Positions 1 to 64,000 of a stretch of 64,000 nucleotides of DNA are shown piece after piece (the first letter of the stretch is position 1; each line of letters begins with the position of its first letter). This DNA comes from Anaerolineales bacterium. GTDB lineage: Bacteria; Chloroflexota; Anaerolineae; Anaerolineales; Villigracilaceae. The notes under the pieces are model-generated. The model was given only the letters and a program-made list of their open reading frames with translations. It had not been told where the DNA came from and did no database searches. The stretch lies in assembly GCA_014379595.1 (NCBI GenBank), contig JACMLM010000007.1, forward strand, positions 20,304 to 84,303, written 5' to 3'. Both the position numbers and the translations under genes were made by a program.

Positions 1-2
1 TA

Positions 3-371
3 ACTGGCGAATCAGAATCCATGTGCGAATCTAGTGCAGAATGGTTCCCTACGCTGACAGAGAGGACGAGTCTAGCCACCTTGCAAGGCAGAGAATGGCT
101 GCTCGGAAGTAAATTCGGCGAGTTTATCGGTCACAGAACAAACCTACAAAGCTGTATTAATGAAAATATGGAATGTCTTGAGCGTGAAATCAAATATTTT
201 GCTGAAGATTTTGATTACATCTATATTTCAATTAAAACCCCTACAAATAACTGCCAAGCGATGAATGTATCCCGTCAGACAACACGAGGCATTGTCACTA
301 CGCTGGAAAAGTCCTCGGATTACGCGGCAGTATATAAAACCAGTAGTGTTGTAATTTTTCTCAAAAAGTAA
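3..371 (+). CDS. C-terminal part of a membrane protein, partial
   Basis: The reading frame is open to the left window edge, so the ATG at position 21 is probably internal and this is the 3' end of a longer gene. The visible part is soluble, with a motif EWFPTLTERTSLATLQGREW followed by a segment ending in FDYIYIS. From memory, similar tails occur at the C-terminus of large polytopic glycosyltransferase-like membrane proteins of Chloroflexota, but this cannot be confirmed here. It converges on the minus-strand polysaccharide locus, with only about 20 bases between the two stop codons. Confidence 0.5.
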   Translation, partial: TGESESMCESSAEWFPTLTERTSLATLQGREWLLGSKFGEFIGHRTNLQSCINENMECLEREIKYFAEDFDYIYISIKTPTNNCQAMNVSRQTTRGIVTTLEKSSDYAAVYKTSSVVIFLKK

Positions 372-393
372 TCCCGCAGCTATAATATTGCAG

Positions 394-2523
394 TTAGTTT
401 GAAATTATGTATCCTCCGCATGTATACAGCGCATAATACTCGTTTTCATAGATAGGCGGGCGTTGCACTTTCAGGGTTTCCAGACTATCCCATAGCGGGT
501 CCGTATCTTTTAATATTAAAATATCAATTGAATATTTCATACAAACAGAATCAATCGTTCCCCAATCAGATGCCTCTTTTGTAAATACAACGCCAATATT
601 ATCCACAAGATCGTCATAAATTTCGGGAGAAACACCATATGATGTTCGATTTGAGATGATCATTTGATGGTTCCCGTATAACCCACTGGGGCGATCAAGA
701 AAATCCAATGGATTGTTTTGAGTAATAACATCATGGGAAAAATGATCACGCAAATAGTTATATGCCAGACGCGCAGAATAAGTCCTATTCCCCAGCCGTG
801 TATCAGGGCTTAAATTATTAGGAAATCCCACGACATTCATATCCACAAGTATAGACCAGGCCCGAAGCGATAAAAATTCCAAGCTCATAGTTAATATGCC
901 AATGATCATCGTGGCACTCAAAACCAATCTTAGTGTTTTCGTTCCCTTAACCCTGTCAAACATTCGTGGGGAAAGCCATTTTTTTACACTGCCAAATTGA
1001 AAAAGCACATCGGCAGACCAAACAACAAGAATAAACTGCAGGGGAAGCCAGCCACGAATCCCCAGATCATTTATTACAATTATGTTCGAGTAAAGGAATG
1101 AAAGAACAACTATCGTAACAACCACAAGAATCAATTCTGCCTTGTAGATTGAAATCGACCTTCCCTCCCCCTGGTAAATTTCCTGAAGCCAAATAATAGC
1201 CATGAGAAAGAAAAAGCCAAGTTCAAATAAATAATTCAGTGGAAGAAAGGCGAAATCTAAAATACTAAGCGCGAAGTGAGAAAACCCAGTTAACAAGCTG
1301 GTAATCATAAATGGGCGTATATAGAAAGCCAGCGGCAACCCACCATTCGGAGAGGAAGAAGCCCCCCCATCACGGAGAATGCCCAACAAAAATGGGAACA
1401 CAAAAATCAACCCGAACACTCCTCCTAGAATCATAAATAAAATTTGCTGGTATTTCTTTTCTTTAAAAATCAAAACCATTCCCCAGATAATCCAAAATAT
1501 GGCGAAAACAAACATAACCCAAACCGATAATCCAAAAGCTGAGGCAAATGCCAATCCAATAATGATAGCGTGAGGGATTCTGTATGTAAATTTTTTATCC
1601 ATATTCTGCACAGCAATCAAGAGCGACAAAATGCAGGCGAGAGCAGCCACCAAGTGATGAGGAACCCATGCCAGAGCATTCATCCATGACATAATTGGCA
1701 TATTCCAGCCTTCCAATTGACCCTGAAATGGCAATTGTCCAAGTCTGAAATGAAAACTCGACATGATAATTAATACCATTATGAAGTCCAAGCCACCAAT
1801 TACAAAAAGCTGAATCCCAATAAAGGATTTTTTCCAGGCACTTTGTGATTCTTGGTCATCTCGGACACGGAGGTACGTTGCAAGAGTTGCAAAGAGGAGA
1901 AGGCCTGCCCAGCTTATACTGGCAATCATGGCATGATATGCACTAACCAAATTACCACCCATTTGATCTACTATACTGGCCAGAATGTACCAATAGTAGT
2001 AAAGAGAGTTAAGCAATATTGTCTGACCTGGATAGTAAGACGGATTTACAGGAGGAACACCAGTACGAGTAATTGCATCTGTAACAGAGACGCGAGTAGT
2101 AAGGTCATAAGAGTTCGAACTGAAATATAAACGGTTCCCAATTTGAAGATCCGCTAATGTAATAATAGAAAGAATCACCCACAGTACGGCAAATATGATA
2201 GCAAGCCTTTGATAGTTCTTATCATGCATTGACTGCCTATAAAATCTTACGAAGACATATATGCTCAAGACGGCGAGGAGAACTAATATACTAAAAACAA
2301 CTGAAAAAGATGCAAATCTATAAACAAGAAACAGGATGGCGGGAGCTATTGAAGCAGAAATTGGCATGGCCATAATAATCTGTACTATCGGTGTGCGTTT
2401 CCTAAAGTTAAACAGGTTAAGTGTATAACCAGTTACATATCCCGGAAAGACAAAAATGAATGGATACAAAAGGCAAGCCAGAAGGATTCCAAAAATATCG
2501 TGAAAAGTAAAGTTTAGAAGCAT
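394..2523 (-). CDS. Large polytopic membrane protein, possible GT-C type glycosyltransferase
   Basis: A 709-residue protein with roughly a dozen or more hydrophobic segments over residues 1-560 and a soluble C-terminal domain of about 150 residues. I recognise no family motif with certainty. The layout (many spans, then a soluble tail) and the position at the end of a polysaccharide gene cluster suggest a lipid-linked-sugar glycosyltransferase or a polymerase/ligase. The tail contains NRTSYGVSPEIYDDLVDN and two cysteines near the end. It is the last minus-strand gene of the cluster. Its relation to the partial gene at the left edge is unknown. The function is inferred from context only. Confidence 0.5.
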   Translation of the reverse strand: MLLNFTFHDIFGILLACLLYPFIFVFPGYVTGYTLNLFNFRKRTPIVQIIMAMPISASIAPAILFLVYRFASFSVVFSILVLLAVLSIYVFVRFYRQSMHDKNYQRLAIIFAVLWVILSIITLADLQIGNRLYFSSNSYDLTTRVSVTDAITRTGVPPVNPSYYPGQTILLNSLYYYWYILASIVDQMGGNLVSAYHAMIASISWAGLLLFATLATYLRVRDDQESQSAWKKSFIGIQLFVIGGLDFIMVLIIMSSFHFRLGQLPFQGQLEGWNMPIMSWMNALAWVPHHLVAALACILSLLIAVQNMDKKFTYRIPHAIIIGLAFASAFGLSVWVMFVFAIFWIIWGMVLIFKEKKYQQILFMILGGVFGLIFVFPFLLGILRDGGASSSPNGGLPLAFYIRPFMITSLLTGFSHFALSILDFAFLPLNYLFELGFFFLMAIIWLQEIYQGEGRSISIYKAELILVVVTIVVLSFLYSNIIVINDLGIRGWLPLQFILVVWSADVLFQFGSVKKWLSPRMFDRVKGTKTLRLVLSATMIIGILTMSLEFLSLRAWSILVDMNVVGFPNNLSPDTRLGNRTYSARLAYNYLRDHFSHDVITQNNPLDFLDRPSGLYGNHQMIISNRTSYGVSPEIYDDLVDNIGVVFTKEASDWGTIDSVCMKYSIDILILKDTDPLWDSLETLKVQRPPIYENEYYALYTCGGYIISN

Positions 2524-2591
2524 AGTTTTTCCGTTTTTATTAAATTAACTCAAGCAATGTTGAGCTTATATTCTGAAATATAAAATTGTTT

Positions 2592-3629
2592 TCAGTCATG
2601 TAATTCTCCATCTGGCTTTTTGGTTTGCGTTACTAGGACACCGCGTGAGCCAATCCAAACCCCAGGGCCACCCCAAAAAGAAACTACCAATAAATTTAAA
2701 GCCTGAGTAATTAATATCAAAGCCAGAGCAGCTTCACGCTCAAAACCAAAAGGCATAAGCACCGTTACTGCTACAAATTGATATATACCAACATAGCCTG
2801 GAGTAGAAGGTATTGCACTCGATATTCCTAATGCAGAGATGAACAAAAGTGATTGAGCAAGTGAAAGTGATTTGTGGAGGGAAAGGGCAATCCAGGCCAT
2901 TCCAAGCCCATCCATAAACCAGATCAGAAGGGTGAAAAATAAAAATAATAAGCCTTGCTGGATATTTGCTATCGCTTTTAAACCCTGGAAAAAGTGTTGA
3001 AGTATTTGGTACAGTCCTGATTTAGTAGATTTACCTAAGAAGGGCAGTATATTAATGATACGAGCGGCTAAGCCATGAAATAATGGAAGCAAGAAGATGA
3101 ACATAACTCCAATGACTGCCGCAATTGCGAATCTCTCAAGTGCACTTTGCACAGACTTTGGAAATGCATCTACAAAAAAGAGAGAGGCTGCCCCGATAAT
3201 CACCAGCGCAGCAAGGTCGATGAGTCTTTCAGTAATACCGGTAGCAAGGACGAAAACAACAGGGATAGTTTCTTTTCGCGCAATATAAGCGGCTCGAATA
3301 AACTCTCCTGCTCTTGCAGGAAAAACAGTATTCCCAAGATAACCTGCCATGTTTGCCCAAAAGACGTTCAAAGGCGGAATTTTTTTATGGGTGATGAGCA
3401 AAATACGCCAGCGTAGTGAACGTAAAAAATAAGTGGCACTACTCCATATCAACAGAAGTGCCACATATAAATAATTTGCTCTCTCAAGAGAAATAAAGAA
3501 AGCCGGCCAATCGAGTCCGCGCAAGGCAAAATAGAGAAGAATTACTGCCAGTAGGATCGATACCCAGAAAATGAAGCGGCTACGCGGTTGCCGAACAGCT
3601 GGCGAGTTGGAAAGGAAATCCTTAAAAAT
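2592..3629 (-). CDS. Lysylphosphatidylglycerol synthase TM region / UPF0104 flippase-like protein
   Basis: An integral membrane protein of the UPF0104/LPG_synthase_TM family, with about eight spans, the family-typical region GEFIRAAYIARKE and a late GYVGIYQF segment. In polysaccharide loci such proteins are thought to act in lipid-linked sugar handling. The ORF track starts at a TTG (3524), but that omits a clear first transmembrane helix (VSILLAVILLYFALRG) encoded just upstream in the same open frame. The frame is open to 3647 without ATG, GTG or TTG in the upstream stretch. An AGGAG sits 7 bases before an ATT at 3629, which overlaps the stop codon of the upstream glycosyltransferase. I therefore place the start there, giving about 345 residues. 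Family assignment is good; the start is inferred. Confidence 0.7.
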   Translation of the reverse strand: MFKDFLSNSPAVRQPRSRFIFWVSILLAVILLYFALRGLDWPAFFISLERANYLYVALLLIWSSATYFLRSLRWRILLITHKKIPPLNVFWANMAGYLGNTVFPARAGEFIRAAYIARKETIPVVFVLATGITERLIDLAALVIIGAASLFFVDAFPKSVQSALERFAIAAVIGVMFIFLLPLFHGLAARIINILPFLGKSTKSGLYQILQHFFQGLKAIANIQQGLLFLFFTLLIWFMDGLGMAWIALSLHKSLSLAQSLLFISALGISSAIPSTPGYVGIYQFVAVTVLMPFGFEREAALALILITQALNLLVVSFWGGPGVWIGSRGVLVTQTKKPDGELHD

Positions 3630-4554
3630 TGATACGCTCCTTTTCGATCACAAGAGGTCTATGCATAACCTGGGTATAAATTGCACCAATATATTCCCCA
3701 ACGATTCCTAAGAAAAGCAGTTGAACAGAGCCAAGAAAAAACAAACCGATCACCAATGGAGCCGAACCAAGTGAAAATTGATACCAAAAGATTAGTTTAT
3801 AAACAAGATAGATAAGACCGATTAAAAAACTGACAAGTGCTGAAAGGAAACCAAACATGGTGGCAAGGCGTAACGGGATTTTTGTATAGTTAGTCACCCC
3901 GAGCATGGCCATATCATAGAGGGTATAAAAGTTATTTTTGGTAATACCACGCTTCCGACGCGGTTGTGTAAACGCAATTTCTGCCATCTCGAAACCAATA
4001 TCGGCGATCAGCCCACGAAAATAAGGATAAGGGTCGTTAATATCACGGAGAATTTCTATTACACGCTGATCATACAATCCGAACCCTGTATAGTTATCAA
4101 TTAACCGCACGTCGGAGAGACTACGCAATATCCGATAGTAAAGCGATCTAAAAAAATAGAATAAACCAAATTCTTCACTTTTAGTTTTAATGCCAATCAC
4201 CACCTTATACCCCTGTTCCCATTTCTGAATAAAATCCGGGATCAGCTCCGGCGGATCTTGTAAATCAGATGCAAGAATAATAACAGCATCGCCTGAGCCT
4301 TGTAACAAACCATAATAAGGTGAACGAATGTGCCCGAAATTGCGTGAATTTACAATAATCTTCACGTTTTTATCTTTTAATGCAATAGTCTTTAAAATAT
4401 TAACCGTCTCATCTGTAGATGAATTATCGATAAAGATATGTTCATAATTACACCCTTTATCTTCCAACGTTTTACGGATACGTGTGTATAGCTCTTCCAC
4501 ATTCTCTGCTTCATTAAAGCAGGGCGTAACGATACTAATCATCTTCATTTGCAC
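3622..4554 (-). CDS. Family 2 glycosyltransferase, polyprenyl-phosphate sugar transferase type (DPM1/GtrB/ArnC-like)
   Basis: A 310-residue enzyme with an N-terminal GT-A fold (SIVTPCFNEAENVEELYTRI) and a metal-binding region in the stretch LASDLQDPPELIPDF, as in the GtrB/ArnC group. Two C-terminal membrane helices span about residues 230-300. Enzymes of this type move a sugar from a nucleotide donor onto undecaprenyl phosphate at the inner face of the membrane, making a donor for a membrane-embedded transferase. It lies between the cyclase gene and the flippase-like gene, and its stop codon overlaps the flippase start, so translation is probably coupled. The specific sugar is not predictable. 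Confidence 0.85.
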   Translation of the reverse strand: MQMKMISIVTPCFNEAENVEELYTRIRKTLEDKGCNYEHIFIDNSSTDETVNILKTIALKDKNVKIIVNSRNFGHIRSPYYGLLQGSGDAVIILASDLQDPPELIPDFIQKWEQGYKVVIGIKTKSEEFGLFYFFRSLYYRILRSLSDVRLIDNYTGFGLYDQRVIEILRDINDPYPYFRGLIADIGFEMAEIAFTQPRRKRGITKNNFYTLYDMAMLGVTNYTKIPLRLATMFGFLSALVSFLIGLIYLVYKLIFWYQFSLGSAPLVIGLFFLGSVQLLFLGIVGEYIGAIYTQVMHRPLVIEKERINF

Positions 4555-4566
4555 CTTCCATAAAAT

Positions 4567-5643
4567 CTACAAATTTAGCATGGCCTTACTTTCAGTTAGT
4601 GCACTCGCCACTTCAACTGGCGTCAGATCATTAATACGTATAAAATCAAAATTATTTTGCATCATAATTAATGCCAGCAAGTCGCCAGTACGTTTTTTGT
4701 CTTTCTTCATAGCATCAATTATCACTTCAGGTTCGATTGAATGGACTGGAGGCAAGACTTTTAAACTAGGAAGAATTAGATTTCGTGCAATTTCAGTTGC
4801 CAACATCTCGTTCAACAATCCTCGATTTCTTGCTACAAAATTGGCTGCCAGCATGCCGAAAACAACAGCTTGACCATGAGGAACCGCAAAATTAGATGTG
4901 CTCTCAAGAGCATGGCCAAAATCGTGGCCATAGTTTAGTAGGTTTCGGCGCCCAATATCGAATTCATCTCCGTCCATATAACTAAGTTTCACATCTAAAG
5001 ATACTCTAATAGCTTGAAGTAAAGCGTCAGGATCACGTGACATGATAGATGGGATATGCTGTATAAGATCACGAAAATTTAATTCTCCGCCCATTAGGTG
5101 AAGTTTTATCACTTCGCCTAATCCACTATAAAAATCAGGATCACTCTGAGTTTTTAAAAAGGGAGGATAAATATATATTTGTGCAGGTGGAAAAAATGTA
5201 CCGATTAGGTTTTTATAACCGTGATAATTTAGAGATGTTTTACTTCCAATACAGCTATCAGCCTGTGCCAACAATGTAGTGGGGATATAAATCCAATGGA
5301 TTCCGCGATAAATTGTAGATGCAGCAAAGCCAGTAATATCCTGCAAGATGCCACCGCCAAAAGAAATCAATTTCAGATTGCGCTTCGCAGACAACGTGAC
5401 GAATTGGTCGTAGAGTTCTTGCACAGTTTCAAGACTCTTGCGGTCTTCGTTAATAGGCAGGACAATTACATCACTTGTTGGCAAATCTTTCAGCAATGTA
5501 GAAGAGTAAAGATTCCATACGTTTTCATCTACTACAAAACAAGCCTGTGGAGATTGTGCCAACTGCTCAATAAAATCAGGGTCGGACTCTATCAAAACAT
5601 CATAATTGCGAATATTAGACTGTACCGAAAAATTCATAGACAT
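4567..5643 (-). CDS. AroB-like sugar-phosphate cyclase (3-dehydroquinate synthase superfamily)
   Basis: A 358-residue NAD- and metal-dependent cyclase of the dehydroquinate synthase superfamily. Visible signatures are GGGILQDITGFAAST (NAD site), PTTLLAQADSCIGSKT with the KT pair that contacts substrate, GLGEVIK, and the metal-binding NYGHDFGHALE and HGQAV segments. Family members cyclise DAHP, sedoheptulose 7-phosphate or glucose 6-phosphate. Here the neighbours are NeuB-like, TPP and SDR enzymes in a polysaccharide locus rather than aromatic amino acid genes. The substrate is therefore probably a sugar or ulosonate phosphate for a carbocyclic unit, but ordinary AroB activity cannot be excluded. 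It overlaps the SDR gene by about 10 bases. Confidence 0.8.
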   Translation of the reverse strand: MSMNFSVQSNIRNYDVLIESDPDFIEQLAQSPQACFVVDENVWNLYSSTLLKDLPTSDVIVLPINEDRKSLETVQELYDQFVTLSAKRNLKLISFGGGILQDITGFAASTIYRGIHWIYIPTTLLAQADSCIGSKTSLNYHGYKNLIGTFFPPAQIYIYPPFLKTQSDPDFYSGLGEVIKLHLMGGELNFRDLIQHIPSIMSRDPDALLQAIRVSLDVKLSYMDGDEFDIGRRNLLNYGHDFGHALESTSNFAVPHGQAVVFGMLAANFVARNRGLLNEMLATEIARNLILPSLKVLPPVHSIEPEVIIDAMKKDKKRTGDLLALIMMQNNFDFIRINDLTPVEVASALTESKAMLNL

Positions 5644-6293
5644 GTATAGCCTCCATCTACCACGATGGTCTGGCCTGTTAAGTAAGTATTTTGCTCCGAG
5701 CAGAGAAAAGCAACTACGCTGGCGATTTCCTGCGGCGCCGCAAGACGTTGAATTGGAATCGTTTGGCTAATTTTATCAATTTCAGTTGCAGAATTGTTTT
5801 GGCGAGTTAAATCTGTCATTACATAACCTGGAGCTACCGCGTTGACAAGAATATTGTAGGGAGCAAGCTCAACTGCCAGAGAGCGTGTCATCCCATTCAG
5901 AGCAGTTTTACTCATTGAGTAACTAGTGCGCCCGGCTCTGCTAACAACACTTAATAAAGAACTGATATTAACGATACGGCCATAATTTCGTGCCTTCATT
6001 TGCGGCGCAACAAATTGGATCAGACGAAAAGGTGCGAGCAAATTTATTTGAAGGGTGTCGTCTAAGTCTTTATTTTCTATATTTTCAAGCATGGCAATAC
6101 GATTAATACCCGCGTCATTAATCAGAATATCTATAGGTTGATCTAGGCCGGCAAGATAAGATTCTAGAGATTGCTCTGAGCCGAGATCCAATTCTGCGCG
6201 AGAAGGCGTCAAGACCTTACAATCTGAGGCTAACTGAGCGGCAATTGCCGCGCCTATACCGCGCGATGCGCCTGTGACCAAGGCAATCCGCAT
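5634..6293 (-). CDS. SDR family oxidoreductase (FabG-like)
   Basis: A short classical short-chain dehydrogenase of 219 residues. It has the NAD(P) motif TGASRGIGAAIA at the N-terminus, the structural NDAG motif, the catalytic Ser in the NISSLLS region and the catalytic YSMSK. The C-terminal DGGYTCL ends the fold. In this operon it sits between the NeuB-like synthase and the AroB-like cyclase, so it most likely oxidises or reduces a hydroxyl or keto group of the same intermediate. The start codon lies directly behind the stop of the NeuB-like gene. A fatty-acid role is possible by similarity but unlikely by context. Confidence 0.8.
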   Translation of the reverse strand: MRIALVTGASRGIGAAIAAQLASDCKVLTPSRAELDLGSEQSLESYLAGLDQPIDILINDAGINRIAMLENIENKDLDDTLQINLLAPFRLIQFVAPQMKARNYGRIVNISSLLSVVSRAGRTSYSMSKTALNGMTRSLAVELAPYNILVNAVAPGYVMTDLTRQNNSATEIDKISQTIPIQRLAAPQEIASVVAFLCSEQNTYLTGQTIVVDGGYTCL

Positions 6294-6294
6294 T

Positions 6295-7383
6295 TTACAA
6301 ACCCCGATTTTTTATTTGCTGGCTTAGTTCATCAGAAGAATACGGAGTATCTATCATATCAATCGTAATCGGTTCATCCTTGGAACAGGGTTTGACCAAT
6401 TTATGTCCATACCTCCCCAACATCAGTTCACGAGTAGAAAGCTGGCCCTTTTGCAAGGGAATAGCTAGATAGATATCTTCCTCTGATAAGTTTTGACCCA
6501 CTTGCAGATCATGTTTTGCGTAGGCGCCGCGTACATAAGAATCAAGGTAGGTAATTTCACGATCCAGTGGAATACGGCGTTCATCTTTAGCAGTCCCACA
6601 CATCTCACGGGCTTTATGAAACGCCTTGTAGTAACTATCAATTTGACCAGGAAGCGAAGAATAAGGAGCCACTTTGAATCCATCCGAATCAATATCAATA
6701 TGACGTTCAAATAAGCGAACGCCCTTGCCGTAACATATAAACATGGAGCTTGCCCAATCATGATACTCATGGGTCGAAATGCCAATAGGATGACTGGGAT
6801 AACGTCTCTTTAGATAATCAATTTGGTGCAATTCCATTTCGTGGTCTTCAATGGGATAAGCAGCCACACAATGGTTAAGTGCAAGCGGGATATTTCGATT
6901 TTCAAAGAACAGAACAAGATCATCCATATCTTTGATGGAGATACCGCCTGTAGATACAATCACTGGCTTTTTTGTTTTTGCAATCTTTTCCAACAATAAC
7001 CAGTCATTATTATCGGCGCTAGCAACCTTGATTATGGGCATTTCGAACTCAACGCACAAGTCTACTGATTTTTCATCAAAGGGTGTAGACATGGGAATAC
7101 ATCCGCTTTTTCGAATATTATCCACTAATATCGCATAATCCTCTTTTGAAAGGCGCGACTCTGTAATACGCTTAATATAGTAGATATCATTTCGGTTAGC
7201 GAAATCTTTATGAACAAAAGAATCTACATTACGAAACTGGAGTTTTATAGCAGCGCGGACATTATTGAAGCGCGCAACTCGTGAATGCTCATGAATAATT
7301 TGAATCCCCCGCTCCAATTTACCTTGATGATTGTTGGTTACTTCAAGTACAAATAAATCTTCAAAAATATCGCGAACATCCAT
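6295..7383 (-). CDS. NeuB family ulosonate synthase (N-acetylneuraminate synthase-like) with SAF domain
   Basis: A 362-residue protein with an N-terminal TIM barrel of the NeuB family and a C-terminal SAF/antifreeze-like domain (about residues 285-350). Visible are the start motif LEVTNNHQG, the KLQF strand, the NHCVAAYP segment, GISTHEYHDW and FERHI, which correspond to PEP and metal binding in sialic acid synthases. Such enzymes condense phosphoenolpyruvate with an aldose to a 3-deoxy-2-ulosonate. No CMP-sialate activation gene (neuA) or epimerase (neuC) is in the window, so the product is probably not ordinary sialic acid. AAGGAG lies in front of the ATG. Confidence 0.82.
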   Translation of the reverse strand: MDVRDIFEDLFVLEVTNNHQGKLERGIQIIHEHSRVARFNNVRAAIKLQFRNVDSFVHKDFANRNDIYYIKRITESRLSKEDYAILVDNIRKSGCIPMSTPFDEKSVDLCVEFEMPIIKVASADNNDWLLLEKIAKTKKPVIVSTGGISIKDMDDLVLFFENRNIPLALNHCVAAYPIEDHEMELHQIDYLKRRYPSHPIGISTHEYHDWASSMFICYGKGVRLFERHIDIDSDGFKVAPYSSLPGQIDSYYKAFHKAREMCGTAKDERRIPLDREITYLDSYVRGAYAKHDLQVGQNLSEEDIYLAIPLQKGQLSTRELMLGRYGHKLVKPCSKDEPITIDMIDTPYSSDELSQQIKNRGL

Positions 7384-7406
7384 TGGAAATCTCCTTCTAG
7401 TAGTCT

Positions 7407-9218
7407 CTACCGAGTGAATGGAACCAGCATATTTTCAGCAAATTCTTTCTCATCTAGAAAAGGACTCATGTCTTCCAGGTTAGACGATACAATTCTGCCA
7501 TCGGGGAGCTGCCTGGCACTAATACGTGGCTCAAAAGGCTGGTCAGGGTCAAGAAGCACATCGCAGATCACAGGTCCGGGCATTTGAAGCGCAGACTGTA
7601 TCCCATCTTCGAGTTGATCGTATCCAATCCGCATTGCTGGAAGCCCATAAGCTTGAGCTATTTTAATTATATCGGGAAAAGAAACGCCGCTTTGAATACT
7701 TTCGCCGGTTAGTCTTTTAAACATGTTAGCCTGAGAAAGCCGGATAGATAAATATCCATTATTATTTAGAACAAAAAGTTTTAACGGAAGCTGATAATGA
7801 ACAACTGTTTGCAATTCCTGCAAGTTTAACTGCAAACTTCCGTCACCAGCAAGACAAATAACTCGTTTACCAGAGCGGGCGAACGAAGCGCCAATAGCAG
7901 CTGGCAGATCATAACCCATTGATGCATCCCCAGTATTGGCGATAAGGCGCTGCCCTTTTTTAAGTTTCGCTGCTTGAAATGCTACAACATTGGCAGTGCC
8001 ATTACCACACACAACCACATCGTCAGAATCCAAATGATCAAATAAACGGTCAACAAAATGGTAAGGATTAATACGCTGCTCTTTCGGCTCACGATGGTGC
8101 AGAAGAACAACAGGATAACGCTCTACACGCGCCTTGCACCATGCCAGCCAATCTACATGCATTTGTTTGTCAAAGTTAGCCTGCCTTATCTGCCCAAGTA
8201 ATTCTCCCAGAAAAGTTTTGACATCAGCTTGAATAGTCTGTTCAGGTTTAACGGTTGGCTTTTGGAACTCGACACCATCAATATCGACTTGAATTTTATG
8301 AGCAAAGCGTGCAAACGAATCCCAATTATAACTAACCTGTCGCAAACCAAGTCGACTTCCCAAAATTAACAGGACATCAGCATTTTGGACTGTAAAATTT
8401 CCAGCACGAGTGGCAAGGTCACCAGGGCGACCACAAAATAGAGGATCATCGGAAGCGATTAAATCCAACGCGGTCCAAGCTGGGACTACCGGAATGTTGA
8501 GGCTACGAATAACCTGCTCAAACTCTTCAAGCGCGTTTCCGAGTCTGATGCCTTTTCCAGCCATAATCACTGGGCGTTGAGCTTTTGCTAATCTTCCTAA
8601 AACATCACGACAAATCGACGATAAATCCGTGTTAAGACTAGCAGAGCTATCGTCATCAAAATCATAACCTTTCAGTTGCTGCGGATCGATCTGGCTATTT
8701 TGAACATCGACCGGGATATCAAGCCAGCATGGGCCAGGACGGCCACTCTGAGCTAAATGCCAAGCTTTTTCCAAATGATAGCGAATCTCAGCAGGATCAT
8801 TCACAAGCACGGCATATTTGGTAATGCCGTTAACCATACTTACAATATCAGCTTCCTGGTCACCAATTTGTCGTAAGCCAGGAACATTGTAAGTTGCCAA
8901 TAAAGTTTCGCGCTTTACCTGGCCAGATAATATTAACATCGGAATTGAATCAGTCCAAGCGCCGAAGACACCATTTAGTGTATTAATTCCGCCCGGCCCC
9001 GTTGTAACATTAATTACACCTGGTGTATTGGTAATGCGCGCATATCCTTCCGCCGCCATGGCACATGCCTGTTCATGATGATTGAAAACAGGCTGAATAC
9101 CTTCCTGGTTTCCAAGCGCATCGTTAAGAAACATTGAGCCGCCGCCTGTAAGCATGAAAACATGACGGACTCCAAAATTGGTTAGTGTTTGAGAAATATA
9201 TTTTGCAACTGTTATCAT
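7407..9218 (-). CDS. Thiamine pyrophosphate-dependent enzyme, acetolactate synthase-like
   Basis: A 603-residue enzyme with the three-domain layout of acetohydroxyacid synthase relatives: an N-terminal pyrimidine-binding domain with the activating glutamate in HHEQACAMAAEGYAR, a central domain, and a C-terminal domain with the TPP signature GDGSLQLNLQEL followed by NNNGY. No regulatory small subunit is nearby, which argues against branched-chain amino acid synthesis. Within a CDP-deoxysugar locus an enzyme of this class could transfer a two-carbon unit from pyruvate to a keto sugar, as YerE does in yersiniose synthesis. It could equally act on the NeuB/cyclase branch. Family certain, substrate unknown. 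Confidence 0.82.
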   Translation of the reverse strand: MITVAKYISQTLTNFGVRHVFMLTGGGSMFLNDALGNQEGIQPVFNHHEQACAMAAEGYARITNTPGVINVTTGPGGINTLNGVFGAWTDSIPMLILSGQVKRETLLATYNVPGLRQIGDQEADIVSMVNGITKYAVLVNDPAEIRYHLEKAWHLAQSGRPGPCWLDIPVDVQNSQIDPQQLKGYDFDDDSSASLNTDLSSICRDVLGRLAKAQRPVIMAGKGIRLGNALEEFEQVIRSLNIPVVPAWTALDLIASDDPLFCGRPGDLATRAGNFTVQNADVLLILGSRLGLRQVSYNWDSFARFAHKIQVDIDGVEFQKPTVKPEQTIQADVKTFLGELLGQIRQANFDKQMHVDWLAWCKARVERYPVVLLHHREPKEQRINPYHFVDRLFDHLDSDDVVVCGNGTANVVAFQAAKLKKGQRLIANTGDASMGYDLPAAIGASFARSGKRVICLAGDGSLQLNLQELQTVVHYQLPLKLFVLNNNGYLSIRLSQANMFKRLTGESIQSGVSFPDIIKIAQAYGLPAMRIGYDQLEDGIQSALQMPGPVICDVLLDPDQPFEPRISARQLPDGRIVSSNLEDMSPFLDEKEFAENMLVPFTR

Positions 9219-9234
9219 AAATTTCCTGGAATGT

Positions 9235-11061
9235 TCATGGCTTTACCCAAACTATCAATGGCCATTCGTAGCCTGGGGTATATAAAGTTCTAATTTTTTT
9301 ATAATTATATTGCAGAACAATTTGTTGCACCACACTCACAATTTCTCGTTGACCGCTCAAATGACCGTCTCGAAATCCATTTTCATGGAATTGATAGACA
9401 TTTTCCGGCATATCCAAAAAAATTATCATTTTGGGTGGATTCCGTTTCAATAGTTCAGCATCTTGGATGGCAATCGGGTCCGGGCAGACATCAAAATAAT
9501 GAACGGGCGAAAATGTGGGTTGCAGACGATTAGTTATATAGTTAAAGATAGGTATGTGAGGATAAGTATATATTGTGTCGTTCTGAGTGGAATGTTCTAG
9601 AATATCCTTATATACTGTTTCGTAAAACTCTTTATTTTTCGGAGAAAGGTGGAAGCCGCGAAAAGCTGGCACAGAACTTGTAACTGTTTTTATATGTCCA
9701 TATTCGATCCAGCCCCACCATGAATAAGGAATTTGCCTTTTTTGAATCACACCAACTAAAGCAACTAAAAAGACAGCCGTCAGTATTATAAATCTGAATG
9801 AATTATTTTTACTTTGAATTCTGTCAAAAAAGATTGCAAGCACAACGGCAAACCCCAGCAAGGTTCCATGTTCTTCCAGTTGATACGACATACCATGTGC
9901 GTACATCCAGGCAAAACTGCCCAAAATCAATCGAGAAATTGCAGGGGAAAATATTTGGGGTTTACCAGATATCCATCTAAAACCAATGTTAAGCGACAGA
10001 AGGAATAAAACAAAAAAAACTGAATAAACCCAGAACAGTCCATAAAATTTCTCTATATAGAAAATACCTGTAGCGTTTTGAGTGGAGAGAGGAACTAAAA
10101 ATCCCAAAACGGAAAATAAGATAAACCCAACCAATAAGAAATAATTCCAATCGTTGCCAGTTTCAATTTTGTCAACAATTCGAAAATATGTCCATCTTTG
10201 CCAAACTGCAAAAACAAGAAGCAGAGCTATACTAATAATGATAAGGAAGTTTTCAGGAGCATAATGACGGTTGAAAAAACCTAACAAGATGTAGGCAATT
10301 GGCCCTTTTGATGAGGACCCACCAAAAACTTGGCTAATATAAGATGTCATTAATTGAAATTTTACCAACCAGCCAATTATGATAGTTAATGGAATAAAAT
10401 ATCCAACTAAAAAGGGGAACAACCGTTTTAATCCTTGTTTGAATTGGCCATCCAAAAAGAGCAAAAAAATCGACAACAGAAAAACAACCAAACCGTTAGA
10501 TTGCTTTGTAAAAAAAACCAAAGACGCAAAAATTCCCGAGATGAGAAAATATAACCCTGACAATGAAGATGTTTCGGCTTTTTTGAAACATAACAAAACT
10601 ATTAAAAATAAAAGTAGTGTCGTTTGATAGTAGGAATACATCACATCGCTATTATGGCTTTGATATAGGAATATTCCCCCAAGAACTCCCACAAAGGTAG
10701 ATGATGGTGAAAATTCCTTTCTCAACAAATAGTAGAGCACAACAAAAAGCGCCAATCTCTCGAGTACTCCATAATACCTGCTAACAATAAATTCCGGACC
10801 TATTTTGGCTAAGAGTTCAAACATAAACAAAGGGATAGGCTGTAAAAAATAAAAAAAGTCTCGATAAGGTAATTCTCCTCTCTGTGTTAGAAGAACATAA
10901 TAATGAAACCATCCATCTTGAAAAGGCAAATAACGATTAAATACATAAAACATCAAAAACGCAATCAATCCAAGACCAGAAAAAAAGAAAGTTACATCCC
11001 AATTTATTAAGGACAACTTTTTTACCTGATTTACTGGGTAGCTTTTATCCATATTTTTCAT
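9235..11061 (-). CDS. Polytopic membrane protein, probable GT-C/family 39-like glycosyltransferase
   Basis: A 608-residue protein with about ten or more membrane helices and a soluble C-terminal part. After the first helix comes LPFQDGWFHYYVLLTQRGEL followed by YRDFF. This matches the position of the acidic catalytic loop and the G-x-x-PYRDFF pattern of GT-C fold transferases that use polyprenyl-phosphate sugars. The soluble C-terminus (residues about 470-608) contains TYPHIPIFNYITNR. It is the first gene of the second half of the cluster, behind a 416-base gap, and would fit as user of the donor made by a neighbouring GtrB-like enzyme. The assignment is by topology and one motif. Confidence 0.6.
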   Translation of the reverse strand: MKNMDKSYPVNQVKKLSLINWDVTFFFSGLGLIAFLMFYVFNRYLPFQDGWFHYYVLLTQRGELPYRDFFYFLQPIPLFMFELLAKIGPEFIVSRYYGVLERLALFVVLYYLLRKEFSPSSTFVGVLGGIFLYQSHNSDVMYSYYQTTLLLFLIVLLCFKKAETSSLSGLYFLISGIFASLVFFTKQSNGLVVFLLSIFLLFLDGQFKQGLKRLFPFLVGYFIPLTIIIGWLVKFQLMTSYISQVFGGSSSKGPIAYILLGFFNRHYAPENFLIIISIALLLVFAVWQRWTYFRIVDKIETGNDWNYFLLVGFILFSVLGFLVPLSTQNATGIFYIEKFYGLFWVYSVFFVLFLLSLNIGFRWISGKPQIFSPAISRLILGSFAWMYAHGMSYQLEEHGTLLGFAVVLAIFFDRIQSKNNSFRFIILTAVFLVALVGVIQKRQIPYSWWGWIEYGHIKTVTSSVPAFRGFHLSPKNKEFYETVYKDILEHSTQNDTIYTYPHIPIFNYITNRLQPTFSPVHYFDVCPDPIAIQDAELLKRNPPKMIIFLDMPENVYQFHENGFRDGHLSGQREIVSVVQQIVLQYNYKKIRTLYTPGYEWPLIVWVKP

Positions 11062-11477
11062 GAAGACCCTATCTTGATATCATAAAATTAATGTTGCTTT
11101 GAAGAGTTTTTTGAACGCCAGATGCAAGTTCAATCCAAACATTCAATCCCAATCCAATCCACTTTTTGCACGATGAACATCTAGCACATATTGTCCTGAC
11201 AAATTTCCGGTATAGAGAATAAGTTTATATTATTTAAATAACCAACTCTTACAGCACTAAATGGATCATTGACGATGTCGCAAGGCAAATAAAAATCTAA
11301 ATATTTAGCATCAAAGCTGGGCCGAAATCTATCAGCAAAATTTTGTCGACTAAATTGATACGTTCAAATTGACGAAGAGAATCCATTTAAATTTTCACTG
11401 CATTTGTATTTAGAGAAAGGAACAAGTCACTTCAATAACCACTGAAAAATTCAAAAATAGCTATATGGAAAAAATTT
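11062..11477. other. 416-base gap with gene remnants
   Basis: This is the only long non-coding stretch inside the polysaccharide locus. On the minus strand it contains an epimerase-like tail (listed separately). Upstream of that is an open stretch without good start that reads RFRPSFDAKYLDFYLPCD; I cannot assign it. The region is AT-rich. I see no promoter or terminator I would defend. Confidence 0.5.
11070..11215 (-). pseudogene. Degenerate 3' end of an NAD-dependent epimerase gene
   Basis: Translating the minus strand with one frame change gives YVLDVHRAKSGLDW and then IELASGVQKTLQSN. This resembles the C-terminus of the epimerase encoded at 14224-15273 ([14 protein letters not shown] and [13 protein letters not shown]). 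The stop codons and the frame change show it is not functional. The likeliest origin is a former additional epimerase gene deleted during rearrangement of the cluster. Confidence 0.45.
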
Positions 11478-12212
11478 CTAAGCACGGTACTTAGAGCGCA
11501 GCAGTCGAAGTTTAAACAAAGCTGATACAAACTGCAAGCCAAAGATGATTAACTGTCTTTTCGGTTTGCCATACTTCCTTTGCTCAAAGTGAAATGGAAT
11601 CTCAAGGATCGTAGCTGGATGGCTGGATTTTCCCCAAATAATTCTCGCCAAAATCTCTTCAAGGACATCGAAGTTTGGATATACCGGTTGTATTGTTCTT
11701 AACAAAGCTCCACGGTACAGACGAAAACTATTTGAAACATCATAAACCGGAATACCAACGAAGACCTTAAACACAATATTGAGAACCCGACTCATTGCTA
11801 CTAAAGCCCATGGGTTCTCCGTCACACCACCGTGAATATAACGTGATGCAATGACTACATCAGCATCCATACGTCTCTTCCAAAGTTCGTGAATAAATTG
11901 CGGATTATGCGAGCCATCAGAATCCATTGTAATCACAAAATCACCTTTACACATGGCAATACCGGTACGAATCGCGTCTCCATAACGATTTCCACCTTGG
12001 CGCGGGCAAAACCGCACTTGATTTTCAATGCACACTTTTTGAGTATCATCCAAAGGAGATGCCGCAGCCAACACAAGCACTTCAGCTGAAATGCTTAATG
12101 AGTCAATTATTTTATTAATTGAAGGCAATAACAAGCGCAAATTTTCTGCCTCACCATATGCAGGCATCATAATTGTTAATACGGGTTGAGCAGAAGGAAC
12201 CTCAGTTCCCAT
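11478..12212 (-). CDS. Family 2 glycosyltransferase, DPM1-like without membrane anchor
   Basis: A 244-residue soluble GT-A fold enzyme with [18 protein letters not shown] at the N-terminus, a DSD metal motif in [16 protein letters not shown], and a C-terminal QRKYGKPKR segment. It resembles the catalytic domain of dolichol/polyprenyl-phosphate mannosyltransferases but lacks C-terminal membrane helices. It overlaps the rfbE-like gene by 11 bases, so the two are cotranslated. The likely role is transfer of a locus-specific sugar to a lipid carrier or growing chain. Donor and acceptor are unknown. Confidence 0.8.
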
Positions 12213-13236
12213 TATATATCTCCCGACTCCATGCTAACATCTCACGAATGCCATCTTTCTTTGTAATCGACGGTTTCCATCCAAAATCATGAGTAGCTTT
12301 GCTCACATCTGCCACAAAAACTTTTTGATCACCATGCCTCCACTTAAGGGTTTCAAACCGCATAGAAAATCCAGTAAAAGTTTCCAACATTCCAAACAGC
12401 TCAAGTAATGACAGGCTATTTTCCATACCTCCGCCAATATTATAGATTTGGCCAGACGCATTATTGATATGCTCTACAGCCTGCATATATACTTGTACGA
12501 GATCGCGGGCATGCAGTACATCACGCACTTGTTTCCCATCTCCTGAGATCGTGAAAGATGGTTTATCAGAATATTCCATTTCAATTGCTTTTTGACAAAA
12601 CCAACCAATCCACCCTTGATCATAAGTTGCAAACTGCCTGCCGCCATACATCGAAGAGTGCCTAAAAACGACCGTACGTAAACCGAACATTCTGCTGTAA
12701 TCACGCACGTACTGATCGCCTGTCAACTTGGAACAGCCATAGGGAGACTGTCCATCCAACTGCAGAGATTCATTCAACCCATTTGGATGGTCAGTCAGCT
12801 CATAACGCAATTCCATCTCACGATATCTTAATTCATCCAAAGAACCGTATACTTTATTTGTTGAAGAATAAAGGACGATTGTATCCATAGAATATAGACG
12901 GACAGCTTCAAGCACATTGAGCGTTCCCAGTCCATTGATTTCAAAATCAAGGCGAGGATTCTGCAAGCTGGTAGTCATTGCCACCTGACCAGCCAGATGA
13001 GCAATCACAGTAGGTGAAGATTCTCGTATCACTTTATTTATTTCATCGGTATCGCGAATATCTGACTGGATAAACTCCCAGTTTTTTCCATGCTTTTTGC
13101 GAAGCCATTCTAAATTATCACTTGAGCCAAAACGGCTTAAGTTATCAAACAATATCACCTGCTCCCCTTGTGTTAACAAGGTATCCGCAAGGTTACTACC
13201 AATAAAACCGCAACCACCTGTAATAAGCCATGTCAT
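12202..13236 (-). CDS. rfbE: CDP-tyvelose 2-epimerase (CDP-paratose 2-epimerase)
   Basis: An NAD-dependent epimerase of 344 residues that matches the Salmonella/Yersinia RfbE family over its whole length. Diagnostic stretches are [13 protein letters not shown], the SSTNKVYG segment, the catalytic SPYGCSK, the long invariant [19 protein letters not shown] and [10 protein letters not shown]. The enzyme inverts C2 of CDP-paratose to give CDP-tyvelose. Upstream genes supply the CDP-6-deoxy-4-keto sugar, so the locus should make a tyvelose-type 3,6-dideoxyhexose. This is the most specific assignment in the cluster. Actual substrate specificity cannot be proven from sequence. Confidence 0.88.
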
Positions 13237-13253
13237 ATAAAAATCGTCTCTTT

Positions 13254-14240
13254 CTAATGATTATTTATTTGTGAGCGGTACCATGCGATCGTTAATTCCA
13301 AGCCTTCTCTTAAAGACCAATTTGGTTGAAAGCCTATTAAATCCTTCGTTTTGGCAATATCAGCAATCTGGGGATATTCATATAATCTATCTGGAATAGC
13401 GCCAAATTCAGGATACTTAGGAGTATCAATTATTTCTGTAATGATTTGAACAGCATCATGAATTGTTGTGCCAATACCCGTTCCCAAATCTACTACCTCA
13501 CCAGCCAAGTCAGGTTTGAAACCAGTTAATAATAACGCCATGATCAGGTCTTGAATATATATTAAATCACATATACGCCTACCACTGCTAATTTGCGGAG
13601 GCACTCCACTAAGCAGACTTGTAATAGTATAAGGAATGATTTTGCTGGTAACCTGATGCGGCCCATAACTCATATAGGGCCGTGCAACAACAACCGGCAA
13701 CGAAAAGACTTTATGAAACATACGAGCATAACTGGTTAATGCATCTTTCGCAGCCGCATAAGGTGAATTGGGTGAACTACCAAAGCGGCTGACATCAGGT
13801 TCTTCGGACGAGCCAATAACAACAACCCGTTCACAACCTATTTGCGTTAGCGCTAGAAACAAATTTATGCTTCCAGTTAAGTTATTTTTAAGTGTTGGGA
13901 TAACCAGGCTTAAATCCTGTTGCGTGTTTACTAAACCAGCCAAATGAAAAACTATCTCCGGTTGTACCATGCGCACAACACGTTCGGTTGCTTCTTGGTC
14001 CTGTAAATCAACCGGACATACCTTTACCTTATCCGAAAAATCATCATCGGTTGCCGATCGCGACAATGCAAATACATCGGCTCCTAAATTCACTAGTGCA
14101 TCACACAAATGTTGTCCTATAAAACCTGTTGCGCCGGTAACTAAAACGCGCTTACCCAAGCAGGAATTCGCCATTCCCATTGCTTGCAATTGCGCTTTTT
14201 GTATTTCAGTAAGCTGAGACATCTTATCCGCGATATCCAT
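13254..14240 (-). CDS. NAD-dependent epimerase/dehydratase family protein, candidate paratose-synthase-type reductase
   Basis: An extended SDR of 328 residues with the dinucleotide motif [12 protein letters not shown] starting at about residue 33, a catalytic serine in VIGSSEEPD, and YAAAK. A methionine at residue 7 (14222) lies immediately behind the upstream stop and may be the true start. The pathway needs a C4 reductase to convert CDP-4-keto-3,6-dideoxyglucose to CDP-paratose (RfbS-type). This gene and the next are the two candidates. I cannot tell which has this role. The relaxed C-terminal half ([21 protein letters not shown]) is typical of nucleotide-sugar SDRs. Confidence 0.75.
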
Positions 14241-15273
14241 TTAACGTACGCTGAACTGCGTCTTTTAATCCAATCCTTACCTGCAAGTTCAGTTCACTTT
14301 TTGCTCTTTGGACGTTCGGCACATAACGCTCTACCAGCTTGAATGGGTTTGCACTTCCCTGAACATCCACATTAATTTCGAGAGAAAGGCTTCGTGCGAC
14401 CATTTGAGCTGTCTCAGCAATAGTGACATCTTCATCGCTGCCAACATTATACACACGACCTGGCATACCGCGCAGAAGAATTGTCCATAACCAGATTGCA
14501 AGATCTGCGGCGTAAAGATATGAACGATGCGGGGTACCGTCACCTTTGATTATGATCGGCCCGCCGTTCATTGCATCACGGATAAAGTTTCCAATCGCGA
14601 AGTGAATATCAAGTGGGAGATACGGACCAACAAATGCAAAGCAACGCGCAATCGTTGATGAAACCCCATATTGTTTTTCATATAATACACATAATTGCTC
14701 GGCAGTTCGTTTACCAATTCCATAAGCGGATTTCGGGTCAAGCGAGTCTGGCGCACCGGGGTAATCTTCAGAAATATGGGTCATATCACCTGGTTGTTTT
14801 CCGTAGACTGCACCTGAACTGACGAGTAAAAATTTCTCAACTTTACATTGGACGGCAAACTCCAGCGTGTGGCGCGTTCCTTCAACAATAGTATTTAACA
14901 TTAACAAAGGATTCTCGTTATTGAGTTTTGCACTTGCATCTGTGGCTGCATGGATGATATGAGAATATTCACCCTTTGGAAATTCAAAGTTTTGCACATT
15001 GCCTTCTATTAGGGTAATGGCGGGATTGAGCATCAGGTGAGGTAATTTTTGTTTGACAGAATCAGGGTTACGGGTGAGAACAGAGGCGGAGGCTTTTAAG
15101 TCCAATTGCTGATTAGCAAAGATAAAGCTTTCGAGAAGCCAGCATCCAAAGAAGCCTGTTCCGCCGGTAATAAAGATATGTGCGCCGCGCAAATCTTCCC
15201 ACAGATCGCGGGTATGATCGAGGATGTGATGCAGGTCAGTTGAGAGCAGATTTTGCTTCATGTAGAGTTTCAA
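14224..15273 (-). CDS. NAD-dependent epimerase/dehydratase family protein
   Basis: An extended SDR of 349 residues. The nucleotide-binding loop [13 protein letters not shown] lies at about residue 35, the catalytic serine in VSSGAVYG, and the YGIGK motif follows. The [15 protein letters not shown] segment is the usual nucleotide-sugar-binding region of this group. The gene overlaps the end of rfbH, so it belongs to the CDP-sugar operon. It could be the C4 reductase/epimerase of the 3,6-dideoxyhexose path or a second epimerase. A degraded relative of its C-terminus lies at about 11070-11215. Confidence 0.75.
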
Positions 15274-16555
15274 TCATATAGTCCAGCATTGGGTGCGTGA
15301 GGCCTGGATACACACCAAGCCAGAAGACTTGGTGCATTACATTGTCAGACTGCTTGAGATCACCGATCACACGATATTTTTGGTTGCGATAAGCAGGCTG
15401 GTGAATTAGGTTACCGCCAAACAGAAGCCGTGTGCCAATTTTATGAGCTTCTAGCCAGCGGACAAGTTTGTCGCGTGTGAACGGGGCATCTGTGCGAACA
15501 AAAATTGGGAAACCAAACCAACTCGGGTTGGAGTTTGGAGTTGCTTCCGGAAGGATAAAACAATCTTGTAAATTTGTTAAATGTTCTTTGAGATAATTAA
15601 AATTAGACCGTCGTTTTTCTATAAAGCTATTTAATTTTTTAATTTGCGAAACCCCAACGGCGGCCTGCATATCCGTGGCTTTGAGGTTATAACCAATATG
15701 TGAATACGTATATTTGTGATCATATCCTTGAGGCAGTTCGCCCAATTGCCAATCAAATCGTTTGCCGCAAGTATTATCCTTGCCCGGCTCGCACCAACAG
15801 TCACGCCCCCAGTCGCGATAAGATTCGATAATTTTTTTTAGTTTAGGCTTATCGGTTAGAAGCGCACCGCCCTCGCCCATTGTGATGTGATGGGCAGGAT
15901 AAAAACTAACTGTAGCAATGTCACCAAACCTCCCAACAGGTTGGTTGTTATAGGTTGCGCCTACAGCATCACAACAATCTTCGATCAACCATAAATTATG
16001 TTCTTTGCAAAATGCAGTAACCACTTCAAGGTTAAAAGGATTGCCAAGTGTATGTGCGATCATTACCGCACGAGTTTTATTTGACAATGCTGCTTCAAGT
16101 TGTGTTACATCAATGTTATACGTTGGGATATGAACATCTACAAATACAGGTATTAGGTTATTTTGAAAAATCGGGTTGACCGTAGTTGGAAATCCAGTCG
16201 CAACTGTAATTACTTCATCACCGGGGTTGAGTTGCCGCTCTTTAAGTAAAGGAGAAGTTAAAGATGTAAGTGCCAGCAGATTTGCAGACGAACCGGAATT
16301 CACCAAGATTGAATGACGCATATTAAAAAATTGTGCGAATTCTCTTTCAAACTGTTTTGCAAAACGCCCTTCGGTCAGCCAAAAATCAAGGCTGGAATCG
16401 ATCAAAGATTGCACATCTGCAGCGTCGAATACGCGCCCGGCAACCGGCACAGAAGATTCACCCGGAATAAATTTCTTTTCAGGAAATTCCTCAGAAACAT
16501 ATTCAGCAGTCAATGTCAAAATCTGTGCGCGCAGTTGATCAGATCTTTCACTCAT
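15236..16555 (-). CDS. rfbH: CDP-4-dehydro-6-deoxyglucose 3-dehydratase (E1), PMP- and [2Fe-2S]-dependent
   Basis: An aminotransferase-fold protein of about 439 residues. The usual PLP lysine is replaced by histidine in [12 protein letters not shown], the hallmark of the E1/ColD dehydratases. The cysteine-rich [18 protein letters not shown] matches the unusual iron-sulfur site of RfbH. The enzyme removes the C3 hydroxyl of CDP-4-keto-6-deoxyglucose together with a reductase (E3, RfbI/AscD), which is not encoded in this window. I prefer the ATG at 16555 over the ORF-track start at 16582, because it overlaps the rfbG stop by 8 bases and gives the usual N-terminus [13 protein letters not shown]. 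Confidence 0.9.
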
Positions 16556-17531
16556 TTTTAAAAAATTCCTTATACCAATCAATAGTCAACACCAGCGCTT
16601 CATCCAAATTAAATAAAGGCTTCCAACTCAACATACGCTGAGCTTTTTCCGCACTTAAATATTGATGACGGATCTCATTACTGGCTTCATTTAGGACTTC
16701 AGGCTTGAGGTCGGATTTCATTAATTTGATGATTTTCTCCACGATCTCACGCACCGAGACTTGAATCTCATTCGAGAAGTTAAAAGCCTCACCTTTGAAT
16801 TCTGGATGTGCAGCAAGTTGCTCGGCAAGCAGCATATATGCTGCTGCGCCATCTTCCACATAAAAATAATCACGTATATATTCACCATCTGAACGAATGA
16901 TAGGAGCTTGAACTCGCAAAATGGAACGAATGGTTCCAGGAATAATACGATTCCAATTCAAGTCACCGCCGCCATAAAAGTTTCCGCAACGAGTGATAAC
17001 AACAGGCAAATCATAGCTCTTGGCATAAGTATAAGAAATCAAATCCCCAGCAGATTTACTGACATCGTAAGGATGTTGCCCTTGTAGAGGTGTATTTTCG
17101 CTGTAAGGCAGAACTTCCTGATCACCATAAGCTTTATCCGAAGATGCAACCACAATTTGTTTAACCTTTGGGCTACGGCGGCAAGCTTCCATTAAATTCC
17201 ACGTGCCCGCGATATTGGTTTCAAATGTAGAAATAGGATTGCGATTCGCAATTGTGACAATTGTTTGTGCGGCAAGATGAATCACAGTATCAATTTCAAA
17301 CTCGCCAAGCGTGCGTTCAAGTACGTCACGGTCACGAATATCTCCACGCACTACTTTTACTTTTTCTATAAAACCAGCCCGCACAATCTCACTTTGCGGC
17401 ACCCAGTCACGAACGAGACAAACAACATCTGCACCCGCAGCTATTAGTCGCTTAACAAGCCATGAACCAACCAAGCCGCTAGCGCCCGTCACAAAGACAG
17501 GACGATCCTGCCAAAAAGAGTGATTTACCAT
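16548..17531 (-). CDS. rfbG: CDP-glucose 4,6-dehydratase
   Basis: An extended SDR that converts CDP-glucose to CDP-4-keto-6-deoxyglucose. The motifs are [25 protein letters not shown], the catalytic YDVSK and the diagnostic [19 protein letters not shown]. Family length is about 350-360 residues; here it is about 327 from the preferred start. I choose the ATG at 17531, whose bases overlap the rfbF stop (ATGGTAA), rather than the upstream start at 17561 inside rfbF. It is the second gene of the rfbF-rfbG-rfbH set, translationally coupled on both sides. Confidence 0.88.
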
Positions 17532-18292
17532 ATTTTCCACGGGGCTTTGTCTTCTTCCCATAATTTATTTAATAAATGCACATCACGCAATGTATCCATT
17601 GATTGCCAGAACCCTTCGTGTTGATAAGCAGATAATTGTCCATCAGCTGCAATATTTTCAAGAGACTCAAACTCCCAAGCTGTTTGGTCATTCTTAATGT
17701 ATTTTTTAATTTCAGGCTGTAATACAAAGAATCCGCCATTTATCCAGCCTTCACCAATTTGCGGCTTCTCTTTAAATTGTACAACACGATGATCTTCAAC
17801 AATCATTTGCCCAAATCGTGCAGGCGGGCGGACAGCTGTCATCGTTACAAGCTGATTTTGGTTTTTATGAAACTCAATCAAAGCGGGAATATTCACATTA
17901 CTAACACCATCGCCATACGTCAACATGAATGACTCATTTCCAATAAATTCAGACACACGCTTGACACGCCCGCCCGTATTAGTGTCTGCGCCTGTATCCA
18001 GCAAGTGGACTATCCAATCTTCACCTTGATCATTGTGTAATTTTATATCACCTGTTCTAAGTTGTACTGTCAAACTACGCGAGCGATAATGATAATTCAA
18101 AAAATAATCTTTAATGATCTCGCCTTTATAGCCCAATGCAACCACAAATTCTTTGTATCCATATGCTGCATAAATATTCATAATATGCCAGAGAATCGGT
18201 TTACCACCTACCTCAACCATTGGCTTAGGCTTAATAGTTGTCTCTTCAGATAAACGTGTTCCAAGCCCGCCGGCAAGTATGGCTACTTTCAT
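17525..18292 (-). CDS. rfbF: Glucose-1-phosphate cytidylyltransferase
   Basis: A 255-residue nucleotidyltransferase that makes CDP-glucose from glucose 1-phosphate and CTP. The N-terminal signature [20 protein letters not shown] and the following [10 protein letters not shown] are diagnostic. [12 protein letters not shown]-type residues appear in the middle ([12 protein letters not shown]), and the C-terminus ends DKAPWKIW. It is the first gene of the minus-strand polysaccharide operon. An AAAGGA ribosome site precedes the ATG, and a TATAAT box lies about 30 bases upstream. Length and motifs fit the family exactly. Confidence 0.93.
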
Positions 18293-18320
18293 ATACTAAT
18301 CCTTTCAATCAGTAATTTTA

Positions 18321-18326
18321 ATTATA
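18321..18326 (-). promoter_or_regulatory. Putative -10 box of the polysaccharide operon
   Basis: The minus strand carries TATAAT here, 28 bases before the rfbF start codon and downstream of the hppA terminator palindrome. The -35 region is poor (TGTGAT at about 16 bases), so this promoter is only moderately supported. Confidence 0.45.
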
Positions 18327-18381
18327 CATGGATAAGATGAAAATCACATCTTACAAGTTTGTTATGGGAAACGTAGCATCA

Positions 18382-18417
18382 AAAAATCGCGCCATCAAAT
18401 TTGATGGCGCGATTTTT
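18382..18417. terminator. Bidirectional hairpin terminator behind hppA
   Basis: A perfect 18-base-arm palindrome with the GC-rich core TCGCGCCATC, flanked by A and T runs, lies between the hppA stop and the rfbF promoter. On the minus strand it ends in a T-run, so it should stop hppA transcription before the polysaccharide operon. Confidence 0.85.
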
Positions 18418-18437
18418 AAGTGCAATACCAAATATTA

Positions 18438-20813
18438 TTACTTTTGTGTGCTCTCTCCAGCATTAGGCACATCAATTTCCACATTCATGGAAGGAGCGGG
18501 AGCCTTGGAGCGAATGACCGCCCAGACAAGCACTCCAATTAATGCTAAGGCTACGATCCATACGCCAATTTTGGTGGCGACAGGAAGTTCAGGCCTTGCA
18601 AACTGAACGATGATCGGAGCGATAATCACAGCAACAAGATTCACAACTTTAATCATTGGGTTAAGAGCTGGGCCAGCAGTATCCTTGAACGGGTCACCAA
18701 CGGTATCACCTACTACACTGGCCTTATGACGCTCGGAACCTTTTCCAAGGTTTTTCTCTGGATCTTTAGGTTCATCTTCGATCAGCTTCTTGGCATTGTC
18801 CCATGCCCCACCAGCATTGTTGAGGAACACAGCGAGCAACTGACCTGAAGCAATAATACCGACAAGGAAGCCACCAAGTGCTTCCACCTGCAATAATAAG
18901 CCGACAACTATTGGAGTGACAACACCCAGTAAAGCAAGGGTCACCAATTCCTTTTGAGCTGCTGTGGTGGAAATGGACACAGCCTGGCGATAATCTGGTT
19001 TTACTTTCCCTTCCAACACCCCAAGCTTGAACTGGCGACGAACTTCCAACACAATGAGAGAGGCTGCACGAGTTACTGCTTGAATAGCAAAGGAAGAAAA
19101 CAACCAAGGCAAAGCTGCACCGATCAAGACGCCCACGAATACCTGCGGATCATTCGCGCGGATACCGATTGTTTGAAGTTGATCAGCAACAGGAATGCCA
19201 AAGCTTGCTTGCGCACGAGAAACATCCACAAGAAAAGAACCAAAAAGGGCAACCGCTGCAATAACAGCAGATCCAATTGCCACACCTTTTGTAATCGCTT
19301 TTGTAGTATTACCCACTGCATCAAGGTCGGCCATGATCTGTTGGGCATCTTTGGTAGCTTTATCGGTTTGGCCAGACCAGGCCATTTCACCAATGCCATT
19401 CGCATTGTCTGAGATAGGGCCAAACGAGTCCATGGCGACGATATTGCCAGTGAGTGTTAACATGCCGATACCAGTCATTGCAACGCCGTATAAAATATAT
19501 GTAGCGCGTTCAGCACCTTCAACTCCAGGAATTGAGCCGAAAATGAAGATAGATGCGATAATGGTCACAGCAATCACAATGACAGACCAAACTGATGATT
19601 CAAACCCGGAAGAAATACCACTCAAAATCAATGTAGCCGGGCCTGTATCTGCAGATTTCTTGATTTCTTTTACCGGGGACGCATCTGAACCAGTAAAATA
19701 ATCAGTAAGGCGATCGATCACAATAGCAAGAACTACGCCTACAAATACAGCAGCAGGAATACGCCACCAGCCGCCATTAACTCCTTGCAAATAGAAGAAA
19801 CCTACAGCACCAAACAGAACAGAGGAAAATATAGCAGATGCAATCAAGCCATTAAAGATGGCCTTCATCGCATCGCCACTCTTGCTGCCTTGGCCGCTCT
19901 TGACAAAACCAGCGCCAAATATAGACGAAAGCACGCCAATGCCGCGAACCAACAAGGGGAAGATAATCCACTCTAATTGGCCGGTAATTTGCCAGAGCGC
20001 TAGACCAAGAATTAGGCCCGAAACGATCGTTACTTCCGAAGACTCGAAAATGTCAGCTGCCATGCCTGCGCAGTCACCGACATTATCCCCAACAAGGTCA
20101 GCAATGACAGCAGGGTTACGCGGATCATCCTCAGGGATACCCGCTTCTACTTTACCAACAAGGTCAGCGCCAACATCCGCCGCCTTGGTGAAAATACCAC
20201 CACCCACACGCATAAACAAAGCGAGGAGCGTGCCACCAAAACCAAAACCAAGCAATGCATCAGGAGCGGCAATACCTAAGACCATGAAGATGACAGTTCC
20301 ACCAAGTAAACCAAGACCGTTGGTAAGCATGCCAGTAACCGAGCCAGCGCGATAAGCAATGTCCAAAGCTTCGCCGAAGGAACGTTTTGACGCAGAAGCC
20401 ACGCGCACATTTGCTTCTACAGCCATGCGCATACCGATCTGCCCCACCATCATGGAAGAATAGGCTCCCATAACAAATGCGATGGCACGAGCGAAACCGA
20501 TAATTAGCGTTACGGTTTCTGGCGTATAGTCTGGAAAGCGAGCTAAAGCTTCCTGGGTTGGTGGAACAACATAAACAGAACCGAAAAGCACAAATGTCAA
20601 AACAATAATCAACGGCCAAATGCTTTTGGATTGTTGATTAAGGTAAGCATCTGCACCGTCTTTAATTGCATTCCAAACTTCCTGCATTTTTTCCGTACCT
20701 TTGTCTTCACGCAGGATTTGAGATCGGAGGTAAAAGGCATAAAAAAGGCCTACTACAGAAATACCAAATACCACCCAGATCGCGATCGTCTCTAACGAAT
20801 TAAGTTCTTGCAT
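18438..20813 (-). CDS. hppA: Membrane-bound proton-translocating pyrophosphatase, K+-independent type
   Basis: A polytopic enzyme of about 790 residues that couples pyrophosphate hydrolysis to H+ (or Na+) transport. The catalytic loop DDPRNPAVIADLVGDNVGDC and the late TVGDPFKDTAGPALNPMIKV are conserved. The stretch GNTTKAITKG has lysine and threonine at the two positions that have alanine and glycine in K+-dependent enzymes, pointing to the K+-independent, usually proton-pumping class. The ORF track starts at a GTG (20834). I prefer the ATG at 20813 giving MQELNSLE, with AGAGGA upstream. A consensus promoter precedes it. Confidence 0.95.
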   Translation of the reverse strand: MQELNSLETIAIWVVFGISVVGLFYAFYLRSQILREDKGTEKMQEVWNAIKDGADAYLNQQSKSIWPLIIVLTFVLFGSVYVVPPTQEALARFPDYTPETVTLIIGFARAIAFVMGAYSSMMVGQIGMRMAVEANVRVASASKRSFGEALDIAYRAGSVTGMLTNGLGLLGGTVIFMVLGIAAPDALLGFGFGGTLLALFMRVGGGIFTKAADVGADLVGKVEAGIPEDDPRNPAVIADLVGDNVGDCAGMAADIFESSEVTIVSGLILGLALWQITGQLEWIIFPLLVRGIGVLSSIFGAGFVKSGQGSKSGDAMKAIFNGLIASAIFSSVLFGAVGFFYLQGVNGGWWRIPAAVFVGVVLAIVIDRLTDYFTGSDASPVKEIKKSADTGPATLILSGISSGFESSVWSVIVIAVTIIASIFIFGSIPGVEGAERATYILYGVAMTGIGMLTLTGNIVAMDSFGPISDNANGIGEMAWSGQTDKATKDAQQIMADLDAVGNTTKAITKGVAIGSAVIAAVALFGSFLVDVSRAQASFGIPVADQLQTIGIRANDPQVFVGVLIGAALPWLFSSFAIQAVTRAASLIVLEVRRQFKLGVLEGKVKPDYRQAVSISTTAAQKELVTLALLGVVTPIVVGLLLQVEALGGFLVGIIASGQLLAVFLNNAGGAWDNAKKLIEDEPKDPEKNLGKGSERHKASVVGDTVGDPFKDTAGPALNPMIKVVNLVAVIIAPIIVQFARPELPVATKIGVWIVALALIGVLVWAVIRSKAPAPSMNVEIDVPNAGESTQK

Positions 20814-20878
20814 ATTTAATTTAATTCCTCTCACTTGAGAATAAAATAGGTTTTTAGTCCTTCGCCTTAAGCGGGAGA

Positions 20879-20907
20879 ATTTTACAGGCGCAAATAGATT
20901 GTGTCAA
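20879..20907 (-). promoter_or_regulatory. Sigma70-type promoter of hppA
   Basis: Minus strand: TTGACA at 20907-20902, a 17-base spacer and TAAAAT at 20884-20879. It lies about 65 bases upstream of the preferred hppA start and back to back with the promoter of the HesB gene. Confidence 0.75.
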
Positions 20908-20943
20908 GAAATATGAGCATGGATTAAGCTTTTGGTGTCAAAG

Positions 20944-20972
20944 TTGACAATGGCATCCAAACCTGATAAGAT
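20944..20972 (+). promoter_or_regulatory. Sigma70-type promoter of the HesB/IscA gene
   Basis: TTGACA at 20944-20949, a 17-base spacer and TAAGAT at 20967-20972, followed 40 bases later by AAGGAG and the start codon. Confidence 0.75.
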
Positions 20973-21012
20973 TTGACGAAATTCAGAGATAACCCAATAA
21001 GGAGAAACAAAC

Positions 21013-21417
21013 ATGCTCCAGGAAATTGAAACTCAACTCTTCACTTTAACCCCCGCAGCCAGCCAAGCTGTTAAAGATATTCTCGAACAGCGCAATCTCG
21101 AAGGTTACGCTTTGCGTGTGTATGTTGCCAGTGGTGGTTGCTGTGGTGTAAATTTTGGAATGGCATTAGATAATAACTTCCGCGATATTGATACCACTTT
21201 TGATGCTAACGGTGTGCAGGTTGTTGTTGATAGCGTCTCCATTGATTATTTACGCGATGCTACTGTTGATTTTGTGAATGATCCCCAACACGGTGCCGGC
21301 TTTGCAGTCAGCAGCCCGAACGCTAAGGGAAACAGCCATGAACATGGTGAAGGTGGTTGTGCTTGCGGCAGTAATGGTGGTGGCTGCGGTGGTGGTTCCT
21401 GCTCTTGCAATAACTAA
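21013..21417 (+). CDS. HesB/IscA (A-type carrier) family protein with cysteine-rich tail
   Basis: A 134-residue protein. Residues 1-100 match the HesB/IscA fold (FTLTPAASQAVKDIL, the SGGCCGVNFGMALD loop with the first conserved cysteine, DYLRDATVDF). A-type carriers normally have a C-terminal CGC pair. Here the equivalent loop is missing, and the protein ends in a histidine, glycine and cysteine-rich tail (CACGSNGGGCGGGSCSC). It probably carries or binds an iron-sulfur cluster or a metal. It stands alone with its own promoter, a good AAGGAG ribosome site and a terminator, away from the suf genes. Confidence 0.8.
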   Translation: MLQEIETQLFTLTPAASQAVKDILEQRNLEGYALRVYVASGGCCGVNFGMALDNNFRDIDTTFDANGVQVVVDSVSIDYLRDATVDFVNDPQHGAGFAVSSPNAKGNSHEHGEGGCACGSNGGGCGGGSCSCNN

Positions 21418-21431
21418 ATTTCAGTAAAATA

Positions 21432-21461
21432 AAAAATGGCCGAGTTGACTCGGCCATTTTT
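21432..21461. terminator. Bidirectional terminator between convergent genes
   Basis: Arms of 14 bases (AAAAATGGCCGAGT and its complement) with a 2-base loop and T-runs on both sides, between the HesB gene and the SH3-domain gene on the opposite strand. Confidence 0.88.
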
Positions 21462-21468
21462 GTTTTAA

Positions 21469-22089
21469 TTATCGACCCCGTAGGAAGGAAATCAAGGCAC
21501 CTAACCCCCCAACAAAGCCAAGCCCAAGAATTAGCAATCCCATTGGCACTCGGCCAATATCTGTTTCGTCCTCAAGAAATGTTACAGCTGCCAAAGGTGC
21601 AGGTGGCGTGAAAGTTGGTAAGCGAGTGGCAACTACTGGGCTGCTGAAAGCTGCGACAAGTGTAGGGTCAATATCGCTTCCAACCGTGGCTGTTGGAATG
21701 GGTGGCGCCTCTATTATTGGCAAATTACCTATCTTTACTATTCTGACATAAGGTGCGTACACCCATGCAACTGAATTGGGAACACCAGGGTAATATATTT
21801 GGATGTAGGTCTTATCCGCTGAATAACCATAAGCAGCAATCTCCTGCCCCGCTAATATGACACCAATAGCTGGATAATTATATAAGCTTGGACCTGCATA
21901 AACATTTTGTTGTGGATTATTCTCATCAAGATACATAGCCACAATTGCGCCAGCAGGAGTACCGGTAACTGTTGGCACTGAACCTGTCGGCTGTTGGGCT
22001 AGTACAGATATTTGGCGAGGCGAATAGAAAACAAGAGCAAAACCCACAAAAACAAAAAAAATAACGATTCCAACTTTGCGCTGTAGCAT
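21469..22089 (-). CDS. Secreted/membrane-anchored bacterial SH3-domain protein
   Basis: A 206-residue protein with an N-terminal hydrophobic signal or anchor, a bacterial SH3-like domain (about residues 45-120: PQQNVYAGPSLYNYPAIGVI, AWVYAPYVRIV), a proline/threonine-rich linker and a C-terminal membrane helix ending in LRGR. The architecture suggests a small extracytoplasmic cell-wall-associated protein held in the membrane. It is paralogous to the gene directly upstream, with 10 bases between them. No enzymatic domain is seen. Confidence 0.7.
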   Translation of the reverse strand: MLQRKVGIVIFFVFVGFALVFYSPRQISVLAQQPTGSVPTVTGTPAGAIVAMYLDENNPQQNVYAGPSLYNYPAIGVILAGQEIAAYGYSADKTYIQIYYPGVPNSVAWVYAPYVRIVKIGNLPIIEAPPIPTATVGSDIDPTLVAAFSSPVVATRLPTFTPPAPLAAVTFLEDETDIGRVPMGLLILGLGFVGGLGALISFLRGR

Positions 22090-22099
22090 AATGAAATGA

Positions 22100-22702
22100 T
22101 TATCGACGTGTAATCAAGGAAAGCAAGAATCCGATTACACCTAAAATCGCAAAGGCAACAATTATTATTCCCAATGGAACTGAAGTAGTAGTTGACGGCG
22201 AAGAAACTTCTGTATAAGTTAGAGTAGTCAAAGCAGGTGGCGGCGTAAAAGTTGGTGGTCGCGTAGTAGTAGGGACAATCACAAATTGTGCAGCCAGGGT
22301 CAGGTCAATTGTGGCGGTGGCGGGCGGAACGGGAGTAGGTGGAGACTCAATTATCAACAACGTTCCCCCCTGTGGGGAAACCTGTACAAGCGGCGAATAG
22401 ACCCATCCCTTGTTAAATGGCGCCCCTTCAAATTCGATCTGTATCCAATCCCCTCCCTGTGACCTGCCTAAAGCAGGTGCGGTAGCACCTTGTAATAAAA
22501 TCCCTACAACTGGGTAAATTGACGAACTAGGCCCCATGCGAATATTGATCTGAGGTTCGTCTGTAATAACAGTAATAAACATCCCAGTTGAAGAAACGCC
22601 AGGTGTAGCCGTTGGATCCTGCGCCTGCACGATGGTTGAATTGGATGCAAAAAACAGCCAAAAAGCAAAAAGGGTGATAAATGGAAACCATATTCGTTTC
22701 AT
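22100..22702 (-). CDS. Secreted/membrane-anchored bacterial SH3-domain protein, paralogue
   Basis: A 200-residue protein with the same layout as its downstream neighbour: signal segment (residues 1-27), SH3-like domain with NIRMGPSSSIYPVVGILLQG and GWVYSPLVQV, a proline/threonine linker with PPTFTPPPALTTLTY, and a C-terminal helix ending in ITRR. The two genes are a tandem duplication with moderate divergence. It starts about 50 bases from the divergent zinc-ribbon gene, so the two share a promoter region. Confidence 0.7.
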   Translation of the reverse strand: MKRIWFPFITLFAFWLFFASNSTIVQAQDPTATPGVSSTGMFITVITDEPQINIRMGPSSSIYPVVGILLQGATAPALGRSQGGDWIQIEFEGAPFNKGWVYSPLVQVSPQGGTLLIIESPPTPVPPATATIDLTLAAQFVIVPTTTRPPTFTPPPALTTLTYTEVSSPSTTTSVPLGIIIVAFAILGVIGFLLSLITRR

Positions 22703-22738
22703 TTCGTAGGTACTCTCAAGGAGAATCGCAAAGGCGAT

Positions 22739-22744
22739 TATAAT
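22739..22744 (+). promoter_or_regulatory. Putative -10 box, possible leaderless transcript of the zinc-ribbon gene
   Basis: TATAAT ends 7 bases before the ATG at 22752 and no Shine-Dalgarno sequence is present, so transcription would start at or next to the start codon. The -35 region (TCAAGG) is weak. Confidence 0.4.
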
Positions 22745-22751
22745 CTACTTC

Positions 22752-23336
22752 ATGGAACGAAAAATTTATCACGGAAACATCAAACCTGTAGACATTGCCC
22801 AGGCACTGATCGGCGAATTCAATCATGGCAACCTGCGCGCGCAGACATTTGGCCAAAGTAACAAAATGATCGTGCAAGTAGGTACACAGCCTGGTGCAAT
22901 GTCTGGCGGGCAAACAGCAATGACCGTGACCATTGAAAAGCTGGAAGATGGCATTATGGTGGAACTAGGCCAACAAGCATGGTTTGGAGTAGCGGCCAGC
23001 TTGGGGGTAAGCGCACTAGCAGCCTTGCGCAACCCCTTTAGTTTGCTCGGTCGTCTGGATGATATTGCTCAAGATATTGAACATTTACAGCTTAGCGAAC
23101 GCCTCTGGCAGGTTATTGCGCAATGTGCGCGTGCAGCCGGAGCCTCCACAGAATTATCAGATAAACTGAAAAGGCTCACTTGCGAGTATTGCCATGCAGC
23201 CAATCGTGTGGGCGAGGCTTCGTGCTTATCATGCGGCGCACCACTTGGGAAAATTCAACCTAACACCTGCAAAACATGCGGATATGCGGTGAGGTTAACT
23301 GATAAGACATGTTCAAATTGCAGGCAAGCTTTGTGA
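22752..23336 (+). CDS. Protein with C-terminal double zinc ribbon
   Basis: A 194-residue protein. The N-terminal 130 residues are of no family I recognise and include a hydrophobic stretch (WFGVAASLGVSALAAL). The C-terminus has two zinc-ribbon knuckle pairs: CEYCHAANRVGEASCLSCG and CKTCGYAVRLTDKTCSNC. It heads a plus-strand run with the two FHA genes, 12 bases before the next start. This suggests a role in the same signalling or envelope process. Function unknown. Confidence 0.65.
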   Translation: MERKIYHGNIKPVDIAQALIGEFNHGNLRAQTFGQSNKMIVQVGTQPGAMSGGQTAMTVTIEKLEDGIMVELGQQAWFGVAASLGVSALAALRNPFSLLGRLDDIAQDIEHLQLSERLWQVIAQCARAAGASTELSDKLKRLTCEYCHAANRVGEASCLSCGAPLGKIQPNTCKTCGYAVRLTDKTCSNCRQAL

Positions 23337-23348
23337 TATAACTTAAGG

Positions 23349-24161
23349 ATGAATTTAAAAGAAATCGAAGCTCGTCTTCAAGCCCTGGTTGAAGTAGATT
23401 TATTGAATGTCCTACCAGGCAAAAAAGTTGAGGATGTGATCATTCAGAAACTAGCGGCAGCCATCCAGCTTAATACCAATTCTGAGAAGGATGGCTCGCT
23501 AATTGCACCTGATATGTACACTCTAGTCCTTCATCCAGATACTTCCAAAACATGGGAGGATCCTCAGTTACTTACAATACTATTACATTCGATCATATCT
23601 GTTGCCCAGGAAGCGGGTTTTAGGTTTACAATATCGCCAACTATTACCATTTCGACAGACGAAAAAATATTATTAAATGACGCCGAAATCATAGCGTCCC
23701 ATCGGGTTGAATCTATGGCAGAAACAAACGCAACACCTCTTGACACCGGCAGCCTTGAAGATAACAACTTGCCTGAGAACGCCTTTTTGATCGTGGAAGG
23801 GGTGAAAGTTTTTCCGCTCACACTTTCTGTGGTTAACATCGGACGCAGGCTCGATAATCAATTGATCATTGATGATCCGCGTGTCTCTCGTAACCATGCA
23901 CAACTTCGTACGATCAAAGGCCGGTATGTGGTATTCGATCTGAACTCCACTGGCGGCACTTTTGTCAACGGACAGCGGACCAGCCAAAGCGTGCTTTACC
24001 CAGGGGATGTAATTTCACTCGCTGGCGTTGCATTGATCTTTGGGCAGGATAACCCGCCTCCGCGACCAGACTTGAAAGATACTGCTCCCCTGCAAAGCGC
24101 CACATCCAACCGCCCAACAGCTTCACTCAAAGAACATTCCACAGCTAAATTCAAAAAATAA
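23349..24161 (+). CDS. FhaA-like protein: DUF3662-type N-terminus plus FHA domain
   Basis: A 270-residue protein whose N-terminal 120 residues resemble the DUF3662 domain of actinobacterial FhaA. The FHA domain at about residues 150-235 has the phosphothreonine-binding pattern VNIGRRLDNQLIIDDPRVSR followed by NHAQL and NSTGGTFVNG. FHA domains bind phosphothreonine peptides. In Actinobacteria such genes neighbour rodA, pbpA and a Ser/Thr kinase and control envelope growth. Here a second FHA gene and a SEDS gene follow, but kinase and phosphatase genes are absent from the window. Confidence 0.8.
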   Translation: MNLKEIEARLQALVEVDLLNVLPGKKVEDVIIQKLAAAIQLNTNSEKDGSLIAPDMYTLVLHPDTSKTWEDPQLLTILLHSIISVAQEAGFRFTISPTITISTDEKILLNDAEIIASHRVESMAETNATPLDTGSLEDNNLPENAFLIVEGVKVFPLTLSVVNIGRRLDNQLIIDDPRVSRNHAQLRTIKGRYVVFDLNSTGGTFVNGQRTSQSVLYPGDVISLAGVALIFGQDNPPPRPDLKDTAPLQSATSNRPTASLKEHSTAKFKK

Positions 24162-24629
24162 ATGAGTGGTTCCATTGTATTGGCCTTGCGGCTAATAACA
24201 GCCTTCGCATTATATGGTTTTCTCGGATGGGCATTGTATCTGTTATGGAGGGATGTGCAGAAACAAGGCTTATCGCTGGCGAATCGCCGCGTTCCCGGAA
24301 TCAGCCTCACGGTTAGGCGTGAAGGTGCTGCTTCTATTCTTAAACATTTCTCACAGCCAGAGATCATACTTGGGCGTGACCCAGGCTGTGATATTCCGTT
24401 GATAGATGACACTGTATCTACTCGTCACGCACAACTGACATATCATCACGGTCAATGGTGGCTGGAAGATCTCGAATCAATGAACGGGACGGTCTTAAAC
24501 GAAATGCCCGTGAGTATGCCCACGGTGATCACATCGGGAGATGAAATCATGTGCGGGGCCACACGGTTAAATGTGGCGCTTTCAGAAGATGTATTAATAG
24601 AACCCACACTAAAACTGGATAAAAAATAA
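24162..24629 (+). CDS. FHA domain protein with N-terminal membrane anchor (FhaB-like)
   Basis: A 155-residue protein with one N-terminal helix (about residues 4-28) and an FHA domain at residues 60-145 carrying LGRDPGCDIPLIDDTVSTRH and LEDLESMNGTVLNE. The start codon lies directly behind the stop of the DUF3662-FHA gene, and its stop overlaps the next ATG. The layout equals FhaB of actinobacterial envelope-growth operons. It probably recruits phosphorylated partners to the membrane near the SEDS protein encoded downstream. Confidence 0.8.
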   Translation: MSGSIVLALRLITAFALYGFLGWALYLLWRDVQKQGLSLANRRVPGISLTVRREGAASILKHFSQPEIILGRDPGCDIPLIDDTVSTRHAQLTYHHGQWWLEDLESMNGTVLNEMPVSMPTVITSGDEIMCGATRLNVALSEDVLIEPTLKLDKK

Positions 24630-25495
24630 TGGCAGAAAAAGTATCGATTGCGATCATTGGCGGTTCAGGCCTATATCATATGTCTGGCCTACAAGATGCA
24701 AAAGAACATAATATAGATACGCCATTTGGAAAACCAAGCGCACCGGTTGTGGTTGGTTCACTAGATGGAACAAGCGTTGCATTTCTTGCCCGGCATGGAA
24801 TTGGCCATCACATCACACCCACCGAAGTTCCATATCGTGCAAATATTTATGCATTGAAGTCACTCGGCGTTGAACGTGTAATTAGCATTAGCGCGTGCGG
24901 CTCTTTACGCGAAGATTATGCGCCGGGACATATTGTTATCCCTGATAATATTTTTGACTACACCAAAGATCGTGCGCGTACATTTTTTGGCGAAGGGCTG
25001 GTGGCACACATTGGTGTGGCTGATCCATTTTGTACCGATCTTTCAGATCAAGTAGAAATGGCAGTACGTGAGACAAGCGCAACCACACATCGTGGAGGCG
25101 CATTCATTACAATAGAAGGCCCAAGATTTTCTACAAAAGCCGAATCTAACGCATACCGTGCATGGGGCATGTCCATTATTGGAATGACAGCTTCCCCAGA
25201 GACCTTTCTAGCCCGCGAAGCAGAAATGTGCTATACAGTTATGGCACATGTGACCGATTATGATGTATGGCACGAAAGCGAAGCACCTGTGACCGTTGAA
25301 ATGGTTATTCAAACACTTAATAAGAATACACAAGTCGCACAGGATGCCATCCGAAATTTAGTGCGTGGATTAAAAACAGAACGAAATTGTCAATGCGGAC
25401 AGGCATTATCCACAGCTTTGATTACAGACCCAAAAGTTATCCCTGCTGGAACGCGTAAAAAACTTGACTTGCTGGTTGGTAAATACTACAAATAA
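24629..25495 (+). CDS. mtnP: S-methyl-5'-thioadenosine phosphorylase
   Basis: A 288-residue member of the purine nucleoside phosphorylase/MTAP family. Its phosphate site is GGSGLYHM and RHGIGH, the substrate site is MTASPETFLAREAEMCY, and TDYDVWH carries the aspartate typical of methylthioadenosine-specific enzymes. It cleaves methylthioadenosine to adenine and methylthioribose 1-phosphate in methionine salvage. The ATG overlaps the stop of the FHA gene. The functional link to its neighbours is unclear. Confidence 0.9.
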   Translation: MAEKVSIAIIGGSGLYHMSGLQDAKEHNIDTPFGKPSAPVVVGSLDGTSVAFLARHGIGHHITPTEVPYRANIYALKSLGVERVISISACGSLREDYAPGHIVIPDNIFDYTKDRARTFFGEGLVAHIGVADPFCTDLSDQVEMAVRETSATTHRGGAFITIEGPRFSTKAESNAYRAWGMSIIGMTASPETFLAREAEMCYTVMAHVTDYDVWHESEAPVTVEMVIQTLNKNTQVAQDAIRNLVRGLKTERNCQCGQALSTALITDPKVIPAGTRKKLDLLVGKYYK

Positions 25496-25597
25496 GTTTT
25501 GTTTCTTCAATTCCATTTAACTCATCCGATAACAATGTCTCACAAAATGGGACAACATCCATCCTCCATCAATCCAAAAATGATGTACCATTGATGT

Positions 25598-28027
25598 ATG
25601 CATGACTTAACCCAAAGCCGCCTCTTACGATGGGCGGCATTCTTTCTCTTCGTTCAGTCAATTATTCTTACAATATCGCCAGCGGTGCGCGAACGTACAT
25701 GGGATGTTAATTACAGGCTTGCGCATTGGATAGGCTTCTTCGCATGGATCGTGTTAATCTCAATTGCACATCGCGCCACCATTAAACATCTGCCTGAACG
25801 TGATCCTTATCTGCTCCCAGCTGCCGCTTTATTAGCGGGGTGGGGTCTACTTACAATTTGGCGGTTGGATGAAGTCTTTGGGTTACGTCAAACCATATGG
25901 CTTGCCATAAGTGTTCTTGTTTTCACTCTTGCTTTATATACCTCAAAAAATATTGGTTTTCTCAGAAGATATAAATATGTACTCTTAAGTGGCGGGCTGC
26001 TCATCACAGCACTGACATTGATTTTTGGAACAAATCCTTTAGGGTTTGGTCCGCGTTTATGGCTTGGCTGTTGCGGCGTTTACTTTCAACCCTCCGAACC
26101 ACTCAAATTGTTATTGGTGATCTATCTTTCCGCTTACTTAGCGGACCGCATTGGCACTGGCCTATTATCTTCGCGAAGCACATTATTCTTTCCTACATTA
26201 ATGGTCACAAGCCTTGCCCTGCTGCTGCTGATCGTTCAACGTGACCTTGGTACAGCATCCCTTTTTATTTGTATCTTTACAGTTATTATTTTTTTAGTCA
26301 CTGGAAAACGACGCGTCTTGATCACCACAGTTTTAGCTTTAAGCCTCGCATTGGTCGTCGGATACTTTTTCATTGATGTTATACAAATTCGTGTGGATGG
26401 GTGGCTCAACCCATGGAACGATCCAACGGGAAATTCATATCAAATCGTACAGTCGCTTCTTGCTGTTGCAAATGGCGGCACTGTTGGACGTGGTCTGGGG
26501 CTTGGGAGTCCACTTCTGGTACCAGTCGCTATATCGGATTTTATTTATGCTGCAATAGCTGAAGAAACGGGTCTAGCCGGGACCATTGGCCTGCTCATCC
26601 TCATTTGGCTGATCATCACTCGAGGTTTGATCGCCTCTCTGCGTGCAGGAGACAGATTTCGCCGTTATCTGGCAGCGGGCATTGTGACATATCTTGGAAT
26701 ACAAAGTTTACTGATCATTGGCGGCAACCTGCGGCTGCTTCCCCTGACAGGTGTAACTTTACCTTTTGTCTCTTATGGCGGTTCATCACTCTTAACTTCA
26801 TTTATTGCTTTATTCATTTTGCTTGTGATTAGTAATAACGAAGATAATGAACCCGCTCAGCTGGATGACCCGAGACCATATTCATTGCTAGCTGGTGTGC
26901 TGGCATTGGGGTTAGCTGCTTGTGCATTGACTACTGCCTGGTGGGCGATCATCCGTGCGCCAGACTTGCTTAACCGCACAGATAATCCGCGACGTGCCAT
27001 TACAGATCGCTACGTACCACGCGGTGAATTGTTGGACAGAAACAATCAGCCAATCAACATCACCGAAGGCATAAGCGGAACATATACACGCGTTTACACG
27101 TACTCAGACATTGCTCCAATAACTGGCTATACACATCCTGTATATGGTCAGGCTGGTTTGGAAGCAACACTGGATGATTATTTACGCGGCTTACAGGGAA
27201 ACCCTGCCAGCTTGATCTGGTGGGATCGTTTAATCTATGGCACCCCTCCACCCGGCTTGGATGTTCGCTTGAGTATTGATATTACTCTCCAAAGCCATGC
27301 GGATGAATTGTTAGGTGAACATGCTGGTGCAATCATATTAATGAATGCAAAGACAGGTGAGATTGTTGCCATCGCTTCTCATCCAACATATGACCCTAAT
27401 AAATTGGATTCAGAAGGAGAGGCGCTTTCTCAAGATTCATCAGCACCGTTGGTAAACCGCGCGACTCAAGGTTTATATCCGATTGGCACAACAACTATGC
27501 TGCCGCTTATCCGCGCGGAGTTTGGAGCTGAGGAGCTAACAGATTCTGAATTGAATTTATTTTATGAGAAACTCGGGTTACATCAAGCGCCGGCAATAAA
27601 CATGCCTGTTTCTTTTGATACAGAACATAATTCTGCCAAAGATTTACGAATGAGTCCGTTGCAAGCCAGCCTTACAGCAGCTTTATTAAGTAATCACGGA
27701 GTTATGCCGGTGCCGCGCATTGCAATGGCGGTCAACACGCCGCAGCAGGGATGGGTGGTACTCTCAGAAGAGAATCAGCCCCTTGAGGTGATTCAAGCTG
27801 AGGCGGCGGATGAAGCGGCTTTATCATTCATTGTGGAAGGTAAGCCGTATTGGAGTCATATTGGTCAGGCAAACGTTGATAAAACAATTGTCACGTGGTT
27901 ACTTGCTGGCACGCTCCCTAATTGGAGCGGTACGCCATTGGTATTGGTTATAACTCTTGAGGAAAGCAATATTTTGCTCGCTCAAGAGATCAGGAATAAT
28001 ATTCTCGACGCAGCTTTAAATCAATGA
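25598..28027 (+). CDS. SEDS glycosyltransferase (FtsW/RodA) fused to a degenerate penicillin-binding domain
   Basis: An 809-residue protein. Residues 1 to about 420 form a FtsW/RodA/SpoVE polymerase with the usual late loop LPLTGVTLPFVSYGGSSLL. Residues about 470-809 look like the transpeptidase half of a class B PBP (RYVPRGELLDRN, GAIILMNAKTGEIVAIASHP, RMSPLQASLTAALLSN). The catalytic SxxK position reads GTTTML (Thr-Thr-Thr-Met), and the KTG motif is not recognisable (GKPYWSH). The transpeptidase is therefore probably inactive and serves as a fixed regulator of the SEDS part. It follows the FHA genes, as rodA-pbpA does in Actinobacteria. Confidence 0.85.
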   Translation: MHDLTQSRLLRWAAFFLFVQSIILTISPAVRERTWDVNYRLAHWIGFFAWIVLISIAHRATIKHLPERDPYLLPAAALLAGWGLLTIWRLDEVFGLRQTIWLAISVLVFTLALYTSKNIGFLRRYKYVLLSGGLLITALTLIFGTNPLGFGPRLWLGCCGVYFQPSEPLKLLLVIYLSAYLADRIGTGLLSSRSTLFFPTLMVTSLALLLLIVQRDLGTASLFICIFTVIIFLVTGKRRVLITTVLALSLALVVGYFFIDVIQIRVDGWLNPWNDPTGNSYQIVQSLLAVANGGTVGRGLGLGSPLLVPVAISDFIYAAIAEETGLAGTIGLLILIWLIITRGLIASLRAGDRFRRYLAAGIVTYLGIQSLLIIGGNLRLLPLTGVTLPFVSYGGSSLLTSFIALFILLVISNNEDNEPAQLDDPRPYSLLAGVLALGLAACALTTAWWAIIRAPDLLNRTDNPRRAITDRYVPRGELLDRNNQPINITEGISGTYTRVYTYSDIAPITGYTHPVYGQAGLEATLDDYLRGLQGNPASLIWWDRLIYGTPPPGLDVRLSIDITLQSHADELLGEHAGAIILMNAKTGEIVAIASHPTYDPNKLDSEGEALSQDSSAPLVNRATQGLYPIGTTTMLPLIRAEFGAEELTDSELNLFYEKLGLHQAPAINMPVSFDTEHNSAKDLRMSPLQASLTAALLSNHGVMPVPRIAMAVNTPQQGWVVLSEENQPLEVIQAEAADEAALSFIVEGKPYWSHIGQANVDKTIVTWLLAGTLPNWSGTPLVLVITLEESNILLAQEIRNNILDAALNQ

Positions 28028-28035
28028 GATGAATC

Positions 28036-28067
28036 AAAAAAGGTCGGGCTTGCAAGCCCGACCTTTT
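28036..28067. terminator. Bidirectional terminator between SEDS gene and ferredoxin gene
   Basis: A perfect palindrome with 16-base arms (AAAAAGGTCGGGCTTG) and T-runs on both sides, placed between two convergent genes. Confidence 0.9.
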
Positions 28068-28080
28068 TATTTGTTACAAA

Positions 28081-28494
28081 TTATTCGCCGTTATCGTTAT
28101 CTTTTGCGGAATAACCTGGGCCGCCTTTGAAGAAGTCGTAGTTGGGTTTAATATCAGGCGTCAAATCTATTGTTTCACCAGCGGTTAATTGACGAGTGGT
28201 CTCAAGAGAGATAGGCCCGCCGTGATGATTGGTGCCTTCCCAATGACCTGTCAGCCCGACGTTACTAATATATTCGCCACCTTTGGCTGTATAAGCGGTT
28301 GGCACTTCATCTTCCGGGTAAATAGCAGCAAATGGACATTCAGGTACACATGCACCGCAATCGATACAGGTATCAGGATCAATGTAGATCCACGGCCATT
28401 CAGCAACAGGCTGGCCAGGAATCATGCACTCAACTGGGCAAACATCAATACAACCGCGATCACGAACGCATAAACTGGTAATAATGTGAGTCAT
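28081..28494 (-). CDS. Ferredoxin with two iron-sulfur clusters (7Fe/8Fe type)
   Basis: A 137-residue ferredoxin. The N-terminus has CVRDRGCIDVCPVEC and then CIDCGACVPECP. The first cluster has a C-x5-C-x3-CP pattern as in FdxA-type proteins with a [3Fe-4S] and a [4Fe-4S] cluster; an 8Fe form is possible. The C-terminal 75 residues lack cysteine and contain GEYISNVGLTGHWEGTNHHG. It is a soluble electron carrier. The gene has its own promoter and an AGGAG ribosome site and shares a terminator with the convergent SEDS gene. Confidence 0.85.
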   Translation of the reverse strand: MTHIITSLCVRDRGCIDVCPVECMIPGQPVAEWPWIYIDPDTCIDCGACVPECPFAAIYPEDEVPTAYTAKGGEYISNVGLTGHWEGTNHHGGPISLETTRQLTAGETIDLTPDIKPNYDFFKGGPGYSAKDNDNGE

Positions 28495-28540
28495 CGAAAT
28501 TCGCTCCTAAATGAAATATTACAACTGAATCTATTTATCT

Positions 28541-28568
28541 ATTATATCTTTGTTTATTTTCATGGCAA
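28541..28568 (-). promoter_or_regulatory. Sigma70-type promoter of the ferredoxin gene
   Basis: Minus strand: TTGCCA at 28568-28563, 16-base spacer, TATAAT at 28546-28541, about 47 bases upstream of the start codon. Confidence 0.65.
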
Positions 28569-28583
28569 GGGTGGTTATATTAA

Positions 28584-28621
28584 ATAAAATCATCCCGCAG
28601 AACACTGCGGGATGATTTTAT
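28584..28621. terminator. Terminator behind superoxide dismutase
   Basis: A 17-base-pair hairpin (core CATCCCGCAG, loop AACA) with flanking A/T runs directly downstream of the minus-strand sod stop codon. Confidence 0.88.
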
Positions 28622-28629
28622 TGTGGAAT

Positions 28630-29235
28630 TTATTTCGCTGAATAACGTGCAGCAACCGCATCCCAGTTGATTACATTCCAAAATGCTGTGATGTAATCAG
28701 GGCGGCGATTTTGATAGTTCAAATAATAAGCATGTTCCCAAACATCAATGCCTAAAATTGGGGTATGTCCATCAGACAATGGGCTGTCTTGATTGGCAGT
28801 GGAAACTACAGCGAGGCCATTGTCCTTTTTCACCAACCAGGCCCAACCTGAGCCAAAGCGAGTGGTAGCCGATTTTTCAAATTCAGCTTTGAAACTATCA
28901 AAGGAAGTGAATGAAGAATCAATTGCCTTGGCTAGATCACCTTTTGGTGCGCCGCCAGCTTTGGGTCCCATTACTTCCCAGAACAAGTTGTGATTGTATG
29001 TGCCGCCACCATGATTACGGACAACTGTTCGCACGCCTTCAGGGACAGCATTCAAATCACCTAATAAATCTTCCAATGATTTTCCAGCCAGTTCAGGTGT
29101 TTTATCGACAGCACCGTTCAAATTGGTAACATAAGTCTGATGGTGTTTGGTGTGATGGATTTCCATGGTGCGCGCATCAATATGCGGCTCCAGTGCGTCA
29201 TATGCATAAGCGAGTTTTGGAAGTTCAAAAGCCAT
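28630..29235 (-). CDS. sodA: Superoxide dismutase, Mn/Fe family
   Basis: A 201-residue enzyme with the metal ligands in the [19 protein letters not shown] and [19 protein letters not shown] segments. It converts superoxide to oxygen and peroxide in the cytoplasm. Mn or Fe use cannot be decided from sequence. The ORF track starts seven residues upstream. I choose the ATG at 29235 (MAFELPKL) because AAGGAGA lies in front of it at the right distance. A promoter and a terminator frame it as a single-gene unit. Confidence 0.95.
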
Positions 29236-29299
29236 AAGGTTCTCCTTGGGGATCAATAAACATTATTTTACAGAAATTCGTTCTTTGAACGTATAATTG

Positions 29300-29328
29300 A
29301 TTTTACCTTGTTATAAGATTGACTGCAA
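29300..29328 (-). promoter_or_regulatory. Sigma70-type promoter of sodA
   Basis: Minus strand: TTGCAG at 29328-29323, a 17-base spacer and TAAAAT at 29305-29300, about 65 bases upstream of the start. Confidence 0.55.
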
Positions 29329-29384
29329 GAATTAGGGCGATCTGCGTATAAATATTATATAAATTTAAAGGGTTCAAAATATAA

Positions 29385-30314
29385 ATGACAGAGTCACGTA
29401 CGCCCATTGCACTCCCCATTGCTGTAATTATCGCCATCCTTTCTGTTTCCACCTCGAGTATTTTTATTCGTTTTGCACAAAGCGACGGCGTGCCATCACT
29501 TGTGATTGCCGCTTTGAGATTAACATTTGCGACGATACTACTTGCGCCAATTGCTCTCACTAAATATCTTGACGAAATAAAGCGCCTCACCCGCAGAGAG
29601 ATTTGGCTAGGTGCATTCTCAGGCATTTTTCTAGCAGCTCATTTCGCCACATGGATATCGTCCCTCGAATATACAAGCGTGGCGAGTTCAGCCGTATTTG
29701 TGACTACAGGTCCTCTGTGGGTGGCGTTACTTTCACCGATGTTGTTGAAAGAGCATCTTGCTCGAGCGGCCATTGTCGGGTTGGGACTCTCCCTCGTAGG
29801 CGGAGCAATTATCGGTTTGTCTGATGCGTGTGTCTGGGATAATGGCCTCTCCTGTCCTGATTTACAAGATGTGATGCAGGGCCGATCCATGTGGGGAAAT
29901 TTCCTTGCGCTGGCAGGGGCATGGGCTATCACAGGCTATCTGATCATTGGCAGAAAATTACGTGCAAGTACGTCGCTCGTTCCCTATATTTTTATGGTAT
30001 TTGGTATGGGCGCGCTGGCGTTAATCACAATTATGTTTGTTTCAGGCAACTCCCCATTTGGATATGCACCAAAAACTTATGGCTGGATTTTTTTGCTGGC
30101 TGCAATTCCTCAATTGATCGGTCATACTACTTTAAATTGGGCACTGAAATATTTGCCCGCGGCACTCGTTGCCATAACGACTCTGGGCGAGCCGATTGGT
30201 TCTGCAACGCTGGCATTTTTTATTTTGAATGAAACGCCATCATTTGCTACATTGATCGGCGGCATATTTATTCTTGCAGGAATTTATCTGGTTTCTCGAA
30301 AACCACAAACTTAA
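29385..30314 (+). CDS. EamA/DMT family transporter
   Basis: A 309-residue membrane protein with ten hydrophobic helices and the two-fold EamA repeat. The first repeat begins near ILSVSTSSIFIRFAQ. The second shows the typical TTLGEPIGSATLAFFILNE near the C-terminus. It exports or imports a small metabolite; the substrate cannot be inferred. It is followed after 16 bases by the YbaK-type gene, probably in one transcript. Confidence 0.85.
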   Translation: MTESRTPIALPIAVIIAILSVSTSSIFIRFAQSDGVPSLVIAALRLTFATILLAPIALTKYLDEIKRLTRREIWLGAFSGIFLAAHFATWISSLEYTSVASSAVFVTTGPLWVALLSPMLLKEHLARAAIVGLGLSLVGGAIIGLSDACVWDNGLSCPDLQDVMQGRSMWGNFLALAGAWAITGYLIIGRKLRASTSLVPYIFMVFGMGALALITIMFVSGNSPFGYAPKTYGWIFLLAAIPQLIGHTTLNWALKYLPAALVAITTLGEPIGSATLAFFILNETPSFATLIGGIFILAGIYLVSRKPQT

Positions 30315-30330
30315 TGAGAGAGTTAACATT

Positions 30331-30822
30331 ATGAAACTTCCATCTCACCTTCATCTTGACCAACTAAATATTTCCTATGAAGCCCGCAGCTTTTCACCCC
30401 AAACGGAAAAGGGCGCCGCCAATGTGGCGCATGTGCTTGGCTTCTCCGAACGTCAGGCCGTGAAGACTTTGGTCTTTCAAGTGGATACTGGCGAACGTGT
30501 GCTCGTCATGCTTGGCGGCGATCAGAATGCGGTTTCAGGAAATTTAAAAAAAGCGATTGGATCACGCAATATTCAAATGGCGGCACCTGAGGTGGTAAAG
30601 GAAACAACAGGATATATTATCGGTTCCATCCCCGCCTTTGGCTGGCAGCCATTAAATTTCAGATCCTTCCTCGAAGCTTCCCTACTTAATGAACCCATCC
30701 TCGGCACGGGAGCAGGTCAATGGGGTGAAGAGATCATGATCACTCCAGAAAATTTGATCAAAGCCAGCAGCGCGATCGTTGTCAATTTAACAGATAGAGA
30801 TAAGCCAATATTTTTAGAATAA
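30331..30822 (+). CDS. YbaK/EbsC-type aminoacyl-tRNA deacylase
   Basis: A 163-residue protein of the YbaK/ProX-like deacylase fold, which removes wrongly attached amino acids from tRNA (Cys-tRNA(Pro) in YbaK). Visible are VAHVLGFSERQAVKTLVFQV, the GGDQNAVSGNLKKA region with the conserved lysine, and ETTGYIIGSIPAFGW with the GxxxP loop. The ORF-track start overlaps the transporter. The ATG at 30331 (MKLPSHLHLD) lies behind its stop with GAGAG upstream, so I take that. Exact tRNA specificity is not known. Confidence 0.8.
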   Translation: MKLPSHLHLDQLNISYEARSFSPQTEKGAANVAHVLGFSERQAVKTLVFQVDTGERVLVMLGGDQNAVSGNLKKAIGSRNIQMAAPEVVKETTGYIIGSIPAFGWQPLNFRSFLEASLLNEPILGTGAGQWGEEIMITPENLIKASSAIVVNLTDRDKPIFLE

Positions 30823-30909
30823 ATTTATATTCAAAGTGTTTTGTAAAATTATTGAACAAAATAAGATAGTATAATTTTGTGAAATTTATCTAATATTACA
30901 AAGAATGAT

Positions 30910-32961
30910 ATGCGGTATTACATATCATTTAGAGGCCTGATGCAAAATACTCTGGTACCGAAACAAGAAAAACGGGATATCAAACGTTTTCTTGGTAAAC
31001 TGGCAATCATCATTCTGCTGACCATTTTTTATTTTTTTGCCGGCAAACTGGGGCTGAGCTTTGCATCCGTTAATCCTAATACAACAGCTATATGGGCGCC
31101 TACTGGAATCGCTCTAGCTGCCTTCTTGATATTCGGGGAATATATTTGGCCTGCCATCTTGGTGGGTGCGTTTCTGGTGAACTACACGACTTCAGGTTTG
31201 ATACAGCCCTCTATTCTCATTGCAATAGGCAATACTCTCGAAGGCTTGGTTGGGGCTTATCTTATCAACCAATTTGCCGGCGGGATACATGCATTTGAGC
31301 GAACACAGAACGTACTCAAATTCGCAATTCTGGCAGCTATCTTTGGCCCGGCACTCAGCGCAACGATAGGAGTGACAAGCCTGATCTGGAGCGGACTGGC
31401 CGCACAATCAGATTATCTTTCCATCTGGCTGACCTGGTGGCTGGGCGATGCAGCCGGAGCATTAATTGTAGCTCCACTGCTTATCGTATGGGCTGCCGGC
31501 CCAAAAACCTCGTGGACTTCTGCCCGGGCACTAGAGGCGATTTTTCTATTTTTATCTTTAATTCTGCTTTGCCTGGCGGTATTCAGCGACCTATCCCCCT
31601 TTGGAGCGAATAATCTGCCATTAGGTTTTACCATTGTCCCATGGATCATCTGGGCAGCATTCCGCTTTGGCCAACGCGGGGCTGCAACCACAACTATAAT
31701 CATCACTGTGATCGCAATTATGGGAACTCTTCAAGGTTTTGGCCCGTTTGTGCGTACCTTGCCCAACGAGTCGCTTTTGCTTTTACAAAGTTTCATAGCA
31801 ACGATAACAATTACGGCTTTGGTAATAGCAGCCCTGGTTTCGGAACGACAAGAAATCGAAAATGAGCTGCGCGGGAGCAACAACAGCTTAATGCTCAGTG
31901 TTGAAGAATTAGCGCATCATAACGAAAAAATGATAAAGCTCAATGAAATGGGAGACCTGCTCCAAAGTTGTTCTAGAATTGAGGAAGCCTACGCGATCAT
32001 TGGTCAGATGGGTCAGCAACTCTTTAAGGAAGAGTCGGGCGCATTGTATATGATCAATAACTCCAAAAATGTAGTGGAGACAACTGTCGTATGGGGTGCG
32101 CATCCGCCTGAACAGGATCTTTTCACATTGGATGAATGTTGGGCGCTGCGGCGAGGGCGCGTACACGTAATGAATGAAGGTGGTCTTGAGCTTCCCTGCC
32201 CTCACCTCAAAGGGCATTCTCCTCTTGCCGCCTTATGCATTCCAATGACAGCGCAAGGCGAGACGATAGGAATATTACATTTACAAAGCACTTCACCCGT
32301 AGCGAATCAAACGGATCAGAAAAAGCCTGTTCTTTCTGACATCCAACGCCAGCTTGCAGAAGCCATGGCTGATACAGTGGCTCTTTCTCTGGCAAATTTG
32401 AAACTGCGGACTTCACTGTTTCATCAATCCATTCGCGATCCGCTGACCAACTTATTTAATCGGCGTTATCTGGAAGAAACTCTCGAAAGAGAGATACACC
32501 GTGCTGCACGCCTCCAACGCTCGGTGGCTGTTATTATGCTGGATATTGATCACTTCAAACGATTCAATGACATGTTCGGGCATGAAGCAGGAGATGCACT
32601 GCTAAGAGAATTAGGCCTCTTTTTAAAGAAACAGATCCGTGGCGGAGATTTTGCCTGTCGTTATGGAGGCGAAGAGTTTACGTTGATCTTCCCGGAAGTA
32701 TCATTGAAGGACATCCGTCAACGTACTGAAAAACTGCGAGAAGAAATTAAGAGTCTTAGCGTCCAGCACAATGGCCAGACATTGGAATCCATTACTCTTT
32801 CACTGGGTGTGGCCATGTTTCCAGATCACGGCACGCTAGGCAAAGAGCTTTTGCAAGCCGCTGATACTGCCCTTTATGAAGCCAAGCATAATGGCAGAGA
32901 CCGGGTTGTTATTGCAGTCGGCACAACAGAAACAGAAGATGTATCGGAGCAATCTGTATAG
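30910..32961 (+). CDS. Diguanylate cyclase: MASE1, GAF and GGDEF domains
   Basis: A 683-residue membrane sensor. Residues about 30-320 are a MASE1 domain with eight or more helices (FAGKLGLSFASVNPNTTAIW). A GAF domain spans about 345-500 and a GGDEF domain about 515-670. The active site GGEEF is intact, and an RxxD inhibitory site lies five residues upstream (RGGDFACRYGGEEF). It should make cyclic di-GMP with product feedback. No phosphodiesterase domain is fused. It ends 9 bases before msrB. Confidence 0.92.
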   Translation: MRYYISFRGLMQNTLVPKQEKRDIKRFLGKLAIIILLTIFYFFAGKLGLSFASVNPNTTAIWAPTGIALAAFLIFGEYIWPAILVGAFLVNYTTSGLIQPSILIAIGNTLEGLVGAYLINQFAGGIHAFERTQNVLKFAILAAIFGPALSATIGVTSLIWSGLAAQSDYLSIWLTWWLGDAAGALIVAPLLIVWAAGPKTSWTSARALEAIFLFLSLILLCLAVFSDLSPFGANNLPLGFTIVPWIIWAAFRFGQRGAATTTIIITVIAIMGTLQGFGPFVRTLPNESLLLLQSFIATITITALVIAALVSERQEIENELRGSNNSLMLSVEELAHHNEKMIKLNEMGDLLQSCSRIEEAYAIIGQMGQQLFKEESGALYMINNSKNVVETTVVWGAHPPEQDLFTLDECWALRRGRVHVMNEGGLELPCPHLKGHSPLAALCIPMTAQGETIGILHLQSTSPVANQTDQKKPVLSDIQRQLAEAMADTVALSLANLKLRTSLFHQSIRDPLTNLFNRRYLEETLEREIHRAARLQRSVAVIMLDIDHFKRFNDMFGHEAGDALLRELGLFLKKQIRGGDFACRYGGEEFTLIFPEVSLKDIRQRTEKLREEIKSLSVQHNGQTLESITLSLGVAMFPDHGTLGKELLQAADTALYEAKHNGRDRVVIAVGTTETEDVSEQSV

Positions 32962-32970
32962 GAGTCTATT

Positions 32971-33417
32971 ATGAATACATTCAAGAAACCGTCAGACGAT
33001 GAGCTGCGCAAAAATTTATCTTCCATGCAATATAAAGTCACACAACATGAAGGGACTGAACCCCCTTTTCAAAATGAGTATTGGGACAACAAACAGCCTG
33101 GAATTTATGTAGACATTGTTTCAGGGGAAGTGTTATTCAGTTCACTTGACAAGTACGAAACAGGCACGGGTTGGCCCAGCTTCACACAACCATTAGCGCC
33201 AGAAAATATTGTCACGCATACTGATAACAAATTCTTTATGGCCCGCACCGAAGTCCGTTCCAAAAATGCGGATTCGCATTTGGGGCATGTCTTCAACGAT
33301 GGTCCACGCCCAACAGGTTTACGGTATTGTATGAATTCAGCCTCAATGCGCTTTATCCCTTTAGAGGATTTGGAAAAAGAAGGATATGGTCAATATCTGA
33401 GCCTCTTTGGTAAATAA
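32971..33417 (+). CDS. msrB: Peptide-methionine (R)-S-oxide reductase
   Basis: A 148-residue MsrB. It has [20 protein letters not shown], the TGTGWPSF segment, the [11 protein letters not shown] loop and the catalytic cysteine in [12 protein letters not shown]. It repairs oxidised methionine using thioredoxin-type reductants. The two CxxC pairs that bind zinc in many MsrB proteins are absent, so it belongs to the zinc-free group. It lies directly behind the diguanylate cyclase gene. Confidence 0.93.
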
Positions 33418-33480
33418 AGGTGACAGTCACTTTTTCGGCCAGTTTCTTTAGATAAAAGACGCGCAAAGTGACTGTCACCT
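33418..33480. repeat. REP-like inverted repeat
   Basis: Two perfect 16-base arms, AGGTGACAGTCACTTT at 33418-33433 and its complement at 33465-33480, enclose a 31-base loop. There is no T-run, so a terminator is unlikely. The motif GTGACAGTCACTTT resembles REP-type palindromes known from other bacteria. Confidence 0.65.
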
Positions 33481-33490
33481 ATGACCGCCA

Positions 33491-34009
33491 ATGAATAATC
33501 CGCGCATACAATTAGAAACTGAATTAGGAAAAATTGTTATTGAGCTTTATCCTCACCAGGCACCTGTGACCGTTGCAAACTTTCTACGATATATAGACGA
33601 AAATAGATTCACGGATGCTTGCTTTTATCGCGTAGTACGCATGGATAACCAGCCCAATAATGAAACAAAGATCGAAGTTATTCAGGGTGGACTAAAAGAT
33701 GACGAACATCCCCAAAGTCTGCCAGTTATTCCACACGAAACAACAGCACAGACTGGCATTCGGCACAAAGACGGAACCATCTCCATGGCACGAGATGAAC
33801 CGGGGACTGCATCTTCTGAGTTTTTTATCTGCATCAACGATCAACCTGACTTGGATTTCGGCGGCAAGCGTAACCCTGACGGTCAGGGATTTGCTGCATT
33901 TGGAAAGGTTATTGAGGGAATGGAGATAGTAAAAAAGATACAATCACAGCCAGCGAACGATCAATATCTTGTAAACGACATCAAGATAACCAACATAAAA
34001 AAATTGTGA
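33491..34009 (+). CDS. Peptidyl-prolyl cis-trans isomerase, cyclophilin type
   Basis: A 172-residue cyclophilin without signal peptide, so cytoplasmic. The core shows [51 protein letters not shown] and FAAFGKVIEGMEIV. The catalytic arginine is in the FYRV segment. Compared with PpiB there is a short insertion around residues 60-80. It starts behind the REP-like repeat and is followed by a monooxygenase-like gene. Confidence 0.9.
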   Translation: MNNPRIQLETELGKIVIELYPHQAPVTVANFLRYIDENRFTDACFYRVVRMDNQPNNETKIEVIQGGLKDDEHPQSLPVIPHETTAQTGIRHKDGTISMARDEPGTASSEFFICINDQPDLDFGGKRNPDGQGFAAFGKVIEGMEIVKKIQSQPANDQYLVNDIKITNIKKL

Positions 34010-34021
34010 CAGGAGCAATAC

Positions 34022-34309
34022 ATGAGCGTTTCACGAATTGGAGAATTTAAAGCAACTGAAGGAAAGACTGATGAACTTCGAGATTTTATGCTCTCGATCA
34101 TTCCGATGATCCTAGCTTCAGAAGGCTGTGAGGCCTGTCAGTTATTTCAAAATCAGGATGATCCGTCAAAATTTTTCATGATCGAAACATGGGACAGTAT
34201 TGAATCGCATCAGGCTTCGGTAAAAAATATCCCGCCAGAAATGCTGAGTCAGATCAGGCCATTATTGGCAGACTCCCCTGCTGGTAGTTATTACAATCCG
34301 ATTAGTTGA
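34022..34309 (+). CDS. Antibiotic biosynthesis monooxygenase (ABM) domain protein
   Basis: A 95-residue ferredoxin-like protein of the ABM/putative quinol monooxygenase group: EFKATEGKTDELRDFMLSII, then CEACQLFQNQDDPSKFFMIETWDS. Such small dimers handle quinones or other aromatic substrates, but many have no proven function. A GGAG ribosome site precedes the ATG. The gene lies 12 bases behind the cyclophilin. Confidence 0.75.
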   Translation: MSVSRIGEFKATEGKTDELRDFMLSIIPMILASEGCEACQLFQNQDDPSKFFMIETWDSIESHQASVKNIPPEMLSQIRPLLADSPAGSYYNPIS

Positions 34310-34322
34310 TAATTACTAATCT

Positions 34323-34841
34323 ATGTACACATTTTCTGCTGTTGTGGATAAAGTAGATATCAATCCCTATGTGAAAGTGCCTGATACTATTATTCAGAAA
34401 ATGCATAAGGAGATGAACAAAGAGGCTGGACCTATTCCTGTGACAGGAAAACTACAAAGCAAAGCATTTGCGACAACAGTAGTCAAATTTAGAGGGATGT
34501 GGAGACTATATCTCAATACGCCCATGCGACAGAGTGCGAATGTAGACGTAGGCGATAAAGTAAATGTTGAGGTAAAACTTGATAAAAAGATAAGAGAAGT
34601 TCCTTCGCCAAAAAAATTCACCTGGGCGCTGGCAAAAAATAAAAAGGCAAAAGACGCCTTTGAGAAACTGATTCCATCCCGCCAAAAAGAAATACTTCGA
34701 TATTTGGGTAACTTAAAACAAGAAGAAACTCTTGAAAGAAATATTTATAAAGTGATTCAATTCTTGCTAGGAAAAAAGGTGGATGGGCTTATCGTAGCGA
34801 CATATTCAAGTGGGCGAAGGGTAAAATCTCGTAAAAAATAG
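34323..34841 (+). CDS. DUF1905 plus YdeI/OmpD-associated domain protein
   Basis: A 172-residue protein. Residues 1-90 match DUF1905 (MYTFSAVVDKVDI, GMWRLYLNTPMRQSANVDVG). The C-terminal helical part (LIPSRQKEILRYLGNLKQEE) matches the bacteriocin-protection YdeI/OmpD-associated type. The molecular role is unknown. It closes the run that starts at msrB. Confidence 0.75.
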   Translation: MYTFSAVVDKVDINPYVKVPDTIIQKMHKEMNKEAGPIPVTGKLQSKAFATTVVKFRGMWRLYLNTPMRQSANVDVGDKVNVEVKLDKKIREVPSPKKFTWALAKNKKAKDAFEKLIPSRQKEILRYLGNLKQEETLERNIYKVIQFLLGKKVDGLIVATYSSGRRVKSRKK

Positions 34842-34940
34842 AGCTGCAAGATGTCATCTCAATTGACATATAATTTATATAAAGTGTTATGCGGCAAAAT
34901 TGTGTATAAACTATAGTTGGCCAGCCCTTTTAGGTAAATC

Positions 34941-36098
34941 ATGAGAGTTAAAACATTGTGCAAATTCCTTCTGTTGCTCTCCTTGGTGTCGTGTACGCCG
35001 ATGAGTTTCGATTCCTCCACAGAGGTGACTACAAAGACAGCAGTTTCATCTCTAACAGTTTCTCCATTTGGTGTTATTTCAACTAATACGCTCACGAGTA
35101 CTCCTCAAAATGCCAGCACTGCCACGCCCAATTTAAGGGATATCACTAGCTACTATGGCGTTTGGACTATAACGCGATACGAGCATCCTAGGATGTCCGT
35201 CTTTCTCACAGACAAATATGCAGAATCACAAATCGGCAAGACAATGGAATTAGCCAAAACCGAAATGCGCTTTGATAATGATTTTCTTTGGGTGGAAAAT
35301 AAATACTGCACCAATGCAGCTTATGATTGGGCAACAATAGACGATTTCACCGGAAATGCGTGGCAGGCTCTTCTTCCGAGTGACAATCCAGATAAACGAG
35401 ATGACCTCTTGTTTTTAGATGTGAATTGTGATGGAAACAATGTTACTGGTTTTGAAGTATCCAAAATAGGAAGACTGGTCATTTATTTTGATGGCTATTG
35501 GTTCTTTTTAGACCCAGAAACAAGTGCTGCATCTGTTTTAGCCACAAGATTTGCAACAACTTATACTCCCACTTCCACGCCTAGCCTTTTACCCAAATTT
35601 ACGGCTACTTATACACCTTCTCTTGCTCCAACACAGTTTTACGAAGAATACCTCTTCGATTGGCTGATCGACCAGCAAGCGGAGACGCATCGAGGTCATG
35701 TTATTCAGGCAGGTAGCAACCTTCTTTTTACAAGCGAAGAGCATCCTGATACGCCCGACTCTTACACAGACTTGGACCTCAGTCTCTACACCGAAGGAAA
35801 AGACGATTTGAAGCTTAACTTTGTAAAAAGTGATCCACCTGCTTATCAGCTTCATACCGTAAATGGAACAAAACTGATACGGGTCGATCTTTCGCATATA
35901 ACCCTCGAGACGTGCATGAATGCAGATTATTCCTCTGCACTAGACTTCATTTCAATAGAGACCGAAAAAGGAAGTTATTTCTGTGCAATCACCTCCGATA
36001 AGCGGTTTTCACTTTTCCATATTGATGAAGTCAATCATTTGGGTGATGGCAGTCTTCGCCTAAGTTTTGTAACCTATGAAAAAGATACTGATAAGTAG
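34941..36098 (+). CDS. Putative secreted lipoprotein of unknown function
   Basis: A 385-residue protein with a typical lipoprotein signal: MRVKTLCKFLLLLSLVSC, cysteine at about position 18. Threonine/proline/serine-rich segments (residues about 25-65 and 200-230) separate two globular parts: residues 70-195 with ITSYYGVWTITRYEH, and 235-385. I recognise no family. It stands alone between a poorly conserved promoter region and a terminator, and is probably exposed on the outer face of the membrane. Confidence 0.65.
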   Translation: MRVKTLCKFLLLLSLVSCTPMSFDSSTEVTTKTAVSSLTVSPFGVISTNTLTSTPQNASTATPNLRDITSYYGVWTITRYEHPRMSVFLTDKYAESQIGKTMELAKTEMRFDNDFLWVENKYCTNAAYDWATIDDFTGNAWQALLPSDNPDKRDDLLFLDVNCDGNNVTGFEVSKIGRLVIYFDGYWFFLDPETSAASVLATRFATTYTPTSTPSLLPKFTATYTPSLAPTQFYEEYLFDWLIDQQAETHRGHVIQAGSNLLFTSEEHPDTPDSYTDLDLSLYTEGKDDLKLNFVKSDPPAYQLHTVNGTKLIRVDLSHITLETCMNADYSSALDFISIETEKGSYFCAITSDKRFSLFHIDEVNHLGDGSLRLSFVTYEKDTDK

Positions 36099-36196
36099 GC
36101 TCTTAGGCAAAAATGCAGCCTAACAAAGCGCGCAGCAACTGTGTTACTCGATAACAAGCCAACACTTCGTTCTGTTGGAAATTATTAAACAAAAAT

Positions 36197-36214
36197 GCCT
36201 CTTGCGAGGCTTTT
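36197..36214. terminator. Terminator between lipoprotein gene and malQ
   Basis: The short hairpin GCCTC-TTGC-GAGGC is followed by TTTT on the plus strand and preceded by AAAAA, which gives a T-run on the minus strand. It can serve both convergent genes. Confidence 0.7.
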
Positions 36215-36216
36215 AT

Positions 36217-37722
36217 TTATCTATTCGTCAACCAATTCAAATCTCTCAATCCCGCCGCGAGGTCTTCGCGTAAGTCACTTTCGTTCATGCGCCATTCCCA
36301 ATTGCCGCCCAATTTACTGGGGAAGTTCATACGTGCTTCACCGCCAAGTGCAAGGACATCCTGCATTGGCGTGATCGCAAAGACTGCAACGGATTTCCAT
36401 ACCGCGCGAATCAAGTCCCAGGCAAAGTCCGTACCCGAAATACTGAGATACCGCATGGCAAATTCGCGTTCATGCTGCTCCGCAGATTTGAACCAGCCGT
36501 GTGCAGTGTCATTGTCATGTGTGCCTGTATAAGCCACGCAATTAGGAACATAGTTATGTGGCAGGAACGGATTGTCAGGCCCCGAAAAACCAAATTGTAA
36601 AACTTTCATGCCGGGCAGGTCAAAGGCCGCGAGTAATTCGATCACATCAGGTGTGACCAAACCCAGATCCTCTGCAATGATGGGCAAGCCTGTCCCATGT
36701 ATGTTCAAGCCATCGCCAAGAAATTTATCCACCGCACGAAATAAATCCTTGCCAGGGCCAGTCACCCAATGACCGAACTCAGCAGTTTTATGATCCGCAG
36801 GGATTTCATAATACCCTGCGAAGCCGCGAAAGTGGTCAAAGCGGATGATGTCAACAGTTTGCAGAGACGCATGCACACGGGAAAGCCACCAGGCATAGCC
36901 ATCTTTTTTATGTACTTCCCAGTTATAAAGCGGATTGCCCCATAACTGCCCCGTTGTAGAAAAAGCATCCGGTGGGACGCCAGCAACAACGGTTGGATTG
37001 CCCTCTTTATCTAAAAAGAATAATTCAGGATGTGACCACACATCAGACGAATCATACGCAACGAAAATTGGGATGTCACCTATGATCTGAATCCCACGCT
37101 CATTGGCATAAGCACGAAGTTTATTCCATTGGCGAAAGAAAATGAATTGATAAAAAGCATAGCGCATGATCGTTTCAGCCAATTCATTATGCGCTTTCTT
37201 CAGAGCAGATTTCCGTCGCTTTCGCAGCGCTTCAGGCCAACCGTTCCACGCACCGCCGCCATTTGATTCTTTCAAGGCCATGAACAAAGTGTAATCATCC
37301 AGCCAGGATGCATTGTCAGCGCGGAAATAATCGAAAGACTCGCGCAAATGCTCGGGCGCAGATTGGAAGCGGGAAAATGCCTTTTGTAAAAGATCAAGCT
37401 TCCATGGGATGAGCAGGCCGAAGTCTACATGAGAAGCGTGAAAATCAGGTTTATCGAGCAAGTCATCCTGAGTTAATAATTCTTCTGCGATCAAGTCATC
37501 TGGGCTGATCAAATATGGATTCCCAGCGAATGCAGAAAAACATTGATACGGTGAATCACCATATCCAGTGGGGCCAAGCGGAAGTACTTGCCAGAGCTTT
37601 GAACCTGTTGAAGAAAGCCAATCGATAAATCGATAGGCTTGAGGACCAATATCGCCGATGCCATATGGGCTGGGCAAACTGGTGGGATGCAGGAGAATGC
37701 CAGATGAGCGTTTGAAGGTCAT
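36217..37722 (-). CDS. malQ: 4-alpha-glucanotransferase (amylomaltase)
   Basis: A 501-residue GH77 enzyme: SSGILLHPTSLPSPYGIGDI at the N-terminus, the nucleophile region DIIRFDHFRGFAGYYEIP and the acid/base region GLPIIAEDLGLVTPDV. It transfers alpha-1,4-glucan segments and rebuilds maltodextrins. Its start overlaps the glgA stop by 4 bases, so the two act together in glycogen turnover. No branching enzyme or phosphorylase is visible in the window. Confidence 0.95.
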   Translation of the reverse strand: MTFKRSSGILLHPTSLPSPYGIGDIGPQAYRFIDWLSSTGSKLWQVLPLGPTGYGDSPYQCFSAFAGNPYLISPDDLIAEELLTQDDLLDKPDFHASHVDFGLLIPWKLDLLQKAFSRFQSAPEHLRESFDYFRADNASWLDDYTLFMALKESNGGGAWNGWPEALRKRRKSALKKAHNELAETIMRYAFYQFIFFRQWNKLRAYANERGIQIIGDIPIFVAYDSSDVWSHPELFFLDKEGNPTVVAGVPPDAFSTTGQLWGNPLYNWEVHKKDGYAWWLSRVHASLQTVDIIRFDHFRGFAGYYEIPADHKTAEFGHWVTGPGKDLFRAVDKFLGDGLNIHGTGLPIIAEDLGLVTPDVIELLAAFDLPGMKVLQFGFSGPDNPFLPHNYVPNCVAYTGTHDNDTAHGWFKSAEQHEREFAMRYLSISGTDFAWDLIRAVWKSVAVFAITPMQDVLALGGEARMNFPSKLGGNWEWRMNESDLREDLAAGLRDLNWLTNR

Positions 37723-39143
37723 GTTTTAATTATGGATTGATACAACTCAAGATATTGTTTCGCAGAATTTTCCCAGGAAAAATCCTGAGCCATTCCTGCA
37801 CGTTGAATGGATTGCCATTTATCGCGATCTGCATATATTTTCATTGCCGAGTTTATTGCAGCCACCAAGGACATATGATGAATTTTTTCAAAAACAAATC
37901 CTGTGATACCCTGGCGGACCGTATCATTCAAACCGCCTGCGGCACGTACAACAGGCACACATCCATATCGCATTGCGATCATTTGTGAAAGCCCGCATGG
38001 TTCATAACGTGAGGGCATTAGCAGCATATCTGAGCCAGCATAAATTTGACGTGCCAGACCTGCATCATAACGTGTTTCAACTTTAACACGTTCAGGAAAT
38101 AATGTTTGTAATTTTTTTGCGGCTGCTTCAAGCTTAGGGTCGCCTGTTCCTAAAATTACGGCCTGCCAATTTGAGCGCTTCATGTTTTTGAGCGCTGCAA
38201 ATACGAGGTCAACGCCCTTCTGAACATCCATGCGTGAGACCATAGCCAGTAACGGTGTTTTAGGTTCGCGTGCCAAACCAAGCCTTTCCTGCAACAAGGC
38301 TTTATTCGCATCTCGTTTTTCAAGTGATTCAATATCGAAATTAACACCCAAAGCAGAATCATCAGCCGGGTTGAATGAGTCCGTATCTAATCCATTGATA
38401 ATGCCATGCACAGTCTCACGGCGAATCTGCAAAAAGTCATCCAATCCGCAGCCATATTGTGGCGTGAGTATTTCTTTTCCGTAAGTTGGGGAAACAGCCA
38501 CAATTGCATCTGAAGCCCATAACCCTAACGGCAAAGGCATCACACGCGCCCAATCGGGCAGATCGGTCTGCGCGAGTTTCACATCATAGCTTTCTAAAAT
38601 CGTGCTTACGTTTGGCCCCATAAATGGAAGGTTATGCAATGTGATCACAGATGCAGCCTGACGCGCACCATCCTCCCAGCGCTTCGTGAGTGAACCATAT
38701 AAACTCAACGCGGTGTGCCAGTCATTTCCATGAATAATATCGGGCAGCCAGTTTATATGCCGAGGTAATTCCAACGCGGCAAGTGAAAAGAAGGAATATT
38801 TTTCAGCGTCTAATTTTGAATCCAAAGAATAGACTGAACCATTCGCACGAATCGGATCGCCGCCAATGAAATAAACAGGCATGCCATTGTGTGACGTTTC
38901 AAACGCCTCCACCTGGACATCAGACTCGCCGCGCGGAATCGAGAACATTCCCAACGGCCTGACATTATCCGCTTTTACAGCAGGGTGATAGGGCAAAACA
39001 AGGCGTACATCTAAATTGATATCGTCATTGGAAAGAGCACGCAAAGCTCGAGGCAAAGAACCAGCCACATCACCAAGACCACCCACTTTTATAAAAGGGT
39101 CTGCTTCTGCGGCAAGAAAAAGGACGTTAATTGTTTTGGGCAT
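37719..39143 (-). CDS. glgA: Glycogen synthase (GT5)
   Basis: A 474-residue glycosyltransferase that elongates glycogen from ADP- or UDP-glucose. N-terminal KVGGLGDVAGSLPRAL is the glucosyl-donor motif. The C-terminal domain has PSRYEPCGLSQMIAMRYGCV and the following AAGGLNDTV. Full family length. It is the first gene of a two-gene operon with malQ. The donor nucleotide cannot be decided. Confidence 0.94.
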   Translation of the reverse strand: MPKTINVLFLAAEADPFIKVGGLGDVAGSLPRALRALSNDDINLDVRLVLPYHPAVKADNVRPLGMFSIPRGESDVQVEAFETSHNGMPVYFIGGDPIRANGSVYSLDSKLDAEKYSFFSLAALELPRHINWLPDIIHGNDWHTALSLYGSLTKRWEDGARQAASVITLHNLPFMGPNVSTILESYDVKLAQTDLPDWARVMPLPLGLWASDAIVAVSPTYGKEILTPQYGCGLDDFLQIRRETVHGIINGLDTDSFNPADDSALGVNFDIESLEKRDANKALLQERLGLAREPKTPLLAMVSRMDVQKGVDLVFAALKNMKRSNWQAVILGTGDPKLEAAAKKLQTLFPERVKVETRYDAGLARQIYAGSDMLLMPSRYEPCGLSQMIAMRYGCVPVVRAAGGLNDTVRQGITGFVFEKIHHMSLVAAINSAMKIYADRDKWQSIQRAGMAQDFSWENSAKQYLELYQSIIKT

Positions 39144-39168
39144 GGAATTATTTTACAACTGATCGAAG

Positions 39169-39972
39169 TTATTCGATCACCACTCCGTCCAGGCTTTCCT
39201 CTGACTCGGGGTATTTCATATTTAATCCTTTAAGCGTTTCCACCAAAATCGTTGAGATCACCAGGTCACGATACCATTTGCGGTTGGCAGGGACAATGAT
39301 CCACGGCGCAGATTTTGTACTTGTCTTATTCAATACATCTTCAAAAGCTTCCTGATATTGGTCCCACAATTTTCGTTCTTCCAGATCGCCGAGCCTGAAT
39401 TTCCAATGCTTGGATGGGTCATCGAGGCGGGCTTGCAGGCGTTTCTTCTGTTCATCTTTATCAATATGCAGAAAAAATTTTAAAATAGTTGTGCCATTTT
39501 CAGCCAATAGCTGTTCGAATTCATTGATCCTGTCATAACGTTTCTTCCAAATCGGCTTGGGCACGTACTCATGCACCCGTACAACCAGTACATCTTCATA
39601 ATGACTGCGATTGAAAATAACCAGCTCACCTTTCGCTGGGGTTACTTTATGCACCCGCCATAAAAAATCATGGGAGAGTTCTTCATCCGTTGGAACTTTG
39701 AAGCTTGCTACTTTGACTCCCTGCGGATTGACTCCCTCAAAGACACGCCGAATCGCTCCATCTTTACCGCCCGTGTCCATTGCTTGTAATACAACCAGCA
39801 CTTTATGTTTTTGTTCTGCGTACAAAACTTCTTGTAATTCCTGCAATTCCCCATTTAATTTTTGCAGAGCCTTTAATCCCATTTCCTTATCGCCACCAAA
39901 TGCCTTGATATCATTTGGGTCGCATTTTGCAAGCTTAATTTTCTCCCCAGGTTCAACCAAATACCGTTTCAT
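39169..39972 (-). CDS. Polyphosphate kinase 2 family protein
   Basis: A 267-residue PPK2-type nucleotide phosphotransferase. The Walker A is in QAMDTGGKDGAIRRVFEGVN, the Walker B side in IFNRSHYEDVLVVRVHE, and the lid module lies between residues 150-185. Such enzymes phosphorylate AMP, ADP or other nucleotides from polyphosphate. The length and single domain fit class I or III. A hairpin lies just upstream of the start. It faces glgA in the same direction, 25 bases upstream, so a joint transcript is possible. Confidence 0.9.
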   Translation of the reverse strand: MKRYLVEPGEKIKLAKCDPNDIKAFGGDKEMGLKALQKLNGELQELQEVLYAEQKHKVLVVLQAMDTGGKDGAIRRVFEGVNPQGVKVASFKVPTDEELSHDFLWRVHKVTPAKGELVIFNRSHYEDVLVVRVHEYVPKPIWKKRYDRINEFEQLLAENGTTILKFFLHIDKDEQKKRLQARLDDPSKHWKFRLGDLEERKLWDQYQEAFEDVLNKTSTKSAPWIIVPANRKWYRDLVISTILVETLKGLNMKYPESEESLDGVVIE

Positions 39973-39994
39973 AAAGCCTCCAAAATCTTGAAGA

Positions 39995-40026
39995 AAACCT
40001 CCGAGTTTGTAAAGACTCGGAGGTTT
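39995..40026 (-). terminator. Hairpin upstream of the PPK2 gene
   Basis: A 12-base-pair stem (ACTCGGAGGTTT arm) with an 8-base loop and a TTTTC tail on the minus strand, 23 bases before the PPK2 start. It could end the upstream transcript or act as a leader attenuator. Confidence 0.6.
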
Positions 40027-40292
40027 GTGCTGGGAGCCCTCAACATCTACAACTCTGTTCCAGGCGCCAGCAATCTCCAGGTGTTAAGCAATAGCGGGCT
40101 GTATTTTACTTGGTAAGGTTCGCCATTGGAAGGTGTGGACGGATGGCTTCGAGCTGTAAATTTCCTGTGTAATGCTTGACCAGTTCCGTACTTATTCCGT
40201 ACTCTTCCAATCCATAATTAAGATTTTAAAATCAAAACCACCTTCGTCTTTTTTGAAGGTGGTTTGACTGTGGAAAAACACTTACTTTTAGG
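40027..40292. other. Mostly empty stretch between PPK2 and tRNA-His
   Basis: About 265 bases. It contains the tRNA terminator hairpin and a 34-codon minus-strand frame at 40106-40210 (LEEYGISTELVKHYTGNLQL, TTG start) with no known relatives. A tandem TTCCGTACT repeat lies near 40190. No further gene is supported. Confidence 0.4.
40235..40265 (-). terminator. Terminator downstream of tRNA-His
   Basis: An 11-base-pair stem (AAACCACCTTC and complement) followed on the minus strand by TTTTGATTTT, about 30 bases behind the tRNA 3' end. Confidence 0.75.
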
Positions 40293-40366
40293 GGAGGATG
40301 ACGGGGAACGATCCCGCAACATTCGCCTCCACAGGGCGACGCTCTGCCAATTGAGCTACATCCTCC
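40293..40366 (-). tRNA. tRNA-His (anticodon GTG)
   Basis: The minus strand folds as a full cloverleaf. Acceptor GAGGATG pairs with CATCCTC, the D-stem is GCTC/GAGC, the anticodon stem TCGCC/GGCGA surrounds the loop CTGTGGA with anticodon GTG, and the T-arm is GCGGGATCGTTCCCCGT-like. An extra G at position -1 (40366) pairs with the discriminator C73 (40293), the identity mark of histidine tRNAs. CCA is not encoded. It lies about 500 bases downstream of hisS, with one GNAT gene between. Confidence 0.93.
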
Positions 40367-40402
40367 ATATTTCAATTCAAGCGGACAAAATTTTACCATA
40401 AA

Positions 40403-40864
40403 TCAACGGATTTTCAGCATTGCCTCCGTTTCGCCATCCACAATTTTACCTGTCTCTTCAAAGCCTAAACCAGCATATAACTTTCGGGCAACTTCATTGT
40501 CTGGCTCATAACTAATACCAACCACTTTAATACGTTCATCCTCACGAAACAAATCCAACATCCAATTCATTCCAAAACGTCCATAGCCTTTGCCCTGAAA
40601 GTTTTCATCCACCATTAAACGTTGAATATATGCCTGATGTGTTGGATGCTGAAAATTAAGTGCATACATCAAAAAGCCAACAGGGGTATCTTCCTCATAA
40701 ATTCCAAAGGGAAACAAATCCCAAAGACCTTCATACTCATCACCAAATTTTGATTGAGCGATGGAATATAAATTAGATGCAACAAAATTTTTTTGGTCAT
40801 CCCGCACTTTCAAATTAATTAACGTCTGCCAATTCTCAATCGTAACAGGGCGGACTTCAGCCAT
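40403..40864 (-). CDS. GNAT family N-acetyltransferase
   Basis: A 153-residue acetyltransferase with the acetyl-CoA motif LMVDENFQGKGYGRFGMNWM (Q/RxxGxG/A) and the C-terminal YEPDNEVARKLYAGLGFEETG. It resembles spermidine/diamine N-acetyltransferases, but the substrate is not certain. The start overlaps the hisS stop by 8 bases, so it is cotranslated with the synthetase. Confidence 0.85.
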   Translation of the reverse strand: MAEVRPVTIENWQTLINLKVRDDQKNFVASNLYSIAQSKFGDEYEGLWDLFPFGIYEEDTPVGFLMYALNFQHPTHQAYIQRLMVDENFQGKGYGRFGMNWMLDLFREDERIKVVGISYEPDNEVARKLYAGLGFEETGKIVDGETEAMLKIR

Positions 40865-42131
40865 TCAAGGCTTCCTTTATGGAATTAACAACCGCTTCTC
40901 TCTTAACTGTAACCTGCTCACCATTAATCAGGTTTTTCACCGCCACTTGACCATTCGCCGCCTCATCTGGCCCAATCGTAAGGGCTACTTTGGCCTTCAT
41001 CTTATCCGCAAACTTGAACTGTTTCTGAAGTTTGGCAGGCTCTGGATAACAAAGCACATTTAATCCAGCATTGCGTAACTCTGCAGCCAAAGAATAAGAC
41101 TCACGTAATAAACTTTCATCAAATATTGTTACAAGCACAGATGCAGGGCTGGGAATGAACTCAGGCAGCAAACTTTTCTCTTGCAAGATAATTCCTGTCA
41201 CCACATCACCCATTGCAAAGCCAACCCCTGAAAGCGGCTGTCCGCCAACATCAGCGAGCAGATTATCATAACGTCCGCCGCCCAAAATGGCACGCTTCAA
41301 TGAACCGCTTGTATCAAAAGCTTCAAAGACTGTGCCTGTGTAATATAAAAGTCCGCGCATAATGTTTGGGTCAAACTTAACATAATCTTTTACACCCAAT
41401 GCTTCCAGTGCAGCGAACAGACGCACAAGTTCGTCGCTCTTTTTCCATAGGTCAAAGTTACCCAGAATATCTTTCAACCCATCCAGTTGTTTTTGATTCA
41501 AACCAAGTTCAAGCGCGTATGCATCCCATTTTGCAGATTCCATCTTTGTACGACGATCTACCAGATTGGATACGTCCATTCGTTTTTCAACTACTATTTC
41601 CAATAAGTCGAATTCGGAATCCATCAGACGCCGATTATTCACGTAAATAGCAGCCAGCTCGGGGGTAAGCCCGACCGAGCGTAGGAATGTGGCAGCGACT
41701 GCAATTAATTCAGCATCTGCTTCAGGCGAACTGACTCCCAACATGTCGATATTCCACTGAAAGAATTCGCGGCTGCGTCCTTTTTGCGGCTGCTCATATC
41801 TCCAAAACGGGCCAAACGACCACCAACGCAATGGATATGTTAATTCGTTTTGTTTCGCTGCAATCATACGCGCGAGACTCGGCGTGAGTTCAGGGCGAAG
41901 TGTTACCAGGTCTCCCCCACGATCTTCAAATGTGAATGATTGTTTCTTTACAAGCTCTTCGCCAGATTTTGCGGCGTACAGATCAATTGGTTCAATAAAC
42001 GGTGCATCCCATTCCTGATACCCAAAAGCCTGAGATGCCGCACGAACTTTTTCATAAATGAAATTTCGCAGCGACATTTGTTCGGGGTAAAACTCGCGCG
42101 TGCCTTTAACAGATTGGATTTTGCTTGCCAT
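40857..42131 (-). CDS. hisS: Histidyl-tRNA synthetase
   Basis: A 424-residue class II synthetase. Motif 2 is WWSFGPFWRYEQPQKGRSRE, the histidine-specific loops appear in GRYDNLLADVGG, motif 3 is SGVGFAMGDV, and the C-terminal anticodon-binding domain covers about residues 325-424. It charges tRNA-His, whose gene lies just downstream on the same strand. Full length and complete. Confidence 0.95.
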   Translation of the reverse strand: MASKIQSVKGTREFYPEQMSLRNFIYEKVRAASQAFGYQEWDAPFIEPIDLYAAKSGEELVKKQSFTFEDRGGDLVTLRPELTPSLARMIAAKQNELTYPLRWWSFGPFWRYEQPQKGRSREFFQWNIDMLGVSSPEADAELIAVAATFLRSVGLTPELAAIYVNNRRLMDSEFDLLEIVVEKRMDVSNLVDRRTKMESAKWDAYALELGLNQKQLDGLKDILGNFDLWKKSDELVRLFAALEALGVKDYVKFDPNIMRGLLYYTGTVFEAFDTSGSLKRAILGGGRYDNLLADVGGQPLSGVGFAMGDVVTGIILQEKSLLPEFIPSPASVLVTIFDESLLRESYSLAAELRNAGLNVLCYPEPAKLQKQFKFADKMKAKVALTIGPDEAANGQVAVKNLINGEQVTVKREAVVNSIKEALNG

Positions 42132-42230
42132 AGTGACTCCAGTGCGCGAATTCTATCATGAGTTCGAAACGAGCTTTCAAAATTCAGTCATTGAATTTTG
42201 ATTTGAATTGGTATAATTATTAAAGAAATT

Positions 42231-42251
42231 TTGTAGGGGCGACCCGCCATA
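42231..42251. repeat. Fragment of a dispersed intergenic repeat
   Basis: The sequence GTAGGGGCGACCCGCC resembles the arm of hairpin repeats that I remember from Anaerolineae genomes. Here only one arm is intact, so the assignment is weak. Confidence 0.25.
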
Positions 42252-42311
42252 ATAAAGAAATATATAATGAATCTTGAAGGGTCACCCTTATCCATTATCA
42301 AGGAGAGAAAA

Positions 42312-43112
42312 ATGAAAATTGATTATCAGGAACCCAGCAAAGATCTACTCATGCGGATCGATATCCACGAAAAGTATGGTTCAGCTAATATTGATGCCTG
42401 GACGAACGATCTGCTCAAACCGCAAGCGGGCATGAAAATTTTGGATGTGGGCTGCGGAGCAGGCAAGTTGTCATTTCTATTTAATGAATATACAAAAGGC
42501 GGCGCACAGATCACCGGAGGCGACTTCTCAGAAGAGTTGCTCGATAAAGCCCGTGAGAAAAATAAACAAGTTGGCGCGAACATAGATTTCCAGTTTTTGG
42601 ATTTCAACGAGCCGTTTAACTTCGCAGACAATACATTTGACTTATGTACATCTGCATTCGCTATCTACTATGCATCTGATCTGGACTTTACATTTGGTGA
42701 GGCGCATCGAGTACTTAATTCTGGCGGACGGCTTTTCGTCTCGGGTCCACTGCCTGAAAACAAGCAGATGTTCTATGAAATTATCAAAGAAGCTACGAAT
42801 GCAACCATTCCGCCCATGCCTGGTTCCTCACGCTTCAAAGGTGATATCTTCAATACCATCGACAAAATTTTCGCCAAGACCGAATTACATAAATTCGAGA
42901 ATCATCTTACCTTCCCCGAAGTGGCCCCATTTATCGATTATGTCCGTGCTTCTTTAGGAGAAGACCGCAAGCTGTGGACATCCATGTTCAATGGCAAAGA
43001 TGAATACGAAGCCTTGGTAGGTAAGATCGAAGCTGTTGCCCAAAAATGGCTTGAACGTGATGGCAAACTTGTCATGACCAAAGTTGTTGGCGGAATTCTC
43101 GCAACAAAATAG
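42312..43112 (+). CDS. Class I SAM-dependent methyltransferase
   Basis: A 266-residue methyltransferase with the SAM-binding motif LDVGCGAGKLSFLFNEY, an acidic GGDFSEELLDKA segment and FADNTFDLCTSAFAIYYASD. The ORF-track start is 15 codons further upstream. The ATG at 42312 has AAGGAG at the right distance, so I use that. It starts a plus-strand run of small-molecule enzymes (cyclase, PIG-L deacetylase, DinB, MFS). The substrate is unknown. Confidence 0.85.
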   Translation: MKIDYQEPSKDLLMRIDIHEKYGSANIDAWTNDLLKPQAGMKILDVGCGAGKLSFLFNEYTKGGAQITGGDFSEELLDKAREKNKQVGANIDFQFLDFNEPFNFADNTFDLCTSAFAIYYASDLDFTFGEAHRVLNSGGRLFVSGPLPENKQMFYEIIKEATNATIPPMPGSSRFKGDIFNTIDKIFAKTELHKFENHLTFPEVAPFIDYVRASLGEDRKLWTSMFNGKDEYEALVGKIEAVAQKWLERDGKLVMTKVVGGILATK

Positions 43113-43122
43113 AAAGGCTCAT

Positions 43123-43785
43123 ATGGCTAAAAAACTGATCGATCTCAGCCACACCGTTGAACACGGGATGATCACTTACAAAGGATTGCCCGCACCCATC
43201 ATTTGCGATTTTCTTTCCAGGGAAGATTCCAAAAAACACTATGCCGAAGGAACAGAATTCAACATCGGCAAGATCGAATTAGTGGCCAATACCGGAACTT
43301 ATGTAGATAGTCCATTTCACCGATTTGCCGATGGCGTTGACCTCTCCGAGCTGCCGCTTGAGTCATTGGTTAACCTTGATGGAATTGTTATACGTGTGCA
43401 AAACATGGGACAGTCAATTTCAGCTAAGGCTTTCAAGGATATAAATGTAAAAGGAAAAGCTGTGCTTGTGCACACGGATTGGGCTCGTCATTGGCGCACG
43501 GACCAATACTTCGAGGGTCATACATTTCTCACGAAGGATGCAGCAGAATTTTTAGTGGAGTCAGGTGCGGCGTTTGTTGGCATTGATACCTATAACATTG
43601 ACGACACAACGGATGGCGCTCGTCCCGTTCATACAACGCTATTAGGAAATCAAATTCCCATCTGCGAGCATATGTGCGGATTCGAATTACTTCCTGATAC
43701 AGGGTTTAGATTCCATGCTGCGCCTGTCAAAATAAAAGCCATGGGCACTTTTCCTGTGCGGGCTTATGCAGTGTTGGATAAATAA
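43123..43785 (+). CDS. Cyclase family protein (kynurenine formamidase-like)
   Basis: A 220-residue hydrolase-type protein of the cyclase/KynB family: LIDLSHTVEHGMITYKG, the TGTYVDSPFHRFADG metal-binding segment (normally HxGTHxDxPxH) and FVGIDTYNIDD. Here the first metal histidine appears to be replaced (NTGTYVDSPFH), which may alter activity. The ATG at 43123 is preferred because the upstream start overlaps the methyltransferase. Confidence 0.8.
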   Translation: MAKKLIDLSHTVEHGMITYKGLPAPIICDFLSREDSKKHYAEGTEFNIGKIELVANTGTYVDSPFHRFADGVDLSELPLESLVNLDGIVIRVQNMGQSISAKAFKDINVKGKAVLVHTDWARHWRTDQYFEGHTFLTKDAAEFLVESGAAFVGIDTYNIDDTTDGARPVHTTLLGNQIPICEHMCGFELLPDTGFRFHAAPVKIKAMGTFPVRAYAVLDK

Positions 43786-43790
43786 ATAGT

Positions 43791-44423
43791 ATGGATTTCT
43801 TTGGAAAAAAAGTTTTATTTCTGGGGGCACATCCTGATGATATTGAATTGGGGTGCGGCGCATTACTGCATCATATTGCCAAAAAGACAGATGTTTTATG
43901 CGTTACGCTTTCAGATAATCAAAAGAATCCTGACCTAAAAAAAGTAAAAGATGAACACATCAGGTCAATGAAGGTACTAGGCGTGCCAGAGGAAAAGATC
44001 GTATTTGGCCCGTTCAGCACACGTGTATTTCCAAACTCACGTCAGGATATTCTCGAATACTTTCTAAAATTTCGTAAAGATTTTCAACCTGATCTGATCT
44101 TCACACACAGCAAACAGGATGTGCATCAGGATCACAACACAATGACAGATGAATCTCTGCGGGCATTTCGCGGCATCACCGTGTTAGGCTTTGACGTCGT
44201 CCGCTCCTCGCATGGTTTCTTTCCACATTTTTTGGTAGAAGTTACAGAGGAAGATGTGCACGCCAAGATCAAGGCATTGGCTGAATACGAAACGTATCGT
44301 AATAGGTATTATTTCAATGCTGAGCTAACCCGCTCCATTATGGTAAGGCATGGCGCATTAGCAGAGATGCCATTTGCAGAGGGATTTGATATTTTGAGAA
44401 TTGTCGGCCAGTTTGGTAAATAG
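43791..44423 (+). CDS. PIG-L family deacetylase
   Basis: A 210-residue LmbE/PIG-L zinc hydrolase: GAHPDDIELGCGALLHHI at the N-terminus provides two zinc ligands plus the catalytic aspartate, and FTHSKQDVHQDHNTM the third ligand. Members remove acetyl groups from N-acetylglucosamine-type sugars or similar amides. It follows the cyclase gene by 5 bases. The actual substrate is not indicated. Confidence 0.88.
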   Translation: MDFFGKKVLFLGAHPDDIELGCGALLHHIAKKTDVLCVTLSDNQKNPDLKKVKDEHIRSMKVLGVPEEKIVFGPFSTRVFPNSRQDILEYFLKFRKDFQPDLIFTHSKQDVHQDHNTMTDESLRAFRGITVLGFDVVRSSHGFFPHFLVEVTEEDVHAKIKALAEYETYRNRYYFNAELTRSIMVRHGALAEMPFAEGFDILRIVGQFGK

Positions 44424-44438
44424 AGAAATGAGGCCAAA

Positions 44439-44972
44439 ATGGAATTTAAGACTCTATATCAGGAACTGACTAAGAGCACAGAAATGCTCAAGTCACTGCT
44501 GGCAGGTATCAGTCAGGAAGAAGCGCAAGTAAAACAAAGCCCAGGAAAATGGTCTATTTTAGAAGTCATCTGTCATCTTTATGATGAAGAACGAGAAGAT
44601 TTTCGAGAACACTTGGATTTTATCATTTCGACTTCGCTCAATGCAGGTTTGCGTCGTCAAGATGAAGAATGGCATCCCATTTCTCCCTTTGCATGGGTAA
44701 AGTTGAGAAAATATAATCAGCAAAATTTCACTAAAATGAGAAACAAGTTTTTTAGTGAACGTGAAAAATCATTGCGTTGGTTGAAAAGTTTACGGAAAGT
44801 AGATTGGGAAGCGGAATACAAACGTCGATTGGGAACGATGAGCGCGGGAGATATGTTCTCCGCCTGGGTTGCACATGATAATCTTCATGTTCGACAATTG
44901 GTTGAGCTCAGACGAAGATATATTGAAAGAATTACCAAGCCCTACAAAATTCGATATGCAGGTGACTGGTAA
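44439..44972 (+). CDS. DinB family protein
   Basis: A 177-residue four-helix-bundle protein of the DinB/YfiT type. The metal-binding histidines are in WSILEVICHLYDEEREDF and WVAHDNLHVRQLVEL. DinB-like proteins include thiol-dependent metal enzymes, but most lack a known substrate. It lies 15 bases behind the deacetylase gene in the same direction. Confidence 0.8.
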   Translation: MEFKTLYQELTKSTEMLKSLLAGISQEEAQVKQSPGKWSILEVICHLYDEEREDFREHLDFIISTSLNAGLRRQDEEWHPISPFAWVKLRKYNQQNFTKMRNKFFSEREKSLRWLKSLRKVDWEAEYKRRLGTMSAGDMFSAWVAHDNLHVRQLVELRRRYIERITKPYKIRYAGDW

Positions 44973-45056
44973 TAGCAAAGACAGTTCTTAAGGCGGGCTA
45001 TCAATGAGTTATTCCATGCTAAACTTCGTACAACAAATTTAAGCCAAGGGATTTAC

Positions 45057-46310
45057 ATGACAAACTCAAAAAACAACTGGGCAGTTCGTTTCTTTACGCT
45101 GTGGACGGGTCAGGCGCTTTCCCTGCTTGGCAGTCAATTGGTGCAATTCGCCATCATTTGGTATCTCACACAAACAACCAATTCTGCCACAACACTTGCC
45201 ATTGCATCCATGATGGGTTTGCTACCGCAAGTTCTGCTTTCTCCATTTATCGGTACATGGGTGGATCGCGGCAATCGCAGATTGATATTAATTGCAGCAG
45301 ATGCGACCGTTGCCGTTGCCACACTTATACTTGCGATCTTGTTCGCACTTGACCTGGCTCAAACATGGCACATTTACGCTGCTCTATTCATACGCGCCGT
45401 AGCAGGAGGTTTTCATCAATCTGCATTTGGTGCATCGGTTGTATTGCTCGTGCCCAAGGAACAACTCGCAAGAGTGCAGGGTTTCAACCAGGCACTATAT
45501 GGCGGGCTAAGTATTATCTCTGCCCCGCTCGGAGCATATCTGCTAGCCGTTTTACCCATGCAAGGTATTCTCTCTATTGATGTTATGACGGCTTTACTGG
45601 CAGTAGCAATTTTGCTCTTTATTCATATTCCACAGCCCGAGCGTAGCGCACAAGCTGAGTCAACGTTCTGGCAAGACTTTGTAGCTGGGTTCCGCTATAT
45701 TATGGCCTGGCGCGGACTTGTCATTTTGCTTGGTTTGGTCATGGTGATCAACTTTTTCTATAGCGCAACTGAACCTTTGACTCCTCTACTGATCACAAAT
45801 CATTTTGGTGGCGGCGCAAATCAGCTTGGCTTGTGGTTATCCATGTTTGCAGTGGGTACACTCCTAGGTGGTTTGATTCTTGGTATGTGGGGTGGATTTA
45901 AAAGCAAGGTTGTCACTGCACAAACTGGTTTAATTCTCACTGGATTAAGCACTGTTGTTGTTGGACTTGTGTCCTCAGATATGTTCGTGGCTGGACTCAT
46001 CGCAAATACAGCTGTTGGATTGCTGCTACCCATTATCAATGGTTCTTTTGGAGCAACATTACAAGCAACAGTCGCACCTGAAATGCAAGGAAGGGTCTTT
46101 GCTTTCATTTTGAGTGCAGCCATGCTTGTTTCACCAATTGCATTAATGATCGCTGGCCCTTTCGCGGATGCATTCGGAATCCAGCTTTGGTTCGTGATCG
46201 CAGGTATTTCGTGTGCAGTGATGGGCGTGGTTGGGTTCTTTATCCCTGATGTAATGGGGATTGAATCGAAAAAAGATTCAATAATCATAACGCCTGAACC
46301 TCAAGAATAA
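45057..46310 (+). CDS. MFS transporter
   Basis: A 417-residue major facilitator protein with twelve predicted helices and the motif-A-like loop FIGTWVDRGNRRLILI between helices 2 and 3. It resembles the MefA/DHA3 group of drug exporters (SLLGSQLVQFAIIWYLTQ). The substrate is unknown. It lies directly upstream of the TIR/nSTAND operon, which has its own promoter, so the two need not be linked. Confidence 0.85.
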   Translation: MTNSKNNWAVRFFTLWTGQALSLLGSQLVQFAIIWYLTQTTNSATTLAIASMMGLLPQVLLSPFIGTWVDRGNRRLILIAADATVAVATLILAILFALDLAQTWHIYAALFIRAVAGGFHQSAFGASVVLLVPKEQLARVQGFNQALYGGLSIISAPLGAYLLAVLPMQGILSIDVMTALLAVAILLFIHIPQPERSAQAESTFWQDFVAGFRYIMAWRGLVILLGLVMVINFFYSATEPLTPLLITNHFGGGANQLGLWLSMFAVGTLLGGLILGMWGGFKSKVVTAQTGLILTGLSTVVVGLVSSDMFVAGLIANTAVGLLLPIINGSFGATLQATVAPEMQGRVFAFILSAAMLVSPIALMIAGPFADAFGIQLWFVIAGISCAVMGVVGFFIPDVMGIESKKDSIIITPEPQE

Positions 46311-46347
46311 ATTATGACTCACAGAATACTCTGCGGAAAACAGCTTG

Positions 46348-46376
46348 TTGACTTTCATGGTCTAAAATCCTATAAT
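46348..46376 (+). promoter_or_regulatory. Near-consensus sigma70 promoter of the TIR/nSTAND operon
   Basis: TTGACT at 46348-46353, a 17-base spacer and a perfect TATAAT at 46371-46376. The GAGGTGA ribosome site and the TIR start follow 25-40 bases later. This suggests steady expression, as expected for a sensor system that is held inactive. Confidence 0.8.
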
Positions 46377-46417
46377 GAAGCGATTGGAATGGGACTGTAA
46401 AGTAGAGGTGACCTGAC

Positions 46418-47152
46418 ATGCAAGACTATGAACAGACTATTTTTGTATCGTACGCATGGGGCGGTGAGAGCGAAGAAATCGTAAACCAAATTGACCAGGC
46501 CATGCAAAAGCGGGGAATTAAGATCACGCGTGACAAACGCGACCTAGGATATAAAGGTTCTATAAAAGAGTTTATGGAACGCATTGGGCAGGGAAATTGT
46601 GTGATTCTAGTTGTCAGCGACAAATATTTGCGTTCTCCGAATTGCATGTTTGAACTGGTTGAAATTGCTGAAAACAAGCAATTCCATGATCGCATCTTCC
46701 CAATCGTTCTAGCGGATGCGGACATCTATGATCCAGTCAAACGGCTTGGATATGTAAAATATTGGGAAGAGAAACGAACTGAACTTGCGGATGCAATGAA
46801 AACCGTTGACCCGGCAAACCTACAGGGCATTCGGGATGACATAGACTTATATGATCGCATCAGAGACAAGATATCTGGCTTAGCCAGTACCTTGAAGGAT
46901 ATGAACACTCTCACAGCAGAGATGCATCAAGATGCTAATTTCAGCCATTTATATGATGCCATTGAAAAGAGATTGAAACAAAGTCCTGAAACAGGAAAAG
47001 ACAAGACAAAGGAAGGCATATCTAATTCAGAAGAGAATGTTACGGCTACAAATGGTGGAATAGCCGTGGGTAAAATTCAAATTGGCGGGAATGTAGAAGG
47101 AAGCAATATTGTTATTGGCAACAACAACCAGGTAAATAACAAAAAGAAGTAA
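46418..47152 (+). CDS. TIR domain effector with C-terminal signalling motif
   Basis: A 244-residue protein. Residues 5-150 form a TIR/SEFIR-like domain: IFVSYAWGGESEEIVNQI, KITRDKRDLGYKGSIKEFM, LVVSDKYLRSPNC and MFELVEIAEN, where E79 sits at the place of the catalytic glutamate of NADase TIRs. A linker of about 60 residues leads to a short C-terminal segment, IAVGKIQIGGNVEGSNIV, then IGNNNQVNN. The same motif recurs near the N-terminus of the NTPase encoded 26 bases downstream. It is probably an effector that degrades NAD+ or makes a signal when its partner oligomerises. Enzyme activity is inferred. Confidence 0.85.
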   Translation: MQDYEQTIFVSYAWGGESEEIVNQIDQAMQKRGIKITRDKRDLGYKGSIKEFMERIGQGNCVILVVSDKYLRSPNCMFELVEIAENKQFHDRIFPIVLADADIYDPVKRLGYVKYWEEKRTELADAMKTVDPANLQGIRDDIDLYDRIRDKISGLASTLKDMNTLTAEMHQDANFSHLYDAIEKRLKQSPETGKDKTKEGISNSEENVTATNGGIAVGKIQIGGNVEGSNIVIGNNNQVNNKKK

Positions 47153-47178
47153 GCAGAAATCCAGCAGGTTAATAACTC

Positions 47179-50100
47179 ATGGATGACGATCAGAATCAAG
47201 AAGAACAAAAAGTACAAGCTGATAACAACAGCATTGCTGTTGGAAGAATTTCTATTGGTGGTGACCTCAGTGGGAATATCACCATTGGTAATACAGGGTA
47301 TACATCTAAAGAAGTTTCCGTTCTTATCACTCAGATTCAAACTACATTTCAGCCCAAACCACTTGACGGACGTTGTCCGTATAAAGGACTAGATGTCTTC
47401 GAAGAAGAAGATGCCGAATTATTTTTTGGGCGCGAGAAGTTGGTAGATAATCTGGTCAGCCGCGTAAAGGAATCTCGAACAGTATTCATTACCGGTCCAT
47501 CAGGAAGTGGGAAGTCATCTTTAGTGAGAGCAGGGTTGCTTCATGCACTAAAACAAGGGGCGATTAAGAACAGTGATAAATGGTTATATGAGACCATCAA
47601 ACCAGGTAGAAATCCATTGGAAGCATTAGCTTTTGCTTTTTCACGTTTGAAATCACCAGAATTAGGCAATTATTTTAGTCAAAATATACATCAGCCAAAT
47701 GTATTAGATGAGTGTACAGAATCTGTACTGAGTGAGAGAAAAGACCAGCGACTGGTTTTGTTTATTGACCAATTCGAGGAAATTTTTACACAAGTAAGCA
47801 AAGGCATAACCGATGCTTTTCTTCAGTTAATTACAAATTCTGTGTCTAAACAAAACGGGCGCGTCATCATTTTGTTTTGTATGCGTTCAGACTTCCTCCC
47901 AAACTGTGCAACGTACCCTGAACTTAATACACTTCTCAGTCAACAGTTTATTCAGATCGGTGCCATGCAGTCTAATGAATTGGTGAGTGCGATTGCACAA
48001 CCTGCTTTACGAGTAGGCTTACGCATTGACCCAGACCTAGTTGCCCAAATCATTAATGATATGAAAGGTGAGCCAGGCGCATTACCTTTGATGCAATTTG
48101 CATTGAAGGAGTTATTCGATATAGAACAAGCCAAAGGTGGTCTCATCGCGTTGGCCTTGAGTGATTATTTAAAACACGGTGGCATTGACGAAGCATTAGA
48201 ACGACATGCCGACAATTCGCTGGCAAAGTTGAGTGGTCATGAACAACAACTCGCACGAAACATCTTCAGTGCATTGATTGAGATCGGGCGAGGCACGCAG
48301 GATACTCGACGCACAGCTTTGTTTGAAGAATTAATTCCTGCTAGTACAAGTGAAAATGAAATAGAAATAATTGTTCAAAAGCTAGCTGATGCTCGCTTAG
48401 TTACTACTGATGAACAGGCAGGCAAAGATACAATTACGATTTCGCACGAGAAATTAATTGATGCCTGGCCCTGGTTGAAAAAATTGGTAAATGAAAACCG
48501 CGAAGTGATTGCTTTACAAAATGAAATTAATAGCGCCGCCAAAGAATGGGAAGAACACAAACGCGACATTAGTTATTTATATACAGGTGCAAGGTTACTT
48601 AATGCAGATGAACAAGTTAAAAAACAGAACCTTAACTTAAATCAACTGGCAAGAGAATTTGTAAAAGCGGGTCAAGCAAGGAAACGCCGTTCGCAAGGAT
48701 TGCTTTTCTCTGGGTTTTCAGTGGTTTTAATTGTTTCGATTATTGTTTCGGTGCTTTTTAGAAATCAAGCATTAGCGACTCAAGTTGCAAATAATGAAGT
48801 AAATGCCCAAATAGAAATAGCAGAGGCAAATGCAGAAAAAGCGCAAAAACAAGCAGAAATTGCTCTTGCTCGTCAATTAGCATCACAGGCACAATCAATT
48901 TTTAATGAGAGAGATTTCAGACAACAAATTTCTGTATTGTTGGGAATCCAATCTATTAAAATGTATCCAACAGTAAACGCTGCCATCGTAATAAAAAATA
49001 ACATACTCACACACCCAATAGCTAATATCTCTCAAGATGGTCCCATTACCGCTGTTGCATTTAGCCCAGATGGGAAGTATGCCCTTTCAGGCAGCAAAGA
49101 TGGAACTGCACGGATATGGGAAGCTCAAACAGGAACTGAAATTGCTCGCATGCCACATGATGCTTGGGTATATGCTGTTTCCTTCAGCCCAGATGGGAAG
49201 TATGCCCTTTCAGGCAGCAAAGATGGAACTGCGCGAGTTTGGGAAACCCAAACAGGGGTTGAAATTGCTCGCATGACACATGATGGTCTGGTGCACACGG
49301 CAACTTTCAGCCCTGATGGAAAGTATATTGTTTCGGGTAGTGATGATAGAACTGCGCGAGTTTGGGAAACCCAAACAGGGGTTGAAATTGCTCGCATGAC
49401 ACACGAAAATTCGGTTGTTGCTGTTTCCTTCAGCCCAGATGGAAAGTATGTTCTTTCAAGCAGTGAGGATAGAACTGCGCGGGTTTGGGAAGCTCAAACG
49501 GGAGTTGAAATTGCTCGCATGACATATGAAAGTTGGGTACTTACTGTCATTTTCAGTCCAGATGGAAAGTATGTCATCTCGGGTAGCAGTAGTGGAATTG
49601 CACAGGTATGGGAAACCCAAACAGGAGATGAAATTGCTCGCATGTCTCATAATGGTTGGGTATATGCTGTTGCCTTCAGCCCAGGTGGAAAGTATGTCCT
49701 TTCAAGTGGTCAGGATGGACTTGTATTGGTTTGGGAAGCTCAAACAGGGGTTGAAATTGCGCGCATGTCCAATGAAAGTTTGGTCCATACGGCAACTTTC
49801 AGCCCAGATGGAAGGTATGTCCTTTCAGGCAGTGAAGATGGAACTGCAAGAGTTTGGGAAACTCAAACGGGAGTTGAAATTGCTCGCATGACACATGAAA
49901 TTTCGGTTGCTGTTGTTGCCTTCAGCCCAGATGGAAAGTATGCTATTTCAGGCAGTGAGGATGGAATTGCACGGGTTTGGGAAGCTCAAGCAAGCAATGA
50001 AATTGCACACATGTCTCATGAAGGTTCGGTCTATACAGTTGCCTTCAGCCCAGATGGAAAATATATCCTTTCAGGTGGTAATGATGGAACTGCACGAATA

Positions 50101-51120
50101 TGGAAAACTCAAACAGGAGATGAAATTGCTCGCATGTCTCATAATGGTTGGGTATACGCTGTTGCCTTCAGCCCAGATGGAAAGTATGTCCTTTCAGCCA
50201 GCCAGGATGGAGGTATACGGGTTTGGGAAGCTCAAACAGGGATTGAAATTGCACGCATGTCCAATGAAACGAATGTATTCTCTTTCGCTTTCAGCTTAGA
50301 TGGAAAGTATGTCCTTTCAGGTGGTGAGGGTGGAACTGCGCAGGTGTGGGAAGTTCAAACAGGCAATAAAATTGCTCGCATGACACACGAAAGTTTAGTA
50401 TACACGGTTGCCTTTAGTCTAGATGGAAAATATGCTATTTCAGGCAGTGAAGATGGAAGCATACGGGTTTGGGAAGCTCAAGCAGGAAATGAAATTGCAC
50501 ACATGTCTCATGAAGGTTCAGTATATACGGTTGCCTTCAGCCCAAATGGAAAGTATGCTATTTCAGGCGGCAAGGATAGAACTGCACGCGTTTGGGAAGC
50601 TCAAACAGGCAATGAAATTGCTCGCATAACGCATGAAAGTTTGGTATATACGGTTGCCTTCAGCCCAGATGGAAAGTATGTTCTTTCAGCCAGTCAGGAT
50701 GGAAGCGTACGGGTTTGGGAAGCTCAAACAGGAGTTGAAATTTCTCGTATTACACATGATGGCCTGGTGCACACAGTTACTTTCAGCCCGGATGGAAAGT
50801 ATATCCTTTCAGGTGGTGAAGATGGAACTGCACGCGTTTGGGAAGCTCAAACAGGCAATGAAATTGCTCGCATGACACATGAAAGTTTAGTATTCAAGGT
50901 TGCCTTCAGCCCAGATGGAAAGTATGCCATTTCAGCTAGTCAGGATGCAAGTATACGGGTTTGGATATGGCAAACAGAAGATTTAATTGTAGAAGCATGC
51001 TCACGGGTCACTCGCAACTTAACAAAAATTGAGTGGAAACAATATATTGGTGATGCCTTACCTTATCAAGCAATATGTGAAAATTTGCCAATTGAACCAG
51101 AGCCAGCAACAACCCCTTAA
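47179..51120 (+). CDS. nSTAND1 NTPase with membrane span and sixteen WD40 repeats
   Basis: A 1313-residue STAND protein. Residues 19-40 carry the motif IAVGRISIGGDLSGNITIGN shared with the TIR protein. The nSTAND1 NTPase begins at CPYKGLDVFEEEDAELFFGR; Walker A GPSGSGKSS is at about 106-114 and Walker B LVLFIDQFEE at 192-201. After basic residues (ARKRRS) one hydrophobic helix spans about 507-527, then a coiled-coil-like stretch. Sixteen 41-residue WD40 repeats follow from about 620 to 1269, each close to FSPDGKYVLSGSEDGTARVW. It would sense a ligand with the WD40 part and activate the TIR effector. Confidence 0.92.
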   Translation: MDDDQNQEEQKVQADNNSIAVGRISIGGDLSGNITIGNTGYTSKEVSVLITQIQTTFQPKPLDGRCPYKGLDVFEEEDAELFFGREKLVDNLVSRVKESRTVFITGPSGSGKSSLVRAGLLHALKQGAIKNSDKWLYETIKPGRNPLEALAFAFSRLKSPELGNYFSQNIHQPNVLDECTESVLSERKDQRLVLFIDQFEEIFTQVSKGITDAFLQLITNSVSKQNGRVIILFCMRSDFLPNCATYPELNTLLSQQFIQIGAMQSNELVSAIAQPALRVGLRIDPDLVAQIINDMKGEPGALPLMQFALKELFDIEQAKGGLIALALSDYLKHGGIDEALERHADNSLAKLSGHEQQLARNIFSALIEIGRGTQDTRRTALFEELIPASTSENEIEIIVQKLADARLVTTDEQAGKDTITISHEKLIDAWPWLKKLVNENREVIALQNEINSAAKEWEEHKRDISYLYTGARLLNADEQVKKQNLNLNQLAREFVKAGQARKRRSQGLLFSGFSVVLIVSIIVSVLFRNQALATQVANNEVNAQIEIAEANAEKAQKQAEIALARQLASQAQSIFNERDFRQQISVLLGIQSIKMYPTVNAAIVIKNNILTHPIANISQDGPITAVAFSPDGKYALSGSKDGTARIWEAQTGTEIARMPHDAWVYAVSFSPDGKYALSGSKDGTARVWETQTGVEIARMTHDGLVHTATFSPDGKYIVSGSDDRTARVWETQTGVEIARMTHENSVVAVSFSPDGKYVLSSSEDRTARVWEAQTGVEIARMTYESWVLTVIFSPDGKYVISGSSSGIAQVWETQTGDEIARMSHNGWVYAVAFSPGGKYVLSSGQDGLVLVWEAQTGVEIARMSNESLVHTATFSPDGRYVLSGSEDGTARVWETQTGVEIARMTHEISVAVVAFSPDGKYAISGSEDGIARVWEAQASNEIAHMSHEGSVYTVAFSPDGKYILSGGNDGTARIWKTQTGDEIARMSHNGWVYAVAFSPDGKYVLSASQDGGIRVWEAQTGIEIARMSNETNVFSFAFSLDGKYVLSGGEGGTAQVWEVQTGNKIARMTHESLVYTVAFSLDGKYAISGSEDGSIRVWEAQAGNEIAHMSHEGSVYTVAFSPNGKYAISGGKDRTARVWEAQTGNEIARITHESLVYTVAFSPDGKYVLSASQDGSVRVWEAQTGVEISRITHDGLVHTVTFSPDGKYILSGGEDGTARVWEAQTGNEIARMTHESLVFKVAFSPDGKYAISASQDASIRVWIWQTEDLIVEACSRVTRNLTKIEWKQYIGDALPYQAICENLPIEPEPATTP
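49036..50990 (+). repeat. Sixteen tandem 123-base WD40-coding repeats
   Basis: Within the nSTAND gene, units of 123 bases encode 41 residues each, with long stretches of near-identical DNA between units (for example TTCAGCCCAGATGGAAAGTA recurs). The high DNA identity indicates recent duplication or gene conversion. Short ORFs in other frames here are shadows of the repeat. Confidence 0.9.
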
Positions 51121-51127
51121 CAAAAAG

Positions 51128-51156
51128 AATTTGGAAGTCTTGAAAACTTCCAAATT
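51128..51156. terminator. Terminator between nSTAND gene and Rieske gene
   Basis: An 11-base-pair hairpin (AATTTGGAAGT and complement, 7-base loop) lies just behind the nSTAND stop and before the convergent Rieske stop. Confidence 0.6.
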
Positions 51157-51162
51157 ATGCTT

Positions 51163-51513
51163 TTACAACTCTTTCGGCATCCCAATAAAAATAATCCCAT
51201 CTCTAACCTGAACTGGATACGCGGGAATATCTACTACCGCGGGCATTTGCACTGCCTGACCTGTTGTCACATCAAACTCACCGCCATGGCGCGGACAAAC
51301 GATATTATTGCCTTCGATCACGCCATCCCCAAGCGGACCATCGTCATGTGTACATATATCACCGATCGCGAAGAACTTTCCAGCAATATTTAAAATAACA
51401 ATCGGTTTGTCGCCAAGGTCAATAAACAAACGCTCACCATTGGGCAGGTCAGCAGCGGGAGCGATTTCTACAAATTCAATTTTTGATTCGTCAACAGTTG
51501 TGTAATTAAACAT
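51163..51513 (-). CDS. Rieske [2Fe-2S] ferredoxin
   Basis: A 116-residue soluble Rieske protein of the NirD/BphF type. The cluster ligands are in CTHDDGPLGDG and CPRHGGEFD. It is the last gene of the minus-strand suf operon and ends next to the nSTAND gene on the other strand. Rieske ferredoxins are often linked to SUF genes and may feed electrons to cluster assembly. That role is inferred. Confidence 0.9.
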   Translation of the reverse strand: MFNYTTVDESKIEFVEIAPAADLPNGERLFIDLGDKPIVILNIAGKFFAIGDICTHDDGPLGDGVIEGNNIVCPRHGGEFDVTTGQAVQMPAVVDIPAYPVQVRDGIIFIGMPKEL

Positions 51514-51548
51514 AATTTTCCATTCCCCGAAGGGTAGCTTTCAAAAAT

Positions 51549-51944
51549 TTATTCTACTAATTCATCACTAGCTTCCCCTAACCCATAGACGCCCGCCTTT
51601 AAAACTTTGAGCGAGAGCAAAGCACATTTCAAACGGACAGGTCCAAGTTCAATGCCAAGCAATTCAAGAATTGATTCTTTATTGAGTTTTTTTATTTCTT
51701 CGAGCGGCTTGCCAATAATTGATTCGATCAGCAAATCCGCAGAGGCTTGTGAGATGGCACATCCGTGGCCATCAAATCTAGCATCGGTCACAACGCCGTC
51801 TGTGCCTACGCGCAAGTCAATTTGGATGTGATCGCCGCACAGGGGATTATTGTCCGCAAATGAAATATCGTGCGGATCTAATTTTCCACGATAGCCTGGA
51901 TTCTTGTAATGCTCAATAATAACTTCACGATAAAGATCGTCCAT
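51549..51944 (-). CDS. sufU: Iron-sulfur scaffold protein, SufU/IscU family
   Basis: A 131-residue scaffold with the three cysteines in NPLCGDHIQI, GHGCAISQAS and RLKCALLSLK, and the aspartate next to the first one. It lies in the SUF operon next to sufS, where SufU normally accepts sulfur from SufS. The distance between the second and third cysteine is about 46 residues, as in IscU/NifU. The 18-20 residue insertion of Bacillus SufU seems absent. The name sufU follows context; scaffold rather than zinc-dependent transfer activity is possible. Confidence 0.85.
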   Translation of the reverse strand: MDDLYREVIIEHYKNPGYRGKLDPHDISFADNNPLCGDHIQIDLRVGTDGVVTDARFDGHGCAISQASADLLIESIIGKPLEEIKKLNKESILELLGIELGPVRLKCALLSLKVLKAGVYGLGEASDELVE

Positions 51945-51950
51945 AATAAG

Positions 51951-52274
51951 TTAAGCCTTGGTCTTATTCAAAAGAATAAATACATTCTTCTCAGTAGAGC
52001 CCATTGCATTGATAAATTCTTCGTTATCGAATTCTTCAATTTTCTGAAACACCTGCAAGATGGTGTCTTCACCCGTTGCACCCATCGGAAATGATATTGT
52101 GGAATTCCCATCTGAGATGAACCAGATCACGTCCATGCCGATCGGGCCAGAGTCATTTGTCTGGATAGCAATTCCTTTTATAGCTGACAATTGCATCCGC
52201 TGGACATTGTTTTTCGGGTCTACAACTTCCAGAAGCTGACCTGATGCTTGCACTTTCCACTTTTCTTCGTACAT
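51951..52274 (-). CDS. Conserved-looking small protein of the suf operon, function unknown
   Basis: A 107-residue acidic protein with alternating strand-like segments (WKVQASGQLLEVVDPKNNVQ, MDVIWFISDG, TISFPMGATG) and a C-terminal helix-strand unit FDNEEFINAMGSTEKNVFIL. It has only methionine and no cysteine that could bind a cluster. I do not recognise a family. It lies 3 bases behind sufS and 6 bases before sufU, so it is tightly bound into the operon and may be an accessory factor. Confidence 0.7.
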   Translation of the reverse strand: MYEEKWKVQASGQLLEVVDPKNNVQRMQLSAIKGIAIQTNDSGPIGMDVIWFISDGNSTISFPMGATGEDTILQVFQKIEEFDNEEFINAMGSTEKNVFILLNKTKA

Positions 52275-52277
52275 GAT

Positions 52278-53504
52278 CTACTTGAATGTCTCTTTTACTT
52301 TATAAATTCCATTTACCAGTAAATCCACTTCTTCTTTTGTATTGTACATATAAAAGGAAGCGCGGCTGGTAGCTGGAATTCCAAATTTTTCATGCAAGGG
52401 CTGTGCACAATGGTGGCCCGCACGAATAGCAATGCCATCCTGATCTAATATCTGAGCCACATCATGCGGATGAATGCCATCAAGTGTGAATGCTGCCACT
52501 CCACCCTTCTTATCTGCAGAAGGACCGAACAATTTCAGGCCAGGAATTTCTTCCAATCTTTCAAGTGCATATTCGGTGATCTCATGTTCATGTGCCGAAA
52601 TATTTTCCATACCGATCTTCGTCAGGTAATCTACAGCAGCGCCAAAGCCAATAGCTTCTGCGATGGCAGGCGTTCCCGCTTCAAATTTATGCGGCAATGT
52701 ATTGGCGCGGAAGGAACGCAGCTTCACTTCCTTGATCATGTCACCGCCGCCTAAAAATGGCGGCATCGCTTCGAGCAATTCGATCTTGCCATACAAAGCA
52801 CCGATCCCAGTTGGGCCGCACATTTTGTGAGCAGAGAACGCATAGAAATCTGCATCAAGAGCCTGCACATCCACTTTCAAATGTGGAACGGATTGAGCGC
52901 CATCCACCAGGACGATGGCATCCACTTCATGCGCCAACTTGATCATCTCTGCAGCGGGGTTGACCGTGCCGAGGACGTTGGACATGTGCGTAAACGAGAC
53001 CAGTTTCGGGCGGCGGGAAAGAAGCGATTTATACACTTCAAGATCAAGCACGCCGTCTTCCGTCACAGTTATAAAATCCAGTTCAATCCCGCGTTCTGCT
53101 TGAAGCATATGCCACGGGACAAGATTGCTATGATGTTCCATCTCGGTCAGAATAACGAGGTCACCCTGCTTTAAATTCGCACGCGCCCAACTATAAGCAA
53201 CGAGGTTGATCGACTCAGTTGTATTACGTGTATAAATAATCTGACGCGCCGACCCTGCATTGATAAATTTTGCAATCCTATCACGGGCGCTTTCATAGAG
53301 CGCTGTGGATTCTTCAGCCAGTGTGTGCACACCGCGATGAATATTTGCATTCGAGCGGCGATAAAAATCATCCATCGCCTGAATCACAGATAAAGGCTTT
53401 TGCGAAGTTGCGGTTGAATCTAAGTACGTTAAGCGTACACCTGAGCGGGTTTCACGCTCAAGGATCGGAAAGTCTTTGCGAATTTCAGTTACATTAAGTT
53501 TCAT
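52278..53504 (-). CDS. sufS: Cysteine desulfurase SufS
   Basis: A 408-residue PLP enzyme of the group II desulfurases. The PLP lysine is in FYAFSAHKMCGPTGIG, and the catalytic cysteine is in AGHHCAQPLHEKFG. It takes sulfur from cysteine and passes it to the neighbouring SufU-type protein or SufBCD. Full family length. An inverted repeat lies just upstream of the start. Confidence 0.94.
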   Translation of the reverse strand: MKLNVTEIRKDFPILERETRSGVRLTYLDSTATSQKPLSVIQAMDDFYRRSNANIHRGVHTLAEESTALYESARDRIAKFINAGSARQIIYTRNTTESINLVAYSWARANLKQGDLVILTEMEHHSNLVPWHMLQAERGIELDFITVTEDGVLDLEVYKSLLSRRPKLVSFTHMSNVLGTVNPAAEMIKLAHEVDAIVLVDGAQSVPHLKVDVQALDADFYAFSAHKMCGPTGIGALYGKIELLEAMPPFLGGGDMIKEVKLRSFRANTLPHKFEAGTPAIAEAIGFGAAVDYLTKIGMENISAHEHEITEYALERLEEIPGLKLFGPSADKKGGVAAFTLDGIHPHDVAQILDQDGIAIRAGHHCAQPLHEKFGIPATSRASFYMYNTKEEVDLLVNGIYKVKETFK

Positions 53505-53518
53505 GGGAAATTTATAAA

Positions 53519-53546
53519 GTAAACACGTACAGTTGTACGTGTTTAC
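53519..53546. repeat. Inverted repeat upstream of sufS
   Basis: Arms of 13 bases (GTAAACACGTACA and complement) with a 2-base loop lie between the KOW-like gene and sufS. The minus strand continues with TTTATAAA, so it might be a weak attenuator or an mRNA-processing site inside the operon. Confidence 0.55.
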
Positions 53547-53553
53547 CTACTTG

Positions 53554-54165
53554 CTAATACTCTGGAATAAAATCTTTCTTTACGATAGCTTTCTTTCCAG
53601 GCACGGCGCGGATATGCTCCGAAGTGACTGGATACCACAAGATTCTATCTGGCACCATCCAACCATCAGTTAGATAAACATTGGAACGGAATTGCACCGC
53701 CACCATTTTATTATCCACCTGCACCACAATACCTTTGATCCAGCCGCGAATACGCTCGCGGTTTTTTTCATGGTCACAAAACACTTCAACAGTATCGCCT
53801 ACTTCAAAAGCATGTTCAATACCAGGTGCTTTCATGAAAGCGAATTGGCTTACACGTGTTGAACGCTTGATCGGACGGCGGCGCTCCACCAATGGATTTA
53901 CGATCCGCTTAATGATGGGCGTAACCTTAACAGGTTTTGCAGCGAGTTTTACAGGCGCTTCGGCAATAACTACTGCCTTCTCAACTTTGGTTACTTTCTT
54001 TTCTGCCAGTTTGGTTTTTGTCATTAAGTTCCTTGTGGGTTTTGCCTTTATGCTTGCGTTTGACACTAACTTTTTTGTGACCTTCGCCTTCACCACTGCC
54101 TTTGCTTTTACTTTTGATTTAACCTTCGGCGCGGCTTTCGACTTGATCTTCGACTTCACTACCAT
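53554..54165 (-). CDS. Basic protein with KOW/SH3-like C-terminal domain, unknown function
   Basis: A 203-residue protein. The N-terminal 85 residues are extremely rich in lysine, alanine and valine (KSKIKSKAAPKVKSKVKAKA), as in histone H1-like tails, and are probably disordered. The C-terminal 90 residues form a small beta domain with FEVGDTVEVFCDHEKNRERI, GWIKGIVVQVDNKMVAVQF and WMVPDRILWYP, resembling KOW or Tudor-like folds. This suggests nucleic acid binding. It is placed inside the suf operon, between sufD and sufS, with no established role there. Confidence 0.7.
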   Translation of the reverse strand: MVVKSKIKSKAAPKVKSKVKAKAVVKAKVTKKLVSNASIKAKPTRNLMTKTKLAEKKVTKVEKAVVIAEAPVKLAAKPVKVTPIIKRIVNPLVERRRPIKRSTRVSQFAFMKAPGIEHAFEVGDTVEVFCDHEKNRERIRGWIKGIVVQVDNKMVAVQFRSNVYLTDGWMVPDRILWYPVTSEHIRAVPGKKAIVKKDFIPEY

Positions 54166-54278
54166 GATTCACATCCTATCTTGTATGTAGAGACGATCTC
54201 CGCCTCTTTCTGGCGCAGCCCCCTGTGGGTAACGAGTAACTTGTTTCTAACAAATCAACTTAATCTAAGCTGACATTT

Positions 54279-55625
54279 TTATCCTGTTCCTGTGGATAAT
54301 TTATCCTGTATGGCCTGTTGAAATCTTTCGCGCACACCTTCAAATGGAATGCGCTGCATGATCGGGTCAAAAAAACCTTCCACAACCAATTGTTCAGCTT
54401 CCTTTTGAGGAATACCGCGAGACTTGAGATAGAACAGCGGCTCTTTCTCTAATTTTCCAACGGTTGCACCATGGGTACAGCGCACATCGTCCGCGAGAAT
54501 TTCGAGGCCAGGAATTGAATCTGCTCGCGACTGATCATCGAGAATGAGATTGCGATTGGCTTGATAACCATCTGTCTTTTGTGCACCGGGAGCTACATAG
54601 ATCATTCCCTGCCACACAGAACGACTCTTGCCTTTTAATGCACCTTTGAACAACAAGTCACTGGTGGTGTGAGGCGCAAGATGATTCTGTTGTGTATCGT
54701 GATCAAGATGCTGAGTTCCGTCTGTAAAATAGAAACCAGACATACGTCCCTGAGCGCCTTCACCGGCAAGGTCAAGATCAGAGAAGTTCTTGGTCAGGCG
54801 TGAACCCACTGCGCCAAAGATCCAATCAAGGTTACCGCCGCGTTCCACCCGAGCACGCTCGTGAGAGAAATTCCATACATGGCGGCCCCATGACTGCAAT
54901 TCTACAAAACGTAATTTTGCATCTTTGCCAACATGAATTTCAACAATGCCGGCATGCATGGCATGACCAGTTTCATTTGGAGAGGCAGCTTCATGCACAT
55001 AAGTCACAGAAGCGCCATCTTCAACATAAACAATGAGATGTGAGAAATGAGCAAGATCTGTACCTGGCCCCCATAACACAGAATGAAGCGGAGTTTCCAC
55101 TTGCACATTTTTCGGCACATATAACAACACGCCATTGCCTGATAGTGCAGATGCCAATGCTGCAAACTTGCCATCTTCAGGTTTAACGATCTGCCCGATC
55201 AGTTTATTGAGAAGTTCAGGGTGCTCGCGTTCGGCGGTGCGAATATCAGTGAAGATAACGCCTTTTGAGACTAGAGCAGGGTCCAGATCCACGTGTGAAC
55301 CGCCCGGCAAGAGAGTGATTTGTCCGCCATGCTGTTCACCAGTCAATGGCTTGAGCAAATGTTCTGGCACAACTGGCAAATCTTCAAACGCACCATCTTT
55401 GGGAAGTTTGAAATCAGCGGCGGGCAATAATCTTAAGTCAGTACGGCGCCAGGCTTCATCGGTATTGATCGGCATGGCGAATTTTGTAAACGCATTCCAA
55501 GCTTTGGCGCGGACATCTTTCAGTGCGCCTGATCCTGCAGGAACAGAATCGGCTGCGAAAGAAAAATCTTTCGCAGCTGATTCACGTCGAGTTCGATTGA
55601 CAACTACTTTTGGTTTCTCTTGCAT
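54279..55625 (-). CDS. sufD: Fe-S cluster assembly protein SufD
   Basis: A 448-residue SufB/SufD-type protein with the beta-helix core. Visible stretches are GVLLYVPKNVQVETPLHSVL, HLDHDTQQNHLAPHTTSDLL and the C-terminal ADDVRCTHGATVGKLEKEPLFYLKSRG typical of SufD. It forms the SufBC2D complex that builds and transfers clusters. It lies 4 bases behind sufB in the same operon. Confidence 0.93.
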   Translation of the reverse strand: MQEKPKVVVNRTRRESAAKDFSFAADSVPAGSGALKDVRAKAWNAFTKFAMPINTDEAWRRTDLRLLPAADFKLPKDGAFEDLPVVPEHLLKPLTGEQHGGQITLLPGGSHVDLDPALVSKGVIFTDIRTAEREHPELLNKLIGQIVKPEDGKFAALASALSGNGVLLYVPKNVQVETPLHSVLWGPGTDLAHFSHLIVYVEDGASVTYVHEAASPNETGHAMHAGIVEIHVGKDAKLRFVELQSWGRHVWNFSHERARVERGGNLDWIFGAVGSRLTKNFSDLDLAGEGAQGRMSGFYFTDGTQHLDHDTQQNHLAPHTTSDLLFKGALKGKSRSVWQGMIYVAPGAQKTDGYQANRNLILDDQSRADSIPGLEILADDVRCTHGATVGKLEKEPLFYLKSRGIPQKEAEQLVVEGFFDPIMQRIPFEGVRERFQQAIQDKLSTGTG

Positions 55626-55629
55626 CTTT

Positions 55630-57066
55630 TTATCCGATCGAGCCTTCCATTTGTAATTGGATAAGGCGATTCATTTCGACAGCATATTCCATTGGCAATT
55701 CTTTGATGAGCGGCTCAATAAAACCGGAGACAACCATGGTTGTGGCTTCTTCTTCAGAAAGCCCACGAGACATGAGATAGAAGAGTTGTTCTTCGCCAAC
55801 TTTTGAGACCGAAGCCTCGTGACCAATGGTCACATCATCTTCGTCAATTTCAATGGAAGGATATGTATCTGAGCGAGATTTAGGATCAAGCAAAAGCGCA
55901 TCGCAAACAACGTTAGATTTGACGCCTTTTGCGCCTTTATACACTTTGACCAAACCGCGATAGGAAGCACGTCCACCGCCCTTACTGATGGACTTGGATG
56001 TAATCTTGCTAGTTGTATTTGGAGCAAAGTGCACCATCTTCGAACCAGCATCTTGCACCTGACCAGGACCAGCGAAAGCCATGGAAAGCATTTCTCCGCG
56101 TGCGCCAGGCTCCATCAGATAGCAGGATGGATATTTCATGGTGAGCTTCGAGCCGAGATTTGCATCCACCCACTCATGTGATGCATTTGCGAATACTTTT
56201 GCACGTTGCGTTACAAGGTTGAATACATTTGTGGACCAGTTTTGAATGGTTGAGTAACGCGAACGAGCATCTTTTTTAACGATGATCTCAATCACGCCTG
56301 AATGAAAAGAATTCGTTGTGTATTGTGGAGCGGTGCAGCCTTCCACGTAATGCACCGAAGCACCTTCATCTACAATGATGAGTGTGCGCTCGAACTGACC
56401 AACATTCGCAGTATTCAAACGGAAATAAGCTTGAAGAGGAAGATCAACCTTCACGCCTTTTGGAACATATACGAACGAACCGCCAGACCAAACTGCGCTA
56501 TTCAATGCAGCGAATTTGTTATCTTCCATCGGAATGACTGTCCCAAAATATTCTTTGAATAAATCAGGATATTGTTTGAGTCCATCCTCAATAGAAAGGA
56601 AGATCACACCTTGTTTTTCAAGATGTTCCAAAATGGAGTGATAGACCATTTCCGATTCGTATTGAGCGCCGACGCCCGCTAAAAATTTTTGTTCAGCTTC
56701 AGGAATACCCAATTTATTAAAAGTATTTTTGATATCATCAGGAACATCGTCCCAATTTTTTTCACTCTTCTCAGTAGGCTTTACATAATAAAAAATATTC
56801 TCAAAGTCTATCTCGTCGAGAGATGGTCCCCAGGTTGGCATGGGGCGCGACAGATAATGTTCTAGCGCCTTCAAGCGAAAATCGAGCATCCACTGCGGCT
56901 CTTTTTTCATGCGTGAAATATTTTCTACAACTTCACGGCTCAACCCTCTTTCAGATTTGAAAATATAATTATCGTCACGGTCATGAAAGCCATATTTGTA
57001 ATCGCCAATCTCATCAAGGATCTTGGCGTCTTCGTCAATTTTGGTTTCTTCAGTCATTGGATTCAC
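55630..57066 (-). CDS. sufB: Fe-S cluster assembly protein SufB
   Basis: A 478-residue SufB. Characteristic are the N-terminal [20 protein letters not shown], the beta-helix section [36 protein letters not shown] and the C-terminal [21 protein letters not shown]. It is the scaffold subunit of SufBC2D. It sits between sufC and sufD, with an 88-base gap behind sufC that contains a small CCGTTT/AAACGG hairpin. Confidence 0.95.
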
Positions 57067-57154
57067 CAGTTTTTTTCTTGCAGATGAAGGGCCGTTTCAA
57101 ACGGACCCGCCGCCTGCTACTGTTTAATAAAGCGAGTTTAGGCTGTAGCTGTTT

Positions 57155-57931
57155 CTAGCCTTCGGGCACTGCGTCGTGCTTCTCGCGCACCCAGTCATAG
57201 CCTTGATCTTCGAGATGCAAAGCAAGGTCAGGTCCGCCTGATTCAACGATCCGACCATCCAACATCACATGGACGAAGTGCGGTTTGATGTAATTCAACA
57301 GGCGCTGATAATGTGTGATAATGAGCACACCAAGTTCGGGTCCAGCAAGAGCGTTCACACCATCTGCAACGATGCGAAGTGCATCAATATCCAAGCCTGA
57401 ATCGGTTTCATCCAAAATGGCGATCTCTGGTTTGAGGGTTGCCATCTGCAAAATTTCAGCACGTTTCTTCTCGCCGCCAGAAAACCCATCATTGAGATAG
57501 CGCCCGGCAAAAGCATGATCCATTTTAAGCATGTCCATCTTTTCCTTGAGCAGCTTGCGGAACTCAGGAATCGGCATACCTTTATCTTCAGGGTTGGCTG
57601 CGCGCCGGCGGGAGTTGATCGCAGAGCGCAGGAAATTCGCCACGGTCACGCCGGGAATGGCAACCGGATATTGAAAAGCCAAAAAGATACCAGCACGGGA
57701 ACGTTCATCTGGTTCGAGATCCAGGACATTTTGTCCTTTGAAAATAATTTCGCCTTGAGTAACTGTGTAACTGGGGTGCCCCATCAATGTATATGCTAAA
57801 GTGGACTTTCCTGTCCCGTTCGGCCCCATCACTGCATGTATTTCACCTTGATTGATTGTTAGCGAAAGCCCCTTTAGAATTTCCTTATCTTCAATACTAA
57901 CGTGCAAATTCTTAATTACCAACTCAGACAT
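57155..57931 (-). CDS. sufC: Fe-S cluster assembly ATPase SufC
   Basis: A 258-residue ABC ATPase. Walker A is [11 protein letters not shown], the signature [18 protein letters not shown], Walker [16 protein letters not shown], and the H-loop is in [13 protein letters not shown]. It drives conformational change of the SufB-SufD core. It is the first gene of the operon and carries a consensus promoter overlapped by the putative SufR operator. Confidence 0.95.
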
Positions 57932-58004
57932 TCGTTGCGCTCCTAAAATTCACCTTTGCGGTATTTTTTAAGCCATTACTGGCGTTTATAATCAATTTAA
58001 TGGC

Positions 58005-58033
58005 ATTATAGCAGGGTTAGGCCGATATGTCAA
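58005..58033 (-). promoter_or_regulatory. Consensus promoter of the suf operon
   Basis: Minus strand: TTGACA at 58033-58028, a 17-base spacer and TATAAT at 58010-58005, about 75 bases before the sufC start. Both hexamers are perfect, so the promoter should be strong unless repressed. Confidence 0.85.
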
Positions 58034-58059
58034 TATTTATGATATTTTTCTAGTATATT
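58032..58059. promoter_or_regulatory. Putative SufR operator at the suf operon
   Basis: A 28-base AT-rich element (AATATTTATGATATTTTTCT and on to TATATT) that is identical to one in front of sufR. It is an imperfect inverted repeat (AATAT outside, GA/TC inside). Two of its bases overlap the sufC -35 box. Confidence 0.7.
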
Positions 58060-58278
58060 CAGGCAAAAATCTTCTTTACCGTACAAATATCGTTTCGAGC
58101 GCACTTTGCGAAGCAATCCCCGGTTTAACAAGGAGTCTCTTCCGCTTAACCTGAGATTGCCTCGGGTAACGACATTATTAAGGGGCTGCCAAAATGTAGC
58201 GCACAGGTGCATAGTCTCTATAAAGTTAACTCGCTTTCGTAATGCCACCCGCCTGTTATTTGAAATAAACTAACTATT
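58060..58278. other. Intergenic stretch with repeat-like remnants
   Basis: At about 58100-58190 the sequence (TTTGCGAAGCAATCCCCGG, later GAGATTGCCTCGGGTAACGA) resembles a degenerate copy of dispersed repeats of the GCGAAGCAATC / GATTGCTTCG kind known from many bacterial genomes. I see no gene or RNA structure that I can support. The left arm of the hairpin at 58251 lies at the end. Confidence 0.35.
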
Positions 58279-58294
58279 ATGTCAAATAACAGGC
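58251..58294 (+). repeat. Inverted repeat at the translation start of the metallophosphoesterase gene
   Basis: Perfect 13-base arms (GCCTGTTATTTGA at 58251-58263 and complement at 58282-58294) with an 18-base loop. The right arm ends 5 bases before the preferred ATG at 58300 and covers the alternative ATG at 58279, so it may mask initiation. Confidence 0.65.
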
Positions 58295-58299
58295 AAACC

Positions 58300-61200
58300 A
58301 TGAAAACCATCTCCCATCCATCCAAGATCATATTTTGGCTCTCAATTTTTTCACTTTTGGGAGTCAGCGCCACTTCACCCACCTCTGTTAATGATATTTC
58401 TGTTACTAAAAAATCACAGCAAATACAAGCAGGAAACATTGTCTTCGCTGTGATTGGAGATTATGGTCTCGCTGGTCAAAATGAAGCGGATGTAGCAAAT
58501 CTAGTAAAAGGCTGGAATCCAGATTTTATCGTTACTGTTGGAGATAATAATTATCCACATGGCGCAGACAGCACCATTGATGCAAACATCGGCCAGTATT
58601 ATCATGATTATATTTTCCGCTATAAAGGCAAATATGGAAATGGCTCAACAACTGATAGATTTTTCCCCGCGCTTGGCAACCATGATTGGGATCAAAATAA
58701 CGGCAGACAGCAGGAACTCTACTTTACCTTACCCGGGAATGAAAGGTACTATAATTTTATTCAAGGTCCAGTCCATTTCTTTGTACTCAACAGCAATTCA
58801 ACTGAGCCAGATGGTGTCAACGTTAATTCGAAACAAGCAAAATGGCTAAAAAAAGAATTGGCTGCATCAACTTCAGAATTTAATATTGTTATTTTGCATC
58901 ATTCGCCATATTCATCAGGTGCCCATGGTTCCACCAGCTATATGCAGTGGCCTTTCAAGACCTGGGGGGCAGATGCGGTTTTATCCGGTCACGATCACAT
59001 ATATGAACGAATTCTTGTTGATGGCTTCCCATATTTTGTAAATGGAGTTGGCGGCGCTGAGTTATATCACTATCAGACAATCCTGCCAGAAAGCCAGGTG
59101 CGATTTAATCAGGATTATGGTGCAATGCGTGTGGAAGCCAGTAGCGCATCCATGAAGTTTCAATTCTTCACGCGGGCTGGCATTCTGATAGATGAACACA
59201 TAATCGGCAAAACCATACCGAGTGTTGTTTCCATGGCACGTGTCCATCCAAATCCATCCAATACGGCTATCGTGGACTTTACTGTCACACTCTCGGAACC
59301 AGTCACAGGAGTAGATGTATCTGACTTTATACTGACATCAACGACCATAAACGCATCCATCTCCGCCGTTAACGGGTCTGGCAGTACATACATTGTCTCA
59401 GCCCAAACAGGCACCGGTGACGGCACTCTGCATCTTGATCTAATTGACGATGACAGTATCGCCAGTAGTTTTGGCGCCAAACTCGGTGATACAGGTGTTG
59501 GAAATGGGAATTTTATTAATGGTGAAACTTATAATATTGATAAGGCTACGCCAAGCATAGTTTCCATTGTTCGTGCCAATTCGAATCCAACCAGCGCTGC
59601 TAATGTGGATTTCATCGCCACTTTCTCTGAACCAGTCACTGGTGTAGATACCTCTGATTTTAGCCTGGCATCCGCAGCTTCAGGCGGCGCAGTGATCAAC
59701 AGTGTCAACGGTGCAAACAATACATATACCATTTCAGTTAACACAGGCTCTGGCGACAATTCGCTCCGCCTTGATTTTATAGATAACGACAGTATTACAG
59801 ATATTGCAGGTAATATGCCAGGTGGTTTAGGCGCTGGCAACGGCAACTATGGTAACGGTGAAACTTATGACATACACAAATCTACACCGAGTGTTCTTTC
59901 CATAGTCCGCGCAAATTCCAACCTTATTAATACTTCAAATGCAGATTTTATCGTTACATTCTCTGAGCTTGTGACTGGGGTGGATGTATCTGATTTCAAC
60001 ATAATTGCATCTACTATTAGCGGAGCATTTATTAACAGCGTAAGCGGCTCAGGCAATATTTACACTGTTTCTACATATACTGGCTCTAGCGATGGTGTTT
60101 TAAGACTTGAGTTGATTGATAATGACACTATTATTAATGGGTCTGGAGTCGCACTCGGCAATATAGGTATTGGCAATGGTAATTTCACAAATAGTGAAAC
60201 ATATACAATTGACAAAACCGCGCCAATCGTCACCTCCATCATTCGAGCGAGTGCTAACCCGTCCAGCGCTCCTACTGTGGATTTCATTGTTACATTTTCT
60301 GAAGCAGTGTCCGGAGTGGATCTATCTGATTTTAGTTTGAGTACTACCAATATTAGCAATGCATCCATCAACAACATAAATAATGCTAATCCATTCTATA
60401 TCGTTACAGTCAATACTGGAGTTGGTACAGGCGCTATCCGCCTTGATCTAACAGATGACGATAGCATTACGGATCTCGCAGGCAACAAGCTAGGAGGCGC
60501 AGGTGCAAGTAATGCGAATTTCATGAATGGCGAAACTTTTAGCATTGAAAAATCCTTCCCAAGTGTGACTTCTATTATTCGTGCCAGTAATAATCCATCT
60601 AACGCACCCACTATTGATTTCATTGTCACGTTTTCTGAATCAGTCAATGGAGTTGATGCATCTGATTTTAGTTTAAGTACTAGCAACATCATCAATGCCT
60701 CTGTTCGCAGCGTGGCTAACTTTGATCCATTCTACATAGTGACTGTAAACACTGGCATTGGCGCAGGCACAATCCGCCTTGATCTATCAGATGATGACAG
60801 TATTAGTAATTTAGCAGGCAACAGGCCGGGAGGTCCAGGTGTTGGAAACGGGAACTTCGTCAACGGTGAAAGCTTTAACATTGCGAAGAATTCTGTTAAT
60901 TTCCAATCACCAACACTTCGAGAACCTAAGCGTAATTTCCTAACGAATAATCCCATGGTTAATTTTTCATGGGCAAAAGTGCGAGATGCTCAGGGCTATG
61001 AAATCACAATAGCAACAGATAGCAATTTCTCTCAGATTATTTCAAATCAGGTTGTCGCAGGACTATCTTTCACAACTGGGTTACCGCTATATGATGGAAT
61101 TTATTATTGGCGTGTTCGAGCATATGATACTAATCTTCAACCAGGGAAATTTAGCCCCAGCAACTCCTTCACAATTGACACAGCCCCGCCATCCGCACCC

Positions 61201-61464
61201 ATTTTGCTCACCCCTATTGATAATCTTACGATCAGCAGGAAACCTAAATTCAGCTGGGAAAAACTCGATGCCGCTACAAAATATCAAATTGAAATTGATA
61301 ACAATTCTGATTTCTCCAGTCCGGAATGGGCCGCGTTAAGAGAAGAAACAAAATATCAGGCGTCTTTTATCAGAAGAGGAACTTACTTCTGGCGTGTACG
61401 AGCAAGAGATATGGCTGGAAACTGGGGCAATTGGTCACCAGCATTTAGATTTACGTTCCCTTGA
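58300..61464 (+). CDS. Secreted metallophosphoesterase with repeated Ig-like and fibronectin-like domains
   Basis: About 1054 residues. After a signal segment a calcineurin-type phosphoesterase domain (about residues 45-290 of the ORF) has GDYGLAGQNEADVANLV, VGDNNYPHG, GNHDWDQ, HHSPYSSGAHG and GHDHIYER, so its metal site is intact. Then come five Ig-like repeats of about 110 residues, each starting like PSVVSMARVHPNPS and containing VTFSEPVTGVD and NGETYNIDK, and two C-terminal modules with YYWRVRAYD/FWRVRARD. It is an extracellular phosphatase or nucleotidase on a long stalk. The preferred start is the ATG at 58300. Confidence 0.85.
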   Translation: MKTISHPSKIIFWLSIFSLLGVSATSPTSVNDISVTKKSQQIQAGNIVFAVIGDYGLAGQNEADVANLVKGWNPDFIVTVGDNNYPHGADSTIDANIGQYYHDYIFRYKGKYGNGSTTDRFFPALGNHDWDQNNGRQQELYFTLPGNERYYNFIQGPVHFFVLNSNSTEPDGVNVNSKQAKWLKKELAASTSEFNIVILHHSPYSSGAHGSTSYMQWPFKTWGADAVLSGHDHIYERILVDGFPYFVNGVGGAELYHYQTILPESQVRFNQDYGAMRVEASSASMKFQFFTRAGILIDEHIIGKTIPSVVSMARVHPNPSNTAIVDFTVTLSEPVTGVDVSDFILTSTTINASISAVNGSGSTYIVSAQTGTGDGTLHLDLIDDDSIASSFGAKLGDTGVGNGNFINGETYNIDKATPSIVSIVRANSNPTSAANVDFIATFSEPVTGVDTSDFSLASAASGGAVINSVNGANNTYTISVNTGSGDNSLRLDFIDNDSITDIAGNMPGGLGAGNGNYGNGETYDIHKSTPSVLSIVRANSNLINTSNADFIVTFSELVTGVDVSDFNIIASTISGAFINSVSGSGNIYTVSTYTGSSDGVLRLELIDNDTIINGSGVALGNIGIGNGNFTNSETYTIDKTAPIVTSIIRASANPSSAPTVDFIVTFSEAVSGVDLSDFSLSTTNISNASINNINNANPFYIVTVNTGVGTGAIRLDLTDDDSITDLAGNKLGGAGASNANFMNGETFSIEKSFPSVTSIIRASNNPSNAPTIDFIVTFSESVNGVDASDFSLSTSNIINASVRSVANFDPFYIVTVNTGIGAGTIRLDLSDDDSISNLAGNRPGGPGVGNGNFVNGESFNIAKNSVNFQSPTLREPKRNFLTNNPMVNFSWAKVRDAQGYEITIATDSNFSQIISNQVVAGLSFTTGLPLYDGIYYWRVRAYDTNLQPGKFSPSNSFTIDTAPPSAPILLTPIDNLTISRKPKFSWEKLDAATKYQIEIDNNSDFSSPEWAALREETKYQASFIRRGTYFWRVRARDMAGNWGNWSPAFRFTFP

Positions 61465-61500
61465 GCCTCTATGATCAAAATATCGAGTGAAACGATATTG

Positions 61501-61528
61501 AATATTTATGATATTTTTCTAGTATATT
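61501..61528. promoter_or_regulatory. Putative SufR operator at sufR
   Basis: Second copy of the 28-base element, identical to 58032-58059. Its last two bases belong to the sufR -35 box. Its position fits autorepression. Confidence 0.7.
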
Positions 61529-61555
61529 GACAGGGTCTTTTAGGGCTGTTATACT
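61527..61555 (+). promoter_or_regulatory. Promoter of sufR, probably giving a leaderless mRNA
   Basis: TTGACA at 61527-61532, a 17-base spacer and TATACT at 61550-61555. Only 6 bases lie between the -10 box and the ATG at 61562, and there is no Shine-Dalgarno sequence. Confidence 0.8.
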
Positions 61556-61561
61556 GCGAAA

Positions 61562-62185
61562 ATGAAATCCACGCGTGACAAGATTTTACAAACTTTACTG
61601 CAAAAGCCTCGTTCTACTATTAATGCACTGGCTGAAGCGGTTGGGATTAATCCCATTTCTGTGCGGCATCACCTCACCAACCTGCAAATGGAGGGTCTGG
61701 TCGAAGGCCAGGAGCAACGTCATGGTGTGGGACGTCCGCGTTTGGTATATATCCTGACCAACGAGGGAATGGAACGTTTCCCTACCCGTTACATGCAGTT
61801 GACAACACGCCTGCTGACGCAAATGAAAGAAACCATGCCAGGGCCAGTTGTGGCAAAACTATTTAGCCAGATCGCAGAAGATGTTGCCAGCCAATATTCC
61901 ACTGACATGAAAAACCTAAGTATGGAAGAACGCCTTGACTTTGTCAAAGAGATGTTAGGACATGAAGGTTTTACAGTAGAATGGGAAAAGAAAGACGGGC
62001 AGTATCAGATACACGAAATTTCCTGTCCTTATTATCAAATTGGTATGGCTCACCCTGAAGTGTGTACAGTAGATCAAACTCTTATTTCAAAAATGCTGGC
62101 CCTACCTGCAAATAAAGTGCAATGTATTTTAGACGGCGCGGCACACTGCACGTACGTTGTTCAACCAGCTCTAACGGCAAAGTAA
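61562..62185 (+). CDS. sufR: Iron-sulfur cluster-dependent transcriptional regulator SufR
   Basis: A 207-residue DeoR/ArsR-like winged-helix protein (LAEAVGINPISVRHHLTNLQ with the wing HGVGRPRLVY). The C-terminal domain carries CPYYQIGMAHPEVC, VQCILDGAAHCTY, which match the cysteines that hold a 4Fe-4S cluster in SufR. The cluster-loaded protein represses suf genes. It is encoded next to sufT, about 3.6 kb from the suf operon, and both promoters share the 28-base element. Confidence 0.9.
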   Translation: MKSTRDKILQTLLQKPRSTINALAEAVGINPISVRHHLTNLQMEGLVEGQEQRHGVGRPRLVYILTNEGMERFPTRYMQLTTRLLTQMKETMPGPVVAKLFSQIAEDVASQYSTDMKNLSMEERLDFVKEMLGHEGFTVEWEKKDGQYQIHEISCPYYQIGMAHPEVCTVDQTLISKMLALPANKVQCILDGAAHCTYVVQPALTAK

Positions 62186-62211
62186 ATTTACACAAAATAT
62201 AAAGAGGAAAA

Positions 62212-62559
62212 ATGACTGAACCCGAAATCAAAGAAATCCAGTGGACTCTCCACACAACTCACCCTGAGCGAGTGCCCGAAGTACGCGCCAGACTTTCCGA
62301 GGTGATTGATCCTGAAATTGGAATGAACATCATCCAGCTGGGACTGATCCGCGATGTTGAAATCGAGAACGATATGGCTCGCTTGAAAATGATCTTAACT
62401 ACGCCTTTCTGTCCCTATGGTCCTGCAATGATCGAAATGACCAAAGCTAAGGCACTCGAAGGACTCAACATGCCTGTCACCATTGAAATGGGCATGGACG
62501 TGTGGGATTTCGCAATGATGGAAGACCCGTCCGCTTTGGATTGGGGAATGTATAATTAA
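62212..62559 (+). CDS. sufT: MIP18 family (DUF59) protein SufT
   Basis: A 115-residue DUF59 protein: DPEIGMNIIQLGLIRDVEIE near the N-terminus and LTTPFCPYGPAMIEM with the conserved cysteine. Such proteins help maturation of iron-sulfur enzymes, as SufT does in Staphylococcus. A GAGG ribosome site precedes the ATG. It lies 26 bases behind sufR and ends at a terminator. Confidence 0.88.
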   Translation: MTEPEIKEIQWTLHTTHPERVPEVRARLSEVIDPEIGMNIIQLGLIRDVEIENDMARLKMILTTPFCPYGPAMIEMTKAKALEGLNMPVTIEMGMDVWDFAMMEDPSALDWGMYN

Positions 62560-62578
62560 GTTAAACCACTTGACACCA

Positions 62579-62610
62579 AAAACGCCAATCCACTTTCGGA
62601 TTGGCGTTTT
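62579..62610 (+). terminator. Terminator behind sufT
   Basis: A 13-base-pair hairpin (AAAACGCCAATCC and complement, 6-base loop) followed by TTTTTTCTTT. Confidence 0.9.
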
Positions 62611-62678
62611 TTCTTTATCATATCTACAAAGTCGGCCTAAATGGGAATATAATCAATTAACAAATAGGTGAAATCAAT

Positions 62679-62945
62679 ATGAACACAATCAAACCATTCG
62701 AAAAAATATCGTCACAGTTTCAAATTTCTCGCGAAAGCGCGAAGTATTTTCTTGGACGTGTGCAGAAAAGTTTCAAAACAGAGAAACCTACGCATAAATT
62801 GATCATGGAATTTATTGATGCGCAGGGTCTTGAATTCCTGCTTACTCCCTACGAAATTGCAGCTCTGATGAACGAAAGCGGCGTATGGGCGTACCCATTA
62901 ATTACGGAACCTCCTATCATCGTGGATGATGAAGATATACCATAA
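62679..62945 (+). CDS. Small protein of unknown function
   Basis: An 88-residue protein, mostly helical in pattern (FQISRESAKYFLGRVQKSFK) with an acidic C-terminus ending in VDDEDIP. AGGTGA lies in front of the ATG. I recognise no domain. It stands alone between the sufT terminator and a REP-like palindrome. Codon use looks like its neighbours, so it is probably a real gene. Confidence 0.55.
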   Translation: MNTIKPFEKISSQFQISRESAKYFLGRVQKSFKTEKPTHKLIMEFIDAQGLEFLLTPYEIAALMNESGVWAYPLITEPPIIVDDEDIP

Positions 62946-62966
62946 AATCGGCAAGCCTTTTTGTTC

Positions 62967-62992
62967 GGATTGCGGACTAAAGTCCGCAATCC
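62967..62992. repeat. REP-like palindrome
   Basis: GGATTGCGGACT and its complement, separated by AA, form a 12-base-pair hairpin. The type GGACTAAAGTCC is common as dispersed intergenic repeat in several phyla. A short T-run follows, so terminator action for the small gene upstream is possible. Confidence 0.6.
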
Positions 62993-63018
62993 AACTTTTT
63001 ACATATGGTGACATAACA

Positions 63019-63050
63019 AAACAGGATGACATGAAGACGTCATCCTGTTT
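63019..63050 (-). terminator. Terminator behind the membrane-anchored cyclophilin
   Basis: A 12-base-pair hairpin (AAACAGGATGAC and complement) with a TTTTGTT tail on the minus strand, directly downstream of the cyclophilin stop codon. Confidence 0.8.
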
Positions 63051-63064
63051 CGTTGTTATATTTT

Positions 63065-63787
63065 CTATTGTTGTGTAATCGTAACTGATTCTATTGCATC
63101 CCCTTCAAACGATGGACTCTGGTCTGGGTCACGGCGTGTAATGGCGTTAACTACATCCATGCCTTCAATCACTTGGCCGAAGATAGTGTACCCTCCATTC
63201 AAAAATTCCTGAGGGCCATATGTGATGAAAAATTGGCTGCCATTTGTATCAGGGCCTGCGTTCGCCATGGCGACCACCCCATCCTTATCAAAAGTTAAGT
63301 CGCTATTTTCATTCACAAATTCATAACCAGGTCCGCCGCCGCCTGTACCATCGGGATCACCACCCTGCGCCATGAATCCTTCAAGCACGCGGTGGAAGGT
63401 TACACCATTATAAAATCCCTTGCATGCGAGAAACACAAAACTGTTGACTGTGATCGGCGCTTTGTCAGGGTATAACTGAATAACAAACTCACCACCGTTT
63501 GCCATTTTGAATGCGGCCAAATATTGTTTCGACTCATCGATCAATAGTGGCGGTGCTTCGTTGTATTGGTCTGCTGCAGCAATCGAATCGAACGCCCCAC
63601 AGGCAGGCGAACCTTCATCGACATTGGCAGCATTTGGCTGCACTTGTGAGGGTGTAGGTTGCGGCTTGGGAATATAGGGCCATGCAATAATTCCTATCAC
63701 AATCAGGATCACAGCAATCGCAATATATTGGATCGTCTTTTCAGATTTCTGTGCTTCGACCTTGTTCACTTTTTTCTTGTTTGCCAT
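63065..63787 (-). CDS. Membrane-anchored cyclophilin-type peptidyl-prolyl isomerase
   Basis: A 240-residue protein. The short basic N-terminus is followed by a hydrophobic helix (residues about 20-40, IAIAVILIVIGIIAWPYI), a proline-rich linker, and a cyclophilin domain with YPDKAPITVNSFVFLACKGF, FHRVLEGFMAQGGDP, GVVAMANAGPDTNGSQFFITYG and YTIFGQVIEGMDVV. The key arginine and the QGGDP loop are intact. It probably folds exported proteins at the outer face of the membrane. It ends at a terminator. Confidence 0.92.
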   Translation of the reverse strand: MANKKKVNKVEAQKSEKTIQYIAIAVILIVIGIIAWPYIPKPQPTPSQVQPNAANVDEGSPACGAFDSIAAADQYNEAPPLLIDESKQYLAAFKMANGGEFVIQLYPDKAPITVNSFVFLACKGFYNGVTFHRVLEGFMAQGGDPDGTGGGGPGYEFVNENSDLTFDKDGVVAMANAGPDTNGSQFFITYGPQEFLNGGYTIFGQVIEGMDVVNAITRRDPDQSPSFEGDAIESVTITQQ

Positions 63788-63902
63788 TCTATTCTCTCCT
63801 TATATAAATTTACCCATATTATAACAACCTTGCGCACACGCGGGTTTCCTTGTATGCTTATAGTATCGTCAAAGTAAATCTGCTATATTTTCGGGAGATC
63901 TA

Positions 63903-64000
63903 ATGGATGAGTTGAAATATGAACTGCTCGCGGAAGTTTACGGGCGCATGGAAGCCGAGTTAATAAAAAGCTATCTTGAGGCAAACAGTATAGATGTGGA
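63903..64000 (+). CDS. DUF2007-like protein, partial
   Basis: The gene runs over the right window edge. The visible 32 residues, MDELKYELLAEVYGRMEAEL and then IKSYLEANSIDV, match the start of DUF2007/putative signal-transducing proteins, where a short ferredoxin-like fold begins this way. GGGAGA lies in front of the ATG. Only the N-terminus is seen. Confidence 0.55.
   Translation, partial: MDELKYELLAEVYGRMEAELIKSYLEANSIDV

Follow-up and report, generated by a model that had tools for sequence, protein, structure and literature searches.

The window, the whole 64,000-nucleotide stretch of DNA analyzed, comes from a 4.47-Mb draft genome (G000) of an Anaerolineales bacterium and carries two neighboring plus-strand genes. 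The first encodes a TIR protein and the second, which begins 26 bp after it, an nSTAND1-WD40 receptor (NLR). A promoter-like site lies 42 bp 5' of the TIR gene, and a search of the plus strand between the TIR and NLR genes found no second one, which is consistent with a single operon. The closest syntenic counterpart in the named collections is locus L253 of an Anaerolineae metagenome-assembled genome (JAKEFL010000078.1). The features of the pair are as follows.

46348..46376, plus strand: promoter-like site TTGACT-17-TATAAT (consensus match only)
46418..47152, plus strand: putative TIR effector gene, 244 amino acids; syntenic ortholog in L253 80% identical
46439..46777, plus strand: TIR_2 domain, residues 8 to 120, with candidate catalytic Glu79 in CMFELVEI
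46976..47044, plus strand: variable linker of the TIR protein, residues 187 to 209, disordered in the AlphaFold model
47045..47137, plus strand: effector-side motif ATNGGIAVGKIQIGGNVEGSNIVIGNNNQVN, TIR residues 210 to 240
47179..51120, plus strand: nSTAND1-WD40 receptor gene, 1313 amino acids
47221..47295, plus strand: receptor-side motif DNNSIAVGRISIGGDLSGNITIGNT, NLR residues 15 to 39, kept in L253
47377..48567, plus strand: nSTAND1 STAND NTPase domain, residues 67 to 463, P-loop GPSGSGKSS (PF20703, E 5e-111)
49052..50964, plus strand: WD40 array, 123-bp unit in 15.6 copies with 76% matches, likely the sensor

The TIR assignment comes from a Pfam match to TIR_2 (PF13676). Glu79 is unchanged across 14 homologs and aligns with the conserved Glu of CLDELVKI in the TIR domains of plant NLRs, which are also the closest solved folds to the TIR model. 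One structural match, 7s2z, is the E100A mutant of RUN1, whose E100 is the catalytic residue. The active site is intact and, with both the fold and the catalytic Glu of a TIR NADase present in the sequence, the protein is likely an NAD-destroying enzyme. In its fold and conserved Glu region it resembles the plant TIR-NLRs RUN1, RPV1, ROQ1, and RPP1; in those proteins TIR and NLR form one chain, whereas the window encodes them as two separate proteins whose tails match. AlphaFold models the TIR core (residues 7 to 188) well and leaves the tail (residues 191 to 244) disordered at a pLDDT below 50, a disorder that may in part stem from the shallow alignment.

The receptor scores 372 bits against PF20703 (cut-off, 27.1) and has an intact P-loop, which makes it an nSTAND1 protein, and 16 stretches of it match WD40 (PF00400). 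It combines a STAND NTPase with C-terminal repeats, as BASS receptors do, and is likely a danger sensor. A model of its N-terminal half, built from a two-sequence alignment with a mean pLDDT of 43, is too poor to serve as evidence. These Pfam matches agree with the identities, TIR effector and nSTAND NTPase, that an earlier reading made from the letters of the DNA (the sequence-only reading) had assigned to the two proteins.

That reading had also placed a short shared motif in both genes, and both segments were located. The TIR protein ends with TNGGIAVGKIQIGGNVEGSNIVIGNNNQVNNKKK, its motif core starting at position 47060, and the NLR starts with MDDDQNQEEQKVQADNNSIAVGRISIGGDLSGNITIGNTGYTSK, its core starting at 47233. 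The TIR tail comprises 31 residues and is rich in Gly, Asn, and Ile. Alignment of the TIR tail NGGIAVGKIQIGGNVEGSNIVIGNNNQVNN with the NLR head NNSIAVGRISIGGDLSGNITIGN gives 14 identical residues out of 20 in the core, against 36 of 60 identical DNA positions and the same codon at 4 of the 14 identical residues; the DNA has thus diverged while the protein pattern was retained, as had been claimed. The hyphen written before IGNNN in the sequence-only reading marks no gap in the TIR copy: the cores differ by one residue, and the NLR copy is the shorter. Each copy can be read as three short hydrophobic-x-hydrophobic-Gly strands (IAVG, IQIG or ISIG, and IVIG or ITIG). A Pfam search of both segments returned no family at an E value of ≤10, and neither matches the HET-S model at that threshold.

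A composition rich in Gly, Asn, and Ile raises random similarity, so that a chance or low-complexity resemblance has to be weighed. The two motifs nevertheless align with a Smith-Waterman score of 84, whereas 20,000 shuffles averaged 27 and never exceeded 67 (extrapolated p of ∼4e-7), and p is ∼1e-5 when the motif segments alone are shuffled, which controls for their biased composition. The match between the tails is not due to chance.

A profile (A2) built from 16 motif copies and applied at an E value of ≤0.01 found the motif at 141 places in 71 of the 396 genomes of the class. Seventeen pairs of motifs lie within 3.5 kb of each other, all on the same strand, where 0.25 would be expected at random; because eight of these represent one orthologous NACHT-FGE/small-protein locus, we count about ten independent pairs. 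The fetched loci gave 111 profile matches of at least 10 bits and none in reversed or shuffled open reading frames (ORFs), and among 49 ORFs of at least 300 amino acids, 28 have the motif close to a terminus (8.9 expected). Chance resemblance and a plain beta-solenoid element are refuted by the composition control, the decoys, and the neighbor pairs, and together retain practically no probability. The profile search proposed with the sequence-only reading has therefore returned many effector/NLR neighbors with matching ends, and what it had named as fatal to its case, a common beta-solenoid in unrelated proteins with no neighbor pairing, is not what was found. The shared motif and the recurrent neighbors support its view that the locus has the architecture of an amyloid-type signaling pair.

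The family consensus is G-x-x-[SAG]-[VI]-x-[VI]-G-G-[DN]-V-x-G-S-x-I-[VI]-x-G-[DN]-x-N-x-V; across 101 segments of the family, Gly makes up 17%, Asn 10%, Val plus Ile 26%, and Gln 3.7%. Among 96 motif proteins, the Pfam families found most often are the STAND-type NTPases AAA_16 (30), NACHT (18), nSTAND3 (15), NB-ARC (7), and nSTAND5 (5), together with FGE (15), TPR_12 (13), TIR_2 (8), and EAD10 (4). The motif joins effectors to STAND NTPases with TPR, WD40, or FGE sensors. These effectors include caspase C14 (L206), CHAT (L197), TIR (L096, L215, and L199), and DUF4062 (L216), the last described in a recent report as a TIR-like NADase that acts in antiphage defense (PMC13174449). Single chains occur in the order TIR-motif-NTPase (L070 and L249) and TIR-motif-FGE (L220, L236, and L247), and orphan motif-TIRs are found at L096, L199, and L256. 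At the conserved NACHT-FGE locus (L071, L073, L074, L082, L093, L200, L204, and L205), the NACHT-FGE protein and its partner of 135 to 146 amino acids both have an N-terminal motif, and the receptor copies have a diverged second motif half (TIIHxQTVVL). In a survey of the phylum centered on nSTAND1, a short glycine motif precedes the NTPase in only 4 of the 65 genes (in the window, L101, L152, and L094), and the majority carry other domains in fusion; the motif-centered survey was therefore used instead.

The family consensus also has eight matches in plasmids, all from Streptomyces, Nonomuraea, or Nostocales; this range of multicellular Actinobacteria and cyanobacteria is that reported for BASS motifs (PMC9815663). 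Four of the eight plasmids were read by gene, and all four encode effector/NLR neighbors with motifs at matching ends: a 148-amino-acid helical protein next to one of 1207 amino acids in Aulosira laxa, 155-amino-acid proteins with a hydrophobic segment next to TPR NTPases in two Streptomyces plasmids, and CHAT next to AAA in Tolypothrix. The window tail itself has no match in the plasmids, nor does the consensus have one in phage records. Streptomyces tails of the AxGERSIAIGGDN type may be members of a larger BASS family, which we take as a lead only. Small proteins that have a hydrophobic helical domain at the N terminus and the motif at the C terminus, and that match no Pfam family (L080, L084, L087, L194, and L286, the last on the Aulosira laxa plasmid) recur from Anaerolineae to cyanobacteria; an example of the domain is FLAPFLPYLLKxGEKAAEExGKKLG...WxKL. 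By their likeness to the description of Bell proteins, these are candidate Bell-type effectors.

Within the class, L253 keeps the upstream methyltransferase, cyclase, PIG-L, and DinB genes, followed by the TIR and nSTAND1-WD40 genes with the motifs SIGVGKIDIGGDVSGNIVIGNNNQIN and NNSIAIGGMSIGGNVGDIRIGHITGY. Between the window and L253, dN is 0.07 in the TIR domain, 0.39 in the linker (residues 187 to 209; 10 of 23 identical, with indels), and 0.15 in the TIR motif (residues 210 to 240; 24 of 30 identical). For the NLR motif it is 0.26, compared with 0.30 just before and 0.11 just after. The contrast between motif and flank is thus clear for the TIR protein but weak for the NLR. That L253 retains both tails while the TIR linker diverged speaks for a two-protein switch. 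A third TIR, at L256, keeps the C-terminal tail STAVGKISIGGNMNGNFVIGNNNKVN behind an inserted helical stretch or domain and has no adjoining NLR. It could be argued that a TIR-motif-NTPase chain was split and that its duplicated junction persists without function, and the single chains at L070 and L249 show that such proteins exist. This is very unlikely, as distant loci have preserved the motif while the TIR linker decayed, and as unrelated effectors and NTPases share it in three phyla.

The pair occupies a slot (window positions 44973 to 51162) between PIG-L/DinB and a Rieske-SufU-SufS cluster. In the genus relatives L275, L279, and L282, PIG-L is followed directly, after about 45 bp, by Rieske/SufU/SufS, and other genus relatives have PIG-L and then DinB with short inserts. 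L278 has in the same slot a 764-amino-acid protein of the motif family, starting with MANVSINGNVTDSVMVFGNNNYVV, and a separate WD40 protein whose C terminus resembles that of the window NLR. The slot is therefore variable, and the motif persists as modules change. An MFS transporter gene (45057 to 46310) lies between DinB and the TIR gene in the window and is missing there in L253. L263 (VFKN01000047.1) encodes a close TIR homolog whose glycine-rich stretch, KVSGGINIQGKNVNVGGDV, is a different one; next comes an AAA_16-TPR protein with no obvious matching head, which may reflect replacement of the tail.

Across the 17 neighbor pairs, the effector motif scores a mean of 63 against the motif of its own receptor, versus 48 against the others (permutation p of ≤5e-5), and p is also ≤5e-5 in reduced sets of 13 and 10 pairs; shared ancestry or lineage composition may contribute in part to this within-pair resemblance. 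The window genome has at least six loci of the motif family. There the TIR tail scores 88 against the 136-amino-acid protein of L068, 69 against L069, 69 against L070, and 69 against its own NLR, so that the neighbor matches well without being the sole match. The TIR might then serve as a hub recruited by several motif NLRs rather than by its neighbor alone, to which the orphan motif-TIRs also point; this would fit either physical mechanism considered below. Against it, the best partner of the NLR in the genome is the neighboring TIR tail (69, with the next at 46), and the two genes adjoin and are both kept in L253. On balance, we regard such a hub as doubtful.

A second motif class, LSGDFRGxxxNIKST, scores 76 within its own pair and 14 to 35 against members of the first. 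It occurs at L101 (G000:C38), where the N terminus of an nSTAND1 protein (309879-311105) and a small helical protein encoded by an upstream 127-amino-acid ORF share it as YDLSGDFRGAVVNIKST and INLSGDFRGSIINIKST; the version on the nSTAND1 side is also present at L152, in another family. The window genome is also unusually rich in TIR domains, with 27 TIR_2 matches in the 4.5-Mb draft, several of them in fusion with WD40 or TPR-rich chains.

The closest known counterparts are the BASS motifs (Dyrka et al. 2020), described in PMC7889193, PMC9815663, and PMC8086366. As in BASS/Bell systems, a similar short motif of 20 to 40 amino acids is found at the effector C terminus and at the N terminus of the adjacent NLR. 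BASS motifs accompany Bell-like helical, CHAT, and TIR effectors, as does the family described here; TIR is already listed as a less frequent BASS-associated domain (PMC7889193), so that the window effector falls within the known effector classes. Unlike in a typical BASS system, the effector is a TIR, the receptor is nSTAND1-WD40, and the host belongs to Anaerolineae; the likeness is one of architecture. Chloroflexota is not named as a BASS host in the three papers cited. The arrangement is also like that of HET-s and NWD2, in which a WD-repeat NLR adjoins an effector and the motif lies at the NLR N terminus and the effector C terminus (PMC7889193); unlike HET-s, the motif has no HET-S Pfam match, the effector has a single copy, and TIR takes the place of HeLo. 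A well-supported analogy is therefore that the pair would work like BASS/Bell-NLR signalosomes and NWD2/HET-S, a kind of signaling already known.

The description of the tails as RHIM-like was not supported. Like RHIM, fungal PP, and BASS3, they have short beta-strands ending in Gly and are rich in Asn, and the TIR half-site IQIGGN alone looks RHIM-like, the NLR having Ser in place of Gln. However, neither tail has the G-phi-Q-phi-G core that defines these motifs, and a single one of the 101 family segments contains it. RHIM has the core G-(I,V)-Q-(I,V)-G (PMC7885112), and PP has the pattern NxGxQxGxN (PMC9815663); the central residue in this family is usually Ala. RHIM membership is ruled out on the core pattern.

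We propose that the two genes encode an immune or cell-death switch made of two proteins. The WD40 array would bind a trigger, and the nSTAND1 NTPase, as expected from its family, would oligomerize and bring together its N-terminal motifs, which are short and normally disordered, as a seed. By homotypic templating, most likely of the cross-beta (amyloid) kind, the matching C-terminal tail of the TIR protein, itself disordered, would then join this seed, and the TIR domains, packed together, would become active, probably hydrolyzing NAD+ and stopping or killing the cell. We consider this amyloid-templated switch as a whole to be probable. The contact between the tails is very likely homotypic, and a cross-beta amyloid is the reasonably probable form of that contact. 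Known amyloid motifs are often rich in Gln/Asn or built on a Gln core, and the scarcity of Gln in the family argues against an amyloid here.

The same genetic evidence would fit a homotypic adaptor without amyloid, in which the two tails would form a finite beta-hairpin or beta-arch with each other, or sit on an NTPase ring in fixed stoichiometry, and recruit the TIR as EADs or Death-fold adaptors do. Homotypic recruitment by EADs is described for such system types (PMC7159879, PMC8195603), and a low-confidence model gives the NLR motif three short strands (pLDDT of ∼40). Like EADs, the motif is probably homotypic, and it is terminal and common to neighboring effector and core genes with similar co-occurring domains (PMC7159879), EAD10 itself among them. 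Most EADs, however, are larger, globular, and helical, whereas the motif has 25 to 30 or so amino acids, few of them aromatic or charged, is Gly rich and disordered in the TIR monomer model, and belongs to no Pfam family; no Pfam EAD matched the TIR protein or either of the two motif segments, so the pair does not classify as an EAD system. Its Gly, Asn, Val, and Ile content suits stacked short strands. We therefore regard a non-amyloid adaptor as rather improbable and favor amyloid templating.

A wider reading, conceivable though we would put it below even, is that one Gly/Asn-rich amyloid-type motif family serves as a cell-wide code in Anaerolineae. Within one cell, multiple sensors and effectors (TIR, caspase, CHAT, and DUF4062) would interconnect by means of variants of a single motif, TIR-mediated NAD+ depletion would be amyloid gated, and chromosomal hotspots would exchange modules but keep the motif.

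The family census lists effector/receptor pairs, their single-chain counterparts, and orphans, which lend themselves to work on motif specificity and cross-talk. The pair itself, with a 244-amino-acid TIR, a tail of ∼31 residues, and an NLR motif of ∼25 residues, offers a compact test case for amyloid-gated NAD+ loss in bacteria. With its conserved paired tails, it would extend the NLR-amyloid arrangement to an effector of the TIR NADase type in Chloroflexota.
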